Source: Mycobacterium adipatum
Lineage (GTDB): Bacteria > Actinomycetota > Actinomycetes > Mycobacteriales > Mycobacteriaceae
DNA: 64,000 bases
Direction of reading: 5' to 3'
NCBI RefSeq assembly: GCF_001644575.1
Contig: NZ_CP015596.1
Span: forward strand, 2,542,001 to 2,606,000
Shown piece after piece: positions 1 to 64,000 of the stretch (the first letter of the stretch is position 1; every line of letters begins with the position of its first letter). Under the pieces are notes generated by a model. The model did no database searches. It was not told the DNA's origin and was given only the letters and a program-made list of their open reading frames with translations. The position numbers and the translations under genes were made by a program.

Positions 1-115
1 CGACAACCCGCGCTCCGGAGATCCGGCTGGTCAGGCGGGCGACATGGTCGGTGCCCATGATGCCGACGCCCAGGACGGCCACCCGAAGATCGTTCGCTGT
101 TCTTGAATCAGACAC
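1..115 (-). CDS. iolG: Inositol 2-dehydrogenase, N-terminal fragment (cut by window edge)
   Basis: Only the first 38 codons are present. The GTG start at 115 is read on the minus strand and the translation contains VAVLGVGIMGTDHVARL, the glycine-rich NAD(P) Rossmann start of Gfo/Idh/MocA oxidoreductases. An AGGAG Shine-Dalgarno overlaps the region of the iolE stop codon, 9 bases upstream. In the inositol pathway IolG oxidises myo-inositol to scyllo-inosose with NAD. The assignment rests on this fold signature plus the position as last visible gene of the iol operon; the substrate cannot be proven from 38 residues. Confidence 0.7.
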   Translation of the reverse strand, partial: MSDSRTANDLRVAVLGVGIMGTDHVARLTSRISGARVV

Positions 116-124
116 TGCGTTCTC

Positions 125-1045
125 CTAGCTGAAACGAACGGACGGGATGCCACAGGAACCCAGGTAGGCACTCGTGCGCTTGGCGATGGGCAGGGGAGCG
201 TCGACCTCGCAGGGGTACATGTCCTGCTCGACGATGGCGAACACGTCGATGCCGAGCTTCTCGATCTCGGCGAGCAGCGGCGGCATCTCCGGAATGCCGA
301 GCGGCGGTTCGGTCATGGCACCGAGCTTGACGGCCTCACCGAACGGCAGATCCTCCGCCTCGACCTTGGCGCGCACCTCGGGGTCGACCTGTTTGAGGTG
401 CAGGTAGCCGATGCGCTCGGGGGCCCGGCGGATGATGGCGATATTGTCGCCGCCGCAGTAAGAGATGTGCCCGGTGTCCAGACACAGGTTCACGAACTCG
501 GCATCGGTGCCGTCGAGGAAGCGGTAGACGTTTTCCTCGGTGTCGACATGGCTGTCGGCATGCGGGTGGTACTGCGCACGGACGCCGTACTTCTCGAACA
601 TCGCCTTGCCCAGCTCATTCATCCCCTGGGTCTTGTGCCGCCACTGCTCGGGGGTGAGGTTGCGGTCCTCCAGGACTGCCCCGGTGGCGGGGTCGCGCCA
701 CATCTCGGGGATCACGACAACGTGCTTGCCGCCGGCAGCGGCCGTCAGCTTGGCGACGTCCTCGATCTGGGTCCATACCGAGTTCCAGGCATCGTCGCCG
801 CGGGTCTGCGACTGGTGCAGGTGCTCGAACACGGTGCCGGCGGACAACTTCAGGTTGCGCTTGCCGAGTTCGTCGAGCAGCTGCTGCGGATCGGTCGGCA
901 GATAGCCGTACGGGCCGAGTTCGATCCACTCGTAGCCCGATTCGGCGACCTCGTCGAGGAACCGGGTGTACGGGGTCTGCTGCGGATCGTCAGGGAACCA
1001 GACGCCCCAGGAGTCGGGGGCGGATCCGACGAGAATGGTGCTCAT
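125..1045 (-). CDS. iolE: Inosose dehydratase IolE
   Basis: This 306-residue TIM-barrel protein belongs to the xylose-isomerase-like epimerase/dehydratase superfamily. It converts scyllo-inosose to 3D-trihydroxycyclohexane-1,2-dione (EC 4.2.1.44). The family N-terminus GSAPDSWGVW is at residues 7-16. Likely metal ligands lie in HPHADSH (160-166) and CLDTGH (188-193), with HLKQVD (216-221) further along. The gene starts 9 bases after iolD and ends 9 bases before iolG, so it is in the middle of one transcript. A second, more divergent IolE-like gene is at 16023-16895; this copy, inside the iolCBDE set, is the better candidate for the canonical dehydratase. Confidence 0.9.
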   Translation of the reverse strand: MSTILVGSAPDSWGVWFPDDPQQTPYTRFLDEVAESGYEWIELGPYGYLPTDPQQLLDELGKRNLKLSAGTVFEHLHQSQTRGDDAWNSVWTQIEDVAKLTAAAGGKHVVVIPEMWRDPATGAVLEDRNLTPEQWRHKTQGMNELGKAMFEKYGVRAQYHPHADSHVDTEENVYRFLDGTDAEFVNLCLDTGHISYCGGDNIAIIRRAPERIGYLHLKQVDPEVRAKVEAEDLPFGEAVKLGAMTEPPLGIPEMPPLLAEIEKLGIDVFAIVEQDMYPCEVDAPLPIAKRTSAYLGSCGIPSVRFS

Positions 1046-1054
1046 GGCGCTGTC

Positions 1055-3010
1055 CTAGTGGCGATCTGACGGGTTGACAAGGGGGCGTTGGACTTTCTTC
1101 CAGTCCGAATACCGTTGATAGGCCTCCTGTGTGGAGGCCAACGTCGATTCCTGGCTGACGGGCACATCCCACCAGGAGTGGCTGTCCGGTGCATAGATCC
1201 GGGGATCGGTCTCCACATGGATCACCGTGATGTGACCGGCGGCCTTGGCGACCTTGACTGCATCGGCGAACTCGGCCGCGGTGGCGACCTTGATGACATC
1301 GGCGCCCAGGCTTGCGGCGTTCGCGGCGAGGTCAACCGGCAGCTTGTCACCGTCGAGGCGGCCGTCGACGCTACGGTACCGGTACTCGGTGCCGAAGCGT
1401 TGAGATCCCAATGACTCGGAAAGCCCACCGATGGAGGCAAATCCGTGGTTCTGCACGAGGACCGGGATGATCTTGACGCCCTCCTGCACGGCCGTGGCAA
1501 TCTCGGTGGCCATCATCAGGTAGGAGCCGTCACCGACCATGACGAAGACGTCCCGGTCCGGTGCAGCCATCCGGACGCCGATACCACCGGCGATCTCATA
1601 GCCCATGCAGGAGAACCCGTACTCGACGTGGTAGCCCTTGCGATCCCGGGTGCGCCACAGCTTGTGCAGGTCCCCGGGCATCGAGCCGGCCGCGCACACC
1701 ACTACGTCACGGGGATCGGACAGCGTGTTGACCAGACCGATGACCTGGTTCTGATTCAACCCCGACCCGTCATCCGAGGTGGCGTACACCGAAGTGACGG
1801 TGTCCTCCCACTCGGCCGCGAGTTCGGTGACCCGGGTGCGGTATTCGTCGCTGGCGGTGTAACCGTCCAGCGCGGGGGACAGGGCCTGCAAAGCCTCGCG
1901 GGCATCGGCGACCACACTGATGCCACCCTGCTTGACCGAGTCCAGAGACGCCACGTTGATGTTCACGAACCGCACGTCCGGATTGTTGAACGCGGTGCGC
2001 GAGGCCGAGGTGAAATCGCTGTAGCGAGTACCGATCCCGATGATCACATCGGCCTCCGCGGCCAGCGCGTTGGCCGCGGTGGTGCCGGTGGATCCGATGG
2101 CGCCGACGCTCTGCGGGTGGTCGTGGTTCAGCGAACCCTTGCCGGCCTGGCTCTCGGCGACCGGGATCCCGGTCGCCGACGCCAGCGTGGCGAGCGCTTC
2201 TTCGGCGAACGCATAGTGCACTCCGCCACCGGCCACGATCAGCGGCTTGCCTGCCGAGGCGATGACCTCGGCGGCGCGGGCGATCACCGAACGTTCGGGC
2301 AGCGGACGGGCGATATGCCAGGTGCGTTCGGCGAACAACGATTCCGGCCAGTCATGCGCTTCGGCCTGGACGTCCTGCGGGATGGACACCGTGGCCGCTC
2401 CCGTCTCGACCGGATCGGTGAGCACGCGCATGGCACCCAACAGGGCCGCGGGCAGCTGCTCGGGCCGCCACACCCGGTCGAAGTAGCGCGACAACGGCTT
2501 GAACGCGTCGTTCACCGTGACATCACCGGAGGACGGCAGCTCGAGTTCCTGCAGCACCGGAGAGCTGACGCGGGTGGCAAAGGTGTCAGCCGGGAGCAGC
2601 AGCACGGGGAGCCGGTTGATGGTTGCCAGCGCCGCGCCGGTGAGCATATTGGTGGAGCCGGGACCGACGCTGGCGGTGACGGCCCAGGCCTGCAGCCGGT
2701 CCCGCTGCCGGGCGTAGGCGACCGCACTGTGCACCATGGCCTGCTCGTTGCGTCCCAGCACGTACCTCAGGCCGGGTTCGCGGCCGGCCTGCCGCGATTC
2801 GATCTCGTCCTGCAGCAGCGCCTGGCCCAGCCCGGCCACGTTGCCGTGGCCGAAGATGCCGAAGCAGCCGGCGAAGAACCTGGTGCGTTCCCCATCGTGT
2901 TCGACGTACTGGTTGGCGAGGAACCGAATGGTCGCCTGAGCGACGGTGAGACGCACGGATGGCTCGGTGTCGACGTGCTTCTCGCCTCCCTTCGGAGCGG
3001 TGGAAACCAT
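1055..3010 (-). CDS. iolD: 3D-(3,5/4)-trihydroxycyclohexane-1,2-dione hydrolase IolD
   Basis: This is a thiamine-diphosphate enzyme of the acetolactate-synthase fold, about 651 residues. It opens the cyclic dione to 5-deoxy-glucuronate (EC 3.7.1.22). The ThDP/Mg motif begins with GDGS about 160 residues from the C-terminus and is followed by the expected downstream Asn (VQNHG). A GTG start at 3016 would overlap the iolB stop codon. However, the AAGGAG Shine-Dalgarno is 7 bases before the ATG at 3010 and only 1 base from the GTG, so I chose 3010. It follows iolB with almost no gap, which implies translational coupling. Confidence 0.92.
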   Translation of the reverse strand: MVSTAPKGGEKHVDTEPSVRLTVAQATIRFLANQYVEHDGERTRFFAGCFGIFGHGNVAGLGQALLQDEIESRQAGREPGLRYVLGRNEQAMVHSAVAYARQRDRLQAWAVTASVGPGSTNMLTGAALATINRLPVLLLPADTFATRVSSPVLQELELPSSGDVTVNDAFKPLSRYFDRVWRPEQLPAALLGAMRVLTDPVETGAATVSIPQDVQAEAHDWPESLFAERTWHIARPLPERSVIARAAEVIASAGKPLIVAGGGVHYAFAEEALATLASATGIPVAESQAGKGSLNHDHPQSVGAIGSTGTTAANALAAEADVIIGIGTRYSDFTSASRTAFNNPDVRFVNINVASLDSVKQGGISVVADAREALQALSPALDGYTASDEYRTRVTELAAEWEDTVTSVYATSDDGSGLNQNQVIGLVNTLSDPRDVVVCAAGSMPGDLHKLWRTRDRKGYHVEYGFSCMGYEIAGGIGVRMAAPDRDVFVMVGDGSYLMMATEIATAVQEGVKIIPVLVQNHGFASIGGLSESLGSQRFGTEYRYRSVDGRLDGDKLPVDLAANAASLGADVIKVATAAEFADAVKVAKAAGHITVIHVETDPRIYAPDSHSWWDVPVSQESTLASTQEAYQRYSDWKKVQRPLVNPSDRH

Positions 3011-3012
3011 GG

Positions 3013-3882
3013 TCACTCTCCTTGGGTCTTGCGCATCGGCAGGCGCGGGTCGATTTCCTGGTGTTCCCAGCTGCCGCGCAGCCAGGTGTGGTCGGGGTTG
3101 TCGCAGATCAGCCAGGCGCGATCGGGTCCCGATCCGGCCATCACGTTGAGGTAGTACATGTGGTGGCCGGGGGCCGCGATGGACGGGCCGTGGTAGCCGT
3201 GCGGCACCAGCACGACGTCCCCGGAGCGGACCTCCTCGAGCACCTCGATCGGACGTTCGGGCGTGCCGAACACCCGGTGGTAGCCGAAACCTTTTGTCCC
3301 GGATGGGCTGTCGTCGATCTCGAAGTAGTAGATCTCTTCCAGCTGGGTTTCGAACTCGGTGTTCTCGTCATGCTTGTGGGACGGGTAGCTCGACCAGTTG
3401 CCGCCGGGAGTGATGACCTCGCAGGCGATCAGCGAGTCGGCCTCGAACGTGGTCGCCGTGCCGAAGTTGTGCACCTGCCTGCTGCAGTTGCCGGCCCCGC
3501 GCAACTCGACGGGCACGTCGGCGGCGGCGACCCGCCGGTTGGGGAAGCTCCGGCCGGCCCGGGCACCGCAGATGGCGATGCGACCGTGCCCGGACAGCGT
3601 GTAGGTCTGGTTGATGCCGAGGTAGACCATGTCGGCCGGACCGTCGAAAACCGAGGCCCGCGTCGACAGTTCGAAGGTCTCGTCACCGGCTGCGACGGAT
3701 CCGCCGCCGGACAGCGGCAGGATCATCACCTCCTCGTCACCGGTACTGCGGGTCACCGATCCGTCGATGCCGAGATCGAGGACGTGCAAGCTGGACTCGG
3801 CCCAACCGGCCGACTGCGGGGTGACATCGACGATGTAGGGCGCGTCCGCGGACCGGGCCGGGATGTAGAACTCGCTGTTCAT
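3013..3882 (-). CDS. iolB: 5-deoxy-glucuronate isomerase IolB
   Basis: This 289-residue bicupin converts 5-deoxy-D-glucuronate to 2-deoxy-5-keto-D-gluconate (EC 5.3.1.30). It has family hallmarks such as an N-terminal FYIPARS segment and the conserved second-cupin stretch PHGYHGPSIAAPGHHMYYLN with its His residues. Length is normal for IolB. The start is one base after the aldolase stop codon and the end adjoins the iolD start, so the gene sits in a tightly packed operon. Confidence 0.92.
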   Translation of the reverse strand: MNSEFYIPARSADAPYIVDVTPQSAGWAESSLHVLDLGIDGSVTRSTGDEEVMILPLSGGGSVAAGDETFELSTRASVFDGPADMVYLGINQTYTLSGHGRIAICGARAGRSFPNRRVAAADVPVELRGAGNCSRQVHNFGTATTFEADSLIACEVITPGGNWSSYPSHKHDENTEFETQLEEIYYFEIDDSPSGTKGFGYHRVFGTPERPIEVLEEVRSGDVVLVPHGYHGPSIAAPGHHMYYLNVMAGSGPDRAWLICDNPDHTWLRGSWEHQEIDPRLPMRKTQGE

Positions 3883-3883
3883 C

Positions 3884-4765
3884 TCAGCGCACCAGCTTCA
3901 CCGCGGTCGACACGGCGCCGGCGACGTCGTCGTCGGGCGGGTAGAGCAGAGTGCGCCCGACGATCAGGCCCTTCACCGCGGGCAGCGCCAGTGCCTTCTC
4001 CCAGCTGGCGAACGCCGCATCGGGATCGGTCGGGTCGCCGCCGAGGAGCAGCGTCGGCATGGTCGTGGACTCCATGACGCGGTCCATCTCGGGTACCACC
4101 GGCAGCTTCATCCACGTGTAGGCCGAGGTGGACCCGAGGCCCTGACTGATGTGCACGGACTTGACGACGGCGTCGGGGGAGAGGTCGTTGCGGACCTTGC
4201 CGTTCACCCGCGACGACATGAACGGCTCCAGCATGGCGATCAGACCGTGGGCGGCCAGTTCATCGACGGCCTGTGCGCAGGCCGCCATGGTGGCCACGGT
4301 GCCCGCGTCGTCGAGGTCGATGCGGCACAGCATCTTTCCGCCATTCATGTTGGCCGCAGCGGTCGAGGCTGCGGTGGCGCCGGTCATCCGGTCATCCAAC
4401 TCGAACGAGGACCCGGCGAGCCCGCCGCGGTTGAACGAGGAGAACACCACCTTGTCCTCGAGTGCGCCCAGCAGGACGAGATCGTCGAGGATATCGGCGG
4501 TGGCGAGCACGCCGTCCACACCCGGATCGGCGAGGGCGGCACGCAGCCGGTCCAGCAGCTCGATCCGGCTGTTCATGGCGGTCGGCCGGTCACCGACCGC
4601 CAGCGCACCACGAGCAGGGTGGTCGGCGGCGACGATCATCAAGCGGCCGTCCCCGCGCACCGTCGGTCGCGCGGCCCGGGCCTGCCAGGCCTGTGCGACC
4701 GCGGTGGGGTTGGCGGTCCGGATCGCTGTCACATCGGCATACGTCCGCACTGGTGGCTCAGACAT
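3884..4765 (-). CDS. Cgl0159-type (beta/alpha)8 aldolase of the iol operon
   Basis: This protein of about 293 residues starts MSEPPVRTYADVT. The ATG at 4765 overlaps the 3' end of iolC by 8 bases; a longer open frame upstream lies inside iolC and is discarded. It resembles the DeoC/LacD-like class I aldolases found in actinobacterial inositol clusters (Cgl0159 family). By position it would do the IolJ step, splitting phosphorylated 2-deoxy-5-keto-gluconate to dihydroxyacetone phosphate and malonate semialdehyde. A Lys inside LEDKVVFSSFNRGG could be part of the active site, but I cannot prove the Schiff-base residue. The family is fairly sure; the reaction is inferred from context. Confidence 0.8.
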   Translation of the reverse strand: MSEPPVRTYADVTAIRTANPTAVAQAWQARAARPTVRGDGRLMIVAADHPARGALAVGDRPTAMNSRIELLDRLRAALADPGVDGVLATADILDDLVLLGALEDKVVFSSFNRGGLAGSSFELDDRMTGATAASTAAANMNGGKMLCRIDLDDAGTVATMAACAQAVDELAAHGLIAMLEPFMSSRVNGKVRNDLSPDAVVKSVHISQGLGSTSAYTWMKLPVVPEMDRVMESTTMPTLLLGGDPTDPDAAFASWEKALALPAVKGLIVGRTLLYPPDDDVAGAVSTAVKLVR

Positions 4766-5744
4766 TGACGGCCTCCACCGCGGGCTGTTCGGCGAGATCG
4801 GCGACCTCGGCTGCGGTCGGCATGGCGGTCGAGCATTCGAGACGGGAGGCGACGATGGCGCCGGCGGCATTGGCGTAGCGCAGTGTCTTCTCCAGTGGCC
4901 AGCCTCGAAGTAGTCCATGGATGAGGCTGCCGCCGAAGGCGTCTCCGGCGCCCAGCCCGTTGACGACATCCACCTCGTTGGGTGCAACGGTCACCGAGCT
5001 GCGCTTGGACTTGCCGAGCACCCCGCGCGGTCCCTGCTTGACGACGGCCAGTTCGACACCGAGGTCGAGCAGGGCGTCGGCCGCCTTGTGCGGGCTGGTC
5101 TCGCCGACGGCGATCTCGCATTCCTCGCGGTTACCGACAGCGACCGTGACGTGGCGTAGCGCGCGCTGGACCTGTTCGGAGGCGGCGGCTGGGGAGTCCC
5201 AGAACATCGGGCGGTAGTCGAGATCCAGGACCGTCAGAGGCTTGCGTGCGCGCGCCTCCCACGCGGCGAAATGCGCGCTGCGGCTGGGCTCTTCGGACAG
5301 GCCGGTCACCGTGGACCAGAACAGGCGGGCATCGCACACGGCGTCGGTGTCGATCTCGTCGGCGGTGATCTGCAGATCGGGAGCCGAGGGCTTGCGGTAG
5401 AAGTACAGCGGAAAGTCATCCGGCGGGAAGATCTCACAGAAGGTGACCGGGGTGGGGTACTCGGAATGGGTGTGGACGTACCGGCTGTCGACTCCCAACC
5501 GGGTGAGCTCGTTACGTACGAATCGCCCGAACGGGTCGTCGCCGGTCCCGGAGATCAACGCGGTCCGGTTACCGAGCCGGGCGGCCGCGACGGCGACATT
5601 GGCGGCGCTGCCGCCGAGGAACTTGCCGAACGACTCGACGTCTTCGAGTCCGACGCCGGTCTGCAGGGGATAGACGTCCACGCCGCTGCGCCCGATGGCG
5701 ATCACGTCGAACGGTTCCGCGCTGGAGGGTCTTTCAGTAGACAC
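4758..5744 (-). CDS. iolC: 5-dehydro-2-deoxygluconokinase IolC
   Basis: This PfkB-family kinase of 328 residues phosphorylates 2-deoxy-5-keto-gluconate (EC 2.7.1.92). The PfkB signatures are FGKFLGGSAANVAVAAARLG near the N-terminus and NGLGAGDAFGG at 262-272, where GAGD forms the anion hole and Asp is the catalytic base. The start is GTG with a GGGAG Shine-Dalgarno 5 bases upstream. It is the first gene of the minus-strand iol operon. The promoter region at 5745-5840 carries the element shared with the ABC transporter promoter. Confidence 0.92.
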   Translation of the reverse strand: MSTERPSSAEPFDVIAIGRSGVDVYPLQTGVGLEDVESFGKFLGGSAANVAVAAARLGNRTALISGTGDDPFGRFVRNELTRLGVDSRYVHTHSEYPTPVTFCEIFPPDDFPLYFYRKPSAPDLQITADEIDTDAVCDARLFWSTVTGLSEEPSRSAHFAAWEARARKPLTVLDLDYRPMFWDSPAAASEQVQRALRHVTVAVGNREECEIAVGETSPHKAADALLDLGVELAVVKQGPRGVLGKSKRSSVTVAPNEVDVVNGLGAGDAFGGSLIHGLLRGWPLEKTLRYANAAGAIVASRLECSTAMPTAAEVADLAEQPAVEAVNV

Positions 5745-5806
5745 TTCTGCTCCCGAAGATGGTGGGCGGGCTCTTCTGCTAAGACTGTGCCTCGCGTCAC
5801 TCGCTC

Positions 5807-5829
5807 ATGTCAATAGTTTGTCCTGACAT
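5807..5829. promoter_or_regulatory. Probable operator/-35 region of the iol operon
   Basis: ATGTCA (5807-5812) and TGACAT (5824-5829) form a perfect inverted repeat with an 11-base spacer. Inside it TGTCCTGACA (5819-5828) is a smaller TGTC-NN-GACA palindrome. Read on the minus strand, the element ends in TTGACA, a good -35 hexamer for iolC. The same 23-base element, 20 of 23 identical, recurs at 9491-9513 before the ABC transporter. The GntR gene starting nearby is the obvious binding-protein candidate. Confidence 0.65.
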
Positions 5830-5897
5830 TCGAACTTTCGATCATGGTGCTATGGTTGGCTAATCTTTCTGATCAATGGCCCGAGATCGGAGTGGAC

Positions 5898-6629
5898 GTG
5901 CCGTTAGCTGTCGAGCTGGACAGGTCCAGCCCTGTTCCCCTCTACTATCAACTCGCCCAGGCGATCGAAGCCTCGATCCGCAACGGCGATCTCGCCCCCG
6001 GCGACCGGTTCGAGAACGAACTCGCACTGGCGAGCCGGCTGGCCTTGTCGCGGCCGACCACCAGGCGGGCGATCCAGGAACTCGTCGACAAGGGTCTGCT
6101 GGTGCGCAAGCGCGGCGTCGGCACCCAGGTGGTGCAGAATCCCGTGCACCGCAGGGTGGAGCTCACCAGCCTGTTCGACGATCTCGCGAAGTCCGGCCAG
6201 GATCCGACAACGCAGCTGCTCCAATACCACTCCGGTATCGCCGACGAGGAGATCGCCGCCGAGCTCAATCTGGGCAAGGATCATGAGATCGTCACCATTC
6301 AGAGACTGCGTTGCGCCAATGGGGAGCCGCTCGCGGTGATGACGAATCATCTGCCCATCGAGATCGCGCCAGATGCCGAGGAGCTCGAGGCCAGCGGTCT
6401 CTACCAGGCACTGCGCGGGCGCGGTGTGCACATCCGACTGGCCCGGCAACGCATCGGAGCCAAGCCGGCCAATCGCAACGAGGCGCGGCTTCTCCATGAG
6501 AAGGCCGGCGCGCCGCTGCTCACCATGAGCCGCACGGCGTTCGACGACTCCGGCCGCGCGGTCGAGTTCGGTAGTCACTGCTACCGCGCTTCGCGGTACT
6601 ACTTCGAGACCACGCTCGTCGACCGCTAG
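5898..6629 (+). CDS. GntR-family regulator (HutC/UTRA type), likely inositol repressor
   Basis: This protein of about 243 residues has an N-terminal winged helix: it begins PLAVELDRSSPVPLYYQLAQ, and LALSRPTTRRAIQELVDKGL is the recognition region. A UTRA effector-binding domain occupies the C-terminal two thirds. The open frame extends up to 5844, but GGAG at 5889-5892 sits 5 bases before the GTG at 5898, so I chose that start; a GTG at 5892 is also possible. The gene is divergent from iolC and the likely operator lies between them, consistent with an inducer-responsive repressor. The effector is not determinable from sequence. Confidence 0.85.
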   Translation: MPLAVELDRSSPVPLYYQLAQAIEASIRNGDLAPGDRFENELALASRLALSRPTTRRAIQELVDKGLLVRKRGVGTQVVQNPVHRRVELTSLFDDLAKSGQDPTTQLLQYHSGIADEEIAAELNLGKDHEIVTIQRLRCANGEPLAVMTNHLPIEIAPDAEELEASGLYQALRGRGVHIRLARQRIGAKPANRNEARLLHEKAGAPLLTMSRTAFDDSGRAVEFGSHCYRASRYYFETTLVDR

Positions 6630-6633
6630 CGTC

Positions 6634-7398
6634 TCAGGAGAAGGCCACGCGGAACGCTTCGAGTGCTGCGACGCTGTCACCGGCCGCGTACGCCTCCATG
6701 CAGACAGTGCCGTCATAGCCGCTATCGCGCAGTGCCTGTGCGACAGCGGGGTAATGGATCTCGCCGGTGCCTGGCTCGCAACGTCCCGGGACGTCGGCGA
6801 CCTGGATCTCGCCGATCGCGTCACCGCAGCGGCGCACGAGTTCGACGAGATTGCCCTCGCCGATCTGGGCGTGGTACAGGTCGAGCATCATCTTGACGTT
6901 CGGGTGCCCGACGCCCTCGACGAGGGCAAGAGTGTCCTTGGCGCGGGCCAGCGGCACACCCGGATGGTCGACGATGGTGTTGAGGTTCTCGACGCAGAAC
7001 GTGACGCCGGCCGCCGCGCCGAGGTCGCCGATGCGTTCCAGGGTGCGCAGCGCGCTCGCCCACATCTGGCCGGTGGCGCGTTGCCGCGGCCGGGCGGCCC
7101 GACCGTCGACGAGCTCGGCGGTGTGCAGGTTGAGCCGCGCAACCCCCAGCGTCTCAGCGGCTTTGATGCTGAGCGCGGCGGTACGCACCACGTCATCGGC
7201 GCTGTCCGGATCGACGAGGTCGCCGTGCAGATAACCGGTCATCGAGGAGAATCGGGCACCGGTGGCGGCCAGTGCATCGAGGTCCTTGTCGTGCCAGCTC
7301 CAGATCTCCACATCGAAGCCGAGCCCGTCGATCCGGCGCACCCGGTCGAGCAGGGGCAGATCGGTGAATACCATCTCCGCGCACACCGCGAGCCTCAT
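6634..7398 (-). CDS. Hydroxypyruvate isomerase-like TIM-barrel protein
   Basis: The product has 254 residues and starts MRLAVCAEMVF. It is a xylose-isomerase-like TIM barrel resembling hydroxypyruvate isomerases and related sugar epimerases. Motifs include FCVENLNT and MMLDLYHAQIGEGN, where Glu, Asp and His are typical metal ligands, and QVADVPGRCEPGTGEI near the end. Its ATG overlaps the stop of the upstream oxidoreductase (ATGA), so the two are co-translated. It converges on the GntR gene with only four bases between the stop codons. Hydroxypyruvate isomerase (EC 5.3.1.22) is the closest named function, but an inosose/sugar epimerase role is equally possible here. Confidence 0.75.
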   Translation of the reverse strand: MRLAVCAEMVFTDLPLLDRVRRIDGLGFDVEIWSWHDKDLDALAATGARFSSMTGYLHGDLVDPDSADDVVRTAALSIKAAETLGVARLNLHTAELVDGRAARPRQRATGQMWASALRTLERIGDLGAAAGVTFCVENLNTIVDHPGVPLARAKDTLALVEGVGHPNVKMMLDLYHAQIGEGNLVELVRRCGDAIGEIQVADVPGRCEPGTGEIHYPAVAQALRDSGYDGTVCMEAYAAGDSVAALEAFRVAFS

Positions 7399-8366
7399 GC
7401 CCGCACCCCGCTCAGCACCACCGGCGCCTTTGTCTCGATGGATTCGCGGGCCGCCAACGCTATTTCGAGTGCGACGCGGGCGTCGGCCCCCGTCACGGAC
7501 GGTTCCGAGCCGGCCAGCACGCTGTCGGCGAAATGGGCGAACTGCGCGGTATAGGCATCGGCGAACAACTCGGTGTTGATCCGGCCCGCGTGCTCGGGGG
7601 CCAGTCCGGCCTGAAGTACCCCGCCGGAGCCGAATACCTCGCCGCGGATGTCGTACCCGTACACGGCCTGGAAGCTGGCTTCCGCGATCGCGAAGGCGCC
7701 GTTGTCGAACCGGATCTGCACGACGGAGGTGTCCAGGAAGCCCCGGTCGGCGAACTCGGGATGGACCAGCGCATCGGCCTGCGCGTAGACCTCGGTGACC
7801 CGCGCGCCGGGGTTGAGCCAGCACAGCGTGTCAAAATCGTGGATGAGCGTCTCGTTGAAGATCGTCCACGGCTTGACACGGGCGGCGACCTCGGCGGAGA
7901 TGCCGGGATCGCGGGTCAGGGAACGCAACAGCTGCGGGGTGCCGATGTCGCCGGCATCCACACGGGCCCGCATGGCGGCGAAATCGGCGGCGAAGCGCCG
8001 GTTGAAACCGACCTGCAGCGCCACACCGGCGGCGTGTGCCGCGGTGATGGCTCGGTCGGCATCCTCCAGCGTCAGCGCCATCGGTTTCTCGCAGAACACG
8101 TGCTTGCCCGCGTGGGCCGCCGCGACCACCAGATCGGTGTGGCTGGCGGCGGGGGAGCAGATGGCCACGGCCTGCACCTCGGGGTCCGCGATGAGTTCCA
8201 AGGGGTCCCGGTAGCCGCGTGCGCCGGGGAACCTCTCTGCCGCGCCGGGTACCGGGTCGGCGACGGCAGCGAGCCGGGTGTTGGGCAGGCGCGTGGCAAG
8301 GGTTTCGGCATGAAAGCTGCCGATCCAGCCGGCGCCGATGAGGCCGAAGGACAACGGGGAGGACAT
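7395..8366 (-). CDS. Gfo/Idh/MocA oxidoreductase, inositol 2-dehydrogenase-like
   Basis: The product has 323 residues, starting MSSPLSFGLIGAGWIGSFHA with the GxGxxG NAD(P) site at the N-terminus. EKP in HVFCEKPMAL is the conserved catalytic-lysine motif of the family, and HDFDTLCW carries the downstream catalytic Asp/His region. An open frame running on to 8981 crosses the divergent LacI gene and is not real. It is the first gene of a two-gene unit with the hydroxypyruvate-isomerase-like gene. The operator CTAGAACGTTCTAG lies 17 bases upstream of its start, so the LacI neighbour probably controls it. Likely substrates are inositol isomers or a related sugar. Confidence 0.85.
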   Translation of the reverse strand: MSSPLSFGLIGAGWIGSFHAETLATRLPNTRLAAVADPVPGAAERFPGARGYRDPLELIADPEVQAVAICSPAASHTDLVVAAAHAGKHVFCEKPMALTLEDADRAITAAHAAGVALQVGFNRRFAADFAAMRARVDAGDIGTPQLLRSLTRDPGISAEVAARVKPWTIFNETLIHDFDTLCWLNPGARVTEVYAQADALVHPEFADRGFLDTSVVQIRFDNGAFAIAEASFQAVYGYDIRGEVFGSGGVLQAGLAPEHAGRINTELFADAYTAQFAHFADSVLAGSEPSVTGADARVALEIALAARESIETKAPVVLSGVRA

Positions 8367-8382
8367 GGCAGACTCCGATCGA

Positions 8383-8396
8383 CTAGAACGTTCTAG
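8383..8396. promoter_or_regulatory. LacI-type operator 1
   Basis: CTAGAACGTTCTAG is a perfect 14-bp palindrome, 17 bases upstream of the oxidoreductase start at 8366. Its centre is 54 bp, about five helical turns, from operator 2 at 8435-8452, which shares both half-sites. A CG centre flanked by symmetric arms is typical of LacI/GalR operators. Confidence 0.75.
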
Positions 8397-8434
8397 GGAC
8401 GGTAGGCGGCCCGGGCGTGTTTCGTCAACAATTT

Positions 8435-8452
8435 TTCTAGAAGGTTCTAGAA
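8435..8452. promoter_or_regulatory. LacI-type operator 2 overlapping the -10 of the LacI gene
   Basis: TTCTAGAAGGTTCTAGAA is an 18-bp palindrome with a mismatched GG centre. It contains TAGAAT (8447-8452), a consensus -10 hexamer, 7 bases before the GTG at 8460. Binding here would block the promoter of the regulator gene, implying autoregulation. Confidence 0.7.
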
Positions 8453-8459
8453 TTCCGGT

Positions 8460-9491
8460 GTGCAACGACGCCCGACGCTCGAAGACGTGGCCACGCGCGC
8501 CGGTGTGTCGCGCGCGCTGGTCTCGATCGTCATGCGCGATGCACCGGGTGCCAGCGAGTCGACGCGCGACCGAGTGCGCCGCGCCGCCGACGAACTCGGG
8601 TACCGGCCCGATCACCGGGCGCGCAGGTTGCGCCAGCTGCGCACCAAGCTCATCGGCGTCACCTTCACTGCCGGCCAGGAGTTTCACGCCGATCTCGTCG
8701 ACGGTGTCTACGTCGCGGCCGAAGAGCTCGGCTATGACGTGGTGCTCAGTGCCACCACCCCGCACCGCGACGAGGATCGCGCCGTGCGCACGCTGATCGA
8801 TGAGCAGTGCGAGGGCCTGGTGTTGATCGGCCCGGAGGCGCCGGCGCGGAGCCTCGCCGAGCTGGCCAAGCGGGTGCCGGTGGTGGTGCTGGCCCGCCGG
8901 GTGCGTGGCGTCGACGCCGTCCGCAGTGACGATGCCGCCGGCGCACTGCTCGGCACCCGCCATCTGCTCGGCCTCGGTCACCGCCGGATCGTCTATCTCG
9001 ACGGCGGGCGGGCACCGGGTGCGGCCGAGCGGTTGCGGGGCTACCGGCGGGCGATCAAGGCTGCCGGGGTGCCCGAGCAGGTGCGCGCGGGTGGGCTCAC
9101 CGAGCGCGACGGTGGCATCGCCGCAGCCGCGATGCTAGCCGAATCCGAGCTGCCCACCGCGGTGTTCGCCTTCAACGATCGCTGCGCCCTCGGCGTCATG
9201 GATGCCTTGATACGCGCGGGAATCACTGTGCCAGAACGGGTATCGGTGCTCGGATTCGATGACAGCCCGCTGGCTGGGCTGGCCCACATCGACCTCACCA
9301 CGGTGCGTCAGGACGCTCATGGCCTGGCGTCGGCCGCGGTGGGGCACCTGGTCGGACGTCTCGACGGCCCGGGTGTCGTCGCCGCGGCGGTGGATGTGGT
9401 GTGCGAGCCGACGTTGGTGGTGCGCGGGTCGACCCGCGCCCCCGGGCATTGTCCTGCGGAAACCGGGTCGACAAATGACTTGCAGTCCTAA
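8460..9491 (+). CDS. LacI-family transcriptional regulator
   Basis: This 343-residue protein has the N-terminal HTH TLEDVATRAGVSRALVSIVM followed by a periplasmic-binding-protein-like effector domain. LGFDDSPLAGLAHIDLTTVR near the C-terminus is typical of the family. The GTG start has no Shine-Dalgarno; a TAGAAT -10 sits 7 bases upstream, so the message is probably leaderless. Two near-identical palindromes flank its divergent promoter region. It likely represses the oxidoreductase/isomerase pair and possibly itself. The ABC transporter element begins exactly at the last base of its stop codon. Confidence 0.88.
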   Translation: MQRRPTLEDVATRAGVSRALVSIVMRDAPGASESTRDRVRRAADELGYRPDHRARRLRQLRTKLIGVTFTAGQEFHADLVDGVYVAAEELGYDVVLSATTPHRDEDRAVRTLIDEQCEGLVLIGPEAPARSLAELAKRVPVVVLARRVRGVDAVRSDDAAGALLGTRHLLGLGHRRIVYLDGGRAPGAAERLRGYRRAIKAAGVPEQVRAGGLTERDGGIAAAAMLAESELPTAVFAFNDRCALGVMDALIRAGITVPERVSVLGFDDSPLAGLAHIDLTTVRQDAHGLASAAVGHLVGRLDGPGVVAAAVDVVCEPTLVVRGSTRAPGHCPAETGSTNDLQS

Positions 9492-9513
9492 TGTCAGGAC
9501 AAAGTCTTGACTT
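9491..9513 (+). promoter_or_regulatory. Promoter/operator of the sugar ABC transporter, copy of the iol element
   Basis: ATGTCAGGACAAA is followed three bases later by TTGACTT, matching the iolC promoter element (5829 to 5807, minus strand) at 20 of 23 positions. TTGACT (9507-9512) can act as -35, with TATTAC (9528-9533) as -10 at a short 15-base spacing. The substrate-binding-protein gene starts about 85 bases downstream. The shared element suggests co-regulation with inositol catabolism. Confidence 0.65.
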
Positions 9514-9616
9514 TCCGGTGTGAGCCGTATTACAGCGACTCTGCAGGCGTAGCGTCCGGCACTCGGCCCACTGGGCCGACGCGGATGGCACGGCGATCTC
9601 GATACGAGGAGAAACA

Positions 9617-10603
9617 ATGGCGTTGAAGCGGCTCGCAGTATTCGCCGGAGCCGGCGTAATGGCGTTGAGCATGGTGGCGTGTTCGTCCGGTGGCGGCAAG
9701 CAGGACGGCGCCGGCGAGGGTAGCGGCGGTGGAACCGTCGACACGCCGCGCATGACGATCGCGATGATCACCCATGAGGTGCCCGGTGACTCGTTCTGGG
9801 ATCTGATCCGCAAGGGTGCCGAGGCGGCCGCCAAGAAGGACAACATCGAGCTGCGCTATTCCAACGACCCGGAGGCGCCGAACCAGGCCAACCTGGTCCA
9901 AAGCGCCGTCGACAGCGACGTGGACGGCATCGCGGTCACCCTGGCCAAGCCGGACGCCATGCAAGCGGCGGTGAAAGCCGCGGGCGCCAAGAACATTCCG
10001 GTCGTGGCCTTCAACGCCGGGATGGATGCCTGGAAGCCCATGGGCGTCAAGGAGTTCTTCGGCCAGGACGGCCGCATCGCCGGCCAGGGGGTCGGGGAAC
10101 GCCTGACCCAGGAAGGTGCCACCAAGGCGATCTGCGTCATCCAGGAACAGGGCCACGTCGACCTGGAGGCGCGCTGCGCCGGGGTCAAGGAGACCTTCCC
10201 CGCCACCGAGATCCTGAACGTCAACGGCAAGGACATGCCCTCGGTGGAGTCCACCATCACCGCCAAGCTGCAGCAGGATCCGGGTATCGACTATGTCGTC
10301 ACTCTGGGTGCGCCGTTCGCGCTGACGGCGGTGCAGTCGGCGCAGAACGCGGGCAGCAACGCCAAGATCGGCACCTTCGACACCAATGCCGCTCTGGTCG
10401 AGGCGATTCAGGGCGGTGACGTTCAGTGGGCGGTGGACCAGCAGCCCTTCCTCCAGGGCTACCTCGCCGTCGACTCGCTGTGGCTGTACCTGAGCAACGG
10501 GAACGTCATCGGCGGCGGTCAACCGACCTTGACCGGTCCGGCGTTCATCGACAAGTCCAATATCGAAGCGGTGGCCGAGTACGCAAAGGGCGGCACGCGC
10601 TGA
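9617..10603 (+). CDS. Sugar ABC transporter substrate-binding lipoprotein
   Basis: The product has 328 residues. A signal peptide ends in the lipobox MVAC with the lipidated Cys at residue 22, then a Gly/Ser-rich linker leads into a ribose/inositol-type periplasmic-binding domain (Peripla_BP_4). Family-like segments include GDSFWDLIRKGAEAAAKK and DGIAVTLAKPDAM. The Shine-Dalgarno GAGGAG is 6 bases upstream of ATG. Permease and ATPase genes follow directly. Gene order and the shared iol operator point to myo-inositol or a related cyclitol as ligand, which is an inference. Confidence 0.88.
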   Translation: MALKRLAVFAGAGVMALSMVACSSGGGKQDGAGEGSGGGTVDTPRMTIAMITHEVPGDSFWDLIRKGAEAAAKKDNIELRYSNDPEAPNQANLVQSAVDSDVDGIAVTLAKPDAMQAAVKAAGAKNIPVVAFNAGMDAWKPMGVKEFFGQDGRIAGQGVGERLTQEGATKAICVIQEQGHVDLEARCAGVKETFPATEILNVNGKDMPSVESTITAKLQQDPGIDYVVTLGAPFALTAVQSAQNAGSNAKIGTFDTNAALVEAIQGGDVQWAVDQQPFLQGYLAVDSLWLYLSNGNVIGGGQPTLTGPAFIDKSNIEAVAEYAKGGTR

Positions 10604-10631
10604 TGTCCGCTCGCGCGACGGAAGGAATGTG

Positions 10632-11690
10632 ATGACTACTCAAGAGGCGCTCGAAGTCGCCAACCACACCGTGGTGCGTGACGAGCGCGTCAAGGAACGA
10701 AATCGTCTGCAGCGTTTCCTGATCCGGCCCGAGATGGGGGCCGGTATCGGGGCGATCGGGATCTTCATCGCGTTCTTCGTCGTCGCGGCCCCCTTCCGGG
10801 AGGCGTCTTCGCTGGCCACCGTGCTCTATGCCAGCAGCACCATTGGCATCATGGCGTGCGGTGTCGCGGTGCTGATGATCGGCGGCGAGTTCGATTTGTC
10901 GGCCGGCGTGGCGGTGACGTTCAGTTCGCTGGCGGCCTCGATGCTCGCGTACAACCTGCACCTCAACCTGTGGGTCGGGGCGGCCTTGGCTCTGGTGCTG
11001 GCGCTGTCGGTCGGATTCCTCAACGGTTTCCTGGTGATGAAGACCAAGATCCCCAGCTTCCTGATCACGCTGAGTTCGTTCTTCATGCTGGCCGGGATCA
11101 ACCTCGCCGTCACGAAACTCGTGGCGGGACAGGTCGCTACGCAAAGTGTCAGCGATATGGACGGCTGGGACTCCGCGCAGAAGGTGTTCTCCTCGACGAT
11201 CACCGTGGCCGGCGTCGGCATCCGCATCACGGTGATCTGGTGGATCCTGTTCACCCTGGTGGCGACGTGGGTGCTCTTCAAGACGAAGATCGGCAACTGG
11301 ATCTTCGCCGTCGGCGGCGACGCCGAAAGTGCCCGGGCCATCGGCATCCCGGTGACGAAGGTCAAGATCGGGCTGTTCATGTTCGTCGGGTTCTGTGCCT
11401 GGTTCGTCGGCATGCACCTGCTGTTCGCGTTCAACACCGTGCAGTCCGGTCAGGGCATCGGCAACGAGTTCTTCTACATCATCGCCGCTGTCATCGGTGG
11501 CTGCCTGTTGACCGGCGGTTACGGCACCGCAGTCGGCGCCGCCATCGGCGCGTTCATCTTCGGCATGACCAACCAGGGCATCGTCTATGCGGGTTGGGAC
11601 CCGGACTGGTTCAAGTTCTTCCTGGGCGGCATGCTGCTCTTCGCGGTGATCGCCAACAATGCCTTCCGTAACTACGCAGCGAAGAAGTGA
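10632..11690 (+). CDS. Sugar ABC transporter permease (ribose/inositol type)
   Basis: This integral membrane protein of about 352 residues belongs to the BPD_transp_2 family. GGEFDLSAGVAVTFSSLAAS matches the family signature (usually GGIDLSVG). VGGDAESARAIGIPVTKVK matches the conserved cytoplasmic loop that contacts the ATPase. Hydrophobic segments run throughout and the protein ends in AAKK. AAGGAA is 5 bases before the ATG at 10632; a GTG one codon upstream (10629) is less well spaced. It lies between the binding-protein and ATPase genes. Confidence 0.88.
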   Translation: MTTQEALEVANHTVVRDERVKERNRLQRFLIRPEMGAGIGAIGIFIAFFVVAAPFREASSLATVLYASSTIGIMACGVAVLMIGGEFDLSAGVAVTFSSLAASMLAYNLHLNLWVGAALALVLALSVGFLNGFLVMKTKIPSFLITLSSFFMLAGINLAVTKLVAGQVATQSVSDMDGWDSAQKVFSSTITVAGVGIRITVIWWILFTLVATWVLFKTKIGNWIFAVGGDAESARAIGIPVTKVKIGLFMFVGFCAWFVGMHLLFAFNTVQSGQGIGNEFFYIIAAVIGGCLLTGGYGTAVGAAIGAFIFGMTNQGIVYAGWDPDWFKFFLGGMLLFAVIANNAFRNYAAKK

Positions 11691-11694
11691 TCTG

Positions 11695-12513
11695 ATGACC
11701 GCAACAGTGGAATCCCCCAGCAACGAGGCCGCCGCGGACCGCAAGGTGCCGCTGGTCGAGCTACGCAATGTCGGGAAGTCCTACGGCAACATCACCGCGC
11801 TCAAGGACATCAGTCTGCGGGTACACGCCGGCCAGGTGACCGGCATCCTGGGCGACAACGGTGCGGGCAAGTCGACGCTCATCAAGATCATCGCGGGCCT
11901 GCACCAGCAGACCGAGGGCGAACTTCTGGTCGACGGTGAGGCCACGAAGTTCTCGTCGCCGGCCGATGCGCTGGGCAAGGGGATCGCGACGGTGTACCAG
12001 AACCTCGCCGTCGTTCCGCTGATGCCGGTGTGGCGCAACTTCTTCCTCGGGCAGGAGATCCGCAAGAAATCGTTCCCCTGGTCGTTGGACGCCAACGCGA
12101 TGCGCGCCACCACCTTGGCCGAGCTGTCCAAGATGGGCATCGAGCTGCCCGATGTCGACGCGCCGATCGGGTCGCTGTCAGGTGGACAGCGCCAGTGCGT
12201 GGCGATCGCGCGGGCCGTGTTTTTCGGGGCGCGGGTGCTGATCCTCGACGAGCCGACCGCCGCGCTCGGGGTCAAGCAGTCCGGCGTGGTGCTGAAGTAC
12301 ATCACGGCCGCCAAGGAGGCCGGCTTCGGCGTCGTGTTCATCACGCACAACCCGCACCACGCGCACATGGTGGGAGATCATTTCGTGCTGCTCAACCGCG
12401 GGCGGCAGAAGCTGGACTGCACGTACGACGAGATCTCGCTGGAACACCTCACCCAGCAGATGGCCGGCGGCGACGAGCTGCAGGCCCTCTCACACGAACT
12501 CGGGCGCAAGTAA
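11695..12513 (+). CDS. Sugar ABC transporter ATP-binding protein
   Basis: The product has 272 residues with Walker A GDNGAGKST (53-61), ABC signature LSGGQRQ (about 161) and Walker B ILDEPTA (about 183), then a switch His in FITHNP. It contains one nucleotide-binding domain only, whereas RbsA-type sugar ATPases usually carry two fused domains. It therefore resembles the short ATPases seen in fructose- and inositol-type importers and probably acts as a homodimer. The ATG is 4 bases after the permease stop codon. The open frame upstream lies inside the permease gene. Confidence 0.88.
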   Translation: MTATVESPSNEAAADRKVPLVELRNVGKSYGNITALKDISLRVHAGQVTGILGDNGAGKSTLIKIIAGLHQQTEGELLVDGEATKFSSPADALGKGIATVYQNLAVVPLMPVWRNFFLGQEIRKKSFPWSLDANAMRATTLAELSKMGIELPDVDAPIGSLSGGQRQCVAIARAVFFGARVLILDEPTAALGVKQSGVVLKYITAAKEAGFGVVFITHNPHHAHMVGDHFVLLNRGRQKLDCTYDEISLEHLTQQMAGGDELQALSHELGRK

Positions 12514-12545
12514 CCCGAGTCGGCGCCGCACGGCTACTCGGGGCC
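12514..12545 (+). terminator. Weak hairpin after the ABC transporter operon
   Basis: CCCGAGT (12514-12520) pairs with ACTCGGG (12536-12542) directly after the ATPase stop codon. There is no U-run, so termination is uncertain. Confidence 0.35.
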
Positions 12546-12609
12546 GCGCCGGTTTCGTGCCTTGTGCTCGACGGGTGTAGCCGGGGCGTGAGTCGGGTAT
12601 CAGGCCACG

Positions 12610-13083
12610 ATGACTCCGTCGACGCTCAAGACAGAAGACGCAGGACCCCAGGCCGTCAGCCGCAGCGTGCAGGTGGCCGCGCCCGCCGCGGCGCTGTTCG
12701 AGCAGATCGCCGATCCGCACCGGCATCACGAACTCGACGGCTCCGGGACCGTGCGCGATGCGCAGGTGAAGGGGCCGCACCGGCTGGCCGCGGGAGACAA
12801 GTTCACCGTGGCCATGACCCAGTACGGCGTGCCGTACAAGATCACCTCCACGGTCACCGCCATCGAGGAGAACCGCGTCGTGGAATGGCAGCATCCGCTG
12901 GGACACCGCTGGCGCTGGGAACTCACCGACGTCAGTCCCGCCACCACGAAGGTCACCGAGACGTTCGACTACTCGACGGCCAAGGTGCCCTTCGTGATCG
13001 AACTACTCGGGTATCACAAGAAGAACGCCGAGGGCATCGAGTCCACGCTGACGGGCCTGGCCGAACGCTACGAAACGCACTAG
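12610..13083 (+). CDS. SRPBCC-family (START/polyketide cyclase-like) protein
   Basis: This 157-residue protein has the helix-grip pattern of SRPBCC domains: an N-terminal SRSVQVAAPAAALFEQIADP strand-helix, a central VVEWQHP strand, and a C-terminal helix ending in LAERYETH. Such proteins bind hydrophobic ligands or act as cyclases. Nothing in the neighbourhood identifies the ligand. It has its own intergenic region before it and a strong terminator after it, so it is probably transcribed alone. Confidence 0.8.
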   Translation: MTPSTLKTEDAGPQAVSRSVQVAAPAAALFEQIADPHRHHELDGSGTVRDAQVKGPHRLAAGDKFTVAMTQYGVPYKITSTVTAIEENRVVEWQHPLGHRWRWELTDVSPATTKVTETFDYSTAKVPFVIELLGYHKKNAEGIESTLTGLAERYETH

Positions 13084-13090
13084 CACCCTC

Positions 13091-13136
13091 CGAGCCGCGT
13101 GCGTCTGTCAGAAGGTGGACGCACGCGGCTCGTCTG
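13091..13136 (+). terminator. Strong intrinsic hairpin after the SRPBCC gene
   Basis: The arms 13091-13105 and 13118-13132 pair perfectly over 15 bases (core GAGCCGCGTGCGTC) with a 12-base loop. They lie 8 bases after the stop codon. No long U-tract follows, as is usual in mycobacteria. Confidence 0.75.
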
Positions 13137-13620
13137 TGTGACCAAGGCTCCTCGCAGGGCGGTGTCGGGTGAAGTCGCGGGCACTGTCATCAGTTTGCCG
13201 ATATTTACGTCCAGGTTAATTCGTGGTGGATCAGTGGAGTGCTCGCGGTCCGTTGCCGGCTTCCCGTCGAAAGTCGCTGCTCCTCAGCAAACGTCGAACC
13301 CGTCCGTGCGGTGTGCCGACTCCACCAATAGGCATGACCTGGGAATATTGCGATAACAAACAGGTGCAACGGCGACGGGCTTCCTGGGACGCGAGTGCCG
13401 AAATCGTGATCGGTCGCTTTGCGCGTCGCGGTTGCTCGCGCGAACGATGTTGCACGGCAATCGGATCGCGCGGGAATGAAAACGGGCTCGGCGGGTGTTT
13501 GCCGCGCTGCGTGGCACCGATTCGGCATGGCGGCTTCTTTACGTAAAGCGCTCACTTGTCAACTTACTTCTGAGTAAATTACTGGCCGTTCATAGGTGTG
13601 GGCACATCAGAGGAGGATCC
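13137..13620. other. Gene-free, AT-richer intergenic region with palindromes
   Basis: No open frame here has convincing codon usage or start signals. The stretch is visibly less GC-rich than its surroundings. It holds the perfect 12-bp palindrome CTTTACGTAAAG (13537-13548) and the inverted repeat TTACT-TCTG-AGTAA about 15 bases further on. These precede the secreted-protein gene starting at 13621 and are probably its promoter/operator region. Confidence 0.5.
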
Positions 13621-14981
13621 ATGCATGCAGCAGTAAGGCCGTATCTGGCAACCGGAGTCGCATTGGTGGGGCCGCGTCCATCGCGATCATGCCCCTTCAA
13701 CCGTCGAGCCCGCCGGTCCCCGTTCCGGCGCTTCCGGCCATCTCGTCGCAGGCTTTCACCCTCACCGCGCAGACCAACCCCATCGCACTGTGGGCGGGCG
13801 TCTTCAATGACGCGATCGCCAATGCGGGCGTGCTGGGCGAGGACCTGCTCTCCGACCCTGCCCCGATCATTCGTCAACTACTCAGAAATCAGATCGGCTA
13901 CCTGGGCACCGCGGTCGGCGCCGGAAAACAGATCGTCGACGGTGCGGTTCAGTACCTGACGCCGAGCAACCCGCTGAGTCTCCCGGCCGGTATCGAGAAG
14001 GCAGTCGGAGAGTTGAAGTCCGGCCTCATCGCGGACGCCTTCATCACGCTCTCGGGGACGTTGATCACCACGCCCATCATGATGGTTCTCGGTCTTCCGT
14101 TGGCGGGCTCCGGCCTGCTCGACGTCCCGGTCAAGATGGCCCAGAACTTCGCGAATGTGGTTGCGACGGCGCTGTCGCTCACCACGGCATTACCGCTGCT
14201 GTCGAGTGCGCTGGGTCCGGTGATCGGTGCCGTCGACAGTTTCGGTGAATCGGTGCAAGACGTCGTCCGGGCCTTGGCGAGCGGTCGGTTGGTCGAAGCG
14301 ATCACCGCTGCGATCAACATTCCGGCGCAACTGACATCGGCGGTCCTCAACGGCTACACCGATGTTGCGGGGTCCTTCTATCCGGGTCTGCTGTCCTTCA
14401 GCGACGATCCGCTCAGTGGCGGGCTGGTCCAGACGTTGCTGGTCTCGATTCCCCGGGCCATCGCCCAGGCCCTCGGCGCTGCCCCGGTCGTCGAGCCGGC
14501 GGGTGCCGCTGCCCGCGACGCGGTCGCGGCGCTGCCCGCCGCGTCGGCGCAGGTGGTCACGCTGAGCGTCGCGGCAGACGAAAACCCCGCGGTGGCAGAT
14601 GAAGTCGACGTATCGACCAGTGGCGCGGTGCCGGGTGCCGCCGATCCGGTCGAGGTGCAGGCGCCCGTCGCGGTGCCGGACCCCGAGCCCGCCGCGGAGG
14701 TCGACGGCGCTGATATCGCCGATGACATCAGCGCCCCCGAGTCCACCGACGAGGTGACCGAGCACAGCGAACCGAAGGCCGACGGGGCCGCATCCGCGGA
14801 TCCGGGTGCCCTCGACGTCGAGGCAGAGGACGCCGAGGTCGCCGAGGCGGAGGACACCGAGGTCGCCGACGCAACGATCACCCCGGCGCTCCGCGGCGCC
14901 AAGAGCGCCAAGAGCGCCAAGGACGGCGTACGCAGCGCCGCCGGTCCTCGCACGGCAAAGCGCATGTCCGCGCGGGGGTAA
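13621..14981 (+). pseudogene. Secreted Ala-rich mycobacterial protein, interrupted by a frameshift
   Basis: An AGGAGG Shine-Dalgarno precedes ATG at 13621, which begins MHAAVRPYLATGVALVG, a signal-peptide-like start. At GGGG (13668-13671) the frame breaks. One extra G would continue as GAASIAIMPLQPSSPPVPVP and then a further 400-odd residues to 14981. The body has hydrophobic stretches (for example TPIMMVLGLPLAG), then a long Ala/Asp/Glu/Pro-rich tail and a basic C-terminus GAKSAKSAKDG. The family of mycobacterial exported proteins is recognised by its start but has no known function. The homopolymer makes a sequencing error as likely as a true pseudogene. Confidence 0.65.
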
Positions 14982-15001
14982 CGGGTCGCGTCGGGGTTGA
15001 C

Positions 15002-15037
15002 GGCGCGGGCCCCCGGATCCACTCAGGGGCCCGCGTC
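15002..15037. terminator. Bidirectional terminator between convergent genes
   Basis: GCGGGCCCC (15005-15013) pairs with GGGGCCCGC (15026-15034), with partial pairing extending outward. It lies between the plus-strand secreted-protein gene and the minus-strand oxidoreductase. Confidence 0.7.
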
Positions 15038-15045
15038 GGTCACCG

Positions 15046-16026
15046 CTATCTCGGCTCGAGCCCGGCCGCCCGGTACGCCGCGTCCACCAGTGCCATGTTG
15101 GCCACCGCGTCATCGACCCCGAACGGCAGCGGTGTGCCGCTCTGCACGTGCGCGGCGAAGGCCTCCAGCTGATGGCTGTAGGACGGCCGGGTGCCGTGAT
15201 GCTCGACGGTGGTGCCGCCGGCGGTGGTCAGGGTCAGCCGGTCGTCTGCGGCGGGGTGGATGAAATCGTGCACGAAGGCCTCACCGGCGCTGCCGATGAT
15301 CGTCAACGTGAACGAATAGCCGGGCGCCACCATCGAATTGGTGGACAGTCCGGTGGCGCCGTTGGGGAACTCGAGCTCGACATCGCAGCGTGCGTCGACA
15401 CCGGGGGAGCGCAGTTCGGCGCGCGCCCGGGTGACGGCCGGATCGCCTAACCCCAGGCTGCCCAGGCTTCGCATGATGTGCAGGCCGTAACAGCCGAGGT
15501 CCATCAGCGCACCGCCGGCCAGATCCAGCGACCAGCGCGGATCGTCGTCGCCGGGTGCGGGCATCGCCATCCGGACCTCGACCCGGCGGATCTCACCGAG
15601 CTCACCGTCACCCGCCATCCGGAACGCCCGGCGGGTCACCGGGTGGAAGAAGTAATGGAATCCCTCCAGCACGGGCACACCTGCCGCCTCGGCGGCTCGG
15701 GCCACCCGAACTGCCTCGGAATGGTCGCGGGCAAAAGGCTTCTCGCTCAGCACCGGCTTGCCCGCCGCGATGGCGGCGAGATTCCACGGCGCGTGCAGGG
15801 CGTTGGCCAGCGGGTTGTAGATCACGTCGACCTGCGGGTCGTCGATGACGTCCTGGTAGGAGTCCAGCACGCGCTCGACGCCGTACTTGTCGGCGAAGGT
15901 CTCGGCGCGGCCGCGGTCCCGGGCCGCCACGGCCACCAGGCGGTGGCCGAGTTCGACCGCGGGACCGACGATCGCCACCTCCGCGATCCGGGACGCGCCG
16001 AGCACCCCGATGCCCAGTGGGCTCAT
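15046..16026 (-). CDS. Gfo/Idh/MocA-family oxidoreductase
   Basis: The product has 326 residues and begins MSPLGIGVLGASRIAEVAIV, with a Rossmann GxxxxxA start. SEKPFARD contains the family EKP catalytic-lysine motif. The sequence resembles the dihydrodiol/xylose dehydrogenase branch, for example YNPLANALHAPWNLAAIAAG and the downstream VLEGFHYFFHPVTRRAF. Its ATG overlaps the stop of the IolE-like gene (ATGA), making it the last gene of a four-gene operon. It probably oxidises a sugar or cyclitol intermediate; the substrate is unknown. Confidence 0.85.
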   Translation of the reverse strand: MSPLGIGVLGASRIAEVAIVGPAVELGHRLVAVAARDRGRAETFADKYGVERVLDSYQDVIDDPQVDVIYNPLANALHAPWNLAAIAAGKPVLSEKPFARDHSEAVRVARAAEAAGVPVLEGFHYFFHPVTRRAFRMAGDGELGEIRRVEVRMAMPAPGDDDPRWSLDLAGGALMDLGCYGLHIMRSLGSLGLGDPAVTRARAELRSPGVDARCDVELEFPNGATGLSTNSMVAPGYSFTLTIIGSAGEAFVHDFIHPAADDRLTLTTAGGTTVEHHGTRPSYSHQLEAFAAHVQSGTPLPFGVDDAVANMALVDAAYRAAGLEPR

Positions 16027-16895
16027 CCGGTCACGCTGTTCAGATAGGCCACGCTGGCACGCACATCGGCCAGCGGTCCGTCACCGTCGGGCGCACCGTC
16101 GAGGATGGTGTCCTGTTCCATCACGAACCAGCCGTTGAAGCCGTTGTCGCGCAGCACCGAAACGATGCCCGCGATGTCGACATCGCCGGTTCCCAGCGGC
16201 GTGTACATCCCGGCCTTGACGGCGTCGGTGTAGCTCAGCTCGCCGGATTGCACCTTGGCGGCCAGCGCGGCATCCACATCCTTGAGGTGGGTGTGCGCGA
16301 TGCGCTGCGGTACCGCCTTGGCCAGCTCCAGCGGATCGGTGCCGCCGATGAGCAGATGGCCGGTGTCCAGGCACAGCGGAATCGACGTTCCGGCCAGCAC
16401 CCGGTCCACCTCGGCGCGGGTTTCCACCATGGTGCCCACGTGCGGGTGCAGGACCGCGAGCAGACCCCGCTCGGCGACGATCCCGGCCAGCCTGTCCAGA
16501 TTGGTGAGCAGGGTGGCCCATTGCGATTCGTCGAGCACCGGCCGCGAATCGTAGCCGTCGGCGCCGGTGGCGGCGGCCAGCACCACCACGCCGGCACCCG
16601 CGGCCACCAATGAATCGAGGGGTCCGGCAAGGTCGTCGGCCGGATCGTGGTCGGCCTGGTGCAGCACGACCGGCACGAAGCCGCCCACGCAAGCGAGCTC
16701 ATGCCGCGCCAGCACGGATTTCAGCTCGTCGGTGTCGGTGGGCAGGAATCCCTCCGGCCCGAGCTCGGTGGCGGTCAGCCCGACACCGCGCATCTCGGTG
16801 AGCACCCGGTCGGGTTCGAGTTGGAAACCCCAGCCGGGGACCTCGCACACCCCCCAGGAAATCGGGGCTCCGGCAATCTTGATCGCGGCGCTCAT
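16023..16895 (-). CDS. IolE-like inosose dehydratase/sugar epimerase, second copy
   Basis: The product has 290 residues and starts MSAAIKIAGAPISWGVCEVP, the IolE-type N-terminus. LHPHVGTMVET and CLDTGHLL match the metal-binding strands of the canonical copy at 125-1045, and HTHLKDVD matches HLKQVD. It overlaps both neighbours by ATGA, so expression is coupled. The paired dehydrogenase-dehydratase arrangement repeats the first steps of inositol catabolism, but IolB, IolC and IolD are not duplicated. It may feed a different inositol isomer into the pathway or act as an epimerase. Confidence 0.82.
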   Translation of the reverse strand: MSAAIKIAGAPISWGVCEVPGWGFQLEPDRVLTEMRGVGLTATELGPEGFLPTDTDELKSVLARHELACVGGFVPVVLHQADHDPADDLAGPLDSLVAAGAGVVVLAAATGADGYDSRPVLDESQWATLLTNLDRLAGIVAERGLLAVLHPHVGTMVETRAEVDRVLAGTSIPLCLDTGHLLIGGTDPLELAKAVPQRIAHTHLKDVDAALAAKVQSGELSYTDAVKAGMYTPLGTGDVDIAGIVSVLRDNGFNGWFVMEQDTILDGAPDGDGPLADVRASVAYLNSVTG

Positions 16896-17935
16896 GCGTG
16901 GCTTACCTCCCTTGTAACCGACTCTTTGACCGACTCGAGTGCCACCGGGGCGCCTCGGCGCAGCGACTCGGTGGCGGCTTCGGCCAGCCAGGCCACCTCG
17001 ACGGCGTCGGCGACGGTCGCGCCGCGGACCGGTCCGCCCTCGGCGACCTCGACGAAACCGGCCAGCTCGGTGCGGAACGCCTCGGTGAAGCGGTCCATGA
17101 AGAAGTTGTGTGCCGGGCCCGACGGGAAATCCGATGGATCGGCAAAGCGCGGGTCCGTGTTCCGCAGCGGCACACCGTGATCCCAGCCGGCGGCGACACT
17201 GTCGGCGAAGCCGTGCACCTCGAGGCGGCAGTCGTAACCGCGGGCGTTGTACCGCGCGTTGGAGACCACACCGAGTGCGCCACCGTCGAAACGCACGACG
17301 ACGGCGGCCGAGTCGACATCGCCATACTCGGCGAACAGCGGGTCGCCCTGCACCGTGCCGGTGGCATACACCTCGACGGCGTTCTGTCCGGTGATCCAGC
17401 GGATGATGTCGAAATCGTGGACGGCGCAATCCCGGAAGATGCCCCCGGAGCCCTTGATGTAGTCCATCGGCGGGGGAGCGGGGTCCATCGTGGTGCTCCG
17501 CACGGTGTGCAGGGTGCCCAGCGTGCCCGCGTCGACCGCGGCCTTGGCCGCGGCGAAGGCCGCATCGAAGCGGCGCTGGTAGCCCACCTGCACCGGCACG
17601 CCGGAGCGGTTGATGATTTCGGCGACCCGGGCACTCTCGGCGGCGGTGGAGGCGATCGGTTTCTCGCAGAACGTCGGGATACCGCGCTGTACGGAGGCCA
17701 GCGTGAGTTCCGCGTGGGCGGGCGTGGCCGCGGCCACCACCACGCCGTCGACACCCGAGGACAGCAGCTCCTCGACCGAGCCGACGGCCCGGGCGCCGTG
17801 CTTGGCGGCCACCGATGCGGTCACGTCGGCGCGTTCATCGGTGATCACCAGCCCGTCGACTCCGGGCAGCCCGGCGAGGGTTTCGGTGTGGAATGCGCCG
17901 ATGCGGCCCAGTCCGATCACGCCGATGGTGGTCAT
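16892..17935 (-). CDS. Gfo/Idh/MocA oxidoreductase, inositol 2-dehydrogenase-like
   Basis: The product has 347 residues with MTTIGVIGLGRIGAFHTETL at the start (NAD-binding GxGxxG). FCEKPIAST carries the catalytic Lys, and GIFRDCAVHDFDIIRW carries the conserved Asp/His region typical of inositol dehydrogenases. It closely parallels the oxidoreductase at 7395-8366. It ends with ATGA overlap into the IolE paralogue and starts at the end of the PhyH gene, so the order of the unit is dioxygenase, dehydrogenase, dehydratase, dehydrogenase. Confidence 0.86.
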   Translation of the reverse strand: MTTIGVIGLGRIGAFHTETLAGLPGVDGLVITDERADVTASVAAKHGARAVGSVEELLSSGVDGVVVAAATPAHAELTLASVQRGIPTFCEKPIASTAAESARVAEIINRSGVPVQVGYQRRFDAAFAAAKAAVDAGTLGTLHTVRSTTMDPAPPPMDYIKGSGGIFRDCAVHDFDIIRWITGQNAVEVYATGTVQGDPLFAEYGDVDSAAVVVRFDGGALGVVSNARYNARGYDCRLEVHGFADSVAAGWDHGVPLRNTDPRFADPSDFPSGPAHNFFMDRFTEAFRTELAGFVEVAEGGPVRGATVADAVEVAWLAEAATESLRRGAPVALESVKESVTREVSHA

Positions 17936-19089
17936 GGGGTTCTCCGTTCGTCTTGTGCGTCCAGTACTGCAATGAGTCCGTCGAGTTCGAGTCCGTCGGC
18001 CAGGGCGGCCAGCACGGTGTCGACCTGACTGGGCGGGGCGAGGCTGCCGATCGGTTGATCGCTGTCCAGGTTGGTCGGGAAGGCGTAGCCCTCGGCGGCG
18101 GCGTTGACGATGTTGACCAGGTCGGCGGCCGGCCGGCCGGACCGCCGCATCCGCAGCAGCGTCGGGTACAGCGCCTTGACCATGGCGGTGCGATCCAACG
18201 ATTCCATCGCGCGACCGAAGGGCGACGAGATCTGCAGCAGGTTGGCCATCCGGCGGATATCGGACGACGTGTTCTGGCCCGCACCGTGATACAGCGCCGG
18301 ATTGAAGAACACCGCATCACCCTTGCGCAGCGGCACCTGGACATGGTGCTCGGCGAAGAACCCGATGAACTCCGGCCGGTAGAAGGCGATATAGCCGGCC
18401 GCGAAACGCTGTGAATACGGCAGCAGCATCGTGGGCCCGCTCTGGCGTGGCATATCGCAGTGGGCGACCGCGCCCTGCAGCGTCAGCGTCGCGGACATCC
18501 GGTGCAGGTGCGCCGGGTAGTGCGCCAACTGGTCGGTATCGACGAACCCGAGGTGGTAGTCGCGGTGTGGAACCTGCGCGGCGCCACCGGGATTGACCAC
18601 GTTGACCTGAGAGGTGACCTGGTAGCGCGGGCCGAGCCAGGCCTGTGACACCAGTGCAAGGGTGTCCGCCGCGTAGTACTCGGCGAACACCTCGGGGGCA
18701 TGCAGTGCGAGTTTTTGCGCGGCGTTCCAGACCCGGTCGTTGGCGCCGGCCGTGCCGAAGTGGTCTCCGGTCGCGCCGCCCTCGGCGCGTTGGGCGGCGA
18801 TGATGTCCTCGAACGCCGCCGACGCGCGGTCGGTGACCGCCTCGTCGAACGCCCCCTCGAACACCACCACGCCGGGCCCCTCGGTGAATGCGCGGATCAA
18901 CTCCGACTGCACCGCTCGACGATCGGCGGACGCGATGCCGGCGGCCGAATACACCACGACGTTGTGCCGGACGTCGGTGGCGTGCGGGTAGTCGGCCAGA
19001 TCGGTCTCGCGCAGCACCTGGCGGCGGAACTCAACGAGATCGCAGTCGGACTCGGTGATCCAGCCGGAGGCGGTGAGCGAAGCGGGCAT
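17932..19089 (-). CDS. Phytanoyl-CoA dioxygenase (PhyH)-family Fe(II)/2-oxoglutarate oxygenase
   Basis: The product has about 385 residues. VPHRDYHLGF supplies the HxD part of the iron triad and LYHGAGQNTSSDIRR supplies the distal His and the 2-oxoglutarate-binding Arg. I start at ATG 19089 (MPASLTASGW); a longer frame begins with TTG at 19131 and is less likely. It heads the operon with two dehydrogenases and an IolE-like gene, overlapping the next gene by ATGA. PhyH enzymes hydroxylate or demethylate small molecules, so this one may prepare a modified cyclitol or sugar for oxidation. That role is inferred. Confidence 0.8.
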   Translation of the reverse strand: MPASLTASGWITESDCDLVEFRRQVLRETDLADYPHATDVRHNVVVYSAAGIASADRRAVQSELIRAFTEGPGVVVFEGAFDEAVTDRASAAFEDIIAAQRAEGGATGDHFGTAGANDRVWNAAQKLALHAPEVFAEYYAADTLALVSQAWLGPRYQVTSQVNVVNPGGAAQVPHRDYHLGFVDTDQLAHYPAHLHRMSATLTLQGAVAHCDMPRQSGPTMLLPYSQRFAAGYIAFYRPEFIGFFAEHHVQVPLRKGDAVFFNPALYHGAGQNTSSDIRRMANLLQISSPFGRAMESLDRTAMVKALYPTLLRMRRSGRPAADLVNIVNAAAEGYAFPTNLDSDQPIGSLAPPSQVDTVLAALADGLELDGLIAVLDAQDERRTP

Positions 19090-19167
19090 GGCGGTTAGTC
19101 TTGCTGTGATATCGACCGCAATCAACAGCAAAAAGCCATCAAAAAAACCTCATCACGGAGGGGCGGC

Positions 19168-20169
19168 ATGCACCGGTACAAGGTCCGCGAGATCGCCCAG
19201 CAGTGCGGGCTGAGCGAGGCAACGGTGGACCGGGTGCTCAACGGCCGGCCCGGGGTCCGGGAGAGCACCCGGGCCGAGGTCCGCCAGGCCATCGCGGATC
19301 TCGACAAGCAGCGCGCACAGCTGCGGCTCAACGGTCGCCGCTACCTCATCGATGTGGTGATGCAGACCCCGCAGCGGTTTTCCGACGCGTTCCGGGCGGC
19401 GGTCGAGGCCGAACTGCCCGCCTTCGCCCCGGCCGTGCCGCGAGCCCGATTCCATCTGTGGGAATCGGGCTCGGCGGCTCAGACCGCCGAGGCGCTGGCC
19501 CGCATCAAGGGCAGCCACGGAGTCATCCTCAAGGCGCAGGACGAACCGGAGGTCGCCGACGCCGTGAACCGGCTTGTCGCATCCGGTGTGCCGGTGGTCA
19601 CCTACACCACCGACGTGGCCAACAGCGATCGCTGTGCCTACGTCGGGATCGACAATCACGGTGCCGGGCAGACGGCGGCGTTCCTGGTGGACCAGTGGTT
19701 GGGTCAGCAGCCCTCTGCCGTGTTGATCACGTTGAGTCGCACAGTATTCCGCGGGGAGGGTGAACGCGAGGTCGGCTTCCGGTCGGGGCTACGCGGTTCC
19801 GGGCGCCAGATCGTGGAGGTCAGCGACAGTGACGGTATCGACGCCACCAACGAACGACTGGTGCTCGACGCGCTGCAACGCCATCCCGAGATCGGGGCCG
19901 TCTATTCGCCGGGCGGCGGGAACACCGCGACCGTGCGGGCCTTCGAGAGCCTCGGCAGAGCCTGCCGGGTTTTCGTGGCCCACGACCTGGATGCCGACAA
20001 TCGCGCGCTGCTGCGCGCGGGCAAGCTTTCGGTGGTGCTGCACAACGATCTGCGGGCCGATGCCCGGCTGGCGATCCGGGTCATCCTGGCCCAACATCGG
20101 GCCCTTCCCGAAGAACCGGTGCGGCCCACTCCGGTCCAGGTCATCACGCCGTACAACCTGCCCTCGTGA
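19168..20169 (+). CDS. LacI-family transcriptional regulator of the PhyH operon
   Basis: The product has 333 residues with HTH KVREIAQQCGLSEATVDRVL near the N-terminus. The periplasmic-binding-like domain that follows resembles the sugar-responsive LacI subgroup with a ribose-type ligand fold (HDLDADNRALLRAGKLSVVL). It has a clear GGAGG Shine-Dalgarno before the ATG. It is divergent from the PhyH operon across a 78-base gap and is thus its likely regulator. Confidence 0.87.
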   Translation: MHRYKVREIAQQCGLSEATVDRVLNGRPGVRESTRAEVRQAIADLDKQRAQLRLNGRRYLIDVVMQTPQRFSDAFRAAVEAELPAFAPAVPRARFHLWESGSAAQTAEALARIKGSHGVILKAQDEPEVADAVNRLVASGVPVVTYTTDVANSDRCAYVGIDNHGAGQTAAFLVDQWLGQQPSAVLITLSRTVFRGEGEREVGFRSGLRGSGRQIVEVSDSDGIDATNERLVLDALQRHPEIGAVYSPGGGNTATVRAFESLGRACRVFVAHDLDADNRALLRAGKLSVVLHNDLRADARLAIRVILAQHRALPEEPVRPTPVQVITPYNLPS

Positions 20170-20298
20170 TGACCGGTACCACCCGGCGGTCGCTGGGGAA
20201 TCGCTGAAAGCGGGCAGCGCCGACTACCATTTCGGCGCACGGCCACGTCAGCATGTGCCGACGACAGGACAAACCACAAGCAGGGGAATTCTATTTTG

Positions 20299-21144
20299 AT
20301 GGCGCCAGAGCTCGTCCCGGGCGTGACAGTGCTGGGGAACCTGGCCATCGATGTCATCAACGGAGCCCCGCCCAGCCCGGGCGGTTGCGCCTCGTTCGCC
20401 GGGGTGGCACTGGAAGCCGCGCCCGGTACCGCGCACATCGTGGCGATGGGTGAGCAGCAGCACCACGAGCTCTTCGACCCGGTGCTCGAGCGGTTCGGCT
20501 CGCTGGTCCGGCTGCTGCCGTCCGAAGCCACCAGCGGATTCAGCCTGGATTACGACGACACCGACCACCGGCACATGGCGGTGCAGGCGATCGGGCCGGT
20601 GTGGACGCCGCGCGATATCGACGCCGACGACCCCCGCACCACCTGGATCCACCTGGCCCCGCTGCTGCGCACCGACTTCCCGGCCGAGACGTTGGCGCAC
20701 CTGGCGGCCCGGGGACACCGGATCGCCTACGACGGGCAGGGCCTGGTCCGCGCGGACCGCGTCGGCCCGCTGGTGCTGGACCGGCATTTCTCACCCGAAC
20801 TCCTGCGCCACCTCGATGTGCTCAAGCTTGCCGAGGACGAGGCCGTCATCGTCGCCGACGGTGCGTTCGACCTGGCGACGGCCGAGGCGCTGGGAGTGCC
20901 CGAGATCCTGGTGACCTACGGTTCGGAAGGCTGCGACATCTACAAGGACGGCGCCGTGGTGCGGGTGCCGGCGGCGTGGCGGGTGATGGACGTGCAGACG
21001 ACCGGCGCCGGCGACATGTTCACCGCCTCCTATGTCGCCCACCGCGCGGCGGGCGCCGATCCGCGCCGCGCCGTCGAGATCGCCAGTGAGCTGGTGGCAA
21101 GGGAGTTGCAGAAGCGGGTCCAGGTCCGCTCGGCGCCGGCGTAA
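20299..21144 (+). CDS. PfkB-family carbohydrate kinase
   Basis: The product has 281 residues. The glycine-rich N-terminal GNLAIDVINGAPPSPGGCAS and the C-terminal TTGAGDMFTASYV (anion hole and catalytic Asp) are PfkB signatures, although the protein is short for the family. A TTG one codon upstream (20296) would add one residue. It follows the LacI gene by about 130 bases. Given the surrounding dehydrogenases and dehydratase, it probably phosphorylates a sugar-acid or cyclitol-derived intermediate. An ACGACAGGACAAAC stretch 25 bases upstream resembles half of the iol operator. Confidence 0.8.
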   Translation: MAPELVPGVTVLGNLAIDVINGAPPSPGGCASFAGVALEAAPGTAHIVAMGEQQHHELFDPVLERFGSLVRLLPSEATSGFSLDYDDTDHRHMAVQAIGPVWTPRDIDADDPRTTWIHLAPLLRTDFPAETLAHLAARGHRIAYDGQGLVRADRVGPLVLDRHFSPELLRHLDVLKLAEDEAVIVADGAFDLATAEALGVPEILVTYGSEGCDIYKDGAVVRVPAAWRVMDVQTTGAGDMFTASYVAHRAAGADPRRAVEIASELVARELQKRVQVRSAPA

Positions 21145-21456
21145 CCGCTGGTTGAAACGATCCACTTGACACCCGTCAAGTTTCGGGTGCACAGTGCTAC
21201 TGCGCGGTAACCAGTCCCTTAGAGAATGACATTCTCCTAAAGTGACGAAGACCACATCGCGGCGGGAACTCGTTGTGTTTCACTGCCCCTGAACAGGCAG
21301 TTCTCCTCGGCGAAACCCGCGTGTCGCGGACTCGTCTGGCATTGGTCACCCTAAGAGAAGTGCCATACTGGTTACCGGCAGTGACACCAAAAGTTTTTGA
21401 CGCAAACACCCCCGCGACTGATCCATGACTCGCGCGGGTGTGAAAGGCAGGAAGTC
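21145..21456 (+). promoter_or_regulatory. korA upstream region with two inverted repeats
   Basis: ACTTGAC-ACCC-GTCAAGT (21164-21181) is a perfect 7-4-7 inverted repeat that includes a TTGACA -35-like hexamer. GAGAATG-A-CATTCTC (21222-21236) is a perfect 7-1-7 repeat, the spacing seen for Fur-family sites. ACTGCC (21282-21287) and GGCAGT (21296-21301), and CCCGCG (21411-21416) and CGCGGG (21433-21438), can form hairpins in the leader. No gene is seen here. The region probably holds the korA promoter and more than one regulator site. Confidence 0.55.
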
Positions 21457-23381
21457 GTGGGTCAGAACGGCAACGCGGGGACACCCCGGCAGAAGCTGGA
21501 AAAGGTGGTCATCCGCTTCGCCGGTGACTCCGGTGACGGCATGCAGCTCACCGGTGACCGGTTCACCTCCGAGGCGGCGCTGTTCGGAAATGACCTTGCG
21601 ACACAGCCCAATTACCCCGCCGAGATCCGCGCACCACAGGGCACCCTGCCCGGTGTGTCGTCCTTCCAGATCCAGATCGCGGACTACGACATCCTGACCG
21701 CCGGCGATCGTCCCGACGTTCTCGTCGCGATGAATCCTGCCGCATTGAAGGCCAATGTGGGCGACCTCCCGCGCGGCGGCCTGATCATCGCCAACTCCGA
21801 CGAGTTCACCAAGCGCAACCTGGCCAAGGTCGGGTACGACGCCAACCCGCTGGAGAGCGAAGAGCTGTCCGACTACGTCGTGCAATCGGTGGCGATGACC
21901 ACCCTCACGCTCGGCGCCGTCGAAGCGATCGGCGCCACCAAGAAGGACGGGCAGCGCGCCAAGAACATGTTCGCGCTCGGTCTGCTGTCGTGGATGTACG
22001 GCCGCGAACTCGAGGCCAGCGAGGCCTTCATCCGGGAGAAGTTCGCCCGCAAGCCCGAGATCGCCGAAGCCAACGTGCTGGCGCTCAAGGCGGGCTGGAA
22101 CTACGGCGAGACCACCGAGGCCTTCGCCACCACCTACGAGGTCGCCCCGGCCAAGCTCAAGACGGGCGAGTACCGGCAGATCTCCGGAAACACGGCGCTG
22201 GCCTACGGTGTCGTGGCGGCCGGTCAGCTTTCGGGGATCCAGGTGGTGCTGGGTACCTACCCCATCACCCCGGCCAGCGACATCCTGCACGAGCTGTCCA
22301 AGTACAAGCACTTCAACGTCATGACCTTCCAGGCCGAGGACGAAATCGCCGGTATCGGCGCCGCCATCGGCGCGTCCTACGGCGGGGCGCTCGGTGTCAC
22401 GAGCACCTCGGGCCCCGGCGTCTCGCTGAAGTCCGAGGCCATCGGCCTCGCGGTGATGACCGAACTGCCGCTGCTCGTCATCGATGTGCAGCGCGGCGGC
22501 CCGTCGACCGGCCTGCCCACCAAGACCGAGCAGGCCGACCTGCTGCAGGCCCTGTACGGCCGCAATGGCGAATCTCCGGTCGCGGTGCTCGCACCCTGCT
22601 CGCCGTCGGATTGCTTCGACATCGCCGTCGAAGCCGTGCGGATCGCCATCGGCTACCACACGCCGGTGATCATCCTGTCCGATGGCGCGATCGCCAATGG
22701 CTCGGAACCGTGGCGCATCCCGGATATCACCAGCTACCCGGCCATCGAGCACACGTTCGCCAAGTCGGGCGAACCGTTCGAGCCCTACGCCCGTGACCCG
22801 GAGACGCTGGCTCGCCAGTTCGCGGTGCCGGGCACCCCGGGCCTGGAGCACCGCATCGGCGGCCTGGAAGCGGCCAACGGTTCGGGCAACATCTCCTACG
22901 AGCCCAAGAACCACGACCTGATGGTCCGGCTGCGCCAGCTCAAGATCGACGGCATCACGGTGCCCGATCTGGAGGTCGACGATCCGACCGACGACGCCGA
23001 GCTGCTGCTGCTCGGCTGGGGCAGTTCGTACGGGCCCATCGGTGAGGCCTGTCGGCGGGCACGGCGCAACGGCATCAAGGTGGCCCACGCGCAGCTGCGC
23101 TACCTCAACCCGTTCCCGTCCAACCTCGAAGAGGTGCTGCGCCGCTACCCGAAGGTCGTGGTGCCGGAGATGAACCTCGGTCAGCTGGCCCTGCTGCTGC
23201 GTGGGAAGTACCTCGTGGACGTGCAGTCGGTCACCAAGGTGGAGGGCATGGCGTTCCTGGCCGACGAGGTCGAGGGCATCATCGACGCCGCGCTGGATGG
23301 CACGTTGCGCGAAAAAGAAACTGACAAGGCGAAATTCGCGCGGTTGGCTGCGGCCACCGTGGAATCTGTGGGAGCAGGAGC

Positions 23382-23385
<4 letters not shown>
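21457..23385 (+). CDS. korA: 2-oxoglutarate:ferredoxin oxidoreductase, subunit alpha
   Basis: The product has about 642 residues. The N-terminal POR-gamma domain (VVIRFAGDSGDGMQLTGDRF) is fused to the pyrimidine-binding PFOR domain (YPITPASDILHELSKY and EDEIAGIGAAIGASYGGA), with a C-terminal transketolase-like domain. This is the fused alpha/gamma layout of mycobacterial KorA. I chose GTG 21457 because AGGAAG lies just upstream; the frame extends to a TTG at 21397 without a good ribosome site. It oxidises 2-oxoglutarate to succinyl-CoA with ferredoxin as acceptor, in partnership with KorB, whose ATG overlaps its stop codon. Confidence 0.93.
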
Positions 23386-24461
<1,076 letters not shown>

Positions 24462-24470
24462 CCTGCTGGT

Positions 24471-25037
24471 GTGACCCCGTCCGTGCCGCCGGCCGCCGTA
24501 GTACTGGCAGGCGGGGCATCGCGGCGGATGGGACGCGACAAGGCGACTCTCGTGTTCGAGGGACGCACGCTGGTGCAGCGGGTTGTCGACGCCGTCGGTG
24601 CCCGCTGTGACCCGGTTTTCGTCGTCGCCGCGCCCGGCCAGTCGCTGCCCGAGCTACCCGCCGAGATCCTGCGCGACGAGGTTCGCGGGGTGGGTCCGTT
24701 ACTGGCCACCGCGCGGGGGCTGCGCGCCGCCGCCGACGCCGGCCGGGATTGGGCGTTCGTCTGCGCCGTCGACATGCCGCACCTGCACGCACGCGTCATC
24801 GACGAGCTCATGGCGGTGGCGCTGTCCACGGCGGCCGAGGTGGTGCTGCCCTGGGACGGGCGTGACCATTATCTGACCGGCGTCTATCGGACCGCGCTGG
24901 CTGAGCGGGCCGATCAGCTGGTGGCCGCCGGTGAGCGCAGCATGCGCGCCCTGGCGGACGCCTGCGACACCCAGCGCATCGTCATGGAACCGCGGCACGA
25001 ACTCACCAACGTCAACACCCCCGGGGATCTTGCCTGA
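24471..25037 (+). CDS. mobA: Molybdenum cofactor guanylyltransferase MobA
   Basis: The product has 188 residues. [14 protein letters not shown] (12-25) is the nucleotide-binding signature, and VDMPHL is the Asp-containing metal site. It adds GMP to molybdopterin to form the MGD cofactor (EC 2.7.7.77). The GTG start at 24471 has TAGCCT 6 bases upstream and no Shine-Dalgarno, so it may also have its own leaderless transcript besides readthrough from korB, 9 bases away. Confidence 0.9.
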
Positions 25038-25684
25038 CTGGCTCGCCCGCAGGCTTCTCAGCAAATGGCGAATTTGTTCGCCAACCAGATTGAATTTCAT
25101 CACGCGGCCATTTATCGGCCGTCATTGCGAAGGAATTCGCCGCGTCCCGGTGCGCTAATTGCCGCTGTGGATATCGGCGGTACAACGGTCGCCACCCTCG
25201 TTGTTGTCGAATTGTGCTGTGCCCGAGTCGATCTGATGTACCCGCGGCCGTCGTCACCCCGGAGGGGTGGGGTGCCGAATTTCGGGTCGCGCGGCATCGG
25301 CGGACGGCGTGATAACGACCCATTCGCTGCGGGTCCGCATCGGCGCCGAGATCGACGTGTCCATTCGTTGCAGGCCGGCGTCGGTGCGATCAAACCCCAT
25401 GAAAGCTGTTTGACAGCAAAATCTTTCGCCTTCAATCGACGGTCACCGGGTCAATCCTGCTGTGTCGTAGCGTCGTTCCACACTTCGGACTGTATCGACA
25501 AGTTCACTTGTTGCGCATTGTATTTCGCACTTATCGGCGCATGATTCAACATTTCAGGCGGCCAGCGAACACATTTCGGTTCGAACACCTGTCTTGCGGT
25601 GTAGAAGAACGACTTTCGGGGTACGCACGAGCCATCTGCATGGGGTGTGACGACGTGGACCGGTGGCGCACGTCACAAAAACCA

Positions 25685-25700
25685 TGTGATCTGCCTCACC
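25685..25700. promoter_or_regulatory. CRP/FNR-like site upstream of the first rpf gene
   Basis: TGTGATCTGCCTCACC matches the TGTGA-N6-TCACA consensus at all but the last base. A wider inverted repeat, TGTGACG (25646-25652) with CGTCACA (25671-25677), ends 7 bases before it. In M. tuberculosis the CRP homologue Rv3676 is known to act on rpfA, which makes this plausible. Confidence 0.6.
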
Positions 25701-25925
25701 GATAGTGTGTCGACCCGTGATTCAGGGTTGATCGGGGATTGCGGCGCTGACCTGCGCCCTCTCTGCACATCGGTGGTCGTGATCATCCTGTGATCTGAAC
25801 GCGACACGTTCGACACCGAAGTGACTTCGCTCTGCGCTTTTTGTACGTTCATTTTCAACTCCACCGACGGAGCAAATAATTTCACAAACAAGAACCTGCG
25901 TGTGAGTGGGCCAGAGGTGAGCTGA

Positions 25926-26414
<489 letters not shown>

Positions 26415-26433
26415 CCCAATAACAGAAGAATCA

Positions 26434-26473
26434 CAATGGCGCCGGGCTTTTCGCCCGGCGCCATTGTTTTCTC
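26434..26473 (+). terminator. Strong rho-independent terminator after the first rpf gene
   Basis: CAATGGCGCCGGGC (26434-26447) pairs perfectly with GCCCGGCGCCATTG (26453-26466), loop TTTTC, followed by TTTTCTC. This separates the two rpf genes into independent transcription units. Confidence 0.9.
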
Positions 26474-26538
26474 ATGAACACCGTGGATATCCACCCGTCT
26501 CATAAGAAACTGCTAAAACTTGCGCCACCTCCGTAACG

Positions 26539-26554
26539 GGTGATGTCGGTCACC
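26539..26554. promoter_or_regulatory. CRP/FNR-like site upstream of the second rpf gene
   Basis: GGTGATGTCGGTCACC has the GTGA-N6-TCAC core and sits inside the perfect repeat CGGGTGA-N6-TCACCCG (26537-26556), about 80 bases before the start codon. Having such a site before both rpf genes supports joint control by a CRP-type regulator. Confidence 0.6.
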
Positions 26555-26569
26555 CGACACACCGGATAA

Positions 26570-27136
<567 letters not shown>

Positions 27137-27138
27137 GC

Positions 27139-28290
27139 TCAGCGCGACGGTAGGACGAAGGCCGACCGGCCCGCCACCGCGGCCAGGTGGCGCGCCAGCA
27201 CCGCCTCCGGGATCAGCGTCGTCGCCCGGCTGGCCAGCCCGCTGAGCGCAGCGGGCCGCATATTGACGATGCGCCCCACGGTGCGGGATTCGACCACCAG
27301 CCCCCGTACCCGCCGGCTCCGAAACTGCGCGAAACGCCGGAACGCCGCCGATAGGTCGGACTCGCCCACCGTCAGCGCCGCGAGGATCGCGGCGTCCTCC
27401 AGCCCCTGGCAGCCACCCTGGCCCAGGTGCGGGCGCATCGGGTGAGCGGCGTCGCCGACGATCACCGCGCGGTCGCGGGCCCAGGTTGCGGCGCGGCGGC
27501 GGTCATAGAGGTCATTGCGCAGCACCGCGGCGGGGTCGGTGCAGGCCAGCAGCGTGGGGATCGGCTCCGGCCAGTCCCCGAAGACGCGCCGCACCTGCGC
27601 GTGTTCGCCGTCCACCGCGGATTGACCCTGTGGCGCCCGCTGGGTGGCGAACCAATAGGTGTGCTCGGGCCCCATCGGCACATGCCCCACCTCAAGGCCC
27701 GGCCCCATCGTTTCCCCGGCCAGATCGGGATCCATGGAATACGAGGCGATTCCGCGCCACGCGGTGTAACCGGCGTACCGGCGGGGGAGCACGCCGTTGA
27801 GGTGGCGCGCCACCGTCGAGTCGACGCCGTCGGCGCCGACCACCGCATCGACCGCCGCGACGGTCCCGTCGGACAAGGTGACCCGGGCTCCGGTGCGCGA
27901 GACGTCCAGGGCAGTGGCCGCAAGGCCGTGCGACACCGCGCCGGGCGGCAGGGCGCCGACCAGGATCCCGGTGAGGGTGGCGCGGTGGATGATCACCAGC
28001 GGTTCGCCCAGCGCCCGCACGATCCGGTCGGGGGACGGCCGCCGCAACCAGCGGCCATCGCGCCAGCGCACCGCACCCGCGCTGACCCGGCCGCCGGCCT
28101 CCCGCACCGGATCGCCCAGGTCGAGGACATCGAGCGCGGCCAGCGCATTGGGCCAGATGCTGATGCCGGCACCGGTGGTGGCGTCGGTGCGTTGCTCGAC
28201 CACACGCACGTCGTGACCGGCCCGATGCAGGGCGACGGCGGTGGCCAGCCCGGCGATCCCCGCGCCGACCACCAGGATGTGCGCGGACAT
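27139..28290 (-). CDS. Group A FAD-dependent monooxygenase
   Basis: The product has 383 residues. ILVVGAGIAGLATAVALHRAG is the FAD Rossmann motif, GADGVDS is the DG motif and VGDAAHPMRPHLGQGG is the GD motif, in the order expected for salicylate-hydroxylase/zeaxanthin-epoxidase-type enzymes. The ATG at 28290 has TAGGGT 7 bases upstream and no Shine-Dalgarno, so it is probably leaderless. An open frame continuing to 28830 is antisense to the next gene. It is divergent from the N-demethylase operon and shares the GlnR-like box region. Substrate unknown. Confidence 0.85.
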   Translation of the reverse strand: MSAHILVVGAGIAGLATAVALHRAGHDVRVVEQRTDATTGAGISIWPNALAALDVLDLGDPVREAGGRVSAGAVRWRDGRWLRRPSPDRIVRALGEPLVIIHRATLTGILVGALPPGAVSHGLAATALDVSRTGARVTLSDGTVAAVDAVVGADGVDSTVARHLNGVLPRRYAGYTAWRGIASYSMDPDLAGETMGPGLEVGHVPMGPEHTYWFATQRAPQGQSAVDGEHAQVRRVFGDWPEPIPTLLACTDPAAVLRNDLYDRRRAATWARDRAVIVGDAAHPMRPHLGQGGCQGLEDAAILAALTVGESDLSAAFRRFAQFRSRRVRGLVVESRTVGRIVNMRPAALSGLASRATTLIPEAVLARHLAAVAGRSAFVLPSR

Positions 28291-28328
28291 GGTGCAGACC
28301 CTATCGGTGAGCGTGTCAACAAGACGAG

Positions 28329-28352
28329 ACAGCGAGGTCACATCGCCGAAAC
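28329..28352. promoter_or_regulatory. GlnR-like box upstream of the N-demethylase operon
   Basis: AC dinucleotides at 28329, 28340 and 28351 are spaced by 9 bases each, within GAGAC-N6-GTCAC-N6-GAAAC. AC-n9-AC is the core of the mycobacterial GlnR consensus. The box lies 60 bases before the dmmA-like start and about 47 before the divergent monooxygenase start. Confidence 0.6.
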
Positions 28353-28411
28353 GCACGTTTGGTTTCCTGAAGGGCAACCCTGTCAACCACTGGTGTCCAC
28401 GGAAGGGCTTC

Positions 28412-28975
28412 ATGCGACCTGACCTCGAGCTGACGAGCGTGCCCGTCTGGGCGCTGAACCCCACCCGGCCCGGCGCCGACCTGTCCGGGCGGGCCTGGAC
28501 GATCATCGCGTTCGGGCCGCACGGTGCCGATATCGCGCAGACGTGGATCGACCAGATCGCTTCCGTGCACGGTGAATCCGCGGTGCGGCTGCATCGGTGT
28601 GACGACGGCACCCAGTGTGACGACGGCACCGCCTCGGCGATCGAGGCGCTGACCGCCGACCTGGTCGACGCCCGCGTCGGCTGGCGATTGATGATGGCCG
28701 GTCCCGCCGATGCCTGCCTGCGGCTGCGCGGAGCGGCCGGCGCACTCGGGGTCGCCGATGACGAGATGACGGTGGCGTCCACCGATGACGACGCGCGCAC
28801 GGTGCACTGTGTGCACTGCGGGGCGGTCACCCGGGCGCAGGTGCAACTCGATCAGGTGCTGCCGTGCTCGTCCTGCGCGCGCAAACTGCTGGTCTACCAT
28901 CACGTCTCGCGACGAGCCGGTACGTACCTGGGCTTCATGGTCGACGCCGAGCAGCCGGCCGAGGTGCCGTCGTGA
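28412..28975 (+). CDS. DmmA-like subunit of an N-demethylase/dimethylamine monooxygenase
   Basis: The product has 187 residues. The C-terminal part HCVHCGAVTRAQVQLDQVLP followed by CSSCARKLLVYHHVSRR is a four-Cys zinc-ribbon-like module typical of DmmA-like proteins; the N-terminal part looks like an alpha/beta domain. GGAAGG precedes the ATG at 28412. It is the first gene of a three-gene operon with a PDR-type reductase and a DUF3445 protein, the set known for oxidative N-demethylases. It may be an accessory or structural subunit rather than the catalytic one. Confidence 0.78.
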   Translation: MRPDLELTSVPVWALNPTRPGADLSGRAWTIIAFGPHGADIAQTWIDQIASVHGESAVRLHRCDDGTQCDDGTASAIEALTADLVDARVGWRLMMAGPADACLRLRGAAGALGVADDEMTVASTDDDARTVHCVHCGAVTRAQVQLDQVLPCSSCARKLLVYHHVSRRAGTYLGFMVDAEQPAEVPS

Positions 28976-29907
28976 ACACCCTCAAACTGGTCGTCACCGC
29001 GATCGACGACACCGTCGGCGGCATTCGGACCCTCACCCTGGCCGACCCCGACGGGAACCCCTTACCGTCGTTCACCCCCGGCAGTCATATCGTCGTGGAG
29101 TGCGGCGGCAAGGCCAACGCCTACTCGCTGACCGGCGACGGTAATTCCCCGACCGCCTATGTGATCTCGGTGCTGCGCTGCGCGGACGGGTCGGGCGGGT
29201 CGCGGTGGATCCACGACGAGCTGGCACTCGGGGACACCGTCGCCGCCGGGCCGGCGCGCAGTGCCTTCGCGCCGGTGTTGCGGGCCCGTCGGCACCTGCT
29301 GGTCGCCGCGGGAATCGGCATCACCCCGATGGTGTCGCACCTGCGTAGCGCGCAGACATGGGGGCGCGACGTGCACCTGCTCTATATCCACCGGCAAGGA
29401 CGGGGAGCCTATCTCGATACCGTCGCCGAATTGGGTCAGCACGTCTCGATCCACACCGAGCGGGCGGCCTTCTCGGCCGAACTTCTTGCCGCCCTTGCCG
29501 ATCAGCCGTTCGGCACTCACCTGTACGTGTGTGGGCCCGCCTCGTTCATCGACGACGTCACCGGCGCGGCAACCCGACTCGGATGGCCGGACAGTCGAAT
29601 CCACCTGGAACACTTCGGATCCGAGGCACTCGACCCCGGGGAACCTTTCACCACCCGGGTGGCCTCCACCGGCGAGGAATTCGTCGTCGACGCCGGTGTC
29701 TCGCTGCTGGAGGAGTTGGAGCGCCGCGGATTCGAGGTGCCCAGTCTGTGCCGCCGCGGGGTGTGCGGTGAATGCCGGCTTGCGGTGTCGGCGGGCACCA
29801 TCATCCATCGTGACCTGTACCTGACCGACGCCGACAAGGAAGCGGGCGATGCCGTGATGTCCTGCGTTTCGCGCGGCGGAGCCGACACCCTGGAGGTAGC
29901 ACTGTGA
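28972..29907 (+). CDS. PDR/VanB-family oxidoreductase, reductase subunit of the N-demethylase
   Basis: The product has 311 residues. A flavin/ferredoxin-reductase-like domain contains VVECGGKANAYSLTGDG and a pyridine-nucleotide site HLLVAAGIGITPMVSHL. The C-terminal plant-type [2Fe-2S] domain has CRRGVCGEC and a final Cys in MSCVSRGG. It passes electrons from NAD(P)H via flavin to the iron-sulfur cluster and then to the oxygenase. The GTG start overlaps the upstream stop codon (GTGA), and the downstream gene overlaps it in the same way. Confidence 0.88.
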   Translation: MNTLKLVVTAIDDTVGGIRTLTLADPDGNPLPSFTPGSHIVVECGGKANAYSLTGDGNSPTAYVISVLRCADGSGGSRWIHDELALGDTVAAGPARSAFAPVLRARRHLLVAAGIGITPMVSHLRSAQTWGRDVHLLYIHRQGRGAYLDTVAELGQHVSIHTERAAFSAELLAALADQPFGTHLYVCGPASFIDDVTGAATRLGWPDSRIHLEHFGSEALDPGEPFTTRVASTGEEFVVDAGVSLLEELERRGFEVPSLCRRGVCGECRLAVSAGTIIHRDLYLTDADKEAGDAVMSCVSRGGADTLEVAL

Positions 29908-30878
29908 TCTCGGCACCCGATCTCGTCCACACCTTTCCCTTTCCGTTTGCCGCCGACACCTACCGGTACAGCACCAATGTCGAGCCCGCCGGCTCGGCGG
30001 TGCCGACACCGGTCGGTCGGTGGGGCGAGCGCGTGGTCGATATCGACAGTGAGTACGAGCACGAATTGGCGGAGCGGGCAGCCATTCTCGCCGCCGATCC
30101 CACCCGCAGCGCGGTGTTGCCGCATATGCGCCCGGCGTGCTGGGACACCATGCTCACCTTGATGCGTGAGCTTGCCCGCGCCTATCCCGAGAGCATGGCG
30201 CTGCGGCGGCACGGTGCCGGTTGGCGCTGGCGCAACGACAGACTGGGCATCGAACAGGATTTCGTCCTCGGTGACGAGACCACCCTGCCGGCCGAACCGC
30301 TGCGCTACATCGCCGGCCAGGTGCAGGAGGATATCGTCCTGCTCGACCAGCGTGACGGCGATCTGTTCGGCGACGCGGGTGTGGTCACCTTCGCCGCCGA
30401 CTGGTCGTTCGGGTTCGACGTCGGCATGACATTCCTGGAGATCCACGGGCCGGTGCCCCGGTTGCGGGCCACCGGTGTGATCACGCGTGCCAGGGACTTC
30501 CTCATGCGCCTGCAACCCGGCGAGACCTACCGGCGCACCAACTGGACGCTGACCATCGGTCGCCGACTGGACGTCTCGACGGAGCTCTACCACGAGTGGG
30601 GGCCGGACCGCACGATGATCCTGGGCGTTTCCGACGAGGAGTTCGGGCGGTTGGTGCACCTGCGGGTCGAGGTGCAGCATCTGATCCGGCTACCGGAGTC
30701 GGGGTCGATCTGCTTTCTCATCCGCACCTACATGCTGCCGCTGGCCGATATCGCGACCGTGGACGACTGGCGGGTGCGGGCGGCGGCCGTGCTGGCCGAA
30801 CTTCCCGACGACATCGCCGACTACAAGGGGATCATCGGGTACCGTGACCGCGCCGTGCGGTGGCTGCGCGGAGTCTGA
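29904..30878 (+). CDS. Heme-dependent oxidative N-demethylase alpha subunit-like protein (DUF3445)
   Basis: The product has 324 residues. Segments such as FPFAADTYRYSTNVEP, ARAYPESMALRRHGAGWRWR, ADWSFGFDVGMTFLEIHGPV and LPESGSICFLIRTYMLPL match the DUF3445/HODM alpha family. These are catalytic subunits of dimethylamine- or N-methyl-amino-compound demethylases. Starting with GTGA overlap to the reductase, it completes a coupled three-gene operon. Products would be formaldehyde and a less methylated amine; release of ammonium fits with the ammonium transporter that follows on the other strand. Confidence 0.82.
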   Translation: MISAPDLVHTFPFPFAADTYRYSTNVEPAGSAVPTPVGRWGERVVDIDSEYEHELAERAAILAADPTRSAVLPHMRPACWDTMLTLMRELARAYPESMALRRHGAGWRWRNDRLGIEQDFVLGDETTLPAEPLRYIAGQVQEDIVLLDQRDGDLFGDAGVVTFAADWSFGFDVGMTFLEIHGPVPRLRATGVITRARDFLMRLQPGETYRRTNWTLTIGRRLDVSTELYHEWGPDRTMILGVSDEEFGRLVHLRVEVQHLIRLPESGSICFLIRTYMLPLADIATVDDWRVRAAAVLAELPDDIADYKGIIGYRDRAVRWLRGV

Positions 30879-30891
30879 CCGAAACGCCGAA

Positions 30892-30921
30892 ATCGCCCGG
30901 AACCGTAAGGTTCCGGGCGAT
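30892..30921. terminator. Bidirectional terminator between N-demethylase and amt operons
   Basis: Thirteen-base arms (30892-30904 and 30909-30921; core CGCCCGGAACC) close a GTAA tetraloop, lying between convergent genes 14 bases after the DUF3445 stop codon. Confidence 0.82.
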
Positions 30922-30939
30922 CTCCGGGTGACCGATCAA

Positions 30940-31158
30940 TCAGTAGGGTGTCGGCTCTCCTTCGGCCGCCGGCCCCGGTTCCACCGGCTTGTGCTCGATG
31001 ATCGCGGTGTATGCCTTGTTCTCGTGCTGGACCATCCGGACGAAGAAACCGACGAACAGCAGCAACGCGACGATGAACGAGATCCACACGCCGAGTGAGT
31101 ATCCGCCGAAGGTGAACACCACGGCGGCATCGTCATAGCTGTCGATGGGACTGAACAT
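30940..31158 (-). CDS. Small single-span membrane protein encoded with the ammonium transporter
   Basis: The product has 72 residues: MFSPIDSYDDAAVVF, then one hydrophobic span with GVWISFIVALLLFVGFFVRM, then a short acidic/Pro tail ending in PTPY. The ATG immediately follows the amt stop codon with no gap, so the two genes are cotranscribed and probably translationally coupled. It has no recognised family here. A role as a small regulatory or structural partner of the transporter is a reasonable inference but is not shown. Confidence 0.75.
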   Translation of the reverse strand: MFSPIDSYDDAAVVFTFGGYSLGVWISFIVALLLFVGFFVRMVQHENKAYTAIIEHKPVEPGPAAEGEPTPY

Positions 31159-32490
31159 TTACTTGACCTCCTCGGTGACAACCAGGACGGAACCGTTGGT
31201 CCGCATGACGGTGACCGGGATGCCCTCCGGGTACGGCGTTGCGGGCACCTCGCTGAGATCCAGTCCCTGCTCCTCGACCTCCGGTGGAATCCGCAGCAGG
31301 CCAACCTTCTTCAGGCCCAGCGAGACCAGGTAGGCGGGAATGAAGCCGAGCGCGGCGAAGACCACGGCGCCGATCACTTGACCCCAGAAGGACACCGACG
31401 GGTTGCCATCGGTGTTCGGGTAGCCGGACAGCCAGATACCGGCCATCAGCACCGAGTACAGGCCGATCCCGCCGTGCACCGACACCGCGCCGACCACGTC
31501 GTCGATCTTGAACTTCTCCAACAGTTTTCCGATGTACGGGGCCAGAGCGCCGGCGCCCAGGGCGATGATGAAGCCCAGCGCCGGGTGGTAGAGGTCCATT
31601 CCCGATGCCACGCCGATCACGCCGCACAGACCGCCGGAGATGGTCCAGAACGGCTCGCCCTTCGAGGTCAGGTAGGCGCCCAGGATGCCACCGGCCAGGC
31701 CCATCAGGGTGTTGAAGGCGAACGCGCTCAACGTCGTCGGGCTGGCGTAGATGGTGGCGAAGCCGTCACCGGCGTAGATGACACAGCCCATCAGGAAGCC
31801 GAAGAAGCCGGTGAAGATCAGCATCAGGCCCACCATGGTCAACGGCAGGTTGTGCGGCCGGATCGTGACGGGCTTGCCGTCGGGCAGGAACCGCCCGATG
31901 CGCGGGCCGAGGTTGATCAGGATGCCCAGCGTGGCGAAACCGGCGATCATATGCACGCAACCGGCGGCGCCGACATCGTGGAATCCGAGCTTGGTCAGCA
32001 TCCAACCGGCGCCGTGCCACCCCCAGGCCGCGCCGATGATCCAGGTGACCGATCCCACCAGCACGGTCAGGACCAGGAAGCCGCTGGTGCGGATGCGCTC
32101 CAGCACGGCACCGGACATGATCGAACCGGTGGTGGCCGCGAACAGCGCGAACGCCCCCCAGAAGATGCCGCTCGCCGGGTCCTGGACGTTCGGGCCCATG
32201 TTGTCGCTCCACGGGAGAGCGGCCCTTGCGGCATCGGTCATTTCGATGAAGCCGCTGGGCATTGCGTTGTACAGGAACCAGCCGACGAAGAAGAACGATG
32301 CCACGATGGTGGCGAAGGCCAGCAGGTTCTTCATCGCGGTGGCAAGCACATTCTTCGACCTCGATGCGCCGACCTCGTAGGCGAGGAAGCCGGCGTGGAT
32401 GAGCATCATCAGCGCGATGGACATCCAGTAGAAGAACTCGTTGTTGACGGCCGCCATCGTTGAGAGGGCGTCCTCCACTTCAGGTGTCAA
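31159..32490 (-). CDS. amt: Ammonium transporter (Amt/MEP/Rh family)
   Basis: The product has 443 residues with about 11 membrane spans. Family signatures include YEVGASRSKNVLATAMKN, FHDVGAAGCVHMIAG (first pore His and conserved Asp) and DDVVGAVSVHGGIGLY (second pore His). The C-terminal tail after the last span is long (about 50 residues, EEQGLDLSEVPATPYPEG). The start is TTG 32490 with GGAGG 5 bases upstream. It is followed by the 72-residue membrane protein gene. A GlnR-like box at 32560-32586 suggests induction by nitrogen limitation. Methylammonium transport is also possible given the adjacent N-demethylase. Confidence 0.92.
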   Translation of the reverse strand: MTPEVEDALSTMAAVNNEFFYWMSIALMMLIHAGFLAYEVGASRSKNVLATAMKNLLAFATIVASFFFVGWFLYNAMPSGFIEMTDAARAALPWSDNMGPNVQDPASGIFWGAFALFAATTGSIMSGAVLERIRTSGFLVLTVLVGSVTWIIGAAWGWHGAGWMLTKLGFHDVGAAGCVHMIAGFATLGILINLGPRIGRFLPDGKPVTIRPHNLPLTMVGLMLIFTGFFGFLMGCVIYAGDGFATIYASPTTLSAFAFNTLMGLAGGILGAYLTSKGEPFWTISGGLCGVIGVASGMDLYHPALGFIIALGAGALAPYIGKLLEKFKIDDVVGAVSVHGGIGLYSVLMAGIWLSGYPNTDGNPSVSFWGQVIGAVVFAALGFIPAYLVSLGLKKVGLLRIPPEVEEQGLDLSEVPATPYPEGIPVTVMRTNGSVLVVTEEVK

Positions 32491-32559
32491 AGGAACCTCC
32501 GCCGATCATTTCTGGGGGATGGGGTGGGGAGGCACTGCGTTTAATCACAGTGGCCATGA

Positions 32560-32586
32560 GGTACTGACGGTGTACCGGATTGAAAC
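32560..32586. promoter_or_regulatory. GlnR-like box upstream of amt
   Basis: GGTAC-N6-TGTAC-N6-GAAAC places AC dinucleotides at 32563, 32574 and 32585, exactly 11 bases apart. This is the same triple AC-n9-AC layout as before the N-demethylase operon. It lies 70-96 bases before the amt start codon. Confidence 0.62.
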
Positions 32587-32696
32587 TAACCGCGGGAATG
32601 TGTCCCAGCGGTCAAGGCGAGTTAATTCCGCGTGAAGAGGTTGTGCGCGCCCGAAGTTGGGATCGGTAGCACCGGCCACCCACCACGCTGTGCGCC

Positions 32697-33317
32697 ATGA
32701 CGACATTCACCCGCCTCGGCTTCGGCCTGGCCGCCACCGCAGTTTCGATCTCGATGCTCTCCGGATGCTCCAAGATCGATGACATCAAGGCCATCACCGA
32801 TGCCGCGACCACCGCCGTCGAACAGCTCAGCGACACCGCCGGCGGACTCACCGAGATCGCGGCCGGCGACCTGGTCACCGTGGAAGGAATCGACCGGGCG
32901 CTCGGGGCGATCTCGCAGCGGGTGGGCGCGAACCCCATGCAGGTGGTCGAGCTCGTGATCACCGAGCAGGTGGTCACCGTGCAGGCGGTCAACCCGGCCG
33001 CGCCGACGGAACTCAACCAGTGGACGTACACCGCCGGTCAGGTCGGCGATCTGCGCCCGGTCGACTACGACGACGACACCGAGGCGTTGCAGCAGAATCT
33101 GTTCCCCGTCACCGAGGTGCCGGCGACCGCGATCATGACCGCGGTCGACAACGCCATCGGGGCCAGCGGTATCGCCGACGGTGAGGTGCAGACCGTGATC
33201 GTCAAACGCAATCTGCCCTTCAGCGACGATCTGCAGATCCTCATCAACGTGCAGGGCGAGCGCAGCAACAAGCAGGTGCGTGCCGACGCGACCGGACAGG
33301 TCACCGGCGTTGTGTGA
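32697..33317 (+). CDS. Putative lipoprotein of unknown function
   Basis: The product has 206 residues. The signal peptide ends in lipobox MLSGC with lipidated Cys24. The remainder is acidic and hydrophilic, with LTEIAAGDLVTVEGIDRALG and a C-terminal VNVQGERSNKQVRADATGQV. It resembles mycobacterial exported lipoproteins without an assigned role. It is divergent from amt across about 206 bases, and its stop overlaps the long-frame start of the S9 peptidase gene. Confidence 0.78.
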   Translation: MTTFTRLGFGLAATAVSISMLSGCSKIDDIKAITDAATTAVEQLSDTAGGLTEIAAGDLVTVEGIDRALGAISQRVGANPMQVVELVITEQVVTVQAVNPAAPTELNQWTYTAGQVGDLRPVDYDDDTEALQQNLFPVTEVPATAIMTAVDNAIGASGIADGEVQTVIVKRNLPFSDDLQILINVQGERSNKQVRADATGQVTGVV

Positions 33318-33349
33318 GCGGGCCGTTGATCCGGCACTACGGTGGTGCC

Positions 33350-35326
33350 ATGACGCCGTTCCACGATCTGGACGACTACTTCGCGCTGCCGCGGGTGGCG
33401 GGTCTGGCCGTCGCCCCCGGCGGGGACCGGGTGGTCACCACGATCGGCGAGCTCAGCCATGACCGCACCGAATACATCACGGCCCTATGGGAATTGGATC
33501 CGCACGGGGTACAGCCCGCCAGGCGGTTGACGCGCGGGGCCAACGGGGAATCTGGGCCCGTCTTCACCGCCGGCGGTGACCTCCTGTTCGTCGGGGTACG
33601 GCCGCTGCCAGGGCAGGACGAGCCGCCGGCAGCGCTGTGGCGACTGCCCGCCGCCGGCGGCGAAGCCGTCGAGGAGCTCGCGCTGCCCGGCGGGGTGTCG
33701 GCGGTGCACACCGCGCGGCGCGCCGCCCGGACGGTTGTCACCGCGCCGGTGCTGGCCGGGGCAACCGGCCTCGACGACGACAGGAGGTTGCGGGCGCTGC
33801 GCAAGGACACCAAGGTATCGGCGATCCTGCACACCGGATATCCGGTGCGGCACTGGGATCACGACCTGGGACCCGACCAACCCCACCTGTTCGATGCCGA
33901 CGGCGTGAGGGACCTGACCCCCGCGCCCGCAGGCGCCCTGCGCGACACCGAACTCGATGTCAGCGCCGACGGTCGTTTCGTCGTCACCGCGTGGAACGAC
34001 GGCGCGCCCGGCGCGGGCTTGCGTTCCCGACTGGTCCGCATCGACATGGGAACCGGAGCGCACACGACGGTGGCCGATGATCCCGGCGCCGATCTGGGGC
34101 AGCCCGCGGTTTCCCCCGATGGCACCCGGGTGGCCTTCCTGCGCGAGACCACCTCCACACCGGCGCGAGCCCCGAGGATCACGCTGTGCTGCCTGACGTT
34201 CGGCGAGCAGTGGGTGGAGCTGGGGGATTGGGACCGCTGGCCGACGTCGGTGTGCTGGTCTGCCGACGGCGCCCAACTGATCGTCACCGCGGACGACGGT
34301 GGGCGCGGCCCCATCTTCTCCGTCGACCCGGACTCGGCCACGGTCACCCGCGTGACCGCCGACGAGCACACCTACAGCGATGTGCGGACCGCTCCGGGTG
34401 GTGTCATCTTCGCCCTGCGCAGTTCCTATCTGACACCCCCGCACCCGGTGCGTATCGATGCGGACGGGTCGGTCACGGTGCTGCCCTGCGTTGCGCTGCC
34501 GGTGCTGCCGGGCCGGGTGGAAGAGATGACGGCCACCGCGCCGGACGGTGCCACGGTCCGGTCCTGGCTTGTGTTGCCGGACGGCCCGGACGAGGACGGC
34601 GCGGCGGCTCCGTTGCTGCTGTGGATCCACGGCGGCCCGCTGGCCAGTTGGAACGCCTGGCACTGGCGGTGGAATCCGTGGCTGCTGGCGGCGCACGGTT
34701 ATGCCGTGCTGCTGCCCGACCCGGCGCTGTCGACCGGCTACGGGCAGGCCTTCATCCAGCGCGGCTGGGGAGCCTGGGGTGCCGCGCCGTACACGGATCT
34801 GATGGCGGCGACCGACGCCGCGTGCGCGCACCCGCGCGTCGATGCGGCGCGCACCGCGGCGATGGGTGGATCCTTCGGTGGCTACATGGCGAACTGGATC
34901 GCGGGGCACACCGACCGCTTCGACGCCATCGTCACCCACGCGAGTCTGTGGGCGCTGGATCAGTTCGGCCACACCACCGACGGTGCCTACTGGTGGGTGC
35001 GCGAGATGACCGAGCAGATGACCCAGCTCAATTCCCCGCATCACCATGTGGGCAACATCCGCACCCCGATGCTGGTCATCCACGGCGACAAGGACTATCG
35101 CGTCCCGATCGGTGAGGGCCTGCGTTTGTGGTACGAGCTGCTGAGCCTGTCCGGTCTGCCCGCCGACGATGCCGGCGCAAGCCCGCACCGGTTTCTCTAC
35201 TACCCGACCGAAGGGCACTGGATCGGCGCCCCGCAGCACGCCAAGATCTGGTATCAGGTCGTGATCGCATTCCTGGACACCCACCTGTTCGGCCGGGAGG
35301 TCGGTCTACCGGAGCTTCTCGGGTAG
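33350..35326 (+). CDS. S9-family (prolyl oligopeptidase-like) peptidase
   Basis: The product has about 658 residues. An N-terminal beta-propeller-like half precedes a C-terminal alpha/beta-hydrolase. Ser508 in GGSFGGYMANW is the nucleophile; Asp and His are likely those in VIHGDKDYRVP and FLYYPTEGHWI. Most S9 dipeptidyl/acylaminoacyl peptidases have this layout and cut short peptides. A GTG at 33314 would overlap the lipoprotein stop codon, but ATG 33350 fits the usual start (MTPFHDLDDYFALPRVAGLA) and has TACGGT 6 bases upstream, suggesting leaderless transcription. Confidence 0.87.
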   Translation: MTPFHDLDDYFALPRVAGLAVAPGGDRVVTTIGELSHDRTEYITALWELDPHGVQPARRLTRGANGESGPVFTAGGDLLFVGVRPLPGQDEPPAALWRLPAAGGEAVEELALPGGVSAVHTARRAARTVVTAPVLAGATGLDDDRRLRALRKDTKVSAILHTGYPVRHWDHDLGPDQPHLFDADGVRDLTPAPAGALRDTELDVSADGRFVVTAWNDGAPGAGLRSRLVRIDMGTGAHTTVADDPGADLGQPAVSPDGTRVAFLRETTSTPARAPRITLCCLTFGEQWVELGDWDRWPTSVCWSADGAQLIVTADDGGRGPIFSVDPDSATVTRVTADEHTYSDVRTAPGGVIFALRSSYLTPPHPVRIDADGSVTVLPCVALPVLPGRVEEMTATAPDGATVRSWLVLPDGPDEDGAAAPLLLWIHGGPLASWNAWHWRWNPWLLAAHGYAVLLPDPALSTGYGQAFIQRGWGAWGAAPYTDLMAATDAACAHPRVDAARTAAMGGSFGGYMANWIAGHTDRFDAIVTHASLWALDQFGHTTDGAYWWVREMTEQMTQLNSPHHHVGNIRTPMLVIHGDKDYRVPIGEGLRLWYELLSLSGLPADDAGASPHRFLYYPTEGHWIGAPQHAKIWYQVVIAFLDTHLFGREVGLPELLG

Positions 35327-35337
35327 CTTCGGGACGC

Positions 35338-36606
35338 ATGACCTCCTCGCAGCGGGAATCCGATCGAGAATTTGACATAGTCCTATACGGCGCCACCGGG
35401 TTCGCCGGCAAACTCACCGCACAGTATCTCGCCACGGCGGGCACCGGTGCGCGCATCGCGCTGGCCGGGCGTTCGTTGGTCAAGGTCCGCGACGTGCGCG
35501 ACACGCTCGGGCCGCAGGCGCAGTCCTGGCCGCTGATCGAGGCCGACGCCGCCCAACCGTCCACGCTGGCCGATATGGCGGCGCGCACCCGGGTGGTCAT
35601 CACCACCGTCGGCCCGTACACCAAGTACGGGCTGCCGCTGGTGCAGGCGTGTGTGGCGGCCGGCACCGATTACGCCGACCTGACCGGGGAGACCCTGTTC
35701 ATCCGGGACAGTGCCGAACAGTTCCACAAGCAGGCCGTCGACACCGGCTCCAGGATCGTGCATTCCTGCGGATTCGATTCCGTCCCATCGGATATCACCG
35801 TCTACGCGCTACACGATCGGGTGAGTAAGGACGGTGCGGGAGAACTCGGCGAGACCAACCTGGTGCTGCGTTCCTTTGCCGGTGGTGTTTCCGGCGGCAC
35901 CGTCGCCTCCATGGTCGAATTCATGCGGACCGCCGCGGAGAACCCGCAGCACCGCAGCGATCTGGAAGACCCGTACACGCTGAGCACCGATCGCGGCGCG
36001 GAGCCGGAGCTGGGTCACCAGTCCGACAATCCGTGGCGGCGCGGACGTGAGATCGCCCCCGAACTCGACGGCATCTGGACCGGCGCCTTTGCCATGGCCG
36101 CCCCCAACTCCCGCATCGTGCGTCGCAGCAATGCACTGCTGGACTGGGCCTACGGTCGCAGCTTCCGGTACGCCGAGCAGATGAGCATGGGCTCCTCGGT
36201 CGTCGCGCCGGTGGCGGCCGCACTGGACACCGCGGTCAGCGTCGGCATGTTCGGGCTGGGCACCCGCTATATCAACAAGGTGCCCACCGGTCTGCTCGAG
36301 CGTGTGTTGCCCAAACCCGGGACGGGCCCGAGCGAGCGCACCCGGGAAAAGGGGCATTACCGCGCCGAGACGTACACCACGACCACCACCGGGGCCCGGT
36401 ACCGGGCCACCATCGCCCAACAGGGTGACCCCGGTTACAAGGCGACCGCGGTGCTGCTCGGGGAGTGCGGGCTCGCCCTCGCGCTGGACCGGGACAAGCT
36501 CTCGGATCTGCGCGGGGTGCTGACCCCGGCGGCGGCCATGGGCGACGCGCTGCTGAGCCGCCTGCCGGCCGCCGGGGTGACGTTGGAGACGGCTCGCCTC
36601 AGCTGA
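35338..36606 (+). CDS. Saccharopine dehydrogenase-like/trans-acting enoyl reductase family protein
   Basis: The product has 422 residues with an N-terminal Rossmann motif LYGATGFAGKLTAQYL and SCGFDSVPSDITVYAL in the middle. It is the neighbour of valS and rpf in M. tuberculosis too (Rv2449c). Its relative Rv2953 is a trans-acting enoyl reductase in cell-wall lipid synthesis, but whether this protein shares that role is not known. The start at 35338 follows the peptidase by 11 bases. Confidence 0.85.
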   Translation: MTSSQRESDREFDIVLYGATGFAGKLTAQYLATAGTGARIALAGRSLVKVRDVRDTLGPQAQSWPLIEADAAQPSTLADMAARTRVVITTVGPYTKYGLPLVQACVAAGTDYADLTGETLFIRDSAEQFHKQAVDTGSRIVHSCGFDSVPSDITVYALHDRVSKDGAGELGETNLVLRSFAGGVSGGTVASMVEFMRTAAENPQHRSDLEDPYTLSTDRGAEPELGHQSDNPWRRGREIAPELDGIWTGAFAMAAPNSRIVRRSNALLDWAYGRSFRYAEQMSMGSSVVAPVAAALDTAVSVGMFGLGTRYINKVPTGLLERVLPKPGTGPSERTREKGHYRAETYTTTTTGARYRATIAQQGDPGYKATAVLLGECGLALALDRDKLSDLRGVLTPAAAMGDALLSRLPAAGVTLETARLS

Positions 36607-36710
36607 TTCGGGCGGCACGGCCGGGCCTGCGCCGAACACCTGTGGACCCATGGTCGAAAGGGTTAGGGTCCAGGTCAGGGGTACCTGACATCGACAGAGG
36701 TGAGTGGAAC

Positions 36711-37322
36711 ATGGCCGGTCTGGACGAACTCTTCGCGCAAATCCCGGTGCAGGACATCGCGGCGAAACTCGGTGCGGATCCCGGCGAGGTGAACAACGCC
36801 ATCCAGACGTTGGTGCCGGCACTGGTGGGTGGGCTGCAGGCCAACGTCGCGGCCGATGACATCGATTCCACCGACCTGGAGGCCGCGGTCGGCTCGCAGG
36901 CTGCGAGCGGCCTGCTCGACGGCGGGGTCAAGGTCGACGATGTCGATCCCGGCGAGGGCGACAAAATCGTGGCCAACATCTTCGGCGGCAACGACAGCAA
37001 TTCGGTCGCCTCCGCGCTGGCGGGTACGGGTGCCGGCAGCGGCGATCTGATCAAGAAGCTGCTGCCGATCCTGGCGCCGATCGTGCTGGCCTATATCGGC
37101 AGGCAGTTCTCCGGCAGCTCTGCCCCCGCGCAGTCGCAGGCCGCCGGCTCCGGGGGCGGGCTCGGCGATGTGCTCGGCAGCATCCTCGGCGGTTCCGGCG
37201 GCGGCGGTAACAATCCGCTGGGCAGCATCCTGGGCGGCGTTCTCGGCGGTGGCGGCCAGGGCGGCAATCAGGGCAATGTCATCGGGGACATTTTGGGTGG
37301 CCTGCTGGGTGGGAAGAAATAG
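36711..37322 (+). CDS. DUF937-family protein with Gly-rich C-terminus
   Basis: The product has 203 residues. The N-terminal half (MAGLDELFAQIPVQDIAAKLG, VPALVGGLQANVA) matches DUF937, and a Gly-rich tail with LGSILGG-type repeats ends in LLGGKK. Function unknown; the YidB-like group has been linked to antibacterial activity or envelope roles. A near-copy of its last 24 bases follows the stop codon (37327-37350), an apparent 28-base tandem duplication. Confidence 0.78.
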   Translation: MAGLDELFAQIPVQDIAAKLGADPGEVNNAIQTLVPALVGGLQANVAADDIDSTDLEAAVGSQAASGLLDGGVKVDDVDPGEGDKIVANIFGGNDSNSVASALAGTGAGSGDLIKKLLPILAPIVLAYIGRQFSGSSAPAQSQAAGSGGGLGDVLGSILGGSGGGGNNPLGSILGGVLGGGGQGGNQGNVIGDILGGLLGGKK

Positions 37323-37326
37323 GGCG

Positions 37327-37350
37327 GGCTTACTGGGTGGGAAAAAGTAG
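37327..37350 (+). repeat. Duplicated 3' end of the DUF937 gene
   Basis: The gene ends GGCCTGCTGGGTGGGAAG plus AAATAG (37299-37322). This is repeated as GGCTTACTGGGTGGGAAA plus AAGTAG, offset by 28 bases, so the copy is out of frame with the gene and noncoding. It lies 28 bases before valS. Confidence 0.75.
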
Positions 37351-37366
37351 CCCAGCGCGGTTTCCC

Positions 37367-37372
37367 TAGAAT
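37367..37372 (+). promoter_or_regulatory. -10 hexamer of valS (leaderless)
   Basis: TAGAAT is 6 bases before the GTG start and no Shine-Dalgarno is present. Transcription would begin at or near the start codon. Confidence 0.55.
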
Positions 37373-37378
37373 CGACGG

Positions 37379-40021
37379 GTGACCGACAGCCCGCGTGACC
37401 GTGCCGATGCCCTGCCCAAGTCCTGGGAGCCGGGTGCGGTAGAGAGCGAGCTGTATCAGGGCTGGGTGGACGCCGGGTACTTCACCGCCGATCCCGCCAG
37501 CGACAAACCGGCCTACTCGATCGTGCTGCCGCCGCCGAATGTGACCGGCAGTCTGCACATGGGGCATGCGCTCGATCACACCCTGATGGACGCGCTGACC
37601 CGGCGCCGCCGAATGCAGGGCTACGAGGTGTTGTGGCTGCCCGGCATGGACCATGCCGGTATCGCCACCCAGTCCGTGGTGGAGAAGCAACTCGCGGTTG
37701 ACGGCAAGAGCAAAGAGGACTTCGGGCGCGAACTGTTCATCGACAAGGTCTGGGACTGGAAGCGTGAGTCCGGTGGGACCATCGGCGCGCAGATGCGCCG
37801 GCTCGGCGACGGTGTGGACTGGAGCCGCGACCGGTTCACCATGGACGACGGACTGTCCCGCGCCGTGCGGACCATTTTCAAGCGGCTCTACGACGCCGGA
37901 CTGATCTACCAGGCCGAGCGACTGGTGAACTGGTCCCCGGTGCTGCAGACGGCCATCAGCGATCTCGAGGTCAAATACTCCGACGTCGAGGGTGAACTGG
38001 TGTCCTTCCGGTACGGCTCGATGAACGACGACGAGCCGCATCTGGTGGTGGCCACCACTCGGCTGGAGACGATGCTCGGGGACACCGCCATCGCGGTGCA
38101 CCCCGACGACGATCGCTACCGCGCCCTGGTCGGCCAGACGCTGGCGCACCCGTTCCTGGACCGGCAGATCATCGTGGTCGCGGATCAGCACGTCGACCCC
38201 GAATTCGGCACCGGTGCAGTGAAAGTGACACCCGCTCACGACCCGAACGACTTCGAGATCGGGATTCGGCACAACCTGCCGATGCCCTCGATCCTGGACA
38301 AGGCCGGCGCCATCACCGGCACCGGGACCCGCTTCGACGGGATGGACCGCTTCGAGGCCCGGGTCGCGGTGCGCGAGGCGCTGGCCGCCGAGGGGCGAAT
38401 CGTCGCCGAGAAGCGGCCGTACCTGCACAGCGTGGGGCACTCCGAACGCAGCGGCGAACCCATCGAGCCCCGGCTGAGTCTGCAGTGGTGGGTCAACGTC
38501 GAGTCGATGGCCAAGGCCGCCGGCGACGCCGTTCGCAACGGCGACACCGTGATCCACCCCGCCAGCCTGGAGCCGCGCTGGTTCGCCTGGGTGGACAACA
38601 TGCATGACTGGTGCATCTCGCGGCAGCTCTGGTGGGGTCATCGCATCCCGATCTGGCACGGGCCCGACGGGCAGCAGGTGTGTCTCGGTCCGGACGAGAC
38701 TGCGCCCGAGGGTTGGGAGCAGGATCCCGACGTGCTGGACACCTGGTTCTCTTCGGCGCTGTGGCCGTTCTCCACGATGGGCTGGCCGGATCGCACTCCC
38801 GATCTCGAAAAGTTCTACCCGACAAGTGTTCTCGTCACGGGCTACGACATCCTGTTCTTCTGGGTGGCGCGCATGATGATGTTCGGGACCTTCGTCGCCG
38901 GCGATGACGTCATTCCCGAGGGGGCCGTCCCGTTCGAGAACGTCTTCCTGCACGGGCTGATCCGCGACGAGTTCGGCCGCAAGATGAGCAAGTCGAAGGG
39001 CAACGGCATCGACCCGCTGGACTGGGTGGAGAAGTTCGGCGCCGACGCACTGCGCTTCACCCTGGCGCGCGGGGCCAGCCCCGGTGGTGACCTGTCGATC
39101 GGCGAGGATCACGCCCGGGCCTCGCGCAACTTCGCCACCAAGATCTTCAACGCCACCAAGTTCGCGTTGATGAACGGTGCGCAGCTGGCTCCGCTGCCGG
39201 CTCTGGCGGAGCTCACCGACGCCGATCGCTGGATCCTGGGCCGGTTGGAAGAGGTTCGCGCCGAAGCCGATTCGGCCATGGAGAGCTATGAGTTCAGCCG
39301 CGCCTGTGAGGCGATCTACCACTTCGCCTGGGACGAGTTCTGCGACTGGTACCTGGAATTGGCGAAGGTGCAGTTCGGCCAGTCCGAACACGCCGCGCAC
39401 ACGGCGGTCGTGCTGGCCACCGTGCTGGACAATCTGCTCAAGCTGTTGCATCCGGTGATGCCGTTCGTCACCGAGACGCTGTGGACAACGCTGACCGGCG
39501 CAGAGTCCTTGGTCATCGCCGATTGGCCGTCGCCATCGGGCATCCCGGTGGATTCTGTTGCGAACCAACGCATCACCGATATGCAGAAGCTCATCACCGA
39601 GGTCCGGCGCTTCCGTAGCGATCAGGGCCTCAACGATCGGCAGCGGGTTCCGGCAAAGGTGGTCGGTATCGACGCCGCCGGGCTGGACGCCCAGCTGCCC
39701 GCGATCGCCGCGCTGGCCTGGCTCACCGAGCCCGCGGACGGGTTCACCCCGTCGGCGGCTGTCGAGGTGCGCCTGACCGGGGGCACCGTGCTCGTCGAAC
39801 TCGACACGTCGGGCACCGTCGACGTCGCCGCCGAACGCAAGCGGCTGGAGAAGGATCTGGCGGCCGCGCAGAAGGAACTTGCCCAGACCACAGGCAAGCT
39901 CGGTAACGAGGCCTTCCTGGCGAAGGCGCCGGAGGCCGTCGTCGACAAGATCAAGGCGCGCCAACAGCTGGCGGCCGAGGAGGTGGAGCGGATCACCGCC
40001 CGCCTGGGTGGCCTGTCGTGA
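37379..40021 (+). CDS. valS: Valyl-tRNA synthetase
   Basis: The product has 880 residues and charges tRNA-Val (EC 6.1.1.9). The class I signatures are HMGH at 60-63 (after PPPNVTGSL) and KMSKS at 535-539. The editing domain lies between them and a C-terminal coiled coil ([20 protein letters not shown]) closes the protein. The GTG start has no Shine-Dalgarno but has TAGAAT 6 bases upstream. folC begins 13 bases after the stop codon, in the conserved order. Confidence 0.96.
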
Positions 40022-40034
40022 AACCGGCGCGCAC

Positions 40035-41438
40035 ATGACCCAGCCCGCGCCGGACGAGATCGCCGCGCTGCTGCAGGTCGAGCATCTGCTCGACCAGCGT
40101 TGGCCGGAGACCAAGATCGAACCCAGCACTGCGCGGATCGCCGCGCTGCTGGAACTGCTGGGTTCACCGCAGCGCAACTACCCGGCGATCCACATCGCCG
40201 GCACCAACGGTAAGACCTCGGTGGCCCGCATCGTCGATGCGTTGCTCACCGCACTGCACCGGCGCACCGGGCGCACGGTCAGTCCGCACCTGCAGTCCGC
40301 GGTGGAGCGCATCTCCATCGACGGCAAGCCGGTCACCCCCGCCCAGTACGTCGAGACGTACCGGGAGATCGAACCGTTCGTCGAGATGGTGGACCGGCAG
40401 TCCGAAGCGGCCGGCGGCCCGCGGATGAGCAAGTTCGAGGTGCTCACCGCGATGGCCTTCGCCGCGTTCGCCGACGCTCCGATCGACGTGGCGGTGGTCG
40501 AGACCGGGTTGGGCGGTCGTTGGGATGCCACCAATGTGATCGGCGCGCCCGTCGCGGTGATCACCCCGATCGGGTTGGACCACACCGATTACCTCGGTGA
40601 CACGATCGCCGAGATCGCCGGCGAGAAGGCCGGCATCATCGTCAAACAGGAAGACGATCTGGTGCCGACCGACACGGTGGCGATCATCGGGAAGCAGCTT
40701 CCCGAAGCGATGGAGGTATTGCTGGCCGAGGCAGTGCGCGCCGATGCCGCAGTGGCGCGCGAGGATTCGGAGTTCGCGGTGCTGGAACGGCAGGTGGCCA
40801 TCGGTGGTCAGCTGCTGACCCTGCAAGGGCTCGGCGGGGTGTACCCGGAGATCTTCCTGCCGCTGCACGGTGAGCACCAAGCCCACAATGCCGTCCTGGC
40901 GTTGGCCGCGGTGGAGGCGTTCTTCGGGGCCGGTGCCGATCGACAGCTCGACGTCGACGCCGTGCGCGCCGGGTTCGCCGCGGCGAGCAGCCCGGGCCGG
41001 CTGGAACGGGTGCGCAGCGCACCGACGGTCTTCATCGACGCCGCGCACAACCCGGCGGGTGCCGCGGCGCTGGCCCAGGCCTTGGCCGATGAGTTCGACT
41101 TCCGCTACCTGGTCGGCGTGGTGTCGGTGATGGCCGACAAGGACGTCGACGGCATCCTCGCGGCCCTGGAACCGGCGTTCGACATGGTCGTGGTCACCGA
41201 CAACGGGTCGCCGCGGGCGCTCGATGTCGAGACGCTCGCCGCCCGCGCCGAGGAACGCTTCGGCCCGGAACGGGTGGTGGCGGCCGCGGCGCTGCCCGAT
41301 GCCATCGAGACGGCCACGGCGCTCGTCGAGGAGTCCGGCAACGACGGTGAAGGATATTCAGGGAGCGGCATGGTCATCACCGGTTCGGTCGTCACCGCGG
41401 GCGCTGCGCGCACTCTGTTCGGGCGGGAGCCGCAATGA
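40035..41438 (+). CDS. folC: Folylpolyglutamate synthase/dihydrofolate synthase
   Basis: The product has 467 residues. The Mur-ligase-type P-loop GTNGKTS is at residues 56-62, with [20 protein letters not shown] and DAAHNPAGA in the central and C-terminal domains. It adds glutamates to folates (EC 6.3.2.17) and in many bacteria also makes dihydrofolate (EC 6.3.2.12). The ATG at 40035 is 13 bases after valS. Its TGA overlaps the next ATG (ATGA). Confidence 0.94.
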
Positions 41439-41842
41439 GTGCCGTGCCGCCGCCGCAACCGGGGGATCCATGGCGCAGTTTCCGCGGCATCATGGCCGCC
41501 GCCCTGATCCTGGAAGCCATCGTGGTGCTGCTCGCGCTTCCGGTCGTCTCCGCGGGGGAGGACGGGCTGACCGCGGTGAGCGGGACGTTCCTGATCGGTA
41601 TGGCGGTGGTGCTGGTGCTGATGTCCGGTGTCCAGGGCAGGCCGGGCATCATCTGGGTGAATCTCGGCATTCAGGCGGTGTTCGTCGTCGGCGCACTGAT
41701 CCACGGCGCCATCGGGTTCATCGGAGTGGTTTTTGCCGGGGTGTGGGCGCTGATGATCTACCTGCGCAGCGAGGTCAAGCGTCGCCAGGACCGCGGGCAA
41801 CTGCCGTTCCAGCAGTCCGGTCCGCCGCCCGAGAGGGACTGA
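41435..41842 (+). CDS. DUF4233 membrane protein
   Basis: The product has 135 residues with about four hydrophobic spans (for example [20 protein letters not shown] and [15 protein letters not shown]) and a Pro-rich tail. It occupies the position of Rv2446c between folC and ndk in mycobacteria. The function is unknown. ATGA overlap with folC indicates coupled translation. Confidence 0.87.
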
Positions 41843-41880
41843 TTCCGAGCCGCTCGTTACTGCCCGGTAGGCTGTGCGCC

Positions 41881-42300
41881 GTGACTGAGCGGACCCTGGT
41901 TTTGATCAAGCCTGACGGCGTACAGCGGCACCTGATCGGTGAGATCATCGGCCGGATCGAGCGCAAGGGGCTGACGTTTGCCGCTCTCGAACTCAAGGTC
42001 GTCTCCGAGGATCTGGCCCGCCGGCATTACGCCGAGCATGACGGCAAGCCGTTCTTCGGTTCGCTGCTCGAATTCATCACCTCCGGTCCGGTGGTGGCCG
42101 CGGTGGTCGAAGGTCCGCGCGCGATCGCCGCGTTCCGGCAGATCGCCGGCGGCACCGATCCGGTGGAGAAGGCAACCCCCGGCACCGTCCGCGGTGACCT
42201 GGCACTTGTCACCCAGGACAATCTGGTGCACGGCTCCGATTCGCCGGAGTCGGCGGCCCGCGAGATTGCCCTCTGGTTCCCGGAACTGACCGGCGCCTAG
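41881..42300 (+). CDS. ndk: Nucleoside diphosphate kinase
   Basis: The product has 139 residues and begins [20 protein letters not shown]. The active-site His is H117 in NLVHGSDS. It transfers the gamma phosphate of ATP to NDPs (EC 2.7.4.6). The GTG start has TAGGCT 7 bases upstream and no Shine-Dalgarno, so it is probably leaderless. Length is normal for the family. Confidence 0.96.
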
Positions 42301-42595
42301 CTCCCGGTTAGCACCGCTTCGTCAGATTCCGGCGCGCGGTGTGGGATACTTGTCCCGGGAGACCGTCGCCACAACAGGGGCGGTCACCCGGATGAAGACT
42401 TCGACGAGCGCGACCACCGCGTTAGCGGTGCGGCGCCACAACGTCCAGCCATCATTCAGCCAGGCGCCGAGTTCGTCCCTCGTGGACCGCTCGGGGCGAG
42501 ACCATAACAAGTTCGGGAGAAGCTCCCCGGACCCATAGCGGAAGCCCTCGCGTGGCCGCGTCATTACGACGCGCCCGGGGGCTTGAGGAGAATTT
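42301..42595 (+). other. Long 5' region of rne
   Basis: No gene is seen in these 295 bases. GGGATACTT near 42345 gives a TATACT-like -10 (GATACT). GACCG and CGGTC near 42360-42387 can pair, and further GC-rich hairpins follow. Long, structured leaders are typical of RNase E genes, whose product acts on its own message, so this is likely the rne promoter and untranslated leader. Confidence 0.5.
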
Positions 42596-45577
42596 GTGGC
42601 CGAAGATGCCCCTACCCAAGACCTGTCGGAAAGCACCCAGAGCAGCGAGGAACTGCCGGCGAAACTGAGAGTTCATTCGCTGGCCCGCGTGCTGGGCACC
42701 ACCAGCAAGCGCATCGTCGACGCTCTCGCCGAGCTGGACGGTCGGGCCCGCAGCCCGCACTCGACGGTCGAGCGGGCGCAAGCCGAACAGGTCCGCGAGG
42801 TGCTGAACGCCGAGGCCGCCGCGTCCGCGGTCGAGGTCCCGGTGACCGAGACGCCCGTCGAACCCGCCGCCGCCGACACCCCCGCCGAGGCGGAGACCGC
42901 TGTCGCACCCGTCGCCGTCGTGGAAGAGCCCGAATCCCGTCTGCTGCTGGAGGCGCCCCCCGCTGTGGAGGCGGCCCCGGACACCGCGCCGAGCGAGGCC
43001 GGCACCCAGCCGGCTCCCTACCTGCCGCTGTTCGTCGCGCCCCAGCCGGTGCCTGCCATCAAGGCGCGCCCCGTGCCCGCCGCCGACGAGACCGATGACA
43101 CCGACGACGATGACGACGACGCCGACGAGGCCGACGACACCGCCGGTGAGGACGACCAGTCGGACCGGCCCGCCGCGCGGCGCCGCCGCCGCGGCCGTCG
43201 GGGCCGCGGTCGTGGTCGCGGGGAGCAGAGCGCCGAGGACGGCGAGGAGTCCGAGGACGCGGATGCCGACACCGCCGAGCAGTCCGGTACCGAGGATTCC
43301 GAGGGCGACAACGAGAACGACGAGGCCGACTCCGAGGACGGCGATTCCGACGACACCGAGGACGGCGCGGGCTCGGAGGCGGGCAGCCGCCGTCGCCGCC
43401 GTCGCCGTCGTCGCAAGTCGGGTACCCCGGATTCCGACGAAGCCGTCGCCCCCGACGATCCGCCCAACACCGTCGTGCACGAGCGAGCGCCGCGGGAGAA
43501 GTCGGCCAAGGCCGGCCGCGACCCGGACGAGATCCAGGGCATCTCCGGGTCCACCCGGTTGGAGGCCAAGCGCCAGCGCCGCCGCGACGGCCGGGACGCC
43601 GGGCGCCGTCGACCGCCGATCCTGAGTGAGGCCGAATTCCTGGCCCGCCGGGAAGCGGTCGAGCGCACCATGATCGTGCGGGACAAGATCCGCACCGAAC
43701 CGCCGCACGAGGGCGCCCGCTACACCCAGATCGCGGTCCTCGAAGACGGCGTCGTGGTCGAGCATTTCGTGACGTCGGCGGGGTCGGCATCGCTGGTCGG
43801 CAACATCTACCTCGGCATCGTGCAGAACGTGCTGCCCTCGATGGAGGCCGCGTTCGTCGATATCGGCCGCGGCCGCAACGGTGTGCTCTACGCCGGCGAG
43901 GTCAACTGGGAAGCGGCCGGTCTCGGCGGCGCCCAGCGCAAGATCGAACAGGCACTCAAGCCCGGCGATTACGTCGTCGTGCAGGTCAGCAAGGACCCGG
44001 TCGGCCACAAGGGCGCCCGGCTCACCACGCAGGTCTCACTGGCCGGCCGCTACCTCGTGTACGTGCCGGGTGCGTCCTCGACCGGAATCAGCCGCAAGCT
44101 GCCCGACACCGAACGGCAGCGCCTCAAGGAGATCCTGCGCGAGGTTGTTCCGGCCGGTGCCGGCGTGATCATCCGGACCGCGTCCGAGGGCGTCAAGGAA
44201 GACGACATCCGCTCGGATGTGAACCGGCTGCAGGAGCGCTGGACACAGATCGAGGCCAACGCCGCCGAGGTCACCAAGAAGAAGGCCGGCGCCGCGATCG
44301 CGCTCTACGAAGAGCCCGACGTACTGGTCAAGGTGATCCGCGATCTGTTCAACGAGGACTTCACCGGCCTCATCGTGTCCGGCGACGACGCCTGGAACAC
44401 CATCAGCAACTACGTGAATGACGTTGCGCCGGAGCTTGTTCCGCGCCTGACGAAATACGAGCCGAGTGCTCCGGACGGCCCCGACGTGTTCGCCGTGCAC
44501 CGCATCGACGAACAGTTGGCCAAGGCGATGGACCGCAAGGTGTGGCTGCCCTCGGGTGGCACCCTGGTCATCGACCGCACCGAGGCGATGACCGTCGTCG
44601 ACGTCAACACCGGCAAGTTCACCGGTTCCGGCGGCAACCTCGAGCAGACGGTGACCAAGAACAATCTCGAAGCCGCCGAGGAGACGGTGCGCCAGCTGCG
44701 GTTGCGCGATATCGGCGGGATCATCGTCATCGACTTCATCGATATGGTGCTGGAGTCCAACCGCGACCTCGTGCTGCGGAGGCTGACCGAGGCGCTGGCC
44801 CGGGACCGCACCCGTCACCAGGTGTCCGAGGTGACCTCGCTCGGCCTGGTGCAGCTGACCCGCAAGAAGCTCGGCACCGGCCTGATCGAGGCCTTCTCCA
44901 CGACCTGCACGCACTGCGCGGGCCGCGGCATCCATCTGCACGCCGATCCGGTGGACTCCGCGGCACCGTCCGGGAACGGCGGCGGCCGCAAATCCGAGCC
45001 GGGCTCCGGCAACAGCCGACGCAGCAAGCGTGGCAAGAAGGCGGCCAAGACCGAAGAGGTGGTGGCCGACGACATCCAGATGGCCAAGGTGCCGGCGCAC
45101 GCGGCCGGTGAACACCCGATGTTCAAGGCCATGGCGGCCGGCCTACACGGATCCGAGGAGGACGTTCCCGACGAGGACGCACCCGCCGAGGAGTCGATCG
45201 TGGACGGCGCCGACACCGAGGACGCCGAGGACATCGAGGAAGCGACCTCCGACGCCGCTTTCGACGAGTCCGATGATGACGAGTCCGACGAGGATGACCT
45301 GGACCTCGATGACGACGATGACGAAGAGGACGACGACGAGATCGAGGTCCTCGACGACGACTCCGATGACGAGGACTCCGATGACGAGGTCTCCGATGAC
45401 GAGGACTCCGATGACGAGGACTCCGATGACGAGGACTCCGACGACGAGGACTCCGACGACGAGGACTCCGAGGACGAGGACGCCGAAGCGGTCACCTACC
45501 AGCCCCCGGTCGCGGCCCCCAGGGGCCGGGGTCGTCGGCGGGCGGCCGCCCGCCCGGCAGGCCCGCCGGCCGGCTGA
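42596..45577 (+). CDS. rne: Ribonuclease E
   Basis: The product has 993 residues. An N-terminal disordered acidic/basic region contains RRRRGRRGRGRGRGEQ, followed by the catalytic RNase E/G core at roughly 340-780. The core has an S1-like segment VDIGRGRNGVLYAGEV, the DVNTGKFTG and IGGIIVIDFIDM catalytic strands, and the zinc-link CTHCAGRG near 771. The C-terminus is highly acidic, with a DDEDS repeat encoded by eight 15-base units (45361-45480). GAGGAG precedes the GTG start. The enzyme starts mRNA decay and rRNA/tRNA processing. Confidence 0.94.
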   Translation: MAEDAPTQDLSESTQSSEELPAKLRVHSLARVLGTTSKRIVDALAELDGRARSPHSTVERAQAEQVREVLNAEAAASAVEVPVTETPVEPAAADTPAEAETAVAPVAVVEEPESRLLLEAPPAVEAAPDTAPSEAGTQPAPYLPLFVAPQPVPAIKARPVPAADETDDTDDDDDDADEADDTAGEDDQSDRPAARRRRRGRRGRGRGRGEQSAEDGEESEDADADTAEQSGTEDSEGDNENDEADSEDGDSDDTEDGAGSEAGSRRRRRRRRRKSGTPDSDEAVAPDDPPNTVVHERAPREKSAKAGRDPDEIQGISGSTRLEAKRQRRRDGRDAGRRRPPILSEAEFLARREAVERTMIVRDKIRTEPPHEGARYTQIAVLEDGVVVEHFVTSAGSASLVGNIYLGIVQNVLPSMEAAFVDIGRGRNGVLYAGEVNWEAAGLGGAQRKIEQALKPGDYVVVQVSKDPVGHKGARLTTQVSLAGRYLVYVPGASSTGISRKLPDTERQRLKEILREVVPAGAGVIIRTASEGVKEDDIRSDVNRLQERWTQIEANAAEVTKKKAGAAIALYEEPDVLVKVIRDLFNEDFTGLIVSGDDAWNTISNYVNDVAPELVPRLTKYEPSAPDGPDVFAVHRIDEQLAKAMDRKVWLPSGGTLVIDRTEAMTVVDVNTGKFTGSGGNLEQTVTKNNLEAAEETVRQLRLRDIGGIIVIDFIDMVLESNRDLVLRRLTEALARDRTRHQVSEVTSLGLVQLTRKKLGTGLIEAFSTTCTHCAGRGIHLHADPVDSAAPSGNGGGRKSEPGSGNSRRSKRGKKAAKTEEVVADDIQMAKVPAHAAGEHPMFKAMAAGLHGSEEDVPDEDAPAEESIVDGADTEDAEDIEEATSDAAFDESDDDESDEDDLDLDDDDDEEDDDEIEVLDDDSDDEDSDDEVSDDEDSDDEDSDDEDSDDEDSDDEDSEDEDAEAVTYQPPVAAPRGRGRRRAAARPAGPPAG
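45361..45480 (+). repeat. Eight tandem 15-base units inside rne
   Basis: The unit CTCCGATGACGAGGA recurs eight times with 1-2 base changes, encoding the pentapeptide SDDED. Exact periodicity in the coding strand points to slippage or unequal crossover, and copy number is likely to vary among strains. Confidence 0.85.
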
Positions 45578-45744
45578 GACGGGATCGAACAGGCGGTTTG
45601 ACCCTCTACCCGCTGGTCACGTACCCTTGACCAGTTGTCGCGGGGCTTGCAGCCGCAACTGCTGGCTCGGCCCGCACCCAAGACCCGCACGTGCATGATC
45701 CAATGTGCGCGCGCCCAGACGAACGAAGCAGAGGTAGATCCACG

Positions 45745-46068
45745 ATGGCAGCCGATAACGCCACGTACGCAGTCGTCAAGACTGGCGGCAAGCAGTACAA
45801 GGTCGCCGTCGGGGACGTTGTCAAGGTCGAGAAGATCGAGTCCGAGCCCGGCTCGTCGGTCTCTCTGCCGGTTGCCCTGGTCGTCAACGGCGCGACGGTG
45901 ACCACCGCCGCGGATGACCTGGCCAAGGTCGCCGTCACCGGCGAGATCCTGGAGCACACCAAGGGCCCCAAGATCCGCATCCACAAGTTCAAGAACAAGA
46001 CCGGCTATCACAAGCGCCAGGGTCACCGTCAGCAGCTGACGGTGCTCAAGGTCACCGGAATCAAGTAA
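45745..46068 (+). CDS. rplU: 50S ribosomal protein L21
   Basis: The product has 107 residues with [17 protein letters not shown] at the start and the signature [11 protein letters not shown] near the end. The frame runs further upstream to 45691, but ATG 45745 with GAGG about 10 bases before it gives the normal protein start. rpmA follows 18 bases later. Confidence 0.96.
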
Positions 46069-46086
46069 GAACGGGAGCGAACAGAC

Positions 46087-46353
46087 ATGGCACATAAGAA
46101 GGGCGCTTCCAGCTCTCGCAACGGTCGCGATTCAGCCGCCCAGCGGCTCGGCGTCAAGCGTTTCGGCGGCCAGGTCGTCAAGGCCGGCGAGATCCTGGTC
46201 CGGCAGCGCGGCACCCACTTCCACCCAGGCGTCAACGTCGGTCGCGGTGGCGACGACACCCTGTTTGCCACGGCGCCGGGCGTCGTGGAATTCGGCGCCA
46301 AGCGCGGCCGCCGGACGGTCAACATCGTCCGACTCGTGCGCTCGGAAGCCTGA
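46087..46353 (+). CDS. rpmA: 50S ribosomal protein L27
   Basis: The product has 88 residues starting [20 protein letters not shown] with the L27 signature [19 protein letters not shown]. It is in the usual rplU-rpmA-obgE order. Confidence 0.97.
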
Positions 46354-46379
46354 TCACCCGAGGACTTTCTGCGAACGTG

Positions 46380-46424
46380 AAGCTGCTGCGGGTTCTCTGA
46401 AGAAACTCGCAGCAGCTTTCGTTT
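46380..46424 (+). terminator. Hairpin between rpmA and obgE
   Basis: AAGCTGCTGCG (46380-46390) pairs with CGCAGCAGCTT (46408-46418), followed by TCGTTTTCC. It may partly stop ribosomal-protein transcripts before obgE. Confidence 0.55.
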
Positions 46425-46442
46425 TCCGGAAGGACTTATCTC

Positions 46443-47891
46443 ATGCCCCGTTTCGTCGATCGCGTCGTCATCCACGCGCAGGCCGGCAACGGCGGTAACG
46501 GCTGTGCCTCGGTGCACCGCGAGAAGTTCAAGCCCCTCGGCGGGCCCGACGGCGGCAACGGCGGCCGCGGCGGCTCCATCGTCCTGGTGGTCGACCCGCA
46601 GGTGCACACACTGCTGGACTTCCACTTCCATCCGCACGTGGTCGCAGCGTCCGGTAAGCCGGGTGCGGGCAGCAACCGCGACGGCGCCATCGGTGCCGAT
46701 CTGGAGGTCAGGGTTCCCGACGGCACCGTGGTGCTCGACGAGGACGGCCGGATGATCGCCGACCTGGTGGGCGCGGGCACCCGGTTCGAGGCCGTGGCGG
46801 GTGGCCGCGGCGGGCTGGGCAACGCGGCGCTGGCCTCCCGGGCCCGCAAGGCTCCCGGCTTCGCCCTGCTCGGGGAGAAGGGCCAGGCCCGCGACCTGAC
46901 GCTGGAACTCAAGACCGTGGCCGACGTCGGCCTGGTCGGTTTCCCGTCGGCCGGCAAGTCTTCGCTGGTCTCCACGATCTCGGCGGCAAAACCCAAGATC
47001 GCCGACTATCCGTTCACCACCCTGGTGCCCAATCTGGGTGTGGTTTCGGCCGGCGATCACACCTTCACCGTCGCCGACGTGCCCGGCCTGATTCCCGGCG
47101 CCTCCGCCGGCCGCGGTCTGGGCCTGGACTTCCTGCGCCACCTGGAACGCTGCGCGGTGTTGGTGCATGTGGTGGACTGCGCCACCATGGAACCCGGCCG
47201 TGACCCGATCTCCGACATCGAAGCCTTGGAAGCCGAGTTGGCCGCCTATCAGCCCACGCTGCAGGGTGATTCGGCACTCGGTGATCTCGCCGACCGCCCC
47301 CGCGCGGTGGTGCTGAACAAGATTGACGTGCCCGACGCCCGCGAACTTGCCGAGTTCGTCCGTGACGAGGTCGCCGAGAAGTTCGGCTGGCCGGTGCTGG
47401 AGATCTCGACGGTCACCCGGGACGGTCTGCGGCCATTGATCTTTGCCTTGTGGGACATGGTCGCCGCCTACCGTGCCGCCCAGCCGGAGGTCGCTCCGCG
47501 CCGCCCCGTCATCCGCCCGATCGCGGTGGACGAGACCGGCTTCACCGTCACCCCGGACGGTGCGGGTGGTTTTGTGGTGCGGGGCACCCGACCGGAGCGC
47601 TGGATCGCCCAGACGGCCTTCGACAATGACGAGGCCGTCGGCTACCTCGGTGACCGGCTGGCCCGTCTCGGCGTCGAGGACGCACTGCTCAAGCAGGGCG
47701 CCAAGCCCGGCTGCGCGGTCACCATCGGCGACGTCACGTTCGACTGGGAACCGCAGACCCTGGCCGGGGTGGACACCCAGATGTCGGGCCGTGGAACCGA
47801 TCTGCGCCTGGAACAGACCGACCGCATCGGTGCGGCCGAACGTAAGGCGGCCCGCCGGGAGCGTCGTCTCCCCGACGTGGACGAGTCGTGA
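46443..47891 (+). CDS. obgE: Obg-family GTPase
   Basis: The product has 482 residues: the Gly-rich OBG fold at the N-terminus ([20 protein letters not shown]), then a G domain with P-loop GFPSAGKS (166-173) and NKID, and a C-terminal OCT domain ([19 protein letters not shown]). It binds the 50S subunit and links ribosome assembly to nutrient status. It starts at ATG 46443; its TGA overlaps the proB GTG. Confidence 0.96.
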
Positions 47892-49000
47892 GCCGGCACC
47901 GCGAGGCGGTCCGGACCGCGCGCAGTGTCGTCGTCAAGATCGGCACCACCGCGCTGACCACCCCCACCGGTGTGTTCGACGCGGGCAGGTTGGCCAGCCT
48001 CGTCGAGGCCATCGAGGGGCGGATGAAGGCCGGCTCCGATGTGGTGATCGTGTCCTCCGGGGCGATCGCCGCCGGGATCGAACCGCTGGGATTGAGCAGG
48101 CGCCCCACCGATCTGGCTACCAAACAGGCTGCCGCCAGTGTCGGGCAGGTGGCCTTGGTCAATGCGTGGAGCGCGGCGTTCGCACGTTACGAACGTACCG
48201 TCGGCCAGGTGCTGTTGACGGCACACGACATCGCGATGCGGGTACAGCACAACAACGCCCAGCGCACCTTGGACCGGTTGCGCGCCCTGCACGCCGTGGC
48301 GATCGTCAACGAGAACGACACGGTGGCCACCAACGAGATTCGCTTCGGTGACAACGACCGGCTCTCGGCGTTGGTGGCGCACCTGGTCGGCGCCGACGCG
48401 CTGGTGCTGCTGTCCGATATCGACGGTCTCTACGACGGTGACCCCCGCAAGGCCACCGCCGACAAACCCGCCCGGTTCATTCCCGAGGTGGCCGCCGACG
48501 GTGACCTCGACGGGGTGGTCGCCGGGCGGGGCAGCAGTCTGGGCACCGGCGGAATGGCGTCGAAGCTGTCCTCTGCCCTGCTCGCCGCGGACGCCGGCGT
48601 GCCGGTGCTGCTGGCCGCCGCCGCCGATGCCGCGTCCGCCCTCGCGGACGCGTCGGTGGGTACGGTCTTCGCCCCGCGCCCGGAACGCATGTCGGCACGG
48701 CGGTTCTGGGTCCGCTATGCGGCGGAGGCCAGCGGGGTCTTGACCTTGGACGACGGCGCGGTGAATGCGGTGGTCAGGGGACGGCGTTCGCTGCTGCCGG
48801 CCGGTATCACCGGGGTATCCGGCAAATTTCACGGCGACGATGTCGTCGAACTGCGCGGACCGGACGGGCAGACCGTGGCCCGCGGTGTGGTGGCCTACGA
48901 CGCGGTCGAACTGGCGGCCATGATCGGCCGCTCCACCCGCGATCTCCCCCCGGAACTGCGCCGCCCCGTCGTGCACGCCGACGATCTCGTCGCCACCTGA
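47888..49000 (+). CDS. proB: Glutamate 5-kinase
   Basis: The product has 370 residues. The amino-acid kinase domain begins [17 protein letters not shown] with [13 protein letters not shown], and a C-terminal PUA domain follows (about residues 275-365). It makes gamma-glutamyl phosphate, the first step of proline synthesis (EC 2.7.2.11). GTGA overlap with obgE shows cotranscription. The partner proA is 11 kb downstream, separated by an accessory block. Confidence 0.95.
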
Positions 49001-49237
49001 CCGGAAACCGCTGGTACCGGCATTTCTCAGGTACCTGTGAAAGAACAGCAAATGCCCGTTGGCAAATTTGTCGCATGCAACGATGCGTTGCCTGCGCCTT
49101 TACCTCGGCTCGGTGTCGCGCCGCGTCATGATCACAATGCCCCTGCGTGGCGCGGTTGCGAGCTAATGCTGACGCCGCGGTGAATATCGCGGTATGCTCC
49201 GACTCAATCAAGTGTCAGCAAAGGGGAAGCAGGGGGC
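49001..49237 (+). promoter_or_regulatory. Promoter region of the PIG-L/flavoprotein operon
   Basis: No gene lies here. TATGCT (49193-49198) is a good -10 with CTGACG (49169-49174) as -35 at 18 bases. The spacer is flanked by CCGCG (49175-49179) and CGCGG (49188-49192), an inverted repeat sitting exactly between the hexamers and a natural repressor site. Confidence 0.5.
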
Positions 49238-49861
49238 ATGACACGTCGATCGGTACTCGCGGTGGGAGCCCACCCCGACGATATCGAACTTGGCTGCGGG
49301 GGCGCCTTGGCTAAACACGTCGCGGCCGGCGACAAGGTCGCCATGCTGGTGGTCACCCGCGGCGAGGAAGGTCCCGGCCGATCGGCGCAACGCGTCGCCG
49401 AGCAGTTGGCCGCCGTCGACGTGCTCGGTGTGGACACCCTGCTGTGGGGCGAAGGCTTCTTGGACTGCCGGGTGTCGTTGCAGGAGTTCGAACTCGTCCA
49501 CCTCATCGAGGACGCGATCGAACAGGTTTCGGCCACCGTCATCTACACCCACATGGCCAACGACAGTCATCAGGATCACCGGGTCGTCTCGCGCTGCACC
49601 ATGGGCGCGGCGCGCTGGGTGTCGACGATCATGGCCTACGGCGGCCCGTCGGCGGTCAGCTTCAATCCGACGTCGTTCATCGACATCTCCGATTCGCTCG
49701 ACAAGAAGATCGAGGCGCTGATGTGCCATGTCTCGCAGGCGGAGGCGAGTGAGAAGGTCAGTGCCTCGTGGGTGCGCAGTTCGGCCGAGCACTACGGCTT
49801 CCTGTGCCGGCGGCCGTTCGCCGAGGGCTTTGAACCGATCCGCCAGGTCGTCGACTTCTAA
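49238..49861 (+). CDS. PIG-L/LmbE-family deacetylase
   Basis: The product has 207 residues. AVGAHPDDIELGCGG is the zinc-binding signature and HQDHR supplies the further His ligand. Family members remove N-acetyl groups from sugars such as GlcNAc-containing glycoconjugates. The flavoprotein gene starts 3 bases after its stop codon, so the two form an operon. The substrate is not evident, but a sugar-modification role is likely. Confidence 0.85.
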   Translation: MTRRSVLAVGAHPDDIELGCGGALAKHVAAGDKVAMLVVTRGEEGPGRSAQRVAEQLAAVDVLGVDTLLWGEGFLDCRVSLQEFELVHLIEDAIEQVSATVIYTHMANDSHQDHRVVSRCTMGAARWVSTIMAYGGPSAVSFNPTSFIDISDSLDKKIEALMCHVSQAEASEKVSASWVRSSAEHYGFLCRRPFAEGFEPIRQVVDF

Positions 49862-49864
49862 GCT

Positions 49865-51157
49865 GTGCCAACGTTTCTCGTGGTGGGCGCCGGCGCCACC
49901 GGCATCGGGGCTGCGGTCCGGCTGACCGAACTCGGTATCGATCACCTTGTCGTGGACGCCGGGGAACGCCTGGGCGGCATGTCCGCCTCGGTGACCGACG
50001 GCGCCGGGTTCACCTGGGATCTGGGCGGCCACGTGCTGCACAGCCATTTCGCGGACTTCGACCGCGCGGTGCAGGCCAGCGGTGTCCAGATGCATCACGT
50101 CACTCGCAACGGCTGGGTGTGGCTGCACGGCGACGGGCCACAAAGCCTGGTGCCCACCCCCATCCAACAGCAGCTCGCCGAGCTTCCCGCGGATCTGGAC
50201 CCGGATGCCCCGATCGGTCATCTTGCCGACTACTACCGCAACAACTTCGGCAGCCGGCTCTACGGCGAGTTCTTCGAGCCCTACAACCGCAAGATGTGGA
50301 CGCTGCCGCTGGAGCGTGTTGACCACGAGTGGACGTCGCTGCGCAGCGGCAGCGCGGCCCGAAATGTTCCCGTGCTCGGGCTGGCCGGTGGCCCGCCGGC
50401 GCCGGCATCGACGTTTCCATATCCGGTCGGCGGTACCGGCGCCCTCTGGCAGGCCGTACATGATCGGCTGATGACACCGGATGCGTTGCGGCTACGGACC
50501 AGGGTGCTCGGTATCGACCCCCGCGCCCGCGAGGCGCATCTCGACGACGGCAGCACGGTGCGGTTCCGATTCTGCATCAGCACCGCCCCGGTGACCGACG
50601 CGCTGGGCTGGATCGGCTGGTCCGAGGGGGTGTCGACGCTGCACGCCAGCCGGGTGCATGCCGTCGGGCTGGGTTACAGCGGGCCGCCGCCGACGACACT
50701 GGCAGACAAGACCTGGCTGTACTGTCCGGCGGATTCGGTGCCGTGGTATCGCGCGACGATGTTGAGCAACTACGACCCGGCCAACGCCGGGCCCGGGCGG
50801 TGGAACATCCTGTGCGAGGTGCCGATCTTCGCCGATGACCCGATCTCGGCGCCCGACGCCGTCGAGGGCGTGCAGCGTTCGCTGCAGTTGCTCGGCGCCG
50901 ACCCTGGGAAAGTCGTGAGCCGTTTTGTCGAAACTCTCGAATTTGGTTATCCGGTACCCACTTTGGGGAGGGACCGCCTGCTGCGCGCGGCCGATGTACG
51001 GCTGCGCGCGCACGGTATCTACAGCCGGGGACGGTTTGGGGGCTGGCGCTACGAGTCGTCAAACCAGGACTACGGATACGTCCAGGGACGTCAAGCGGTC
51101 GACAACGCGTTGTCGGGTACGCCCGAGGATGTCTACTGGCACCCGGAGCGGTACTAG
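49865..51157 (+). CDS. FAD-dependent oxidoreductase, UDP-galactopyranose mutase/amine oxidase-like
   Basis: The product has 430 residues. FLVVGAGATGIGAAVRLTEL is the FAD-binding start, and GERLGGMSASV is typical of the amine oxidase/UDP-galactopyranose mutase superfamily. It also has FFEPYNRKMWTLPLERVDHEW and a C-terminal GRFGGWRYESSNQDYGYVQG close to the flavin. It is coupled to the PIG-L deacetylase. The pair could modify a nucleotide-sugar or envelope glycan. The exact reaction cannot be set from sequence. Confidence 0.82.
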   Translation: MPTFLVVGAGATGIGAAVRLTELGIDHLVVDAGERLGGMSASVTDGAGFTWDLGGHVLHSHFADFDRAVQASGVQMHHVTRNGWVWLHGDGPQSLVPTPIQQQLAELPADLDPDAPIGHLADYYRNNFGSRLYGEFFEPYNRKMWTLPLERVDHEWTSLRSGSAARNVPVLGLAGGPPAPASTFPYPVGGTGALWQAVHDRLMTPDALRLRTRVLGIDPRAREAHLDDGSTVRFRFCISTAPVTDALGWIGWSEGVSTLHASRVHAVGLGYSGPPPTTLADKTWLYCPADSVPWYRATMLSNYDPANAGPGRWNILCEVPIFADDPISAPDAVEGVQRSLQLLGADPGKVVSRFVETLEFGYPVPTLGRDRLLRAADVRLRAHGIYSRGRFGGWRYESSNQDYGYVQGRQAVDNALSGTPEDVYWHPERY

Positions 51158-51160
51158 CGC

Positions 51161-51796
51161 CTAGCCGTCCAAATAGAGTGCGCCTCTGATGATCTCGGTC
51201 AGTGTGTCGGCGAGCTCGGCGTCGTAGGAAGGCGGCTGCAACGGCAGGTTCTGCTGGCAGACCCGCTCCACCATCCACACCAGACTGCTGGCCGTGGTGG
51301 CCGCCGGCAGGGTGGAACGAATGGACCCGTCGGCCTGGCCGGCGGTGATGACGCCGGCGAACTGCTCGCAGATCCCGGTGAGCAGTTCGCGATAGGTCGC
51401 GCCGACGGTGGCGTCGTAGCCCGCCATCTCGTTGAGTGCGATCAGCACCGGTTGGTGGCGACGGTAACTGGCGATGAGGCGGGCCATGGACGACCGGATA
51501 TCGGCGGGATCGCGGCGCCCGGCCACCGCCCACCATTCGGCGGCGTCCTCGGTCAGGTCGCCGAAGACCTGCCGGGCCAGCCGGCGCAGCAGGTCGCCTT
51601 TGTCCTCGAAGTAGATGTAGAAACTGGCCCGCGAGATCCCGGCCTCGGTGGCGAGTCGGTCCACGCTGAGCTCGGTGAAGCTGGTGCCGTCGGACATCAG
51701 CCGATCGGTCGCGTCCAGCAGTTGGCGTTCGATCTGTTCGCGGCGCTGTTGGCGATTGGCCTGGGACTTGCGCGTCACCCGGGTCACCGATGCCAT
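51161..51796 (-). CDS. TetR-family transcriptional regulator
   Basis: The product has 211 residues. LATEAGISRASFYIYFEDKG is the TetR helix-turn-helix, followed by an all-helical ligand domain. ATG 51796 has TACGCT 6 bases upstream, so it is probably leaderless; the frame runs to 51898 into the P450 gene. It is divergent from the P450 gene, with the palindrome CTAGAC-N5-GTCTAG (51831-51847) between them. Confidence 0.87.
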   Translation of the reverse strand: MASVTRVTRKSQANRQQRREQIERQLLDATDRLMSDGTSFTELSVDRLATEAGISRASFYIYFEDKGDLLRRLARQVFGDLTEDAAEWWAVAGRRDPADIRSSMARLIASYRRHQPVLIALNEMAGYDATVGATYRELLTGICEQFAGVITAGQADGSIRSTLPAATTASSLVWMVERVCQQNLPLQPPSYDAELADTLTEIIRGALYLDG

Positions 51797-51830
51797 GGAC
51801 CTAGCGTATGCCGTCGACGCGCCATCTTGA

Positions 51831-51847
51831 CTAGACAACACGTCTAG
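51831..51847. promoter_or_regulatory. TetR operator inside the P450 promoter
   Basis: CTAGAC-AACAC-GTCTAG overlaps the spacer between TTGACT (51827-51832) and TATTGT (51851-51856), whose +1 would fall on or next to the P450 ATG at 51864. A bound TetR dimer would block RNA polymerase. Confidence 0.65.
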
Positions 51848-51863
51848 ACTTATTGTCGCCTGC

Positions 51864-53129
51864 ATGTCTGTGTCACCGATCACACCCGTGCAGCGCACCT
51901 ACGATCCGATCGACCTGTCGTCGCGGGCCTTCTGGTCCACCACCGCCGACGACCGCGAAGTCGCCTTCGCCGAATTGCGGGCGCAGCGTCCGGTGAGCTG
52001 GCATCCGCCGGTCGAGGATTCGTTGATGCCCGACCCGGCCGACCGCGGTTACTGGGCGGTGACCCGGCACGCCGACGTCGTCGAGGTCAGCCGCAACAGC
52101 GAGGTGTTCCTGTCCGGGCAGGGCGTGCTGTTCGAGAACGTCCCCCAGGAACTGCTGGAGGCGTCCCAGTCGTTTCTGGCGATGGACCCGCCGCGGCACA
52201 CGGTGATCCGCAAGGTGGTGCACTCGGCGTTCACGCCGCGGCAGGTGCGCCGCATCGAGGACTCGATCAAGGCCAACGCCGCCGAGATCGTCTCCGAACT
52301 GCGCGCCGCGGGCAGCGGTGCGGACTTCGTGGATCTGTGTGCCAAGGAGTTGCCGATCCGCACCTTGTCCGACATGGTCGGTATCCCGGAATCCGAGCGC
52401 CATCAGGTGGCCGCGGCCGCCGACGCGCTGGTGTCCTGGGGAGACCCGGTCTACCTCGACGGGCGCAACCCGTTGGAGGTGTTGGTGACCAACCAGATGT
52501 ACCTGCACCAGGTGGCGCTCGCCCTGGCGGCCGACCGCCGCGCCAACCCGGGGGACGATCTGTTCAGCGCGCTGGTGCACGCCGAGGTCGAGGGTTCGCG
52601 GTTGACCGATCAGGAGATCGCGGCATTCTTCGTGCTGCTCGCCGTGGCCGGTAACGACACCACCCGCCAGACCACCAGCCACGCGCTGAAGGCGCTGACC
52701 GACTTCGGTGACCAGCGGGCGTGGCTGGCCGAGGATTTCGACGACCGCATCGGTCTCGCCGTGGAGGAGTTCGTCCGGTTCGCGACGCCGGTGATGACGT
52801 TCCGGCGCACCGCGGCAAGCGATTACGAACTGGGCGGCCAGCAGATCACGGCGGGGGAGAAGGTGGTGATGTTCTACTCCTCGGCCAACCGCGATGCCGC
52901 GGTGTTCGATCGCCCGGAGCGCCTGGATTTGAGCCGGCACCCCAATCCGCATGTCGGATTCGGCGGTGGAGGACGACACTTCTGCCTCGGCGCGCACGTG
53001 GCCCGCGCCCAGCTGCGGGCCATCTTCGCCGAGCTGCTGGGTCAGCTACCGGATATCGCGGCCGGTGAGCCGTCCTATGTGGCGGGCAATTTCGTGCACG
53101 CCATCCGCGCGATGCCCTGCACGTTCTAG
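51864..53129 (+). CDS. Cytochrome P450
   Basis: The product has 421 residues. Heme Cys374 lies in FGGGGRHFCLGAHVAR. The I-helix AGNDTT activates oxygen, and the ExxR helix is less obvious. The sequence is soluble, without a membrane anchor, as in bacterial P450s of the CYP124/125-like group. Likely substrates are lipids or terpenes, but the subfamily cannot be set here. It is controlled by the divergent TetR gene. Confidence 0.9.
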   Translation: MSVSPITPVQRTYDPIDLSSRAFWSTTADDREVAFAELRAQRPVSWHPPVEDSLMPDPADRGYWAVTRHADVVEVSRNSEVFLSGQGVLFENVPQELLEASQSFLAMDPPRHTVIRKVVHSAFTPRQVRRIEDSIKANAAEIVSELRAAGSGADFVDLCAKELPIRTLSDMVGIPESERHQVAAAADALVSWGDPVYLDGRNPLEVLVTNQMYLHQVALALAADRRANPGDDLFSALVHAEVEGSRLTDQEIAAFFVLLAVAGNDTTRQTTSHALKALTDFGDQRAWLAEDFDDRIGLAVEEFVRFATPVMTFRRTAASDYELGGQQITAGEKVVMFYSSANRDAAVFDRPERLDLSRHPNPHVGFGGGGRHFCLGAHVARAQLRAIFAELLGQLPDIAAGEPSYVAGNFVHAIRAMPCTF

Positions 53130-53139
53130 CGGTCCCAGC

Positions 53140-53970
53140 TCACCGGGGGACGGTGGTGAGCTCGCCGGCCAGCAGGGTCAGCAGCTCGGAGCAGCCGGCC
53201 TCGACCTTGACGGTGGCCAACGCGTCACCGCGGGTGGGGCCGCGGTTGACGATGGCGATCGGCTTCCCCGCGGCGGCCGCGTGCCGGACGAACCGGTATC
53301 CGGAGAACACCGTCAGCGAGGAACCCGCGACCAGCAGCGCGTCGGCGCCATCGACCAGTGAAAATGCCTGCTGTACGCGCTCTTTGGGCACGCTCTCGCC
53401 GAAGTAGACGATATCGGGTTTGAGCATGCCTGCGCAGTGCGGACAGTCCAGATACCGGAAGCTGGACGTGTCGGCCACCACGGCGTCCGCGTCGGGTGCC
53501 ACCGCGATGCCACCGAGGCGTTCGGCACGGTCGGCGAACCCGGGGTTGAGTGCCTCCAGTTCCTCGGCCAGGGTCTCTCGTGACATGGTCCGCCCGCAGT
53601 TCAGGCACACCACCTGGGCGTAGGTGCCGTGCAGGTTGACCACCGTGCGGCTGCCGGCCTTGGTGTGCAGCAGGTCGACGTTCTGAGTGATCAGGCCCGA
53701 CACCACCCCGGCCGACTCCAGGCGCGCCAGCGCCCGGTGGCCCGCATTGGGTTCGGTGTCGTCCATGTGGCGCCACCCGAGATGATTGCGGGCCCAGTAG
53801 CGCTGCCGGAACACCGGGTCGGAGCGAAACTGACCGATGGTCATCGGATTGCTGGGTGGGGAGTCCGGCCCGCGGTAGTCGGGAATGCCCGAATCGGTCG
53901 ACATCCCGGCACCGGTGAGGACGGCCACCCGGCGCCCCGCCAGCACGGCCACCAGTTCCGGAGCATCCAC
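53140..53970 (-). CDS. Sir2-family NAD-dependent protein deacylase
   Basis: The product has about 276 residues. VLTGAGMSTDSGIPDYRG is the NAD-binding GAG/IPDYRG signature, TQNVDLLH and NLHGT contain the Asn-Asp and the catalytic His, and CLNC plus CPHC bind zinc. It removes acyl groups from lysine. I chose GTG 53970, which has TATCCT 7 bases upstream; an ATG at 54009 is an alternative. It converges on the P450 gene and diverges from the phosphotransferase gene. Confidence 0.87.
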   Translation of the reverse strand: MDAPELVAVLAGRRVAVLTGAGMSTDSGIPDYRGPDSPPSNPMTIGQFRSDPVFRQRYWARNHLGWRHMDDTEPNAGHRALARLESAGVVSGLITQNVDLLHTKAGSRTVVNLHGTYAQVVCLNCGRTMSRETLAEELEALNPGFADRAERLGGIAVAPDADAVVADTSSFRYLDCPHCAGMLKPDIVYFGESVPKERVQQAFSLVDGADALLVAGSSLTVFSGYRFVRHAAAAGKPIAIVNRGPTRGDALATVKVEAGCSELLTLLAGELTTVPR

Positions 53971-54007
53971 CTCATCGAGGATAGGCCGCGCGTGGCATGG
54001 TGGCCGC

Positions 54008-54928
54008 ATGGTGCCGATGTCACCCGACCAGCTGGCCGACCGGCGCCGACGTGCGGCGGCGGCCGCACTGGAGGCGGGCCGAGCACTCGGGTTACCCGCC
54101 GAGCACGCGACCGTCCTGCACGACGTGTTCTCGGTGGTCGTGCGGTTGGACCCGACGCCGGTGGTGGCCCGCATCCCGGTGGTGCTTCCGCCCGGCTACA
54201 CACCGCCGCTGCAACACGCCCGGCAGCGTCGCGAACTCGATGTGGTGGCCTGGCTGCACGCCAGGGGTGTGCCGGTGGTGCCGCCCAGCCCGCTGGTGGC
54301 TCGCGTGCCGGTTCGCCATGCTGGTTTTCCGATGACATTCTGGGAGTTGGCCGACGTGGCGCCCGATCATCAGCCGTATTCCGGTGTGGCGATCGCCAAG
54401 AGCGCCGAACTGCATGCCGGGCTGTCCGGGTACCGCGCGCCGCTGCCGTTCCTCGCGCCGTTCAACGAGGCGGGCCCTGGCATGTTCGCCGCGCTGGAGG
54501 AATCCGAGCTGCTCACCGCCGCCGATATCGACGCCGCGCGCGCCCAGTACGCGTCGCTGCGCACGGTGCTGGCCGATCCGGCCGCGTTCACCGCCCGGTA
54601 TCCCGGTGCCACCCTGCAGGCCGTACAGGGCGACGGGCCATCGCACAACGTCATCCGAACCACCAGCGGGATCCGGTTCTCCGACTTCGAGGATGTGTCG
54701 CTCGGGCCGGTGGAATGGGATCTGGCGATGCTGGGCCCGGAGGCGGTCGCCGAGTACGACGATGCCGCGACGGCGCTCGGGTTGCGGCGTACCGACCCGC
54801 AGGTACAACGGCTCATGGACACCGCCCGAACGCTGCAATTCATCAGCGCCGCGACGTTGGTTCCACAGCTGCCGGTGCTGGCCGAAGGGCTCGCCCCGGT
54901 GATCGAGCAGTGGCGGCGCGCGCCGTGA
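54008..54928 (+). CDS. Aminoglycoside phosphotransferase-family (APH-like) kinase
   Basis: The product has 306 residues. QAVQGDGPSHNVI resembles the HGDxxxxN catalytic loop, with Gln-Gly-Asp replacing His-Gly-Asp, and FSDFEDVSLGPVEWDLA matches the DFE/D metal motif. The normal role may be phosphorylation of a small metabolite rather than antibiotic resistance. It is divergent from the sirtuin gene with only about 38 bases between the chosen starts. The variant HGD motif is worth noting. Confidence 0.78.
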   Translation: MVPMSPDQLADRRRRAAAAALEAGRALGLPAEHATVLHDVFSVVVRLDPTPVVARIPVVLPPGYTPPLQHARQRRELDVVAWLHARGVPVVPPSPLVARVPVRHAGFPMTFWELADVAPDHQPYSGVAIAKSAELHAGLSGYRAPLPFLAPFNEAGPGMFAALEESELLTAADIDAARAQYASLRTVLADPAAFTARYPGATLQAVQGDGPSHNVIRTTSGIRFSDFEDVSLGPVEWDLAMLGPEAVAEYDDAATALGLRRTDPQVQRLMDTARTLQFISAATLVPQLPVLAEGLAPVIEQWRRAP

Positions 54929-54968
54929 CCTGACGGGGCGGGATTGCGCCCAATGCCAGAATGGCCGG

Positions 54969-57035
54969 GTGGACTTCTACTCCGCCTACCGGCATGGCTT
55001 CGTGCGGGTGGCCGCCTGTACCCACCACACCACACTCGCCGACCCGGCGAGCAACGCCGAATCGGTGCTCAGCATCGCCCGGGAATGCCATGACGAGGGC
55101 GTCGGGCTGGCGGTGTTCCCGGAGCTGACGTTGTGCGGATATTCGATCGAGGACATCCTGCTGCAGGACAGCCTGCTGGACGCCGTCGAGGATGCGGTGG
55201 CCACGGTGGTATCGGCCTCGGCGGATCTGCTGCCGGTACTGGTGATCGGCGCACCGCTGCGGTACCGCAACCGGGTCTACAACACCGCCGTGGTGATCCA
55301 CCGCGGCGTGGTCCTCGGCGTGATCCCCAAGTCCTACCTGCCCAACTACCGCGAGTTCTACGAGAAGCGCCAACTCGCCGCCGGCGATGATGTCGACGGC
55401 ATGATCCGGCTCAACGGCCGCGCCGGGTCCGCCGCGGCCGCAGTCGACGTGCCGTTCGGTCCGAATCTGCTGTTCGCCGCGACCGATCTGCCCGACTTCG
55501 TGTTGCACGTCGAGATCTGCGAGGACATGTGGGTTCCAGTGCCGCCCAGTGCGCAGGCCGCGCTCGCCGGCGCGACGGTGCTGGCCAATCTGTCCGGCAG
55601 CCCGATCACCATCGGCCGGGCCGATCAACGCAAGCTGCTGGCGAAGTCGGCATCCTCGCGCTGCCTGGCCGCCTATGTCTACGCCGCGGCCGGTGAGGGT
55701 GAGTCGACCACCGATCTGGCCTGGGACGGCCAGACGATGATCTACGAGAACGGCGTCCTGCTGGCCGAATCCGAACGATTCCCCAAGGGGGAGCGGCGCT
55801 CGGTCGCCGATGTGGACGTGTCGCTGCTGCGCGCCGAGCGGCTGCGGATGGGCAGCTTCGACGACAACGCCCGGCATTACCGCGCGACCGGGGGCACGTT
55901 CCGCACCATCGAGTTCACCCTGGATCCGCCCGCCGGTGATATCGGTCTGCGCAGGCACGTCGAGCGCTTCCCCTTCGTCCCATCGGATCCGACGCGCCTG
56001 CAACAGGATTGCTACGAGGCCTACAACATCCAGGTCGCCGGACTGGAGCAGCGGCTGCGTGCGCTCAATTTCCCCAAGCTCGTCATCGGGGTATCCGGCG
56101 GGCTGGATTCCACCCACGCGCTCATCGTCGCCGCCCGCGCGATGGACCGGGAAGGCCGGCCACGCAGCGATATCCTCGCCTTCACCATGCCCGGATTCGC
56201 GACCGGCGAGCGCACCAAGGGCAACGCGATCGCGCTCAGTGCGGCATTGGGCGTCACGTTCGCCGAGATCGACATCCGAGAGACCGCGCAGCTCATGCTC
56301 ACCGAGATGGACCACCCGTTCGGGCGTGGCGAGAAGGTGTACGACGTCACCTTCGAGAACGTGCAGGCCGGACTGCGCACCGACTACCTGTTCCGGTTGG
56401 CCAACCAGCGCGGCGGCATCGTGCTGGGCACCGGCGATCTCTCCGAATTGGCCCTTGGCTGGTCCACGTATGGCGTTGGCGACCAGATGTCGCACTACAA
56501 CGTCAACGGTGGGGTACCGAAGACGTTGATCCAGCACCTGATCCGGTGGGTGATCTCATCAGGGGAGTTCGAGGACACCGTCGGGGAGGTGCTGCAGTCG
56601 GTCCTCGACACCGAGATCACTCCGGAACTGGTGCCCACGGGTGAGGACGAGGAGGTTCAGAGCAGCGAGGCCAAGGTGGGCCCCTATGTGCTGCAGGACT
56701 TTTCGCTCTTCCAGGTGCTGCGCTACGGGTTTGGCCCACCAAAGGTCGCCTTCCTGGCCTGGCATGCCTGGCGCGACGCCGAGTGCGGACACTGGCCGCT
56801 GGGCTATCCGTTGGACAAGCGACCGGCCTTCTCGCTCAACGAAATCCGGCGCTGGCTCACGGTGTTTGCGCAGCGGTTCTACTCGTTCTCTCAGTTCAAA
56901 CGGTCGGCGCTGCCCAACGGCCCCAAAGTCTCCGCCGGCGGTGCGTTGTCACCGCGCGGGGACTGGCGGGCTCCGTCAGACATGTCGGCACGGGTTTGGC
57001 TGGAGCAGATCGAGCGGGATATCCCGCAAAGCTAG
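54969..57035 (+). CDS. nadE: Glutamine-dependent NAD+ synthetase
   Basis: The product has 688 residues. An N-terminal glutaminase (nitrilase) domain has catalytic E52, K121 and C184 (VEICEDMW), and a C-terminal synthetase domain has the ATP motif SGGLDST. It makes NAD from deamido-NAD (EC 6.3.5.1). The GTG start has CAGAAT 6 bases upstream and no Shine-Dalgarno. The stop codon overlaps the convergent DUF2306 gene by CTAG. Confidence 0.95.
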   Translation: MDFYSAYRHGFVRVAACTHHTTLADPASNAESVLSIARECHDEGVGLAVFPELTLCGYSIEDILLQDSLLDAVEDAVATVVSASADLLPVLVIGAPLRYRNRVYNTAVVIHRGVVLGVIPKSYLPNYREFYEKRQLAAGDDVDGMIRLNGRAGSAAAAVDVPFGPNLLFAATDLPDFVLHVEICEDMWVPVPPSAQAALAGATVLANLSGSPITIGRADQRKLLAKSASSRCLAAYVYAAAGEGESTTDLAWDGQTMIYENGVLLAESERFPKGERRSVADVDVSLLRAERLRMGSFDDNARHYRATGGTFRTIEFTLDPPAGDIGLRRHVERFPFVPSDPTRLQQDCYEAYNIQVAGLEQRLRALNFPKLVIGVSGGLDSTHALIVAARAMDREGRPRSDILAFTMPGFATGERTKGNAIALSAALGVTFAEIDIRETAQLMLTEMDHPFGRGEKVYDVTFENVQAGLRTDYLFRLANQRGGIVLGTGDLSELALGWSTYGVGDQMSHYNVNGGVPKTLIQHLIRWVISSGEFEDTVGEVLQSVLDTEITPELVPTGEDEEVQSSEAKVGPYVLQDFSLFQVLRYGFGPPKVAFLAWHAWRDAECGHWPLGYPLDKRPAFSLNEIRRWLTVFAQRFYSFSQFKRSALPNGPKVSAGGALSPRGDWRAPSDMSARVWLEQIERDIPQS

Positions 57036-58213
57036 CCAGAACTCACAGGCGCTGATGCTGTTGGGGCGCTCGCCACGCGAGACGGATCGGTCCTGTCGGC
57101 GTGTGCCCGGGCGGCGGCGCGGACCACGAGCGCGAAACAGATCGTGATCGGGATGCCCGCACCGTCCATGCCGCCGGCGATGATGGCGTCGGCGGCGGTG
57201 AATGCGGGTGGCACGATCATCGAGAACAGGGTGGCCGATACCGGCGCCGTGGCAAACCCCCACAACAGCCATCGCCATTGTCGCTCCCGGGCCGTGGCGC
57301 CCCGCGTGCGCGCGCGTATGACACCTAGTGTCGTGAGCGCGATCGCGATCCAGAGCGGTACGAGGTGGAACGCGACCAAGGTGTGCGGTATCGGTTCGGG
57401 CAACCGCAGAGTCAAACCGGTGTATGTGAGCGAGCCGAGCAACGCGATTGCCCCCGCGGCACCGTATCGCCATGCCGACACCGGTGTGGTGCCGGCTTCG
57501 GGCGGGGTGTGCTGGGTGAGCATGAACGCCAGTGCCGCGCCGCCGGGCGCGGCGACACCGAGGATCAGTGAGCCGACACCGATATTGGTCAGCAGATCGT
57601 GCTGCGGGATCACCGGCTGAATGCCGATCCAGATGAACCGCAGCAGCGGCGCGGTCAGCATGAAGGCGATGCTGTAGGTCATCCAGGCCCGGTGGCTGAT
57701 CACATCGCGCTTGCGGATCGCGTAGACGGCGTACCACGCGCTGGCGAGTGTCCCCACGGCCAGGGCGCGCAGCTGCGTCTCGAACGCGGGTCCGATGAAG
57801 TGCTCCGCCGGAGGGGTGGCGTACAGGAATATCAGGGCGGTCAGCATGCTGACCGACATCAGCGCGAGATAGGCCCGGCCGGTCCAGCGATGGACCGCGG
57901 GTCGTCGCTCCCGCAGCCGCGACGAGAACTGAAACAGGGCCAGTGTCAACGCCACTGCGCCCAGCGTGGTGTGCACCAGCAACACCACCCGATGCTCGGC
58001 GTAGGCGGCGTGGCGTACCGATTGCACCGACCCGTCGGCCGTGGCATAGCCGGGGCCGTTGACGACAGTGTTGACCCCGTCCTGCCAGCTGGTCGCCTCG
58101 GGGTGGAAGAGCGGCCAGGTGTAGTTCATGGCCAACGGGAGATAGAGCACAGCCACCGCGGCAGCGACGATGAAGAGTCCCCGCGACAGTACTGCCTGCT
58201 TGTGGTTGTTCAT
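57032..58213 (-). CDS. DUF2306 integral membrane protein
   Basis: The product has 393 residues with about ten hydrophobic spans and a signal-anchor-like start (RGLFIVAAAVAVLYLPLAMN). HRWTGRAYLALMSVSMLTAL and KRDVISHRAWMTYSIAFMLT match the DUF2306 family, which has no settled function. A Ser/Ala-rich tail follows. Both this gene and nadE use the palindromic CTAG at 57032-57035 for their TAG stop codons. Confidence 0.82.
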   Translation of the reverse strand: MNNHKQAVLSRGLFIVAAAVAVLYLPLAMNYTWPLFHPEATSWQDGVNTVVNGPGYATADGSVQSVRHAAYAEHRVVLLVHTTLGAVALTLALFQFSSRLRERRPAVHRWTGRAYLALMSVSMLTALIFLYATPPAEHFIGPAFETQLRALAVGTLASAWYAVYAIRKRDVISHRAWMTYSIAFMLTAPLLRFIWIGIQPVIPQHDLLTNIGVGSLILGVAAPGGAALAFMLTQHTPPEAGTTPVSAWRYGAAGAIALLGSLTYTGLTLRLPEPIPHTLVAFHLVPLWIAIALTTLGVIRARTRGATARERQWRWLLWGFATAPVSATLFSMIVPPAFTAADAIIAGGMDGAGIPITICFALVVRAAARAHADRTDPSRVASAPTASAPVSSG

Positions 58214-58297
58214 TTCAAGATCAGATTCTAGGTGGCGGGTGCCGACGTGTCGGTCAGTTCGGCTGATCTTGATACGTTCGACCGACGCAGCGCAGGT

Positions 58298-59110
58298 TCA
58301 GAGTCGGCCGTCGAGGCGCAGGTCGGGGTGCACCCACTCCGGCGAGCGGCGCTCCTTGAACGCCACGAAGCCCTGTCGCGCCTCGGGCCCGCCGAAACTG
58401 GCCTTCATGCCGATCCGGTCGAACAGCCCCAGATAGCTGTCGAGGCTGGACTTGACCACCGACCGTGCGCCCGGCGCGGTGCGGCAGACCTGGGCCAGCA
58501 CCTCTTTCGCCTCCGCGAGCAGGTTGTCGTGGGTCACCACCCTGGCCACCAGGCCCCAATCGAGTGCCTCCGCGGCGGTGAGCACCCGGCCGGTGAACAT
58601 CAGATCGCGCGTGCGGACCACGCCGATCAGTCGGGCCAGCATCTGGCTGTAATAGGTATCGGCGATACCGCGGAACAGTTCGGGCACCCGGAAGGTCGCT
58701 CGCTCGCTGACCACGGCCATATCGCTGCACAGGGCGATCTGCATGCCGCCACCTTGGGCCAGGCCGTTGACCGCGGACACCACCGGCTTCACCGACTGGC
58801 GCAACGTCTCGAAGGGGGTCACATCCATCGACAGCGCCGCGCCCCACGGCATCCAGTCATCGGAGCCGTCACCGCCACCCAGATCGCCGCCGGGGGCGAA
58901 GACGTCGCCGGTGCCGGTGATCAACAGGCCGGCCAGGTCGGGATCGTTGTCGACACGACTGACCGCGTACCGGATGCCGAAGTACATCGCCGGGGTCATC
59001 GCGTTGCGTGCCTGGGGGCGATCGAGGCGGACCACCGCGAACGGGCCTTGGCGCTCGAAGGTCAGGAATGGGGTTCCGAGCCAGTCGCCCTCGGGCGGTC
59101 GCGCTGTCAT
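58298..59110 (-). CDS. Enoyl-CoA hydratase/isomerase-family protein
   Basis: The product has 270 residues of crotonase fold. GDVFAPGGDL is the CoA/oxyanion region, GLAQGGGMQIALCSDMAV contains the second part of the oxyanion hole, and VFRG-type segments such as RVPELFRGIADT follow. The acid/base Glu positions are not clearly conserved, so hydratase, isomerase or hydrolase activity remains open. It follows the ribokinase gene by 33 bases on the same strand and may share its transcript. Confidence 0.85.
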   Translation of the reverse strand: MTARPPEGDWLGTPFLTFERQGPFAVVRLDRPQARNAMTPAMYFGIRYAVSRVDNDPDLAGLLITGTGDVFAPGGDLGGGDGSDDWMPWGAALSMDVTPFETLRQSVKPVVSAVNGLAQGGGMQIALCSDMAVVSERATFRVPELFRGIADTYYSQMLARLIGVVRTRDLMFTGRVLTAAEALDWGLVARVVTHDNLLAEAKEVLAQVCRTAPGARSVVKSSLDSYLGLFDRIGMKASFGGPEARQGFVAFKERRSPEWVHPDLRLDGRL

Positions 59111-59143
59111 GGCAGCCGACTATAACTCCCAACTGTTGGTGAT

Positions 59144-59995
59144 TCAGTTCAGCGCGTCCTCGATCGCCTCGTCGTCCGGTGCGCAGTCACCGGCACCGGC
59201 CACCAGGGTGGCCAGGGCGCCCGCCGCACACGCGCGGCGCAAGGCGTGCGCGGGATCGGCGATCCAGCCCGCGGCCAGCACGCCCGCGAAGACGTCGCCC
59301 GCACCCGTGGTGTCCACCGCCTCGACCGCCGGCGCCGCGACCCGGGTTTCGGCATCGGCGCTGCGGTGCACCGCTCCGTCGGCGCCGAGCGTGACGACCA
59401 GGTGCGGCACCGGCCACGTCCAGCGTTGCGCCTCGGACTCGTTGACGATCACGACATCGGTGACCTCGGCCAGCTGCGCCAGCGCGTCCGGGTCGGCGCC
59501 GGCCGGGGAGGCGTTGAGCATGACGGTCGCGCCGGCGTCGCGGGCGATGCGGGCCGCGGCGAGTGCCGCGCCGGTGGGAATCTCCAACTGCATCAGCAGG
59601 ACCTCACACCCGGCCACCAGCTCGCGCAGCGCCGACGAGTTGAGGGTGAGATGTCCGTTGGCTCCAGGTGCCACCACGATCACGTTCTCGGCGTGCGCGT
59701 CCACCACGATCGACGCCGTTCCACTGGGTACCGGCAGCGCGATGACGCCGCTGACGTCGACATCGTTGGACTGCAGGTGGGTCCGCAGCGCCGCACCGGT
59801 GTCGTCATCGCCGACCGCGGCCACCAGCACCACCTCGGCGCCGGCCCGGGACGCCGCGATGGCCTGGTTACCGCCCTTGCCTCCCGGGGTCCGCGTCATC
59901 GACGAGGCCAACACCGTGGCGCCGGGTGCGGGCAGCGCAGCCACGGCGAAAACGAGGTCCATGTTCACGCTGCCCACCACACATACGCGCGCCAC
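59144..59995 (-). CDS. rbsK: Ribokinase-like PfkB-family sugar kinase
   Basis: The product has 283 residues. VCVVGSVNMDLVFAVAALPA and TPGGKGGNQAIAASRAG are ribokinase signatures, and DTTGAGDVFAG holds the anion hole and catalytic Asp. Rv2436 (rbsK) occupies the same neighbourhood in M. tuberculosis. Ribose is the likely substrate (EC 2.7.1.15). The GTG start has TACGGT 6 bases upstream, so it is leaderless. It diverges from proA across 166 bases with a long inverted repeat. Confidence 0.87.
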   Translation of the reverse strand: MARVCVVGSVNMDLVFAVAALPAPGATVLASSMTRTPGGKGGNQAIAASRAGAEVVLVAAVGDDDTGAALRTHLQSNDVDVSGVIALPVPSGTASIVVDAHAENVIVVAPGANGHLTLNSSALRELVAGCEVLLMQLEIPTGAALAAARIARDAGATVMLNASPAGADPDALAQLAEVTDVVIVNESEAQRWTWPVPHLVVTLGADGAVHRSADAETRVAAPAVEAVDTTGAGDVFAGVLAAGWIADPAHALRRACAAGALATLVAGAGDCAPDDEAIEDALN

Positions 59996-60030
59996 GGGCC
60001 CACCGTAGTCACCGTCGGCGTCCTAGGGGC

Positions 60031-60096
60031 GAGATCGAACGCAGGGTCGTCGCGGGTGGGCGATGAAGAAGAAATCGCGACCCTGTGTTCGATCTC
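60031..60096. repeat. Long inverted repeat between rbsK and proA
   Basis: Left arm GAGATCGAACGCAGGGTCG (60031-60049) and right arm CGACCCTGTGTTCGATCTC (60078-60096) match at 18 of 19 positions with a 28-base loop. It lies upstream of both divergent promoters, so it is not a terminator of either gene. It may be a dispersed palindromic repeat or a small-RNA hairpin. Confidence 0.7.
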
Positions 60097-60149
60097 GGCC
60101 GCAGGGCGACCACCCGGGACCCCATCGGGCTGGGCCCGGGGATGCCCGA

Positions 60150-60155
60150 TACCCT
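60150..60155 (+). promoter_or_regulatory. -10 hexamer of proA (leaderless)
   Basis: TACCCT is 6 bases before the ATG at 60162 and no Shine-Dalgarno is seen. Confidence 0.5.
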
Positions 60156-60161
60156 GGCTTA

Positions 60162-61409
60162 ATGAGTGTGCAGTCTCCCGTCACGGCCGACCTGCGCCGG
60201 CAGGTCCACGACGCCGCAGCGGCCGCCCGCACGGCGTCCCGCGCATTGGTGACGCTGAGCACCGTCGACAAGAATCGGGCCCTGCATGCCGCCGCGGACG
60301 CGGTGCTGGCACACGCCCACGACATCCTGGCCGCCAACGGCGAGGACCTCGACGCGGCGCGCGCCGCGGGCACGGCCGAGGCGATGCTGGACCGGCTCGC
60401 CCTGAACCCGCAACGCATCGACGGTATCGCGGCGGGGCTGCGGCAGGTGGCAGGGCTGCCCGACCCGGTCGGGGAGGTGCTGCGCGGCAGCACCCTGCCC
60501 AACGGACTGCAGCTGCGTCAGCAGCGGGTGCCGCTCGGCGTGGTGGGCATCGTCTACGAGGGCCGTCCCAATGTCACCGTCGATGCCTTCGGGCTCACCC
60601 TGAAATCGGGCAACGCGGTGCTGCTGCGCGGCAGTTCCTCGGCGGCGCGCTCGAACGCGGCGCTGGTGCGGGCACTGCGGGAGGCGCTGGTCGCCGAGGG
60701 CCTGCCCGCCGACGCGGTGCAATTGCTGCCCAGCGAGGACCGCGCCAGCGTCACCCACCTGATCCAGGCCCGTGGACTCGTCGATGTCGTCATCCCGCGT
60801 GGCGGTGCCGGTTTGATCGACGCCGTGGTGCGCGATGCCACCGTCCCCACCATCGAGACCGGTGTCGGCAACTGCCACGTCTTCGTGCACGCCGGTGCCG
60901 ATCTCGATGTGGCAGAACGCATCCTGCTGAACGCGAAGACCCGGCGGCCCAGTGTCTGCAACGCCGCCGAGACGTTGTTGGTGGACCGGGCGGGCGCCGA
61001 TACCGCGCTGCCGCGGCTGCTCAACGCCTTGCAGGACGCCGGGGTCACCGCGCACCTCGACCCCACCGAGGAGGAGTTGCGCGCCGAGTTCCTGTCCATG
61101 GACATCGCGGTGGCACTCGTCGACGGCGTCGACGGCGCGATCGCGCACATCAACGAATACGGCACCGGCCACACCGAGGCGATCGTCACCACCGAATTGG
61201 CGGCCGCGCAGCGGTTCACCGAGCAGGTCGACGCCGCCGCGGTGATGGTGAACGCATCCACCGCCTTCACCGACGGCGAGCAGTTCGGTTTCGGCGCCGA
61301 GATCGGCATCTCCACTCAGAAGCTGCACGCCCGGGGCCCGATGGGGCTGCCCGAACTGACCTCCACCAAATGGATCGTGTGGGGCGACGGCCAGATCCGT
61401 CCCGCCTGA
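60162..61409 (+). CDS. proA: Gamma-glutamyl phosphate reductase
   Basis: The product has 415 residues. The aldehyde-dehydrogenase fold has [18 protein letters not shown] with the catalytic Cys, and [19 protein letters not shown] is a family signature. It reduces gamma-glutamyl phosphate to glutamate semialdehyde with NADPH (EC 1.2.1.41), using the product of ProB. A larger frame begins far upstream and is ignored. Confidence 0.95.
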
Positions 61410-61432
61410 ACACCGCTGCGAAAAGAGAACAT

Positions 61433-62329
61433 GTGAGCCTCCCCGCCCGCCCGGCCCCGCTGTTCACCGATATCGACGATGTCGCCAGGCGGCTCGCCGA
61501 AACCGGCTACCTGCCCGACAAGGCCACGGCCACCGCCGTTTTTCTCGCCGACCGGCTCGGCAAGCCGCTGCTGGTGGAAGGTCCGGCGGGAGTCGGCAAG
61601 ACCGAACTGGCCCGTGCCGTCGCACAGACCACCGGATCGGAGCTGGTCCGGCTGCAGTGCTACGAAGGTGTCGACGAGGCGCGCGCACTCTACGAGTGGA
61701 ACCACGCCAAGCAGATCCTGCGCATCCAGGCGGGAACCGCCGCCGGCTCCGCCGGCGGTGGCGACTGGGATCAGACCAAGACCGACGTGTTCAGCGAGGA
61801 GTTCCTGCTGAGCCGTCCACTGCTGACCGCGATCCGGCGCACCGACCCGACCGTGCTGCTGATCGACGAGACCGACAAGGCCGATATCGAGATCGAGGGC
61901 CTGCTGCTGGAGGTGCTGTCCGATTTCGCGGTGACGGTGCCCGAGCTCGGCACCATCAAGGCCGAACGCGCGCCGTTCGTGCTGCTGACCTCCAATGCCA
62001 CCCGTGAGCTGTCCGAGGCGCTCAAACGGCGATGCCTGTTCCTGCACATCGACTTCCCCGATCCCGAACTGGAGCGGCGCATCCTGCTGTCCCGGGTTCC
62101 CGAGCTGCCCGAGCGAATCGCCTCGGAGCTGGTGCGGATCATCGGGGTGCTGCGCGGGATGCAGCTCAAGAAGGTGCCGTCGGTGGCCGAGACCATCGAC
62201 TGGGGTCGCACCGTATTGGCTCTCGGCATGGACACCATCGACGACGAACTGATCGCGGCGACCCTCGGTGTGGTGCTCAAGCATCAGTCCGATCAGGTCA
62301 AGGCGGCCGGTGAGCTCAGGCTGAACTGA
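61433..62329 (+). CDS. MoxR-family AAA+ ATPase
   Basis: The product has 298 residues. VEGPAGVGKTEL is Walker A, LLIDETDKADIEIEG is Walker B and TSNATRELSEALKRR is sensor 1. MoxR ATPases help to mature or load metalloenzymes or envelope proteins. I start at GTG 61433, 24 bases after proA. The next gene overlaps by one base and encodes a VWA protein, the usual MoxR partner. Confidence 0.88.
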   Translation: MSLPARPAPLFTDIDDVARRLAETGYLPDKATATAVFLADRLGKPLLVEGPAGVGKTELARAVAQTTGSELVRLQCYEGVDEARALYEWNHAKQILRIQAGTAAGSAGGGDWDQTKTDVFSEEFLLSRPLLTAIRRTDPTVLLIDETDKADIEIEGLLLEVLSDFAVTVPELGTIKAERAPFVLLTSNATRELSEALKRRCLFLHIDFPDPELERRILLSRVPELPERIASELVRIIGVLRGMQLKKVPSVAETIDWGRTVLALGMDTIDDELIAATLGVVLKHQSDQVKAAGELRLN

Positions 62330-63774
62330 TGGCATCCCGCCGGATCCGCCCGCCGCAGCCGCTGGCCCCCAACGGAATTCCTGGACACCTGGTGGAGTTC
62401 GTGGAGGCGCTGCGCGGGGTGGGTATCGCGGTGGGACCGTCGGAGACGGTGGATGCCGGCCGGGTGATGACCGTGCTCGGGCTCGGAGACCGGGAGGCGT
62501 TGCGCGAAGGCCTGGCCTGCGCGGTGCTGCGGCGTGCCGACCACCGCGACACCTATGACGCCATGTTCGACCTGTGGTGGCCGGCGGCCTACGGAGCGCG
62601 GACCGTGCTGGAGGACGAGCCCGATCCCGAGGCCGAACCGGCGCGGCTGCCGCCCGAGGACATCGAGGCGATGCGCGCGGCGCTGATCGAGATGCTGGGC
62701 CCCGACGGTGATCTGGAGAATTTCGACGATCGGCTCGCGGCCATGATCGCGCGGATTGTGGAGGCCTACGGCCGGTACAACTCCAGCCGCGGTCCGTCCT
62801 ACTCGTCATATCAGGCCCTCAAGGCGATGGCGCTGGACGAGTTGGAGGGTCGGCTGTTGGCCGGTTTGCTGGCGCCCTACGGCGAGGAACCTACCCCGAC
62901 ACAGGAAGAGATCGCCAAGGCGATGGCCGCGCAGCGGGTTTCCCAGCTGCGCCGGATGGTGGAGGCCGAGACCAAGCGCCGCACAGCCGAACAGCTCGGC
63001 CGCGACCACGTGCAGATGTATGGGATCCCGCAGCTGGCCGAAAACGTCGAATTTCTGCGTGCTTCCGGTGAACAGCTGCGTCAGATGCGAAAGACCGTGC
63101 AGCCGTTGGCCAGGACGCTGGCGACCCGGCTGGCGGCCAAGCGCCGCCGCGCGGCCAACGGGCAGATCGACATGCGCAAGACGCTGCGCAAGTCGATGTC
63201 CACCGGGGGTGTGCCGATCGAGGTGGTGCTCAAGAAGCCGCATCCGGCGCGGCCCGAGCTGGTGGTGCTCTGCGATGTGTCGGGCTCGGTGGCCGGGTTC
63301 AGCCACTTCACCCTGATGCTGGTCTCGGCGTTGCGCCAGCAGTTCTCCCGGGTGCGGGTCTTCGCCTTCATCGACACCACCGATGAGGTGACCCACATGT
63401 TCGGTCCGGAGGCCGACCTCGCGGTCGCGGTGCAGCGGATCACCCGGGAAGCCGGCGTCTACACCCGCGACGGGCACTCCGATTACGGGCACGCGTTCGT
63501 ATCGTTCGCACAGAACTTCCCCAATGTGTTGTCGCCGCGTTCGTCGCTGCTGATTCTCGGCGACGCGCGCAACAACTACCGCAACCCCGAGACCGAACTG
63601 CTGACCCGGATGGTGAACGCCAGCCGGCACGCGCACTGGCTCAACCCGGAGCCCAAGCACCTGTGGGGCAGCGGCGACTCCGCCGTCCCGCGCTACACCG
63701 ACCTGATTCCGATGCACGAGTGCCGGTCGGCCAAGCAACTCGGCGCGGTGATCGACGCCCTGCTGCCGGTCTGA
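62329..63774 (+). CDS. VWA (CoxE-like) domain protein
   Basis: The product has 481 residues. The C-terminal von Willebrand A domain contains the metal-site motif DVSGSVAG near residue 315, which binds a divalent ion and partner proteins. The N-terminal part is helical and acidic, matching CoxE-like partners of MoxR ATPases. The start codon overlaps the last base of the MoxR stop. The pair probably acts together on an unidentified client. Confidence 0.88.
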   Translation: MASRRIRPPQPLAPNGIPGHLVEFVEALRGVGIAVGPSETVDAGRVMTVLGLGDREALREGLACAVLRRADHRDTYDAMFDLWWPAAYGARTVLEDEPDPEAEPARLPPEDIEAMRAALIEMLGPDGDLENFDDRLAAMIARIVEAYGRYNSSRGPSYSSYQALKAMALDELEGRLLAGLLAPYGEEPTPTQEEIAKAMAAQRVSQLRRMVEAETKRRTAEQLGRDHVQMYGIPQLAENVEFLRASGEQLRQMRKTVQPLARTLATRLAAKRRRAANGQIDMRKTLRKSMSTGGVPIEVVLKKPHPARPELVVLCDVSGSVAGFSHFTLMLVSALRQQFSRVRVFAFIDTTDEVTHMFGPEADLAVAVQRITREAGVYTRDGHSDYGHAFVSFAQNFPNVLSPRSSLLILGDARNNYRNPETELLTRMVNASRHAHWLNPEPKHLWGSGDSAVPRYTDLIPMHECRSAKQLGAVIDALLPV

Positions 63775-63825
63775 GCCCCTCGGCACGTTCGAGCGCCCCG
63801 GAACCCTGCCGTAAGCTGGCTCTTC

Positions 63826-64000
63826 GTGGCAGCACGGCGCAGGTTGGGAGTGATGGGCGGGACGTTCGATCCCGTGCATCACGGCCACCTGGTCGCCGCC
63901 AGCGAGGTCGCCGATCAGTTCGATCTCGACGAGGTGGTCTTCGTCCCGACCGGACAACCGTGGCAGAAGCGTGACCGCCACGTCACCGCCGCCGAGGACC
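63826..64000 (+). CDS. nadD: Nicotinate-nucleotide adenylyltransferase, N-terminal fragment
   Basis: 58 codons are present before the window ends. [20 protein letters not shown] carries the HxGH nucleotidyltransferase motif. NadD makes deamido-NAD, the substrate of NadE, so two NAD-synthesis genes lie close together. The GTG start at 63826 has TAAGCT 8 bases upstream and no Shine-Dalgarno. Confidence 0.9.

Follow-up and report, generated by a model that had tools for sequence, protein, structure and literature searches.

The locus raises the question of whether a putative N-demethylase operon and the Amt-family transporter gene convergent with it form a nitrogen-limitation unit under the regulator GlnR. 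A preliminary description, made from the sequence alone, had proposed such a unit on the strength of similar boxes in the two promoters. In the 64-kb stretch of Mycobacterium adipatum DNA analyzed here (the window), the dmmA, dmmB, and dmmC families were found together in one operon, the gene content of a DmmABC/HODM system (Table 1). The dmmC product aligns with HODM (PDB 5LTE) over residues 4 to 322 of 324 amino acids (E 6e-99), a likeness by sequence. The hairpin between the operons is a possible two-way terminator; the region holding it (30875-30945) folds with a z score of -5.15, and a scan for terminators with a T-tail did not list it. A promoter scan of 28280-32700 found no sigma-70-type promoters.

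Table 1. Features of the dmm-amtA locus (window positions; a dot marks a feature without strand).
Feature	Position	Strand	Details
FAD-dependent monooxygenase gene, divergent	27139-28290	-	shares its intergenic region with dmm
dmm GlnR-type array	28315-28352	+	four units, 11-bp pitch: GTCAA-n6-GAGAC-n6-GTCAC-n6-GAAAC; includes the previously described box 28329-28352
dmmA-like gene	28412-28975	+	PF22289, NF041259
dmmB-like reductase gene	28972-29907	+	PF22290 and 2Fe-2S Fer2
dmmC (haem-dependent oxidative N-demethylase alpha subunit-like)	29904-30878	+	PF11927; relative of PDB 5LTE
13-bp hairpin between the convergent operons	30892-30921	.	read from the sequence
Small protein gene behind amtA	30940-31158	-	72 aa; kept behind AmtA in other genera
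amtA, divergent Amt-family transporter	31159-32490	-	TTG start; PF00909
Proximal GlnR-type array of amtA	32539-32576	- (amt's own strand)	GGTAC-n6-AGTAC-n6-GCCAC-n6-TAAAC
Previously described amt box	32563-32586	+ (opposite strand to amt)	full triple not conserved
Distal double box of amtA	32600-32636	-	TTCAC-n6-TTAAC-n5-TTGAC-n6-GACAC

The AC dinucleotides at 11-base steps reported for both promoters do exist, and the two boxes (both +) are the only matches to AC-n9-AC-n6-GAAAC in the window, where 0.15 are expected; two matches were reached in 2 of 100 dinucleotide shuffles of the window. Genome-wide, the pattern occurs 28 times, compared with 6 times for the reversed control pattern, and the shorter ACN6GAAAC is at chance level (4 found, 4.3 expected). 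We scored all window positions on both strands against the published GlnR consensus (PMC10704036, Table 2 and accompanying text), using four units at an 11-bp pitch. The highest score fell to the dmm promoter (19.2) and the next to the amt promoter, at a site on the own strand of amt (17.9). A three-unit score again put the dmm site at the top, with the opposite-strand amt triple within the top four (14.2). Across 100 simulated 64-kb background sequences, a mean of 0.42 positions scored at least 18 and 2.24 at least 17, with a maximum of 19.7. Neither four-unit score is thus extreme for 64 kb, and it is conservation that constitutes the strong evidence. Scores at chance level were obtained for the array-like matches that precede amt1 (16.8) and a copper-amine-oxidase row (16.3; this one overlaps the row's first start codon). 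At both promoters, the sites consist of 5-nt NNNAC units with n6 spacing in an a-b or a-b-a-b order, as in GlnR boxes; the first dmm unit, GTCAA, departs from this form.

The dmm array lies approximately 60 bp 5′ of dmmA and 25 bp from the start of the FAD-dependent monooxygenase gene. Among 21 relatives, positions 4 and 5 of its units, including all four A columns, are 100% conserved, and the spacers 59%. The strict array was present in 37 of 396 genus genomes, every one of them among the 92 that carry DmmC, in a sample that, like the others counted here, is made up of related, non-independent genomes; 36 of the 37 arrays sit 1516 to 1613 bp upstream of dmmC. Taken locus by locus, the control p values were modest: the best promoter site had p ≤0.05 in 24 of the 28 close dmm promoters, the window's among them, and in only 6 of the 41 more distant Dmm loci. 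GlnR control of every Dmm operon was rejected, as the strict array is absent from 55 of the 92 genus genomes with DmmC. The only two of these 55 that were inspected, G083 and G055, both have a relaxed one.

The amt promoter called for a correction. The triple originally drawn there, on the strand opposite to amt, is complete in only 2 of the 18 relatives in which the amt promoter could be read and was rejected as a conserved GlnR site. The palindromic GTAC-n7-GTAC pair within it is part of a conserved array on amt's own strand. In this proximal array, the A columns are conserved at 0.89 to 1.0 and the C columns at 1.0, compared with 71% for the spacers (18 relatives). The proposal of GlnR-like boxes at both promoters holds at dmm, with its footprint in 21 relatives, and at amt only for the own-strand sites. 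Of 19 close amt promoters, counting the window's, 14 had a best site with a control p of ≤0.05; three of the close amt promoters scored best at a site other than the proximal array. Upstream lies the distal double box, of which the first pair was counted in relatives and the second judged by eye. The first pair, TTCAC-n6-TTAAC, is kept in all six genomes in which AmtA was not found directly beside dmmC, two of which have AmtA on another contig and dmm near a contig end. In the same six, the proximal array is strict in one; judged by eye, two have a relaxed form and three have none. Chance matches without function would be in keeping with the ordinary frequency of ACN6GAAAC, with array scores that a 64-kb sequence can produce, and with the poor conservation of the opposite-strand triple. 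For the dmm and own-strand amt sites, however, a chance origin is contradicted by the 11-bp periodic conservation at both promoters and by the genus-wide tie of the array to dmm, and we consider it barely credible.

The genome contains a GlnR gene whose product is 63% identical to S. coelicolor GlnR. The entry 4o1h, "Transcription regulator GlnR," is the fifth solved relative of this protein, and the four ranked higher are not so named. In M. smegmatis, GlnR ChIP-seq peaks 37 and 38 lie at MSMEG_4635 (amtA) and MSMEG_4639, 4,240 bp apart, with fold changes of 102 and 57.3 (Jenkins et al. 2013, PMC3662644). This is apparently the same locus as ours: in a different species, the match consists of five gene numbers in a row, with annotations in agreement with the window order, and of the spacing, the array centers in the window being 4224 bp apart. 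Expression there was strongly glnR-dependent in the microarrays of two 2013 papers; Table 1 of the second gives 18- to 32-fold for msmeg_4635-4638, with msmeg_4639 itself missing from that table, which also lists msmeg_6260-6263 at 7- to 16-fold. On the other hand, published gel shifts were positive for amtA but negative upstream of msmeg_4638, in disagreement with the ChIP-seq peak at MSMEG_4639. An explanation we offer is that the fragments (≤500 bp) came from DNA in front of the operon's apparent second gene; the window array lies 620 to 657 bp before dmmB, outside the reach of such fragments. Taken together, the motif layout, the footprint, the GlnR gene, and the M. smegmatis ChIP-seq and expression data give strong support to control of both promoters by GlnR, and GlnR presumably binds in our species too, judging from sequence and analogy. 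The arrays might instead be occupied mainly by a different OmpR-type regulator able to read GlnR boxes (MtrA, PhoP, or RegX3): binding of MtrA to such boxes has been reported in Streptomyces (a title cited in PMC10704036), and the GlnR probe has 18 more, weaker matches in the genome. Given that the apparent M. smegmatis counterpart of the locus carries GlnR peaks and is expressed in a glnR-dependent way, we regard this as very unlikely.

We think it likely that the locus is a GlnR-driven nitrogen-limitation module in which DmmABC demethylates a secondary N-methylamine and AmtA acts alongside it. When nitrogen is short, GlnR would bind the four-unit dmm array as well as both groups of sites in front of amtA, activating both convergent operons. 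DmmABC would then act as an oxidative demethylase on a secondary N-methylamine (probably dimethylamine), releasing a primary amine and formaldehyde, and AmtA would import (or recover) ammonium or methylated ammonium. The use of methylated amines as nitrogen source is plausible from the gene families, from which we also infer the DmmABC substrate. The primary amine may be assimilated through an amt1-gmaS-mgsABC-like-oxidase cluster present elsewhere in the genome. Its GmaS-like protein scores 616.9 bits against a type III glutamine synthetase cut-off of 469.6, and the best solved relatives of this putative methylamine-handling enzyme are 7cql and 9qur, "Glutamate--methylamine ligase." Next to its gene are three Mgs-like proteins with GATase, GXGXG, and Glu_synthase domains, none of which matched an Mgs-specific model. 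The apparent M. smegmatis counterpart of the cluster is also glnR-dependent, and two Mycobacterium isolates that use methylated amines are reported to carry gmaS/mgsABC-like genes (PMC5023230). The assimilation step is weakened by the reported failure of 10 mM methylamine to support M. smegmatis growth (PMC4222082, the available text of which does not mention dimethylamine).

That result, together with the GlnR-dependent growth of M. smegmatis on ethanolamine (PMC4222082), also fits a reading in which GlnR controls both operons while the enzyme acts on another N-methyl substrate (an N-methyl amino acid, N-methylethanolamine, etc.) or serves to detoxify secondary amines, with AmtA as an ordinary scavenger of ammonium that just shares the regulator. 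Many unrelated scavenging genes are reported under GlnR in M. smegmatis. Moreover, AmtA is missing from 54 of the 92 DmmC-positive genus genomes, and in the class sample none of the 9 DmmC-positive genomes outside the genus has it at E ≤1e-100; the sample's three AmtA genomes (G000, G122, and G132) are genus members already in the genus count. Against this reading, all 38 of the 396 genus genomes with the divergent AmtA are Dmm positive, and AmtA-type genes also lie within dmm loci (7 of 58) of other genera, including Nocardioides, Aeromicrobium, and Millisia. We rate it as somewhat unlikely, and retain the module with a secondary N-methylamine as substrate as our working explanation.

AmtA is itself distinctive. 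It retains the aspartate and both histidines that have a role in Amt transporters of the PF00909 family. It falls under the TIGR00836 cut-off (216.6 versus 343.3 bits), whereas amt1 of the same genome is above it (412.3). All 26 AmtA-type sequences carry the motif FGFLMGC, where all 32 other readable Amts have an FNG-type one. The small protein encoded behind it probably has one transmembrane helix, judged by eye. In the genus, AmtA was found in Dmm-positive genomes alone; it is adjacent to dmm in loci of the three other genera named above, and it has FLMGC in place of the FNG type. On these signs, AmtA and its partner could form a channel dedicated to methylated amines (di-/methylammonium) instead of plain ammonium, one inherited along with DmmABC in a scavenging unit driven by GlnR. 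We hold this only tentatively and rather doubt it, because the class sample lends no independent support and 54 DmmC-positive genus genomes do without AmtA.

These results assign a likely function to one strongly GlnR-induced, unnamed mycobacterial operon, suggest that soil mycobacteria may mine N-methylated amines once nitrogen runs out, and single out AmtA as a candidate for an Amt subtype that takes another substrate. The preliminary description had known of no published account. The regulation is already in print for M. smegmatis, in Table 1 of the two 2013 papers; there, the genes are labeled "putative uncharacterised protein" (MSMEG_4639) and "vanillate O-demethylase oxidoreductase" (msmeg_4638). 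The operon was not recognized as Dmm/HODM, and the words "demethylase," "methylamine," and "monooxygenase" are absent from the main text of PMC3662644 as available. What is new is the naming of the operon as Dmm/HODM and the finding of AmtA in Dmm-positive genomes only. Compared with the DmmABC systems of Ruegeria pomeroyi and Methylocella (PMC5520151, as far as its available text goes), the window has the same gene order, dmmA-dmmB-dmmC, and differs in having no dmmD (GcvT-type) among the genes adjoining dmmABC. According to the same paper, whose Figure 1 legend names an amtB, dmmABC alone turns dimethylamine into methylamine in E. coli. Control by GlnR is new relative to those systems.

The preliminary description had placed a spaced motif, AC-n9-AC-n6-GAAAC, at the promoters of the dmmABC-like operon (dimethylamine-type/haem-dependent oxidative N-demethylase) and of the convergent ammonium transporter gene amtA, and these two sites proved to be the only matches in the window (expected, 0.15; two were reached in 2 of 100 shuffles). 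Across the 6.05-Mb genome, we found 28 matches, versus 6 for the reversed control; the count of the shorter, two-unit core was at chance level. At the dmm promoter, the motif forms part of an array of four units, GTCAA-n6-GAGAC-n6-GTCAC-n6-GAAAC; this arrangement nearly matches the a-b-a-b pattern described for the nitrogen regulator GlnR of S. coelicolor, gTnAc-n6-GaAAc-n6-GtnAC-n6-GAAAc (PMC10704036, in extract). When every position in the window was scored against the consensus in that extract, the dmm array ranked first, followed by an array on amtA's own strand. As a positive control, in an 18.5-kb stretch (L161), the top match (17.9) lay approximately 80 bp before a glutamine-synthetase-like gene and the fourth-ranked (16.6) approximately 50 bp before another.

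Upstream of dmmA, the triple was kept in 21 of the 22 relatives among the listed loci (L002 to L023), the exception being L018. In these 21, the box columns were 98% conserved, with positions 4 and 5 of the units at 100%, versus 59% for the spacers and 64% for the remainder. The contrast was weaker at the amt promoter, readable in 18 of the 22 relatives (box columns, 88%; spacers, 71%; remainder, 61%). There, all 18 retained the own-strand array, under a permissive pattern tolerating a changed A in two units, as well as a distal pair, TTCAC-n6-TT(A/T)AC, whereas the opposite-strand triple originally described was kept in just 2, indicating that the amt box had been assigned to the correct place but the wrong strand. 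A similar array ending in TTCAC-n6-GAAAC (score, 18.0) was seen upstream of dmmA at L043 and L065, 2 of the 10 Nocardioides dmm promoters scored.

The small-protein and amtA genes converge on the dmmABC-like genes (see the table), and DmmC aligned to the solved HODM structure 5LTE over 4-322. Because the start codon of the divergent FAD monooxygenase gene lies so close to the array, GlnR could influence this gene too.

Features of the dmm-amt locus and of two further gene rows in the same genome
Feature	Position	Strand	Details
FAD monooxygenase, divergent from dmm	27139-28290		start codon ~25 bp from GlnR-type array
dmm four-unit array	28315-28352	+	
dmmA-like	28412-28975	+	NF041259, 111.3 bits (cut-off 60)
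dmmB-like	28972-29907	+	PF22290 + Fer2
dmmC/HODM-like	29904-30878	+	PF11927, 218.1 bits (cut-off 25)
13-bp hairpin between the gene groups	30892-30921		fold z -5.15
72-aa small protein	30940-31158	-	same strand as amtA
Amt-family transporter amtA	31159-32490	-	PF00909, 209.5 bits (cut-off 23.2)
amt own-strand array	32539-32576	-	
amt1, GmaS-type synthetase, three Mgs-like proteins, sarcosine-oxidase-like FAD enzyme	L158 3021-10562		one row
ABC transporter, amino-acid permease, copper amine oxidase	L159		second row

The genus sample comprised 396 genomes, and 92 of these encoded DmmC relatives (E<=1e-3, some matches weak). The strict array occurred once each in 37 genomes (reversed control, 0), all within these 92 (Fisher's p = 4e-27, computed on related, non-independent genomes), and in 36 it shared the strand of dmmC and preceded that gene by 1516 to 1613 bp. 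In the sole exception, G159, the array adjoins the FAD monooxygenase gene and dmm lies near the end of another contig, reflecting either a rearrangement or an assembly break. G159 is apparently L018 (Mycolicibacterium sp. CR10); this arrangement was seen at L173 6217 and L177, and AmtA was not found in this genome. Two further genomes, G083 and G055, carried a relaxed array.

AmtA (>=85% identical, E<=1e-100) was present in 38 of the 396 genus genomes, all Dmm-positive, which are the strict- and relaxed-array genomes minus G159; in G038, it lies 2.4 Mb from dmm. The other 54 of the 92 DmmC-positive genomes lacked it. In the class sample, its 3 occurrences among 296 genomes were all genus members already counted, and none of the 9 DmmC-positive genomes outside the genus had it. 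More distant AmtA-type genes (66 to 69%) were found in 7 of the 58 listed loci L024 to L081 (Nocardioides, Aeromicrobium, and Millisia), where they share the orientation of dmm. All 26 AmtA-type sequences have FGFLMGC, versus an FNG-type stretch in all 32 other readable Amts, with Asp and both His retained. We take this stretch to match the recruitment site of AmtB around S219. Together with the AmtA-type genes of 25 loci among L002 to L073, amtA, which scores below the NCBIfam amt cut-off, is a divergent Amt subtype marked by FLMGC. A specific idea is that AmtA may be a methylated-amine channel. The 72-aa protein, probably with a single transmembrane segment, is also encoded behind AmtA in other genera, in 6 of the 7 listed non-mycobacterial AmtA loci, and is possibly an Amt partner.

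The L158 row is likely a methylamine-assimilation cluster; its GmaS-type synthetase scored 616.9 bits (cut-off, 469.6), and the oxidase-like enzyme fell below its cut-offs. Its apparent counterparts, msmeg_6259-6264, showed 5- to 16-fold glnR-dependent expression (PMC4222082, in extract), and the L159 row resembles M. smegmatis MSMEG_2522-2526. The array-like matches before amt1 (16.8) and at the head of the L159 row, over its first start codon (10732-10769; 16.3), were at chance level. Two methylated-amine-utilizing Mycobacterium isolates reportedly carry gmaS/mgsABC-like genes (PMC5023230, in extract). According to the extract of PMC4222082, M. smegmatis failed to grow on 10 mM methylamine, while its growth on ethanolamine depended on GlnR; this counts against the methylamine pathway, and methylated amines are therefore candidate substrates.

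In the literature searched, MSMEG_4636-4639 appeared in PMC3662644 (Jenkins et al., 2013) and PMC4222082, both used in extract, and we found no publication linking GlnR to dimethylamine. The former lists GlnR ChIP-seq peaks in M. smegmatis at MSMEG_4635 amtA (peak 37, 4722511-4722551, 102-fold) and at the MSMEG_4639 operon, annotated as a "putative uncharacterised protein" (peak 38, 4726751-4726791, 57.3-fold). These peaks are 4240 bp apart, compared to 4224 bp between the array centers in the window and 4153 to 4347 bp in the 18 relatives; from gene numbers, annotation, and spacing, we infer that the two loci are orthologous. The glnR-dependent increases for msmeg_4635-4638 were 22.9-, 31.8-, 18.4-, and 30.1-fold (2013 study, PMC4222082), the second being that of msmeg_4636, the candidate counterpart of the small-protein gene; msmeg_4639 does not appear in the extracted expression table. 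Gel shifts there were positive for amtA and negative for msmeg_4638; the latter result would be explained if msmeg_4638 is dmmB, as the array, 620 to 657 bp before dmmB in the window, would then lie beyond the <=500-bp fragments. The locus is a real GlnR-type unit, and the combination is new in its enzyme-level naming, while its regulation, as far as these extracts go, is largely already in print for the sister species M. smegmatis.
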